Positions 1 through 20,683 of a stretch of 20,683 nt of DNA are shown here, piece after piece. The DNA comes from a virus. A model generated the notes under the pieces. That model did not search any database, had not been told where the DNA came from, and was given only the letters and a program-made list of their open reading frames with translations. The position numbers were made by a program, and so were the translations under genes. Position 1 is the first letter of the stretch. Each line of letters starts with the position of its first letter. The DNA is taken from IMG/VR virus record IMGVR_UViG_3300020221_003197, positions 1 through 20,683 of that record; one strand, written 5' to 3'.

Positions 1-1542
1 TCAGATCCCCCCGTACTGGTACGCCTGCGGCGCCCAGGCGCACCGGAACCCCACGAAATCACTCGGCAACAACGAGGCGTCGAGCACAGCAAGGTCGAAC
101 ACGCTGGCGTGCCGCTCGGCCGAGTGGGGCGCGCCGCGAAGCGCCATCGCGAGCTGCGGCCCGGAGCCCATCCACAGCTGAAAGGCGCCGATCGTCGCCC
201 CGAACGGAGGATCGACGACCAGCGCCGTGGTGCCCGGCAGCGCCATCTCTGACACGAACGTGCCGGCCCGCAGCGTCCGGATGTAGCCGTTCACCACACC
301 TGCCGCGACGCGGTTCATCGTCGGCGAGTAGCGCACGAGCATCGGGGCGGTGCCGTGCGCGTTGACCGGCGTGCCGTTCTGCCCGCGCGCGACGGTCATC
401 TGGCCGCCGGACACCCCGGTCACGAGCAGGTCCTCGAACGGGTTCACGCCGTCGTCGCAGCACAGCAAGTCGCCGGGCGCCGGCGACGCGTCGTGAGCGC
501 CATGCCCCCACAGGTTCCACTCCCAGCTGAACGTGACCGGGCTCGTCGTGTTGTTCAGGCCGGTGCCCGTGACCTTTACGGTGTAGCCCCCGGGAACAAG
601 GCACTGGAACCAGCGCAGCGGCGCGGCGTCACCCTTCGCGTGCGGCGCAGCCACCGTGCCATACGCCCCGCGCTGGCACTCACTGACCGTCGCCCGGTAC
701 CCGTTCGGGTCGACCACCAGGTGCCCGTAGACGATGTGCTCGGTGCCGATCCGGAGCAGGCCGTTGGCTTCGGGCCAGCCGGCAAAGCCTCGGTTCGGCG
801 GGTACAGGCCGGCGTCGTCCCGAAGCACGAACGTCTCGTCCGCGTCGCTGATGCCCTCGTCGTCGTCCAACTCGGCCGAGCGATACATGTGCAGCGCGCC
901 CCACGCGATCTCGTCGGCCATGAGCTGCAGCACGTTGCCGCCCAGGTCGGCGATCCCGTTGGCGAGCCGGTTGTGGAACCACGACAACGGGCCGGTGCCG
1001 CCGTAGTGCGGCCCGGCCGCGTTCACCTCGGCGAAGTTCTGCCAGAGCACGGCGTCCGAGTCGTCGCGGCCGCCGTGCGTGTTGCCCCGAAGGTCGTGCC
1101 CGAGCATCCGGACCAGCCACGCCAGGTGGCCCCACTCGCGCAGCGTCATGATGTGCGCCGGCGACGGCGTGTCCATCAGGCCGACGTTGAGGTTCAGGTT
1201 CCGCGCGGCCGCCTGCGCCACCGCGACGGCCTTCGAGGCGAACCCGACCGACGGCAGACGGAAGGGAGCGCTCACGGCGCGGGTGGTAGGCTCGACCGCC
1301 GCGTACCTCGGCGAGCACAGGTACTTGTCGACCAGGAACCCGCCCAGCAGCAGATCCTCGGACGGGTCGGACGGCGGGCTGGGATCGCCGAACCATCCCG
1401 CGGGCACCCTGAACCGCGGCACCCACACCATGTGGTGCTGGTCGCCGAGCGCGTCCTGGAGCACCGCAAGCTGCAGGCCGGCGTTCAGCCGGTCCTGCAG
1501 CGCCTTCAGGCTCAGCCTGTCGATGTTCGAATGCAGCGGCAT
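1..1542 (-). CDS. Tail-tip receptor-binding protein, FGE-sulfatase / C-type-lectin-like fold
   Basis: A 513-residue protein that ends exactly at the window edge (TGA at 3..1). It is the last tail gene visible, where host-recognition fibres sit. The sequence shows hallmarks of the formylglycine-generating-enzyme/C-type-lectin fold: an N-terminal strand with a conserved-looking GGFLVDKYLCS segment (67-77), MTLREWGHLAW (132-142), RGNTHGG (152-158), GIADLGGNVLQL (196-207) and the terminal VGFRCA (497-502). Between about residues 225 and 480 lies extra sequence, probably a beta-rich insertion within the fold. In phages this fold serves as a display domain rather than as an enzyme, and several targets of diversity-generating retroelements use it. 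The start ATG at 1542 follows a GAGG/AGGA-type SD. The fold is fairly sure. The role as receptor binder is inferred from position and fold. An enzymatic sulfatase-modifying role is unlikely here. Confidence 0.75.
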   Translation of the reverse strand: MPLHSNIDRLSLKALQDRLNAGLQLAVLQDALGDQHHMVWVPRFRVPAGWFGDPSPPSDPSEDLLLGGFLVDKYLCSPRYAAVEPTTRAVSAPFRLPSVGFASKAVAVAQAAARNLNLNVGLMDTPSPAHIMTLREWGHLAWLVRMLGHDLRGNTHGGRDDSDAVLWQNFAEVNAAGPHYGGTGPLSWFHNRLANGIADLGGNVLQLMADEIAWGALHMYRSAELDDDEGISDADETFVLRDDAGLYPPNRGFAGWPEANGLLRIGTEHIVYGHLVVDPNGYRATVSECQRGAYGTVAAPHAKGDAAPLRWFQCLVPGGYTVKVTGTGLNNTTSPVTFSWEWNLWGHGAHDASPAPGDLLCCDDGVNPFEDLLVTGVSGGQMTVARGQNGTPVNAHGTAPMLVRYSPTMNRVAAGVVNGYIRTLRAGTFVSEMALPGTTALVVDPPFGATIGAFQLWMGSGPQLAMALRGAPHSAERHASVFDLAVLDASLLPSDFVGFRCAWAPQAYQYGGI

Positions 1543-1553
1543 CGTCCTCTACC

Positions 1554-1937
1554 TCACCACGACTCGAGCAGGCGCCCGACGACGACCCACTCGAACGGCC
1601 CTGCCCACTCGCCGGTGTGGTGGATCACCACGTCGGCACCGTCCCACTCGTACCAGACCTCCCCGAGCCCGCCCTCCGTGTCGGCGAGAGGCGTGATGTA
1701 GGCCGTCCGGCTGTAGGCCTCGCCATCGATGCCGTGCGTGACGCGCACGGACCCGTCCGCGCCGAACCCGGTCTGGCCCCGGACGATGACCAGCCGCCGC
1801 CGCAGGAACGCCGTGCGGCTCGCGAGCTGGCGCGCCTGCACGTTCGCGATCCCGTCCGCGCCGCCGGACGCCTCGTCCCCGTCCTCGATCTGGTAGACCC
1901 CGGGCTCCCAGCCCTCTTCCTCCGGCAGGTTCGCCAT
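1554..1937 (-). CDS. Tail fibre N-terminal-type protein
   Basis: A 127-residue protein. Residues 10-46 carry the pattern common at the start of phage tail fibres: W-x-x-GVYQIE, then GGADGIAN, then QARQLASRTAFLRRR, matching the usual 'G-x-x-G-x-x-N ... LANRT-x-L' signature. The rest (about 50-127) is beta-prone and rich in Trp, Gly and Val, and ends before any long shaft. It is therefore either a short fibre or adaptor, or the baseplate-attachment piece of a receptor complex completed by the next gene. The start at 1937 has a strong GGAGGGAG SD upstream. It lies 10 bases after the preceding gene's stop and 11 bases before the lectin-fold gene, so the three probably form one translational unit. 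The fibre-family assignment is good; how it assembles is inference. Confidence 0.7.
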   Translation of the reverse strand: MANLPEEEGWEPGVYQIEDGDEASGGADGIANVQARQLASRTAFLRRRLVIVRGQTGFGADGSVRVTHGIDGEAYSRTAYITPLADTEGGLGEVWYEWDGADVVIHHTGEWAGPFEWVVVGRLLESW

Positions 1938-1947
1938 CGCTCCCTCC

Positions 1948-2397
1948 TCAGAACGTCACGGTCCAGGTCCCCTGGATGACCACGTCGGCCGTCTTCGCGA
2001 ACCCGTCCGGGAACGCCTTGCGCGCGAACAGCGTGTAGGTCTCGCCCGCGAGCCGCTCCAGCCCGAACTCCCGGATCACGTGCCCGTTGTACTGGTCCGC
2101 GGCAACCGTGAAGGCCACCTGCACACTCCGGGCGTCCGGGTAGGTGATGCCGGTCGGCACCACCGCGAACTGCTCCGCCAGCGGCGCGACGTCGTCCGGC
2201 GTCGGGCTCGCGCCGTTCGTGCCGACCGCGACGCGGTTGATGACCGAGCCCATCGCGGCCGCCATCATGCCCCGGCCCGCGGCCACGACCATGTTCGGCG
2301 ACTTCACGTACCCGATCCGGTTGCCCTGCCCGTCCAGGAACACCAGCTCGAGCACCCCCTTCGGCAGGGGGAACGCCTCCTTCACGGCCCGCATCAT
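1948..2397 (-). CDS. Tail fibre / baseplate-associated protein
   Basis: About 149 residues. The start overlaps the preceding stop as ATGA (ATG at 2397; a second ATG at 2394 is also possible). The pattern 'SPNMVVAAGRGMMAAAM ... NRVAVGTNGASPTPDDVAPLAEQF' (about residues 33-77) resembles small phage tail proteins in which 'N-x-V-x-x-x-G-x-x-x' precedes an 'AVGTG-x-x-x-TP-x-DT-x-L' motif. The C-terminal half reads as beta strands (REFGLER, YTLFARKAF, VVIQGTWTVTF), typical of fibre or baseplate-decorating proteins. It follows the tail protein I gene, the usual place for fibre components. A short fibre or fibre-attachment role is likely, but I cannot assign a named family with certainty. Confidence 0.6.
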   Translation of the reverse strand: MMRAVKEAFPLPKGVLELVFLDGQGNRIGYVKSPNMVVAAGRGMMAAAMGSVINRVAVGTNGASPTPDDVAPLAEQFAVVPTGITYPDARSVQVAFTVAADQYNGHVIREFGLERLAGETYTLFARKAFPDGFAKTADVVIQGTWTVTF

Positions 2398-3137
2398 GGC
2401 ACCGTCACCTCCACATCGAGCGTGTCGCTCGAGCTGCCGTACCGCACCCCGGGCCCGAAGGAGAACGCGCCGTACACCAGGCACGCTCCGCCGTCGCCGT
2501 ACAGCTCTCGCGGGCTGAACGTCGGCGCGACCGTCAAGGCGTCTTCGGTCGCAGGGAACTCGTCCGCCGGCGGCGCCTCCAGCTGCAGGACCAGGTGCGC
2601 GAGCCGGCTCCGCGCCGGCTTCCACGCGCGCACTGTCCGCAGGATCAGCGCGAGCTGCTCGGGGGTCATCGCCGCGATCTCGGGGAGCGTCACCGTGAAC
2701 GTCGCCCAGCGGTAAGTGCCGCCGTACTGCGTCCCGGGCCCGAACCGCACCGTCCCGTCGTATCGCCACCGCTCCCAGTACCGCGGCTCCTGCGCCGTCG
2801 CATCCGGGTACCCGAGCAGCTCCATAGCCAGGGCCATGCCCGGGACCGTGCCTCCCTTCTGGTACAACTCGCGCGCGTGCAGCAGGCGCGCGCAGTAGCT
2901 CTCGTCCGTCTCACCCGGGTGGCGAGGCATCTTCCTGCCCTCGCCGATGATGTCGAGTGCCTGGCCGAACGACGTCTTCGTCAGCCAGGCCCTGCGCACC
3001 CGGAACGCGCACGCCTTCGCGTCGTCGAACAGCGACGACAGGACCTGCACCGCCCGACGGATGTCGGACACGGTGTCGCCGGCCCGCTTCAGCACGCGGG
3101 GCATCCAGCGCCAGGCCCAGGCGAAGTGCTCTTTCAC
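2394..3137 (-). CDS. Tail protein I-like baseplate protein (Mu gp48 / P2 gpI type)
   Basis: A 247-residue protein directly after baseplate J, the conserved place of Mu gp48/P2 gpI, which links the baseplate wedge to the fibres. The N-terminal 110 residues are helical and charged and include an 'FGQALDIIGEGRKMPRHPGETDESYCARLL' region; the pattern 'L-x-x-hGxxxGxPR-x-x-xEsDeeyRxRL' is characteristic of this group. The C-terminal half (about 120-247) carries two Gly/Tyr-rich beta segments that resemble each other (FGPGTQYGG at about 153 and FGPGVRYGS at about 226), so it may contain an internal repeat. It overlaps the J gene by four bases (3134-3137, ATGA) and the next gene by four. Confidence is good from position and motif together. 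Confidence 0.75.
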   Translation of the reverse strand: MKEHFAWAWRWMPRVLKRAGDTVSDIRRAVQVLSSLFDDAKACAFRVRRAWLTKTSFGQALDIIGEGRKMPRHPGETDESYCARLLHARELYQKGGTVPGMALAMELLGYPDATAQEPRYWERWRYDGTVRFGPGTQYGGTYRWATFTVTLPEIAAMTPEQLALILRTVRAWKPARSRLAHLVLQLEAPPADEFPATEDALTVAPTFSPRELYGDGGACLVYGAFSFGPGVRYGSSSDTLDVEVTVP

Positions 3138-4288
3138 GGCTCCGCCTCCAGCCGGTCGATCGTGACCTGCACCTCGCCCTCCAGGTCGAGCAGCTCGTCC
3201 AGCTCGGCGAGCTGGTCGTCGGCCGGGACCACGACCTCGATGTTCTCGAGGATCGGCTCGACCCCGAGACCCTCCTGCGTCATGCGCGCCAGGTAGTACG
3301 GACGGCCGAGCCGCAGGCGCGGCGCGGTCGCCAGCGCCCCGGTGGACAGCCTCGAGGTGTAGTGCGCCGTCAGCGCGGCCTCGATCGCCGCCTCGTCGCC
3401 CCCGTCCTCGGGCAGGTACGCGATCACGTGGAGCCCGACCTTCTTCAGCCGCGGCCCTCGCACCAGCACGTCGTCGTTGATGTTGCGGCGCGAGTCCAGC
3501 AACGCCTGCACGGTGGCAATCATCTCCTCGGTCGGAGTGCCGGATGTGCCCGTGATGATGCAGTCGAACGTCGCCTGGCCGCGCGGCCAGTCGTCGTCCA
3601 CCTCAGCGTCCACCACGCCCGGCACCGACCGCGCCCACGCCTTGAACTTCGTGCTCGTGTCGCCGTCTGCCGCCGCCGCCCAGGCCAGCACCTGGCGCTC
3701 GCGGTACGCCTCGTCCCCCTCCGCGTCCACGCCGGCGCGCGAGATATCCCCCGACGTCACGCTCGAGATGCCGTCCACGTGGGTGACCATCTCGAGGACC
3801 TGGCCGGGCGCGAGGTTGTACGCCACGCCGGTCGCGGCCGCCTCGCACAGCACCGGCACGCTCGACTGCCCGTCCGGCAGGATCGTCTCCGCCACGACCA
3901 AGTACTCGAGGCGGGTGCCCGCCGGCGAGAGTTGCGTCCGGACGACGGCCGCGGCCGGTACCACCAGGTTGCCGGCCGTGCCCTCCCGCGCGTACACGAC
4001 GCACTGCCGGCACTTCACGGCGGGGTTGCGGGGCAGCGACATGTCGTCGCCGTGCAGGTCGAGCCAGATGCCCGCCGCGTGCCGCCGGAATCCGTGCGGC
4101 ACGACCGCGACGAAGACGTTGTACAGCCCCTCGATCGCCTCGCCGGTCAGTTCCGACAGCGTCCGGTACGGGCCGCCCTCGCTGAAGTTCGTGATACTCG
4201 AGCCCAGCTCGGCCATCCGCGTCCAGAAGTCCGCGATGACCTGGTCGGCCGTCTTCGCCCCGATGAGCGCGCGCCAGTCAACCGCCAC
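3134..4288 (-). CDS. Baseplate J-like protein (Mu gp47 type)
   Basis: 384 residues, the usual size for the Mu gp47/P2 gpJ baseplate wedge family. The N-terminus reads 'TRMAELGSSITNFSEGGPYRTLSELTGEAIEGLY', the family's opening 'N-x-x-x-GS-x-x-R-x-L-x-E' element. A middle beta-rich domain contains REGTAGNLVVPAAAVVRT and the 'AGVDAEGDEAYRERQVLAWAA' element (about 208-228), matching the 'G-x-D-x-E-sDe-x-yR-x-R' hallmark. The C-terminal part forms the alpha/beta end domain before tail protein I. It starts 11 bases inside the gp25-like gene and overlaps the downstream gene by four bases. It should be the wedge component that surrounds the hub and triggers sheath contraction. Identification is confident. 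Confidence 0.92.
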   Translation of the reverse strand: MAVDWRALIGAKTADQVIADFWTRMAELGSSITNFSEGGPYRTLSELTGEAIEGLYNVFVAVVPHGFRRHAAGIWLDLHGDDMSLPRNPAVKCRQCVVYAREGTAGNLVVPAAAVVRTQLSPAGTRLEYLVVAETILPDGQSSVPVLCEAAATGVAYNLAPGQVLEMVTHVDGISSVTSGDISRAGVDAEGDEAYRERQVLAWAAAADGDTSTKFKAWARSVPGVVDAEVDDDWPRGQATFDCIITGTSGTPTEEMIATVQALLDSRRNINDDVLVRGPRLKKVGLHVIAYLPEDGGDEAAIEAALTAHYTSRLSTGALATAPRLRLGRPYYLARMTQEGLGVEPILENIEVVVPADDQLAELDELLDLEGEVQVTIDRLEAEP

Positions 4289-4703
4289 GCACCACCTCCA
4301 GCGTGACGCGTGCCAGGTCGTAACCGAGCACGAGGACCAGCGGGTTCGAGCTGCCGATCGGACGGCACGTCAGGCGGCACTTGATCTTCTCCCGGGCGTC
4401 CCAGGAAAGAACCTCCACAACGGCGGTGCCGGGCTCCACGCGCGGGTCCTTCTCGGCCTCCTCCGCGATCGAGTGCTGGAAGTCGAGCACGTGGACGTCC
4501 GTCGCATCCAGGTGCAGGAACCGGTACAGGCCCACCCCGTAGGTCGGGTGCCGCCTGAGGTCGCCCTTCGGCGTGCCCAGGCGGTGCGCAAGGTCCTGCG
4601 CCAGGCACGCCTCCCCGGTGGCCAGCTCGACGTCGCCCTGCGCAGCCGGCACCACGTCGCGCTCGCGTACCAGGATGTCCGTGCCCAGGTGCGGCATCGT
4701 CAT
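4278..4703 (-). CDS. Baseplate wedge protein, gp25 / gpW-like (Mu gp46 type)
   Basis: A 141-residue protein translated from ATG at 4703, which overlaps the stop of the spike gene by one base (TGATG). The gp25/gpW family is recognisable by 'GTPKGDLRRHPTYGVGLYRFL' (about 43-63), the 'TPxGelxxxPxYGxxL' element that binds the sheath initiator. It is followed by 'EEAEKDPRVEPG', matching the family's 'I-x-x-al-x-x-epRv' element. The family nucleates the sheath on the baseplate and is conserved across contractile injection systems. The place between the spike and baseplate J is the standard order (45-46-47-48 in Mu). The start is fixed by the TGATG coupling; longer upstream reading in this frame is a shadow of the spike gene. 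Confidence 0.9.
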   Translation of the reverse strand: MTMPHLGTDILVRERDVVPAAQGDVELATGEACLAQDLAHRLGTPKGDLRRHPTYGVGLYRFLHLDATDVHVLDFQHSIAEEAEKDPRVEPGTAVVEVLSWDAREKIKCRLTCRPIGSSNPLVLVLGYDLARVTLEVVRGG

Positions 4704-5302
4704 CAGATCGCCCTCAGCCGCGTCGCCGTCGTCGGCCCGCTCGGCCCCATCACCATCACCGGCAGCTCGGCGCCGACCCCGCCGGCCTGCACCTGGCCGT
4801 CGAGCACCACGTTCAGGCCCGAGATCAGGACCGTGCCCGAGCCGCCGTCCAGCTCGGCTCCCGTGCCACGAATGCGGATGACCCCGTTCCGCTGCACGGA
4901 GATGCACGTGCTGCCGGCATCGATCAGGAGCTGGCCGGCCAGCACACCGGGAGCGTTGAACCCGCGGCCACTGACCCCCTCGACGACCGGGCACGACCGG
5001 TCGCCGTACAGGAACCCCACGCGCACGACCGCACCCACCGCAGGCATCGCGTACACGCCGCACCCGGGCCCGGCCCACAGGACCGGGCACTCGACGTCCG
5101 GGATCACCGGCCAGTCCGGATCGTCACCACCGTCCCGCCGCAGGACCTGGACGTCCACGCTGTAGCGCGGCTCGGCTTCGGTCATCGCACCGGCGTCGCC
5201 GTGCGTCTTCACCACCCGGGCCTGCACCGGATGCATGCCGCGCAGCTCCGGCGAGCCGGCGCGCAGCAGCTTCACGAGCGCGGCCTTCAGCTCATCGACC
5301 AT
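4703..5302 (-). CDS. Baseplate assembly / spike protein, gpV-like OB fold (Mu gp45 type)
   Basis: A 199-residue protein starting at ATG 5302, which has GAGGATCGA immediately upstream and lies 16 bases inside the hub gene. Residues 20-110 match the gpV/gp45 OB domain: 'MHPVQARVVKTHG', a beta barrel, 'VYAMPAVGAVVRVGFLYGD' (84-101) and 'SCPVVEGVSG'. The family motif is 'P-x-x-G-x-x-V-x-v-x-f-x-x-GD-x-x-x-Pvv'. From about 124 to 172 comes a run of short alternating beta strands (LLIDAG, CISVQ, VIRIRG, TVLISGLNVVLDG), consistent with a trimeric beta-helical spike. The last about 27 residues are Gly/Ala/Val-rich. It should trimerise at the tip of the tube to pierce the envelope. No separate PAAR tip gene is visible. 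Confidence 0.87.
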   Translation of the reverse strand: MVDELKAALVKLLRAGSPELRGMHPVQARVVKTHGDAGAMTEAEPRYSVDVQVLRRDGGDDPDWPVIPDVECPVLWAGPGCGVYAMPAVGAVVRVGFLYGDRSCPVVEGVSGRGFNAPGVLAGQLLIDAGSTCISVQRNGVIRIRGTGAELDGGSGTVLISGLNVVLDGQVQAGGVGAELPVMVMGPSGPTTATRLRAI

Positions 5303-6084
5303 TCGATCCTCGTTCGACCGCCCTTCGCGCTGCCCTTGAACGTGACCTTGTGCTCCACCCGCTCGACCCGGACCGTGACCCACCGCCCCCACAGGTCCTG
5401 GTCCAGGATCGAGACCAGATGCGAGTGCCACAGCCACGGCGCCAGGAACGTCTCGCAGGACCCGGTGCGACCGCCCGTCCTCGGCTCGAACCCGGTCATG
5501 TTCCGGCCGAACTCGAGTTCGAGCTGGATGCCCGCCTGCGCCCAGGGCGTCTCCGCCCACGGCATGCAGTACACGACCCCCTCGGGGTCGGCCGACAGGT
5601 CCCAGTCCAACGACCACGCGTCCCGCACCCGGCGGACGACGTCGACGAAGCCCTCGTTCGCCGCGATGAAGAGGTGACGGGCGGACGTCTGTACCGCCCC
5701 CAGGCGGAAGCTCTCCACCCCGGCCTTCCGCATGCTCCACGCCAGGACGTCCTGGGCGTTCGCGTTCCGCCAGGCCTGCCGGATGCGGACGCCTTGCAGC
5801 TCCCGCATCCGGTCCAGGGCCGTCACGCCGACAAGACGCTCCGGCCCGGTGCCATGGACGCGACCGCGGAACACCCGCCGCAGGACCTGCCCCCGGAAAC
5901 CGAGGGCGACCTCGAGCGGGTCCTGCTCCGTGACGTCGGACGCGGCGTCGCGGTCCCGGTCCAACTCGATCTCCGCGCGCGCGATCGGCGTGCGCCGGTC
6001 GGCCACCACCGACACGGACGCGATCGCGGGCATGACCTGCCCGCCGATCGTCACCTGGATGTCGGGCGTGCCGTATTCGTTCAC
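5287..6084 (-). CDS. Baseplate hub protein (Mu gp44/gpP, T4 gp27, P2 gpD type)
   Basis: 265 residues. It starts at ATG 6084, in a four-base ATGA overlap with the preceding gene. The N-terminal beta domain ('DIQVTIGGQVMPAIASVSVVADRR...ARAEIELDRDR') and a following 'FRGQVLRRVFRGRVHG' segment fit the tube-like domain of hub proteins. 'TALDRMRELQG...AWRNANAQDVLAWSMRKAGV' (about 87-125) is the typical 'D-x-x-x-L-x-x...t-x-x-vi-x-x-il-x-x-aG' segment of the gpD/XkdQ/gp27 group. It is shorter than the 320-400 residues often found. Its place between the tape measure region and the spike is the classic hub position, where it joins the tube to the spike trimer. Confidence in role is good; exact subfamily less so. 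Confidence 0.8.
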   Translation of the reverse strand: MNEYGTPDIQVTIGGQVMPAIASVSVVADRRTPIARAEIELDRDRDAASDVTEQDPLEVALGFRGQVLRRVFRGRVHGTGPERLVGVTALDRMRELQGVRIRQAWRNANAQDVLAWSMRKAGVESFRLGAVQTSARHLFIAANEGFVDVVRRVRDAWSLDWDLSADPEGVVYCMPWAETPWAQAGIQLELEFGRNMTGFEPRTGGRTGSCETFLAPWLWHSHLVSILDQDLWGRWVTVRVERVEHKVTFKGSAKGGRTRIEWSMS

Positions 6085-6821
6085 TCGACACCCCCGGCGC
6101 CGCCGTAGCGGTCATCGTCCACGGCCGGGCTCAGGTTCGACAGCTCGGCATCCTTGGTCGAGCGCGCGGGCGCCGTGGCACCCTGGGACGCGAAGGCGGG
6201 CGCAAGCTGCTGCTCGGTCGCCGCGACACGCGCGGCCACCTGCGACAGCACCCCGCGACTGTCCTGCGTCACGTCCTCCTGGAACACGTTCACACTACCC
6301 GGAACCGAGTAGCCCTGCCCGAAGGCGGGGAACACCGTCACGCCGCCCGCGGCCGCGGCCACGACCGGCTTCGGCCGCCGCTTCTCCGCCTTCAGCGTCA
6401 CGGGCTCGTGCTCGCGGAACGAGAGCACGGCGATCAGGTTGTCGGATTCGTTGTCCTCTTCCGTCCTGAGGTCGTGGAACAGCACCTTGCGGATGCCCCA
6501 CACCGCGAGCAGCCGGTGCGTGATCTCGTACACGAACGGCCGCGCGAGCTTGTCCTGCGTCTGGAACAGGCTCACGATGGTACGGAGCTTCGCCTCGGCC
6601 GTGCTCGCCTCGTCCTCCTGGCAGAGCACGCTCAACTCGACATCCGCATCCTCGAACCCGAGCGGTTGCTTGCTCTTGCCCGAGCGTCCGGGCACGGCAG
6701 CCTCGTCCATCGCGAGCGCGCGGTGCACCTCCATCCGCTGAAACAGCCCGGGCAGCACGGTGTCGCCCACCTTCACGGCACCGACGTCCTTGGTGATGAC
6801 GATAGGGGTCTCGGTGCCCAC
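6081..6821 (-). CDS. Tail/baseplate protein between tape measure and hub, family unrecognised
   Basis: 246 residues from a GTG at 6821. That start follows GAGGAGGGG, which overlaps the end of the tape measure gene, and gives a five-base spacing after its stop; a longer upstream reading exists but is less likely. The N-terminal 150 residues look like one compact alpha/beta domain: short strands (TPIVITKDVGAVKVGDTVLPG), a 'VPGRSGKSKQPLGFEDADVELSVL' loop region, then 'RTIVSLFQTQDKLARPFVYEITHRLLAVWGIRKVLF' and 'NLIAVLSFREHEPVTLKAEK'. This strand/helix order resembles hub-adaptor or distal tail proteins that precede the hub in contractile phages (position of Mu gp43 or PBSX XkdP). The C-terminal 90 residues are Ala/Pro/Ser-rich and probably disordered; no LysM motif is obvious. 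A hub-adaptor role is inferred from position. Confidence 0.6.
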   Translation of the reverse strand: MGTETPIVITKDVGAVKVGDTVLPGLFQRMEVHRALAMDEAAVPGRSGKSKQPLGFEDADVELSVLCQEDEASTAEAKLRTIVSLFQTQDKLARPFVYEITHRLLAVWGIRKVLFHDLRTEEDNESDNLIAVLSFREHEPVTLKAEKRRPKPVVAAAAGGVTVFPAFGQGYSVPGSVNVFQEDVTQDSRGVLSQVAARVAATEQQLAPAFASQGATAPARSTKDAELSNLSPAVDDDRYGGAGGVE

Positions 6822-6825
6822 CGTC

Positions 6826-9021
6826 TCACCCCTCCTCGAGCGCCAGGCCGGAGACCAGCGCCACGAAGTCGTCACGGCTCTTCACGCTGTCCGCCTGGAC
6901 GGTCATCTGCAGGCTCTGGATGCGGATCGTCTTGCCCTTACCCTCGCGGCCCGCGCCGGCGGCGATCGCCGGATACTTCACGACCAGCGGCTCGAAGTCC
7001 GGCGCCTCGAGGCGCAGGCGCTCGGCCAGCTCCTCGCCGACCTGCGGCAGCCGCGGAGCGGCAAGCCGCATCCCGTCCGTCCATGTCTGCACGAAAGCTC
7101 GACCCGACCGCGTCAGGTGCGACAGCGGCCCCCGCTTCGCGTCCGAGTGCGGGAGGTACTCCCCGACCTTGCCGAGCAGGCCTGAGACGAAGTCCCAGAC
7201 CTTCCCGCCGACGGACTTCATGCCCTGCCACAGCGCGCGCAGCAGGCCGGCACCCGCCTGGAAGAAGCGCGCAGGAAGAGCGGCCAGCCAGCCCAGGATG
7301 CCGGAGAAGGTATCCCTGACCCAGCCCCAGATCGCACCGACCTTCTCCCAGTTCGCGACGACCCAGCGGGCACCCAGCGCGAGCCAGGCGATCGGGCCGA
7401 GCATCCATACCAGGATGCCGGCGAACACGCGCGCCGTCGAGGAAGCCCGCCCCCACCAGGCCGTCATCTGCTGCCACTTGAAGATCAGCAGGCCGATCCA
7501 CCCGACCAGCACGCCGACGCCAACCGCGATCCACGTGATGGGGTTCGCGAGCAGCGCGGCCGTGAACGCCCAGGCCGGACCCAGAGAGGCGAGGAACCCC
7601 GCTTTGACCGAGGCGAGCGACGCCACGACGCCGGCCTTCAGCGAGGCGGCGAAGCCGGTCCCGACCAGCTTCAGCCAGAGCCACTGAAGCCCGAGGTTCG
7701 AGGCAAGCGAAAGCGCCCCGCCGAACGTCTTCCAGATGAGCCCCTTCGCGATGAGCACCGGGCCCGCGATCGAGACGAACGCCGTGACCAGGCCGAACAC
7801 GGCACCCGCGAGCCGCACCAGCGTGGGGTGCGCGTCCGCAAAGCCCCGGAACCACAGCGCGACGTCCTTGACGTATCCGACCACGGTCACGAGCATCGGC
7901 GCGAGCTGCTCGCCGAGCGTCACCTTCAGGTCGTTCACGGCGTTGCGGGCCATGTCCCAGGACGCGCCCCCGCCCGCCTCCATCATCCGCTGCGCCTTCG
8001 CCGCGGTCCCGAGCGAGCCGCGGAGATCTCCGAGCGCCCCCTCCATGCGTGGCACCTTGTCGAGGAGGGACATGATCCCCTTCATCCCCTCCTCGCCGAA
8101 CGCGTCCTGGAATGCCTGCTGGACGCGCGGGAGGCCGAGCCGGTCGCCGAACTGGGCCCGGATGGAACGGACCGTCGCGATGAAGTCCATGTTGCCGTCC
8201 GCGGTCCGAACCACGTCGAAGCCCAGATCCTTCGACGCCTTGTTCATCTGGCGCAGCACGGCCGCGTAGCTCGTGCCCGCCATGCCTCCCTCGATGCCCG
8301 CGTCGTTCAGCGCGCCGAGCGCGGCCAGGGTCTGGTACTCGTCCACCCGGAACGTCTTGCTCGCCGCGGTCGCGTACTTCATGCCCTCGGTGAGCTGGCC
8401 GAGGTTCGCGAACTTGAACAGCTGCTGCGTCCGGGCCATGACGTCGCCGAGGCGCGTCATCTCCACGGTTGTGTCCGCTGCTCGGTCCCCGAAGTTGGCG
8501 TAGAAGGTCGCGAGCGCGCTGGCCGTACCGCCGGCCTCGCCCATGGTGGCCCGCGCGACCGTCAGCGCCGTCTGCGTCCCGGCGATCGCCTGGCGCATGT
8601 CGAGCCCGGAGCTGACCATCATGTAGTTCCCGCGGGCGAACGCCTCGGCCGAGTCCCGGTGCTCGAGCGACCAGGCCCGGGCCGCCTTCGTGGCCTCGGC
8701 CATGTCGGCCTCGATGCTGCCGAACGTGCCCGGGGCCACGGTACGGAGCGCCGCGAGCGACTCCTCGAGCCCGAAGAACGGCTCGACCAGGTTGCGCGCC
8801 TGGTCCCGCATCTGCTTGCCCAGGTACGTCATCCCAGCGCCGACCGCGGCCGTCTTCGTCCCGGCGTCGGACAGCTTGCGCCCCCACTTGCCGACACCCT
8901 CGAGGCGCTGCACGGACTTGACCGTCTCGCGCATCGTCTTCCACTGGAGGTTCGCGGCACGGAGGGGGGCGGTCATCCGATCGACCAGGCTGAGCACCAG
9001 GCTGACGTTCAGGTCGGACAC
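6826..9021 (-). CDS. Tail tape measure protein
   Basis: 731 residues from GTG 9021, with a perfect AAGGAG seven bases upstream that overlaps the end of the chaperone extension. The N-terminus is a basic helical domain. Residues about 85-310 match the phage minor tail protein (tape measure) domain: 'EESLAALRTVAPGTF', 'MMVSSGLDMRQAIAGTQTAL', 'GIEGGMAGTSYAAVLRQM' and 'FGEEGMKGIMSLL'. A hydrophobic Ala/Trp-rich stretch from about 400 to 570 holds several possible membrane-inserting helices (around 402-426, 485-515 and 530-555). The C-terminal 150 residues are more polar. The protein sets tail length and is probably ejected into the host envelope. From the usual ~1.5 angstrom per residue rule, it suggests a tail of about 100 nm. 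It follows the frameshifted chaperone, as expected. Confidence 0.95.
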   Translation of the reverse strand: MSDLNVSLVLSLVDRMTAPLRAANLQWKTMRETVKSVQRLEGVGKWGRKLSDAGTKTAAVGAGMTYLGKQMRDQARNLVEPFFGLEESLAALRTVAPGTFGSIEADMAEATKAARAWSLEHRDSAEAFARGNYMMVSSGLDMRQAIAGTQTALTVARATMGEAGGTASALATFYANFGDRAADTTVEMTRLGDVMARTQQLFKFANLGQLTEGMKYATAASKTFRVDEYQTLAALGALNDAGIEGGMAGTSYAAVLRQMNKASKDLGFDVVRTADGNMDFIATVRSIRAQFGDRLGLPRVQQAFQDAFGEEGMKGIMSLLDKVPRMEGALGDLRGSLGTAAKAQRMMEAGGGASWDMARNAVNDLKVTLGEQLAPMLVTVVGYVKDVALWFRGFADAHPTLVRLAGAVFGLVTAFVSIAGPVLIAKGLIWKTFGGALSLASNLGLQWLWLKLVGTGFAASLKAGVVASLASVKAGFLASLGPAWAFTAALLANPITWIAVGVGVLVGWIGLLIFKWQQMTAWWGRASSTARVFAGILVWMLGPIAWLALGARWVVANWEKVGAIWGWVRDTFSGILGWLAALPARFFQAGAGLLRALWQGMKSVGGKVWDFVSGLLGKVGEYLPHSDAKRGPLSHLTRSGRAFVQTWTDGMRLAAPRLPQVGEELAERLRLEAPDFEPLVVKYPAIAAGAGREGKGKTIRIQSLQMTVQADSVKSRDDFVALVSGLALEEG

Positions 9022-9025
9022 CCGG

Positions 9026-9238
9026 TCACTCCTTGCCCGTGAACGCCTTGACGATGCCGAGCGCGACCGCGTCCCGAAGCCGCCGGACCTTGCGCCGCTC
9101 GAGCCAGCACGCCTGGGCGAGCGCCAGGTGCCACTCGTCGTCGGTCAGCTGGTCGATCTTCTCGAGCGGCATGCCGAGCTGCTCCATGATCAGCAGGTCC
9201 CCCCTCATGAACGGGTTCCGCTCGACGCGGTCCCGTTC
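9026..9238 (-). CDS. Tail assembly chaperone C-terminal extension (Mu gp42-like), read by +1 frameshift
   Basis: This short frame follows the chaperone gene and precedes the tape measure gene. An ATG exists at 9208 (giving 60 residues), but it lacks a convincing SD, and the frame stays open upstream to 9253, past the chaperone's stop. Reading through gives ERDRVERNPF before MRGDLLIMEQLGM, a continuous charged segment that looks coding. The protein is helical: 'LGMPLEKIDQLTDDEWHLALAQACWLERRKVRRLRDAVALGIV'. In lambda (G-T) and Mu (gp41/42) the equivalent extension is made only as a fusion with the upstream protein. It binds the tape measure so that the tube can polymerise around it. I infer the same here, giving a fusion of about 189 residues. 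Confidence 0.75.
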   Translation of the reverse strand, partial: ERDRVERNPFMRGDLLIMEQLGMPLEKIDQLTDDEWHLALAQACWLERRKVRRLRDAVALGIVKAFTGKE

Positions 9239-9244
9239 AAAAGG
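9237..9244 (-). promoter_or_regulatory. Candidate +1 programmed frameshift site (TTT TGA)
   Basis: The chaperone ends acc-ttt-tga. The run of four T lets the Phe tRNA on TTT (9242-9240) slip one base forward and pair again perfectly with TTT (9241-9239). The next codon then becomes gaa in the gp42-like frame. A slow stop codon in the A site next to a slippery P-site codon is the logic of the release factor 2 +1 shift (CTT TGA). Mu itself uses the same net frame relation, described as a -2 shift. A -2 slip here would put the Phe tRNA on CCT, which does not pair, so +1 is favoured. Confidence 0.65.
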
Positions 9245-9596
9245 TGCGCTCCTTCACCTCGGCGCCGGTGCCGACCATCTCGAGCAGCTTGTGGGCGATG
9301 CGGGCCGGCACCCCCGGGAACTCGTTGAACACGGGCTGCAGCTCCGCGAGCGGCGGCGCCTCGATGCAGTCCGTGCACAGCATCTCGAACGCCTTGGCCA
9401 GGCCGTCGCTCGCGAGCGTGTCCTGGTGCCTGCGGTACTGCGGGCGGCTCGGCTTGTGGACGATGACGCGGAGCGTTCGGGCCGGCGTCTTCTCGCCGGC
9501 ACCGTCCTCCCCCTCCGGGGCCAGCTCGATGGTCAGCTCCTTGACCACCCCGTACCGCCGCTTCAGCTCGTCGATCCGCTCCTGGCTCAGCTCCAT
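9237..9596 (-). CDS. Tail assembly chaperone (Mu gp41-like)
   Basis: 119 residues from ATG 9596, chosen because GAGGTGA lies five bases upstream; a GTG at 9605 has no good SD. The N-terminus reads 'ELSQERIDELKRRYGVVKELTIEL', then a Glu/Gly linker, then 'TLRVIVHKPSRPQYRRHQDTL', the usual short beta part with a 'KP-s-r-x-ey-x-r' element of tail assembly chaperones. The C-terminus is helical ('AKAFEMLCTDCIEAPPLAELQPVF...IAHKLLEM'). It sits between the tube and tape measure genes, the fixed place of the lambda G / Mu gp41 class. It is expected to coat the tape measure during assembly and to be absent from the finished virion. Its stop is part of the frameshift site. Confidence 0.8.
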   Translation of the reverse strand: MELSQERIDELKRRYGVVKELTIELAPEGEDGAGEKTPARTLRVIVHKPSRPQYRRHQDTLASDGLAKAFEMLCTDCIEAPPLAELQPVFNEFPGVPARIAHKLLEMVGTGAEVKERTF

Positions 9597-9610
9597 GCCC
9601 GTCACCTCGT

Positions 9611-9628
9611 GCGCGCAGAGGGGCGCGC
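9611..9628. repeat. Short GC hairpin between tube and chaperone genes
   Basis: GCGCGC at 9611-9616 and GCGCGC at 9623-9628 can pair across a six-base loop. It lies in the 30 bases between the tube stop and the chaperone SD. It may lower translation or processing of the tube-chaperone junction, which would suit the large excess of tube protein needed. No T tract follows, so it is not a typical terminator. In DNA this GC-rich a chance six-base stem is quite possible. Confidence 0.3.
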
Positions 9629-9635
9629 GTCAGGG

Positions 9636-10076
9636 TCAGTTCGTGTCGGCCGGCAGTCCGTCCGTGTCGATCCCGCCCAGGATCAGGAACTCCAGCTCGA
9701 CCGGCGCCCTCTCGTCCCCCTCGGACCGCTTGAAGTCGCGCTTCTTGAAGAGGCACTGCTTCAGCACGTCGGTCCGCGTCCGCCGGTCCGTGTTCCCGTA
9801 GGAGCAGGTGATCGGGAAGGGCGGGATCCGGAAGAAGCCCTCGACCTTCTGCGCCTTCGCGAGCGCGATGCACCGGTCGAACTCCTCGAGCGAGACCGTC
9901 ATCTTGCCCTCGGCCGAGTACTTCCCGCGGCCGTAGCCGCGCGGCATCGAGCCCTTGCCGTAGTTCGGCTTCAGGTCCTTCTCGTCGCCGTATTCGATGC
10001 TCGTGACCTTCATGGCCGTGCCCCAGGGCATCGCGGCTTCCAGGCTCTCCCAGTCGTAGTCGTTCCCGTTGACCAT
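9636..10076 (-). CDS. Tail tube protein
   Basis: 146 residues from ATG 10076, with GGAAGGAGAG directly upstream. It lies between the sheath and the chaperone, the invariant place of the tube (gpM) gene. Visible features fit the tube fold: 'NGNDYDWESLEAAMPWGTAMKVTSIEYGDE', 'YGRGKYSAEGKMTVSLEEFDRCIALAK' (a beta-hairpin then helix), and 'VELEFLILGGIDTDG' at the end. The opening 'v-NG-x-x-y-W-x-s-l' is common in tube proteins of Mu-like and related phages. Its hexamers stack to form the inner tube within the sheath. The family is assigned by size, position and motif together. Confidence 0.8.
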   Translation of the reverse strand: MVNGNDYDWESLEAAMPWGTAMKVTSIEYGDEKDLKPNYGKGSMPRGYGRGKYSAEGKMTVSLEEFDRCIALAKAQKVEGFFRIPPFPITCSYGNTDRRTRTDVLKQCLFKKRDFKRSEGDERAPVELEFLILGGIDTDGLPADTN

Positions 10077-10094
10077 CTCTCCTTCCTCCCCGGC

Positions 10095-11780
10095 CTACGC
10101 GGCCGCGCGGAACGGGTTCTCGAGCCCGATCGTGACCTCGATCTGCCGGAACGTGCCGACCGGCACGATCGCCACCTTGACCCGGATCGTGGACGTCCCG
10201 ATGAAGTCCTGCCCCTCGGGGATCACGATGCGGCCGGACACGATCTCGGCGTTGCCGCGCATCACGTCCAGGACCTGCTGCAGGTCGGACCGCAGCGCCT
10301 CCACGCCCGTGTCCGTGGCCTCGCGGTGCATGGACTTCAGGCCCGCGACGCGAACCTCGCGGCACGCCTTGTCCATCACCCGCCGCCACTCGACGTAGCG
10401 GAAGTCGGACGTGGCGTTCGCCTTCATGCGGCCGTTCGTCACGTACACGCCGGCGAGCCCCTCGAACTTCCGGAACGTCACGAACCCGGCCGCGTCCATC
10501 GCCTCGACGTGGGCGTCGTTGACGAGCGCGTTGCCGTTGTCGTCGAGCGGCGCCAGGTCGTCCACGCCCAGCATCGGCCCGTCGACCACCCGGCCCGGGC
10601 TGTGCGACACCAGCGCGAGCTTCGACAGGTGGCCGCAGTACCGGGCCGCGCCGTTCCGCTCGTCGTCGCCGATCGCCAGGCGCCCTGCGCACACCGCGAT
10701 CCGCGTGCCGGCCACGGCCGCGCCCGCCGCGAGCACCGCGGCCACGTACTGGTCGACCGTCTCGCCCTCGAGGGGGTCGCGGAACTCGCACAGGATGTGC
10801 AGGTACTTGAACTTCGCCGCGTACTCCGTCTGCGCCAGCGCCTCCATCGCGGTCCACACGGACCCGGCGCTCGCGCCGACCACGTGAATCCACTCGAGCA
10901 GGCCGGCGTAGGGCGCGAGCGACGCGATCGCGGCGGTGAGCGCCTCGACGGTGCTCTGCGGCGCGGTCGTCGTCAGGACGAAGCCGTCGCCCGGGAGGAA
11001 CGACCACTCGGGGTGCGACACGCCGGCGACGAACGCCACCGTGACGCCCGTGCCCGGCACCGCGAACGCGGCCGACGTGGCCTGCGGCTCCACCCAGGCG
11101 CCGCCGTCCACGCGGTACGTGAACGTGGCGTCCCCGACGGCGCCCTCCTCGAGGATCGCGATCTCGACCTCGTGCGCGCCGGTCGGCGTGCCGCTCGCGG
11201 TCACCGACCCGGTGCCGCCGGCCTTGGCGTCGAACGTGAACGAGTCGCCGACCTCGAACGACACGCCCGCCTCGCCGTTCGCGAACTGCACCGCGAGGCC
11301 CGTCGCCGCCAGCGCCACGCTGGCGAGCGCCACGAACGGGTCGCTCCACGCGCCCGCGTCGCGCCGCCAGCGGAAGAGCGCCGCGCCGACCTGGCCTTCG
11401 GTGGTGCACTCGACCTCGATCGCGCCCGTCACGATCGGCGTGCCCGACGCGGTCATGGTGCCCGTGCCGGTGCCGTCCTTCGTCACGGCGCCGAGGCGTC
11501 CCGTGGTCGTCTTCGCGACGGCGGAGATCGCGCCCGCCAGGTCGGCGGCCACGCGCGCCGCGATGATGCGCCTGGCGCCGGCGGACAGCGCGTCGCGCAG
11601 CGCCGTCGGCAGCGCGCCGGTCCCGAACCCCGTGGCCACCGCGTCGGCGTCCACCACGGCGACCGGGGAGTTGACGGTGCCCAGGCTCGACTGCCCCACC
11701 TGCGCGAACAGCCCCGACGGCACGTCCGCACCGAGACCGAGCTGACCGTCCTGAACCGTGATCCTCAGCTCCGGAAGCAT
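10095..11780 (-). CDS. Contractile tail sheath protein with duplicated inserted domain (gpL type)
   Basis: 561 residues, ATG at 11780. The opening 60 residues, 'QLGLGADVPSGLFAQVGQSSLG...LPTALRDALSAGARRIIAARV', look like the first sheath strand and the domain I start. Residues 105-188 and 189-271 are two copies of one beta-sandwich-like unit: each begins GTGT/SxTASGTP, contains FRWRRDAGAW or FTYRVDGGAW, and ends near GDSFTF or GDGFVL. After 275 the conserved sheath part resumes: 'APYAGLLEWIHVVGAS', 'YLHILCEFRDPLEGETVDQYVAAV', 'SHSPGRVVDGPMLGV', 'VTFRKFEGLAGVYVTNGRM' and a C-terminal 'FIGTSTIRVKVAIVPVGTFRQIEVTIGLENPF' donor region. The insert would lie on the sheath's outer surface. It may belong to the group annotated as DUF2586. 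Sheath identity is confident; insert function is unknown. Confidence 0.87.
   Translation of the reverse strand: MLPELRITVQDGQLGLGADVPSGLFAQVGQSSLGTVNSPVAVVDADAVATGFGTGALPTALRDALSAGARRIIAARVAADLAGAISAVAKTTTGRLGAVTKDGTGTGTMTASGTPIVTGAIEVECTTEGQVGAALFRWRRDAGAWSDPFVALASVALAATGLAVQFANGEAGVSFEVGDSFTFDAKAGGTGSVTASGTPTGAHEVEIAILEEGAVGDATFTYRVDGGAWVEPQATSAAFAVPGTGVTVAFVAGVSHPEWSFLPGDGFVLTTTAPQSTVEALTAAIASLAPYAGLLEWIHVVGASAGSVWTAMEALAQTEYAAKFKYLHILCEFRDPLEGETVDQYVAAVLAAGAAVAGTRIAVCAGRLAIGDDERNGAARYCGHLSKLALVSHSPGRVVDGPMLGVDDLAPLDDNGNALVNDAHVEAMDAAGFVTFRKFEGLAGVYVTNGRMKANATSDFRYVEWRRVMDKACREVRVAGLKSMHREATDTGVEALRSDLQQVLDVMRGNAEIVSGRIVIPEGQDFIGTSTIRVKVAIVPVGTFRQIEVTIGLENPFRAAA
10959..11468 (-). repeat. 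Tandem repeat of two ~84-codon units inside the sheath gene
   Basis: The two units cover sheath residues about 105-188 and 189-274. Shared landmarks in the same order are GTGTMTASGTP/GTGSVTASGTP, an Ala/Glu-rich EV-x-x-x-x-EG strand, R-x-DAGAW / RVDGGAW, a V-rich strand and a GDSF/GDGF end. The second copy has diverged, so this is an old duplication rather than a recent copy. Confidence 0.75.
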
Positions 11781-11793
11781 GACCCCCTCCTCG

Positions 11794-12012
11794 TCAGCCC
11801 GCCTGCGGACCCTTCAGCCAGGCGCGCAGCTTGCCCAGGAACTCCTCCTCGGTGAGCAGCTTGCCGGCCGCCCACCCGTAGTGCGTCTTGACGCCGGCCC
11901 GCTGCCAGGCCCGCACCCCGTGCTTCTCGAACAACTCCTCGATCCGCAGCCGCGTCTCGACCGACGGCTCGCTCGTCGCCGGCGCCCCGACCGTCACGCC
12001 CTTCTTCGGCAT
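11794..12012 (-). CDS. Small protein between tail terminator and sheath, function unknown
   Basis: 72 residues from ATG 12012, with GGGAGGACGGG directly upstream; a longer upstream reading is a shadow of the preceding gene. The first about 18 residues are low in structure (MPKKGVTVGAPATSEPSVET). The rest is mainly helical, with 'RIEELFEKHGVRAWQRAG' and 'LLTEEEFLGKLRAWLKGPQ'. Mu has a small gene (gp38, DUF2635) at this place just before the sheath, but this sequence does not show that family's pattern. Its steady place in a tight operon suggests a tail-neck or sheath accessory role, which is inference. It could also be a DNA- or protein-binding helper. Confidence 0.6.
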   Translation of the reverse strand: MPKKGVTVGAPATSEPSVETRLRIEELFEKHGVRAWQRAGVKTHYGWAAGKLLTEEEFLGKLRAWLKGPQAG

Positions 12013-12037
12013 CCCGTCCTCCCGCGGCTGCGCCGCA

Positions 12038-12550
12038 TCACTCCCCGTCCGGCTCGGGCGCCACGTCCGCGATGAGCGCCCTCTGTTCGTCCTCGAACAC
12101 CCCGCCCTCGAACTCGAGCTGCAGCTCGACCCGCCGGAGCGTCGCGCTCGCCGCCTTGTCCGGGTACCACGTGCCCGGCCCGGGCCGCACGCGCAACCGG
12201 TTTCCGTCCGCGTCCATCGGGCCGCGCGCGCACGCAAGCAGGTACGCCTTCAGCAGCGCCTCGCACCCCGCGCGTCCGTCCGGCTTCCCGTCCGTCCTGT
12301 CCGCCTTGATGACCAGCACGCCCGGGAGCTTGCGGACGAACAGCTTCCGGCGGATGGTCCTCGTGCGCCCGCCGACCGCGTCCTCCGCGGCGACCCGCGT
12401 GCCGGAGCGGCGGTACGTCTCGCGCCCCCACAGGATCGTGACGTTCGGGGCGGCCCGCTGCTGCGAGAGCGCGAAGTCGCCTTCGGCGAAGTCCTTCACG
12501 CCGTTGTCCTTGGCGAGCTGCTCGAGCCACGCCTGGCATTCGACGATCAC
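12038..12550 (-). CDS. Probable tail terminator / tail completion protein (Mu gp37 position)
   Basis: 170 residues from GTG 12550, which overlaps the stop of the gpG-like gene as GTGA. The N-terminus 'VECQAWLEQLAKDNGVKDFAEGDFALSQQ' is helical, followed by strands 'APNVTILWGRETYRR', 'RTIRRKLFVRKLPGVLVIKADR', a long helix 'CEALLKAYLLACARG', and a last strand pair 'ATLRRVELQLEFEGGVFEDEQRA'. Helix plus mixed beta with an edge strand is like the tail terminator fold (lambda gpU, Mu gp37 class), and the gene stands just upstream of the sheath and tube, as expected. I did not recognise a specific family motif. The role is based on fold sketch and position. Confidence 0.6.
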   Translation of the reverse strand: MIVECQAWLEQLAKDNGVKDFAEGDFALSQQRAAPNVTILWGRETYRRSGTRVAAEDAVGGRTRTIRRKLFVRKLPGVLVIKADRTDGKPDGRAGCEALLKAYLLACARGPMDADGNRLRVRPGPGTWYPDKAASATLRRVELQLEFEGGVFEDEQRALIADVAPEPDGE

Positions 12551-13032
12551 AGCAGCCGCTCCTTGATGCGGTCCTCGTACATGGTCTCGACGAGCCTGTC
12601 GTCGTCGCCGCTCATGCCCAGGAACGCACGCACCGGCATCTCGAACCTGCCCCCCGGTCGCCCCGTCTCCCCGCCGAGCTGGTGGATGCGGGCGTAGATC
12701 ACGTCCGTGCCGACCTCGACCTGGTCGGGCTCGGCCTCGAAGTGGATGGAACCCTTCAGACGTGCCGTGTCCTGAAGCGTCTTCCCGCCGGGCCGCCGTT
12801 CTCCGGGCTTGCGCCTGGCGTTCGCGGCCGTTACGCGGCCCGACTCCTTCCAGGGCTTCCCCTCCGGGTCCTCGCCCTTGGCGAACCGCTCGAGCGTGGA
12901 GTTCTCGAGCGCCTGGCCGATGTCCCTGTGCAGGCCGAGGAAGTCGAACTTCACCAGGCGATCGAGGCGGATGCCGGCCCGGTCCATCATGCCGAGGCCG
13001 TCCACCCTGCACTGGAGGCTCGCGCCCGCCAC
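12547..13032 (-). CDS. Virion morphogenesis protein, Mu gpG-like
   Basis: 161 residues from GTG 13032. GGAGG at 13046-13042 supports this start; a nearby ATG 14 codons later is possible but would remove the first strand 'ASLQCRVDG'. Features of the phage virion morphogenesis (gpG / HK97 gp10-like) group are visible: 'LHRDIGQALENSTLERFAKGEDPEGKPWKES' (the 'F-x-x-e-x-dPdG-x-pW' motif, about 40-63), 'LQDTARLKGSIHFEAEPDQVEVGTDVIYARIHQLGG' (the 'L-x-dTGrL-x-x-Si' and 'Y-A-x-iHQ-x-G' motifs, about 87-120), and 'PVRAFLGMS', like 'PaR-pFLG'. It acts in head completion or head-tail joining. In Mu this gene directly follows F, whereas here it comes after gp36. Confidence 0.88.
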   Translation of the reverse strand: MAGASLQCRVDGLGMMDRAGIRLDRLVKFDFLGLHRDIGQALENSTLERFAKGEDPEGKPWKESGRVTAANARRKPGERRPGGKTLQDTARLKGSIHFEAEPDQVEVGTDVIYARIHQLGGETGRPGGRFEMPVRAFLGMSGDDDRLVETMYEDRIKERLL

Positions 13033-13033
13033 G

Positions 13034-13459
13034 TCAGAACCCCTCCATGGTGTCGCGGTCGAACACCCGGTCGGGAGCCACCAGGACCGAGCCAGGATCC
13101 TTCTCGGGCTGTGCCGCGCCGAGTGCCGCTCTGCCGTCAGCCAGGTCCCGCAGGTATGCGACCGCGGCCTTCCACCGCTGCACATGCACCCGGTCCGCGG
13201 AGTTCTCGTCGATGCCCTTCGCGCTGGCCAGGTTCCAGATCGCCAGGTCCACCGCAACCTGCCGGATCTTCGAAGGCGTCGGGACGAAAGGCACCGCGAA
13301 GCGGGTCTGGGCGTAGGAGTCGATCTCGGCCCCCGCGTCCTCGATCGCCCGCGTCAGACGGCCCTCGTTCGCGACCCCGGTCGCCTCGAGGTCGGACCAC
13401 CCCCGCAGGAGGTCCTCCCCGATCCGGTCCACCAGGTCCTGGCGGGTGCAGTACGCCAC
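13034..13459 (-). CDS. DUF1320-type neck protein (Mu gp36-like)
   Basis: 141 residues. The opening 'MAYCTRQDLVDRIGEDLLRGWSD' is the DUF1320 signature ('MaYat-x-x-dl-x-x-r-G-x-x-l-x-x-lsd'). It is followed by 'RLTRAIEDAGAEIDSYAQTRFAVPF' (about 35-59), matching 'ai-x-dA-x-a-eIDsYl-x-x-rY-x-lPl', and 'LAIWNLA...VHVQRWKAAVAYLRDLADGRAALG'. The family corresponds to Mu gp36 and is helical, related to head-tail adaptors of the gp6/gp15 kind that form a ring under the portal. It starts four bases after the preceding gene and is followed within two bases by the gpG-like gene. Confidence 0.9.
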   Translation of the reverse strand: MAYCTRQDLVDRIGEDLLRGWSDLEATGVANEGRLTRAIEDAGAEIDSYAQTRFAVPFVPTPSKIRQVAVDLAIWNLASAKGIDENSADRVHVQRWKAAVAYLRDLADGRAALGAAQPEKDPGSVLVAPDRVFDRDTMEGF

Positions 13460-13462
13460 CGG

Positions 13463-13666
13463 CTACTCCGCCTTCGGGCCCTTCTTCCCCGCGGGCTTCT
13501 CGGCCGGGACGTCGCCCTCGACCTCGACCACGACCAGCATCGGCTCGGCCTTCAGCTCCCGGAGCTGCGCCGGCGTGAACTTGCCGCCCGGGTACGTCGC
13601 CTCGGCCGGATGCTCCATCCCGCAGCGCCGGAACCCGGGCTTCTTGCACGCGATCTTGATGACCAT
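13463..13666 (-). CDS. HI1506 / Mu gp35-like small head protein
   Basis: 67 residues from ATG 13666, chosen because AGGAGGG lies four bases upstream. A longer reading to 13738 would run through the hairpin. The N-terminal 'IKIACKKPGFRRCGMEHPAEATYPGGKFTPAQLRELKAEPMLVV' is the characteristic Mu-like FluMu N-terminal domain ('v-x-s-k-x-pGfrRaG-x-x-h-x-x-g-x-x-yp-x-gefs-deqla-x-L-k-a-dp-x-l-x-V'). The last 20 residues are Lys/Pro/Glu-rich and unstructured. It follows the major head gene, as in Mu and FluMu. The function in the virion is unknown; a minor head or neck part is likely. Confidence 0.85.
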   Translation of the reverse strand: MVIKIACKKPGFRRCGMEHPAEATYPGGKFTPAQLRELKAEPMLVVVEVEGDVPAEKPAGKKGPKAE

Positions 13667-13702
13667 CGAACCCTCCTCGAACGTTCTTTCAGTGGGCATC
13701 GA

Positions 13703-13752
13703 GGAGCCCCGGCCGGCGACGGCACATCCACCCGTCACGCGGCCGGGGCCCC
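13703..13752 (-). terminator. Strong hairpin after the major head gene (attenuator or mRNA barrier)
   Basis: Arms GGAGCCCCGGCCG (13703-13715) and CGGCCGGGGCCCC (13740-13752) pair over 13 positions, with one G-U wobble on the minus-strand RNA. GCGACGG (13716-13722) and CCGTCAC (13732-13738) continue the stem for seven more, again with one wobble. There is a single bulged base (13739) and a nine-base loop. The two wobbles are allowed only in the minus-strand transcript. There is no U tract, so it is probably a partial terminator, RNase barrier or stabiliser that sets high major-capsid expression relative to downstream genes. Confidence 0.55.
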
Positions 13753-13769
13753 GCCCCGTCCGGCCTCGA

Positions 13770-14654
13770 TCACGCCCCGCCCGTGGACCCGTAGGCGAGC
13801 TGCCACAGGCCGTAGCCCGCGGCGTGCTCGGACCGGGTCCCGTACAGGAACTCGTCCCTCATGAAGGCGTTGTCGTCGTCCGGCCGGTCCTTCGGCGTGA
13901 ACTCCACGCCCGAGAGGATCTGCACGATGAACGGCCGCAGCGGCTTCGACAGGTCGAGCAGGAACCAGTAGGTCGGGTGCGCCGAGAGCTGCGGCGCCAC
14001 GACCAGCTCCGCGCTGTCGCGGTCGATGTTCGTGGTGCTCTCGATCGTCTCCGCCTTCAGGATCTCGAGGCCCGTCGCCCGGAGCTGCGGCGGCACCAGC
14101 AGGTGCGTCGGCGTGATGCCGAGCGACTCCCCGTTGTCCCCGCGCAGCGCCATCATCGCCGCGTAGGCCGCCCGGTAGTTGACCGGGTTGAGCACGCCGG
14201 TGCCCTTGTTCGACACGCTCGCGCCGTCGACCGGGTGGTCCGTGTCGAAGAAGTACTGCCCGTCGAAGCACAGGCTCGCGAAGCCGCCGGCCAGCAGCTC
14301 GAACACCAGCTTGTCCGGGTGCTTCGCCGCGAGGTCGGCCAGCATCGCGATGCGCGGCTTCACCAGGCCGAGCTTGTCGCGCTCGATCTCGGACCGCTTC
14401 ACCCCGATGGTGGACTCCCACTTGCGGTTCACGATCGTGAAGCCGCCCGCCTCGAGCCCGTGGATCACGCGGTCCCCGACCCACTCCCGCACCGCGGGCA
14501 GGTCCTTCAGGAACGCGTAGGTCTCGGACGCCTCGCTCGACGGCACCACCATCGCGAGCTGCTCGTACAGCGGCTTGGCCGCTCCGAGCGTCTCCAGGAA
14601 CAGCGCCCGGAAGCCCCGGCTCGCCGCGCGCAGGTTCTCCGCGTTCAGGATCAT
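13770..14654 (-). CDS. Major head subunit (Mu gpT-like)
   Basis: 294 residues from ATG 14654, with GGGAGGGGAGC directly upstream. The family is clear: 'MILNAENLRAASRGFRALFLETL' at the start, 'VPSSEASETYAFLKDLPAVREWVGDRVI' (37-64), 'YEQLAMVV', 'FDGQYFFDTDHPV' (129-141), 'PTHLLVPPQLRATGLEILKAE' and 'RPFIVQILSGVEFTPKDRPDDDNAFMRDEFLYGTRSEHAAGYGLWQLAYGS' at the end. These match the Mu-like major capsid protein, an HK97-fold protein. It forms the head shell around the I/Z scaffold. The hairpin after the gene suggests its transcript is protected or expressed more strongly than that of later genes. Confidence 0.95.
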   Translation of the reverse strand: MILNAENLRAASRGFRALFLETLGAAKPLYEQLAMVVPSSEASETYAFLKDLPAVREWVGDRVIHGLEAGGFTIVNRKWESTIGVKRSEIERDKLGLVKPRIAMLADLAAKHPDKLVFELLAGGFASLCFDGQYFFDTDHPVDGASVSNKGTGVLNPVNYRAAYAAMMALRGDNGESLGITPTHLLVPPQLRATGLEILKAETIESTTNIDRDSAELVVAPQLSAHPTYWFLLDLSKPLRPFIVQILSGVEFTPKDRPDDDNAFMRDEFLYGTRSEHAAGYGLWQLAYGSTGGA

Positions 14655-14669
14655 GCTCCCCTCCCGGGC

Positions 14670-15077
14670 CTACAGCCCCGTCTTGACCCAGACGCCGTCC
14701 GCGTCCACGGCCACCACCTTGCCCGCCGCCGAGCGCGTCCCCGTCCCGTCCGTCTTCGCGACCGCCTGGTCGTCCACGACGTAGCAGGTCCCGCCCACGT
14801 TCGCCTGGGCGATCAGGTCGGCGTCCGCCGAGTTCGCCCACTTGAACGTGCCCGGCCGCACCGCGACGACCTCCGCCCCGGCGAGCCCGGCCGAGTTGTC
14901 GACCGTCTCCTCCGCGCGGCCGACCGCGACGAGCCCCGTGCCCGCCGCGCCGGGCTTCGCGTACCCGGCGTCCAGCACCACGAGCCCGCCCGCGAACACC
15001 TTGACGGACGCCGCGACCGGGAACGCCAGGAGATCCCCGGACCGCTGAGCCGTGTTCCGCTCCCTGGACAGCGCCAT
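14670..15077 (-). CDS. Probable capsid cement / decoration protein
   Basis: 135 residues, with ATG 15077 right after the I stop. The sequence is almost wholly beta and low in charge: 'VFAGGLVVLDAGYAKPGAAGTGLVAVGRAEETVDNSAGLAGAEVVAVRPGTFKWANS' (28-84), 'ADLIAQANVGGTCYVVDDQAVAKTDGTGTRSAAGKVVAVDADGVWV' (86-131). This is the pattern of small cement proteins often placed before the major capsid gene in Mu-like phages (similar in kind to DUF2190 proteins). It probably binds the outer head surface after expansion. It sits between the scaffold and the capsid gene, which supports a head role. The exact family is not certain. Confidence 0.75.
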   Translation of the reverse strand: MALSRERNTAQRSGDLLAFPVAASVKVFAGGLVVLDAGYAKPGAAGTGLVAVGRAEETVDNSAGLAGAEVVAVRPGTFKWANSADADLIAQANVGGTCYVVDDQAVAKTDGTGTRSAAGKVVAVDADGVWVKTGL

Positions 15078-15078
15078 C

Positions 15079-15576
15079 TCACACCCCCTCCTTCTGGGCC
15101 TTGAACGCCTCGGGCTTGACCCCGAGCTGCCGGCAGACCACCAGCTCGCCCTCGGTCAGCCCCGCCTCGCCGGTCCGCGTCGCGCCGCCGCCGGCCGGGC
15201 CCTGCGGCACCACCACCGGCGCGTTCGACAGGAACATCGCGAAGACGCCCGGGTCGCGCCGCGCCTGCCCCTCCGCCCACGCCCGGTTCGCCGGCGTGAC
15301 CTTCCCGTCCTTCAGCGCCTTCTCGACCAGGTCGAGCGCGTCGCGCTCGTCGAGCCGCTTCTTCAGCGCGACGAACTCCGCGGCCGGCACGGTCGCGCCG
15401 GGGTTCTTGAGCACCAGCACCGCCGCCCGGGCGTCCGCCAGGGAGGCCGTCGCGTTCAGCGCCAGACCCTCCACCAGCCCCGCCCGGAAATCCCTGAGCG
15501 CCGTGACCGCCGCCGCCACCTCGTCCTCGGTGGCCTCGGCCTTCAGGCCCAGGAGCTCGAGCAGCTTGTCCTTCAT
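15079..15576 (-). CDS. Internal in-frame product: head scaffold (Mu gpZ-like)
   Basis: A 165-residue product from ATG 15576 inside the I gene, in the same frame. It begins exactly at the junction of the protease and scaffold parts: MKDKLLELLGLKAEATEDEVAAAVTAL. It is helical and charged, with 'PAAEFVALKKRLDERDALDLVEKALKDGKVTPANRAWAEGQ' in the middle and an Ala/Gly-rich linker near 245-265 of gpI numbering. In Mu, gpZ is likewise made from an internal start of I and forms the excess scaffold. The SD here is near-perfect, so co-expression of I and Z is well supported. Confidence 0.75.
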   Translation of the reverse strand: MKDKLLELLGLKAEATEDEVAAAVTALRDFRAGLVEGLALNATASLADARAAVLVLKNPGATVPAAEFVALKKRLDERDALDLVEKALKDGKVTPANRAWAEGQARRDPGVFAMFLSNAPVVVPQGPAGGGATRTGEAGLTEGELVVCRQLGVKPEAFKAQKEGV

Positions 15577-16053
15577 CCCGTCCTCCTCTGCTACCGGGCT
15601 CCCTGCCCGGTTGGCGATCGCGGGCATCCCCACGATCGCCGGGTCGTTCGTGAGCGCCACCGAATGGACGTCCACCACCCGGCGGTCGCCCGGCCTCACT
15701 CGCACCACCGGGCTGAGGTACCGGTACTCGCGCGCAGCGACGTGCCGGCCCCCCAGCTCGGTCCATTCCACCCTCGCCCACAGCCCGTCGTCGCGGGGCT
15801 GGAACTCCTTGATCCACCCCCCCGCCGGCGCCCGCTCGCCCGTCAGCGTCTGGTGCTCGTAGTCGATCACCAGGTCCCGGTTGCGACCCTGGAAGGCGGC
15901 CAACACCAGGGCCATCGCCGCGCCGTCCACGACGAACCCGCCCTTCGTGGACTTCACCTGGCCCGCGGGAAGGATCAGGATCCACTCGGGCGCGCCTTGG
16001 CCGTCCGCACACACGAGCGCCACCACGTCGCCGGTCAGGACCTGGGTCTTCAC
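15079..16053 (-). CDS. Head maturation protease and scaffold (Mu gpI-like)
   Basis: 324 residues from GTG 16053. The start is set by GGAGG at 16065-16061, seven bases upstream; the longer reading from GTG 16113 adds an Arg/Gly-rich shadow. Residues 1-155 hold the Mu-I protease domain: 'DLVIDYEHQTLTGERAPAGGWI' (60-81), 'GLWARVEWTELGG' and 'EYRYLSPVVRV' (109-119). By comparison with the family, His67 and Ser114 are likely catalytic. 'VHSVALTNDPAI' closes the domain. From residue 160 onward comes the helical scaffold part, ending 'GLTEGELVVCRQLGVKPEAFKAQ'. The full-length product cleaves the scaffold during head maturation. A second start lies at residue 160. Confidence 0.88.
   Translation of the reverse strand: MKTQVLTGDVVALVCADGQGAPEWILILPAGQVKSTKGGFVVDGAAMALVLAAFQGRNRDLVIDYEHQTLTGERAPAGGWIKEFQPRDDGLWARVEWTELGGRHVAAREYRYLSPVVRVRPGDRRVVDVHSVALTNDPAIVGMPAIANRAGSPVAEEDGMKDKLLELLGLKAEATEDEVAAAVTALRDFRAGLVEGLALNATASLADARAAVLVLKNPGATVPAAEFVALKKRLDERDALDLVEKALKDGKVTPANRAWAEGQARRDPGVFAMFLSNAPVVVPQGPAGGGATRTGEAGLTEGELVVCRQLGVKPEAFKAQKEGV
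15581..15588 (-). promoter_or_regulatory. Shine-Dalgarno for the internal scaffold start
   Basis: The minus strand reads GAGGAGGA here, four to five bases before ATG 15576. It is as strong as the SD of any gene start in the window, although it lies inside an open reading frame. Confidence 0.7.
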
Positions 16054-16167
16054 TTTGCGTCCTCCACGACGTATCCTCCCCGGTGAGGGGACGCCGCGCG
16101 TCTTGGGAGCCACCCACTCACGGGACCCGGCGCCGCTGCCCTGGTGGAGCTCAGGCAGCCTTTGCCC

Positions 16168-17388
16168 TCACTTCCCATGCAGCAACACCCCTTTTCGCAG
16201 CCGCGCGTCCACGTACTCCAGCTTCTCCGGGCTGAATCCGGTGACGCCGACCAGGCGCCCCCGCTCGACCTCGGTGATGACGACCCCTCCGATCCGCTCC
16301 TTGTCCGGCGTGCGCCAGACCTGGACGTAACGCTTCCGCAGCACGATCCGGCCGTCCGGGTACACGGTGGGGGGGGGCCAGACCTCGTATGGGTCCATGA
16401 GGATGCCGGGCATCGTCCTGACGTAGGTCCCGTGCCCCTCCTTCCCCAGCTTCGATGCCCCCCGCTTGTCGGAGTACATCCGGTCCGACACGATCACCGG
16501 GTCACCCAGCACGTCCCGCACGACGGCCTCGCCACCGGGCTCGATGCCGAATGCCTCGCGGAACGCATCCCAGTACTGCTCCTGGGGCAGGCCTTCGGGC
16601 AGCAACAGATCCCGCGGGCCCTCCGACAGGTCCGCCGGGCGGATGTTGTGGACCTGGCGACGACGGTACCGCTCGGGTCCGCGCAGACCCTCCATCTCCG
16701 TCGGCTGCCCGGGCTTCCGCTCGAACGACCCGAACATCACCTTGCCCGGGTTGTGAGAGAAGCTCGGGTCGGGCAGGAGTGCCTGCAGCCGGCCGTTCCC
16801 GACGTCCACCATCCGGCCGTCCCAGTCCTCGCCGCTCTCGGCCTTCAGTCCGCGCGCCTTGAACTCCGCCTCGGACATGCCGCGCGTCGTGCACCGGCAC
16901 CGGTAGCCGTTCGGGGGGTACCACTTGTCCCAGATCGGGTCGTTTGCCCTGAACACCCTGCCGTCCATCGCGGCGTGCAGGGGCCTGGTCCGCACGTCTC
17001 CGACCGCGTCGTACTGGAGGTACGCCACGCCTGCCCGCTTCTGCTGGCTGTACTTCCCGACGTTGTACGCGGTCAGGACGTTGGTCCGGAAGATGTTGTC
17101 GACCCGCCACGCGGCGCGCCCCGTCCAGCCGCGCTCCTCGATGACCGAGCGAATGCTCTTCTTGAACTCGTCCAGCGTGGTGCCGCTCGCGATCGCCTTC
17201 TGGAGCGCGGCGAACACGTCGGTTACGACGTCCATCTTCGCGATGCCGCTCACCGCGAACGCCCGGATCTTCGCGTCGTCCCGCAGCTTCTTGAACTGCG
17301 CCGGCGTGAGCGGGATCTTGTCGGCCCAGAACGCGGCCGCCTCCTCGAACGGCAGCGGGCGCAGGGGCTGGAGGGCCGCGCTATGCAT
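16168..17388 (-). CDS. Head morphogenesis protein (Mu gpF / SPP1 gp7-like) with C-terminal PBECR-type nuclease-like domain
   Basis: 406 residues; ATG 17388 follows GGAGG and overlaps the portal stop by eight bases. The N-terminal 180 residues are Mu gpF-like: 'PFEEAAAFWADKIPLTPAQFKKL', 'RAAWRVDNIFRTNVLTAYNVGKYSQQK' (91-117), 'YLQYDAVGDVRTRPLHAAMDGRVF' and the hallmark 'WYPPNGYRCRCTTRGMS' (156-172). These bind the portal inside the head. Residues about 284-400 differ: 'VVRDVLGDPVIVSD', 'MPGILMDPYEVWPP', 'GRIVLRKRYVQVW' and 'GGVVITEVERGRLVGVTGF' fit the pattern of the phage barnase-EndoU-colicin E5/D-RelE-like (PBECR2) domains known to be fused to gpF proteins. It could be an effector ejected with DNA, or a self-acting RNase domain. 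The first domain is sure; the second is likely. Confidence 0.88.
   Translation of the reverse strand: MHSAALQPLRPLPFEEAAAFWADKIPLTPAQFKKLRDDAKIRAFAVSGIAKMDVVTDVFAALQKAIASGTTLDEFKKSIRSVIEERGWTGRAAWRVDNIFRTNVLTAYNVGKYSQQKRAGVAYLQYDAVGDVRTRPLHAAMDGRVFRANDPIWDKWYPPNGYRCRCTTRGMSEAEFKARGLKAESGEDWDGRMVDVGNGRLQALLPDPSFSHNPGKVMFGSFERKPGQPTEMEGLRGPERYRRRQVHNIRPADLSEGPRDLLLPEGLPQEQYWDAFREAFGIEPGGEAVVRDVLGDPVIVSDRMYSDKRGASKLGKEGHGTYVRTMPGILMDPYEVWPPPTVYPDGRIVLRKRYVQVWRTPDKERIGGVVITEVERGRLVGVTGFSPEKLEYVDARLRKGVLLHGK
16369..16377. repeat. Nine-base G/C homopolymer inside the PBECR-like region
   Basis: Nine G in a row on the plus strand, so nine C on the coding strand. It codes Pro338-340 of the F-type protein, in the nuclease-like domain. 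It is the longest single-base run I noticed. A one-base gain or loss would truncate or alter the last about 65 residues while leaving the gpF part intact. Confidence 0.8.
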
Positions 17389-18949
17389 GCGCCCTCCCCG
17401 CCATCTCGGCCATGAACGTCGCCCGCGCCAGGACGTCCGACAGCTCGCTGACGTCGAGGTCCGCGTAGGCCGCGAGCACCCGGTCCCGCAGGTCGTCGTA
17501 GTCCGTCGCGGCCTCGACGATGCGCTCGATCGCGGCGGTCATCCCGTCCGCCGCCGGCGCGGCCTCCGCGATCGAGGCGTCCTCGAGGCCGGCCACCTGG
17601 GCCTGCTCGGGCGGGATCTGCGCCGAGTGCGCGACCGCCCCCGCCGGCCGGCCCGCCTTCAGCGCGGCCGCACCGGTCGGGGGGGCCGGCGCCGCGGACG
17701 CGCTGCCGACCAGCTCCTCGTCCGCGTCGGGCGCCGGGATCCCGAAGCGCTCCCGCACGTGGCCCGCGCCGATGCGCAACCCCACGTCCTTGACCAGGAT
17801 CCCGTAGGTCCGCGCAGTCCGCTCCTGGTCCTCCGGCTCGCTCGTGTCGATGTCCAGGTACGGCAGGCGCTTGGTGCGCTCCCAGCCCCGGTTGAATCCC
17901 ACGATCGGCCGGATGATGTCGCGCTGGATGGTCTTCGCGATCGCGGCGGCGTCCGCCTCCAGGAGGTCGCGCCGCACCTCGTTGTGCGCCGAGCCGGCGA
18001 GCGTCCCCGACCCACTCTGTGCGTCGGTCGTCAGCGTCTGGCCCAGCACCGCCTTCGAGATCGCGCGGTCGCAGTACTCGATGAGAGCCGGGAAGACGTC
18101 GGCCGCCGAGCCCTTGGTGGCCGAGCCCGCCGCCGGGAACTCGATGCTCGCGTTCGACGGGATGACCCCCGCCGCGTTCGCCGCGATCGCCACGACCGTC
18201 CGGAGCAGCTTGTCGATGTCCTCCTTGCTCGTCCCGGGCTCGTACTTCCCGAGCCTGAGCGGCATGCCGAAGACCTCGGCGTACTGGACCCAGTCCTTCA
18301 CGGCGTAGTTCTTGAACAGGTACATCCAGCTCACGACGCGGAGCATCCCCGCCCGCGCCGCGCTCCCGGACCGGGCCTTGTACCGGTGGATCACGAACTT
18401 GTTGGCCGGGATCTGCTCGCCGGCCACGGGCGCCCCGTCCGTCAGCAGGCGGACGGCCGACCCGTCCCACGTGAACCGCTGCTGCGGGACCCACTCCACG
18501 CGTGCCGGCAGTGCCCGCTCCCCGGTCTGCCACAGGATCTCGCACACCGAGAACCCCTTCCCGACCGCGTCCATCAGGTCGAGGATCAGGTCCTCCTGGT
18601 CGAGCTGGTCGAGCAGCTCCGTCACCAGCTCCGCGTCCTTCACGCACTCGGGATCCTCGGAGTCGAACGGCTGCACGCTGCGCGGCAGGCCGATCACCGC
18701 ATTCTTGCGGGTCTGGAGCACCGCCGCCAGGTGTGCGTCCTTCTCCTCGAACTCCTGGAACAACTCGCTCTGACGGCACACGTCGCCGTCGTCGGCCTCC
18801 CGCAGGATCGCGGCGAGCCGCTCCGGGGTCAGGCCCCGCGAGGGGTAGGACGTCCAGCGGTCCGCGACCGAGGCGACCGCGATCTGGCGCTCGTCCGGAC
18901 GGCGCGGCGTCTCCACGGGGCGGCCGAACTGGTCCAGCACCACCGCCAT
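17381..18949 (-). CDS. Portal protein, DUF935 / Mu gp29-like
   Basis: 522 residues from ATG 18949, which overlaps the terminase stop by one base (TGATG); a GTG at 18955 is less likely. The order of motifs is that of Mu gp29: 'WTSYPSRGLTPERLAAILREADDGD' (about 33-57), 'AHLAAVLQTRKNAVIGLPRSVQPFD', 'AVGKGFSVCEILWQ', 'EWVPQQRFTWD', 'NKFVIHRYKARSGSAARAGMLRVVSWMYLFKNYAVKDWVQYAEVFGMPLRLGKYE' (about 225-280), 'VLGQTLTTDAQSGSGTLAGSAHNEVR' and 'DIIRPIVGFNRGW'. The C-terminal 140 residues are Ala/Pro-rich then helical. Twelve copies are expected to form the head vertex through which DNA passes. It sits between large terminase and gpF, as in Mu. Confidence 0.94.
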   Translation of the reverse strand: MAVVLDQFGRPVETPRRPDERQIAVASVADRWTSYPSRGLTPERLAAILREADDGDVCRQSELFQEFEEKDAHLAAVLQTRKNAVIGLPRSVQPFDSEDPECVKDAELVTELLDQLDQEDLILDLMDAVGKGFSVCEILWQTGERALPARVEWVPQQRFTWDGSAVRLLTDGAPVAGEQIPANKFVIHRYKARSGSAARAGMLRVVSWMYLFKNYAVKDWVQYAEVFGMPLRLGKYEPGTSKEDIDKLLRTVVAIAANAAGVIPSNASIEFPAAGSATKGSAADVFPALIEYCDRAISKAVLGQTLTTDAQSGSGTLAGSAHNEVRRDLLEADAAAIAKTIQRDIIRPIVGFNRGWERTKRLPYLDIDTSEPEDQERTARTYGILVKDVGLRIGAGHVRERFGIPAPDADEELVGSASAAPAPPTGAAALKAGRPAGAVAHSAQIPPEQAQVAGLEDASIAEAAPAADGMTAAIERIVEAATDYDDLRDRVLAAYADLDVSELSDVLARATFMAEMAGRAHA

Positions 18950-20298
18950 CACCACGCCCCCGTCGAGACGAACCGCCGCGGCGCCGCCGGCGTGTAGTCA
19001 ACGCTCCAGCCCGGGCCGGCGTGGTGGGCGTGCAGGCACAGCCCGTCCGCCCAGAAGTAGTCGCCGTGTCCCACTTCGGACCGCTCGGCGTCGAAGCGGA
19101 CGTTGCCCGCCGACGTCGTCAGGCGCCGGACGCTGTGGAGCGAATCACGCAGCTCGCGGGTCCCTGGGTTGCGGACTCGGCGGTCCTCGTAGGTCTGGCG
19201 CACGAGCGTGGCGAGGTCCTGCTTGACGGGCCCCGTGAAGAGCACCCCCTCCACGACGGTCCTGCCCAGCTCGGCCTGCGCGTCCTCCACGATCTTCTCG
19301 CCCATCCCGCTCTGGTCGATGCAGGTCCTGCGCACCCGGTAGGACCGATGGATCCGCCGCAGCTCGGCCATCTGGTCGGCGAACGTCAGGCCCTTCATCT
19401 GGACGATTTCGCGGGTCCAGAGGACGTCGCCCACCAGCTCGCGCACCCAGAGGATCGAGCCGTCCCGCCGCCGCGCGACGTCCCAGCCGACGAAGACGTC
19501 GCCGCCGGCGTACAGCCCGGGCTTCCCCGCGTCGTCGTGCTCGGCGGCCGTGATGAGGTCCCACAGGAGCCACGCGGTGGCCTCGTCCACCGGCACGCAC
19601 ATGTACTCCTGGAGGTAGGTCTCCTCGTCTCCGGCCGCCTCGCGGCAGTCCAGAAGGAACGCGGCCCGCTCCTCCTCGGTCGCCGGGTGCCCGAGGATCT
19701 TGTCGACCAGCCCCTGGCGCACCGCGTCCTCGATCGTCGTCGTGTGAACGGACCAGCGACCCCCCTTCTTCGCCGCGTCCACCATGCGGAAGTAGCGGTT
19801 GCCCTTGCCGTTGTAGGTGGACAGCACGCGGACCGGGAAGCCCCAGGTGATGATCGGCTGCGCCGCCTTCCACATGCCGTCCTGGTCCGCGTGGAAGGCG
19901 TACTCGTCCAGCACCAGCTTGCCCCCCTTCGAGCGGAACGCCTTGGGGTTCGAACTCAGCGCGTTGATGCGGCGGCCGTTCGCGAACTCGATGCTGAGCG
20001 TCTTGATGCCCTGCTTCTCGTCGAGCGCGATCTCGCCGAGGTTCAGCGCGGCGTACTGGTAGAGCTTCGCCCAGGTCTCGCAGTACCGGATGTACTCCTT
20101 CGCGGCGCTCTCGTCGGCCGAGCTGAACCAGACGTCCATGCCGGCGCCCCGGGCCGCGTCCCGGACGTCCTCGTAGGACTGCGCGTAGGTCATGCCGATG
20201 CGGCGCGACTTCTCGGAGATCTTGAAGCGCGAGCCGTCCGCGACCCACTCCGCCTGGTAGGGCAGGAAGTAGCCGCCCTTGTCACGCCGCGATGCCAA
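18949..20298 (-). CDS. Terminase large subunit (Mu gp28-like)
   Basis: 449 residues, ATG 20298, starting 17 bases inside the upstream gene. The ATPase part shows an atypical Walker A 'EKSRRIGMT' (29-37), typical of Mu-like terminases, and Walker B 'LVLDEY' (128-132) followed by 'FHAD'. 'VRVLSTYNGKGNRYF' (about 156-170) is the coupling motif region. The nuclease part has the RNase H-like acidic set: 'GWDVARRRDGSILWV' (Asp273), 'TCIDQSGMGEKIVEDA' (Asp329) and 'HGDYFWADGL' (Asp413/Asp418). The length is somewhat shorter than Mu gp28 but all motifs are present. It drives DNA packaging through the portal and cuts the genome. It is the first complete gene transcribed in the window. Confidence 0.94.
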   Translation of the reverse strand: MASRRDKGGYFLPYQAEWVADGSRFKISEKSRRIGMTYAQSYEDVRDAARGAGMDVWFSSADESAAKEYIRYCETWAKLYQYAALNLGEIALDEKQGIKTLSIEFANGRRINALSSNPKAFRSKGGKLVLDEYAFHADQDGMWKAAQPIITWGFPVRVLSTYNGKGNRYFRMVDAAKKGGRWSVHTTTIEDAVRQGLVDKILGHPATEEERAAFLLDCREAAGDEETYLQEYMCVPVDEATAWLLWDLITAAEHDDAGKPGLYAGGDVFVGWDVARRRDGSILWVRELVGDVLWTREIVQMKGLTFADQMAELRRIHRSYRVRRTCIDQSGMGEKIVEDAQAELGRTVVEGVLFTGPVKQDLATLVRQTYEDRRVRNPGTRELRDSLHSVRRLTTSAGNVRFDAERSEVGHGDYFWADGLCLHAHHAGPGWSVDYTPAAPRRFVSTGAW

Positions 20299-20683
20299 GC
20301 ACCCTCTCCTCGATCTCCCGGACCAGTTCGTCCGAGAGCCCGCCCTTCTTCGCGATGCCCTTGACCTCCTCGGCCGCCGCCTTCGCCTTCGCCTGCTGCT
20401 CCTGGCGCCACACGATCCGCATCCGCTCGCGCGTCGCGCCGCTGTTCTGCAGGCGGGCCACCGCCAGCAGCAGCTTCTCCGGGTCCACTCCCTCCAGGTC
20501 GTCCAGCTTCAGCAGCGCCTCGGCCACCATGCTCAGGCCGATCTGCGCCGTCGCCTCCTCCATCCGGAGAGGTTCGCCGTTCGCCTGCTCGAGGATCGCC
20601 TTCGCCTTCTCGTTGACTTCCCGCATGCGCGTCAGGCGAGCCGAGAACTCCCTCCCGTAGCGGCCGACCGAGGACTTCCCCCC
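20282..20683 (-). CDS. Mu gp27-like protein (DUF3486), putative small terminase, 5' end cut by window edge
   Basis: 133 residues are visible; the frame is open to the right edge, so the true start lies outside. An internal ATG at 20626 is not the start: the residues before it read KSSVGRYGREFSARLTR, matching the 's-x-x-avgRY-x-x-r-f' element of the family, normally in the first third of a roughly 180-residue protein. Then come 'AKAILEQANGEPLRMEEATAQIGLSMVAEALLKLDDL' and a Lys/Ala-rich helix 'QEQQAKAKAAAEEVKGIAKKGGLSDELVREIEERVLG'. In Mu gp27 precedes gp28 and is thought to be the small terminase subunit. About 50 N-terminal residues, probably with the DNA-binding part, are missing from view. 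Confidence 0.82.
   Translation of the reverse strand, partial: GGKSSVGRYGREFSARLTRMREVNEKAKAILEQANGEPLRMEEATAQIGLSMVAEALLKLDDLEGVDPEKLLLAVARLQNSGATRERMRIVWRQEQQAKAKAAAEEVKGIAKKGGLSDELVREIEERVLGIAA

Follow-up and report, generated by a model that had tools for sequence, protein, structure and literature searches.

Phage tail assembly chaperones (TACs) use frameshifts of -1, -2 and +1 (PMC5009743). In lambda, a short and a long chaperone, gpG and gpGT, are made from one gene ahead of the tape measure by a low-frequency -1 slip, as Xu et al. 2004 are cited in PMC5009743. A few per cent of slipping suffices for a TAC; -1 TACs of the HK97 type were measured at 6-7% (PMC3711429). For Mu gp41, a note in GenBank AF083977, citing PMID 15469818, gives a -2 product with the site CGG_GGG_CGA, and in 2012 the Mu TAC was called the only natural -2 case (PMC3498833). 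Shifts of +1 are annotated in the TACs of cluster F1 mycobacteriophages (PMC10793310); net +1 TAC fusions are given for Che8 and Karhdo of this cluster and for HSTV-2 (PMC5009743). A +1 slip at a stop codon is known from prfB, the RF2 gene, with its autoregulatory site CUU_UGA_C and a Shine-Dalgarno (SD) sequence 3 nt upstream (PMC5009743, PMC3711429); a minority of prfB genes has UUU_U instead (PMC5009743). In a phage tail gene, the tail shaft gene tsh of Listeria phage PSA, the +1 site is CCC_UGA (PMC5009743).

The window analysed here, a stretch of 20,683 nucleotides, is part of a Mu-like prophage on contig C11 of a 5.67-Mb metagenome bin; the host is a Myxococcota bacterium. Its contractile-tail genes lie on the minus strand in the order DUF2586 sheath (10095-11780), tail tube (9636..10076; phrog_4579 tail protein, E 1e-32), TAC, extension and tape measure (6826..9021; PhageMin_Tail, E 1e-21; phrog_28, E 2e-46). 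The TAC, which has the role of lambda gpG or Mu gp41, thus adjoins the tube gene, and the tape measure gene follows directly downstream of the extension. The zero-frame TAC gene (9237..9596, 119 aa) runs from ATG 9596 to TGA 9239-9237 and matches Pfam DUF6848 with E 2e-10. Its ATG is preceded by a GAGGTGA Shine-Dalgarno sequence; a GTG upstream at 9605 has none. The sheath protein is 561 aa long against 386 positions in the DUF2586 model, and about 170 of its residues seem to form an insert, in which two segments similar to each other lie in tandem (SGTPIVTG..., SGTPTGAH...).

The chaperone assignment does not depend on gene order alone. Within the family, 36 of 38 members match DUF6848. The AlphaFold model of the window chaperone (pLDDT 91) matches 3FGX, which by sequence is a relative within DUF6848, and, more weakly, the HK97 TAC 2OB9, the second-ranked PDB match to the model (probability 0.96, E 0.015, TM 0.43-0.48). 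The model thus moderately supports a TAC fold, and the two matches back the TAC assignment independently of gene order. DUF6848, whose solved relative 3FGX is labelled 'uncharacterised', therefore appears to be a family of TACs, and our finding assigns it this role. The last third of the window extension matches Pfam DUF6890 (E 4e-7), which suggests that DUF6890 is a fragment of the TAC frameshift extension in some members. A fold of the fused protein predicted without an alignment (pLDDT 39) was too poor to use.

The 3' end of the TAC gene reads GAG GTG AAG GAG CGC ACC TTT TGA, the last three codons occupying 9245-9237. If one T is skipped, the frame continues GAA CGG GAC and stays open to TGA 9028-9026, giving a protein ...ERTF-ERDRVERNPFMRGDLLIMEQLGMP...; this +1-frame extension, the counterpart of the lambda T part, has 70 codons from GAA to GAG (9026..9238 with its stop). 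The frame is open from 9253 to 9026 and is closed upstream by a TGA at 9256-9254, so that any shift must fall within the last six TAC codons (9254-9237). Among these, TTT_TGA (9237..9242; P-site Phe codon TTT 9242-9240, followed by the in-frame TGA) is the only one that re-pairs fully, and no other site in the overlap re-pairs perfectly in +1 or -2. Its P-site codon re-pairs in +1 directly before a UGA stop, as in prfB. The -1 frame reaches just 32 nt past the TAC stop and is not homologous to the extensions, which speaks against a canonical -1 heptamer. From base pairing and by elimination we infer a P-site slip of tRNA-Phe by +1. The preliminary description of this DNA had the same coordinates and frames: a chaperone ending in TTT TGA, a +1 slip that keeps the Phe pairing and removes the stop, and an extension frame free of stops back to 9253. 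It erred in calling the extension gp42-like; gp42 of Mu is the tape measure protein, and the extension is the counterpart of the frameshift part of the Mu TAC fusion.

The extension (9026..9238) scores as coding, with +55.7 bits as opposed to -75 and -109 for the two other frames. The first ATG in its frame is at 9208-9206, 28 nt past the TAC stop, and one could imagine that there is no frameshift and that a separate small protein starts here, perhaps by translational coupling. An ATG in frame so close to the TAC stop would allow this, annotations of the relatives Mushu and MMP7 list such pieces as genes of their own, and DUF6890 spans only the later part of the extension. However, the anti-SD duplex for ATG 9208 amounts to -3.5 kcal/mol where most other genes have -8 to -14, and the statement that the extension has no good SD of its own was thus right. 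From the slip site to this ATG there are ten +1-frame codons (9209..9238), which score +4.55 bits, a value reached by 0.13% of 783 non-coding open blocks; of true coding blocks, 26% stay at or below it. These codons align with the conserved extension start in the relatives. Hence the extension frame appears to be translated before its first start codon. Moreover, ATG 9208 lies inside a conserved stretch, D/N-x-F-x-Q-G-D-x-L-I, in which the aligned residue of the relatives is not Met; in several of them the first half of the extension domain holds no start codon. The coding signal ahead of the ATG, its poor SD and its position in the conserved motif together make a programmed frameshift fusion the better explanation; independent initiation we consider unlikely.

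That a perfect slip codon exists at all was discarded as evidence. Any perfect +1 or -2 site is found in 21% of random five-codon stretches, mostly as GGG_G or GGG_A, because these are common in a sequence of 71% GC. As slip codons are this common by chance, the telling point is that a rare TTT stands at the required place. Across 13 other prophage genes (4,507 codons), TTC encodes Phe 150 times and TTT once, and TTT_T does not recur as a +1 site. Within the 20.7-kb window, four T or A in a row are found once per strand. The identity of the stop, UGA in all five members of the clade described below, was dropped as an argument, since 10 of the 13 other prophage genes also end in TGA.

A search of phages and viral contigs with the fused protein found no close relatives, and the tail tube was therefore used as an anchor. 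In this way 58 loci with a homologous TAC were gathered, and the extension profile selects one frame in nearly all of them. A seven-member alignment of the tube itself was too diverse for patterns. The window extension is homologous to those of 30-40 relatives, in which an out-of-frame reading frame overlapping the 3' end of the TAC gene is likewise conserved. The tree was built from the 41 rows in which an out-of-frame extension lies over the TAC stop and the profile assigns one frame: net -1 holds for 31 rows and net +1 for 10, which fall into two clades apart from each other. Familiar sites predominate in the -1 members (GAT_TTT_TTC, A_AAA_AAG, CTG_GGA_AAC, GAG_GGA_AAA, GCA_AAT_TTN); three of them, L022, L031 and L084, show no obvious perfect site by the rule used, and L022 and L084 have A_AAT_TTG. 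One net +1 clade consists of the window and the four relatives G011, L070, G031 and G065 (support 97/98).

Frames broken in the same manner in so many relatives also bear on whether the break is real. The gene could have decayed, or a sequencing or assembly error could hide a single continuous frame; with a T run shorter by one the frame would indeed be continuous, and the sequence comes from one metagenome source only. Yet the layout in two frames recurs, in one direction or the other, in some 40 relatives, a run of four T is too short to be typical of such errors, and the adjacent tail genes are intact. We regard this explanation as very improbable. Slippage of the polymerase on the T run instead of the ribosome would likewise lead to a +1 or -2 product. 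The runs known to cause it are far longer than four T, and such a transcriptional origin is extremely improbable. Taken with the architecture of the roughly 40 relatives, the coding signal before ATG 9208 and the rare TTT strongly support a programmed frameshift of net +1, as was proposed from the sequence at the outset.

More difficult to judge is the way in which this frame is reached. All five TACs of the clade end in TGA at the same aligned place, but TTT_TGA is confined to the window. The four other members lack the run of four T and have perfect -2 sites instead, whose P codon precedes the TAC end by 12 nt: GAA_AAA_AAG in G011 and L070, CAA_AAA_CAC in G031 and GAC_ACA_CGC in G065. Comparing the site in related phages, as the preliminary description had advised, thus returned a mixed answer: the nearest relatives share the UGA with the window but not the T run. 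The A run of G011 and L070 permits +1 as well. In the contigs of G011, G031 and G065 perfect -2 sites make up 1.2-1.8% of codons; among long genes on the contigs of G031 and G065, CAA_AAA and GAC_ACA had one count each, and these single counts should be the TAC sites themselves, because those TAC genes passed the length limit.

Possibly, then, the window also shifts by -2, like Mu and, as is proposed, the sister sequences. This would take place at GAG_CGC_ACC and would lead to the same final frame with one extra residue. Besides the sites of the four sisters, the shared internal SD-like stretch and the annotation of Mu as a verified -2 case would fit such a slip. But the overlap of the window, unlike that of the sisters, has no perfect -2 site; the Arg-tRNA moving from CGC to AGC would have a mismatch in the first position, and the rare TTT would be left without an explanation. 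A -2 slip in the window therefore seems unlikely to us. Against a +1 slip at T4 stand the sites of the sisters, the report that UUU_U slips far less readily in E. coli than CUU_U does (PMC5009743), and the SD spacing and RNA folding described below. On balance of the sequence evidence, we hold it to be likely that the long form of the TAC is made by a +1 ribosomal slip at the TTT_TGA stop.

The comparison with RF2 made in the preliminary description is good for the slip itself and less so for its stimulator. In prfB, as here, the +1 slip occurs in the P site at a UGA stop, although gene and purpose are different and UUU_U is weaker than CUU_U. The prfB of the same genome (L058; G000 contig C138) has the RF2 +1 signal GGGAGG-TAT-CTT-TGA-C; since it keeps CTT_TGA_C, stop-assisted +1 slipping is to be expected in this line. 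In the window, an internal Shine-Dalgarno-like stretch, GAGGTGAAGGAG (9249..9260), is a possible stimulator, with AAGGAG 6 nt and GAGGTGA 11 nt upstream of TTT; the spacing is thus 6 nt, against 3 nt in the host prfB. The anti-SD duplex of GAGGTGAAGGAG amounts to -10.2 kcal/mol, which places it in the top 4% of in-gene 24-mers, and G011, L070 and G065 have GAGGT(G) at the corresponding codon position. GAGGTGAAGGAG may stimulate the slip. Downstream of the slip site no unusual RNA fold was seen in the window (z between -0.2 and +0.1).

By the proposed mechanism, two TACs would be made from one gene. Most ribosomes would end at the TGA and release the short form of 119 aa. In a minority of them, while tRNA-Phe occupies TTT in the P site and a slowly read TGA stands in the A site, the tRNA would move one base forward onto the overlapping TTT with full pairing, an event that the internal SD-like stretch may aid. 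Reading would then go on with GAA CGG GAC and yield a long form of 189 aa (...ERTF-ERDRVERNPF...). By analogy with other TACs the slip should have an efficiency of a few per cent, and the short and the long form would jointly load the tail tube protein on the tape measure, as gpG and gpGT of lambda do.

Measured against the described systems, the locus shares with lambda the short and the long chaperone from one gene ahead of the tape measure and a low-frequency slip. Lambda shifts by -1, like most relatives of the DUF6848 family, whereas the window is net +1. With Mu it shares the place between tube and tape measure, the out-of-frame extension before the tape measure and the net frame (net +1 in the window, -2 in Mu). 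The site is different: Mu shifts by -2 on GGGGG well before the stop, while TTT_TGA points to +1 at the stop. G011, L070, G031 and G065 fit the Mu type better than the window does. Che8, Karhdo and HSTV-2 have a net +1 TAC fusion like the window; in Che8 the chaperone ends in GAG_TGA and the overlap is long, so its slip site lies elsewhere. In PSA tsh, a phage tail gene with a +1 slip at a stop codon, the protein is the tail shaft protein instead of a chaperone and the codon is a Pro codon.

New here is a probable UUU_UGA shifty stop in a TAC, for which we found no report in the largely open-access literature searched; TAC frameshifts of -1, -2 and +1 as such are known. The more interesting result is that the type of site differs inside one clade in spite of the same net frame. 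Programmed -2 sites are very rare, and the direction of the slip is usually held fixed within orthologues. Probably, in this one TAC family the fusion is fixed and the way of slipping is exchanged: -1 at standard sites in most lineages, -2 on AAAAA or ACACA in four phages of the Myxococcota type, +1 on UUU_UGA in the window and +1 on UUU_CGN in Meiothermus phages. By this reading the window would represent an exchange of -2 for +1 or the reverse, with the net frame kept. The window groups with G065 (83/87), but a tree that holds the other four together is not rejected (p-AU 0.33), and the claim that the ancestor of the clade was of the -2 type was dropped. One small homologous family with likely -1, -2 and two kinds of +1 sites could serve as a test bed for the evolution of slip direction.

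The second net +1 clade comprises Meiothermus phage MMP7 and its relatives, and all of its distinct sequences have GA[T/A/G]_TTT_CG[G/C]. UUU_CGN is the +1 motif of influenza PA-X (PMC3498833), and by analogy the Meiothermus-type site is likely a +1 site of this form. In five TAC ends of the Meiothermus type (L023, L061, L063, L067 and L068) the TTT lies 15 nt before the TAC end and not at the stop.

Four TAC ends, those of L027, L070, L050 and L028, have GAA_AAA, CAA_AAA and GAC_ACA at one codon position together with a net +1 extension. Their perfect -2 sites are candidates for natural -2 frameshifts besides Mu. Finally, L093 and L070 share the string GAA_AAA_AAG_CTC ahead of the stop, yet their homologous extensions lie in different frames, -1 for L093 and +1 for L070.
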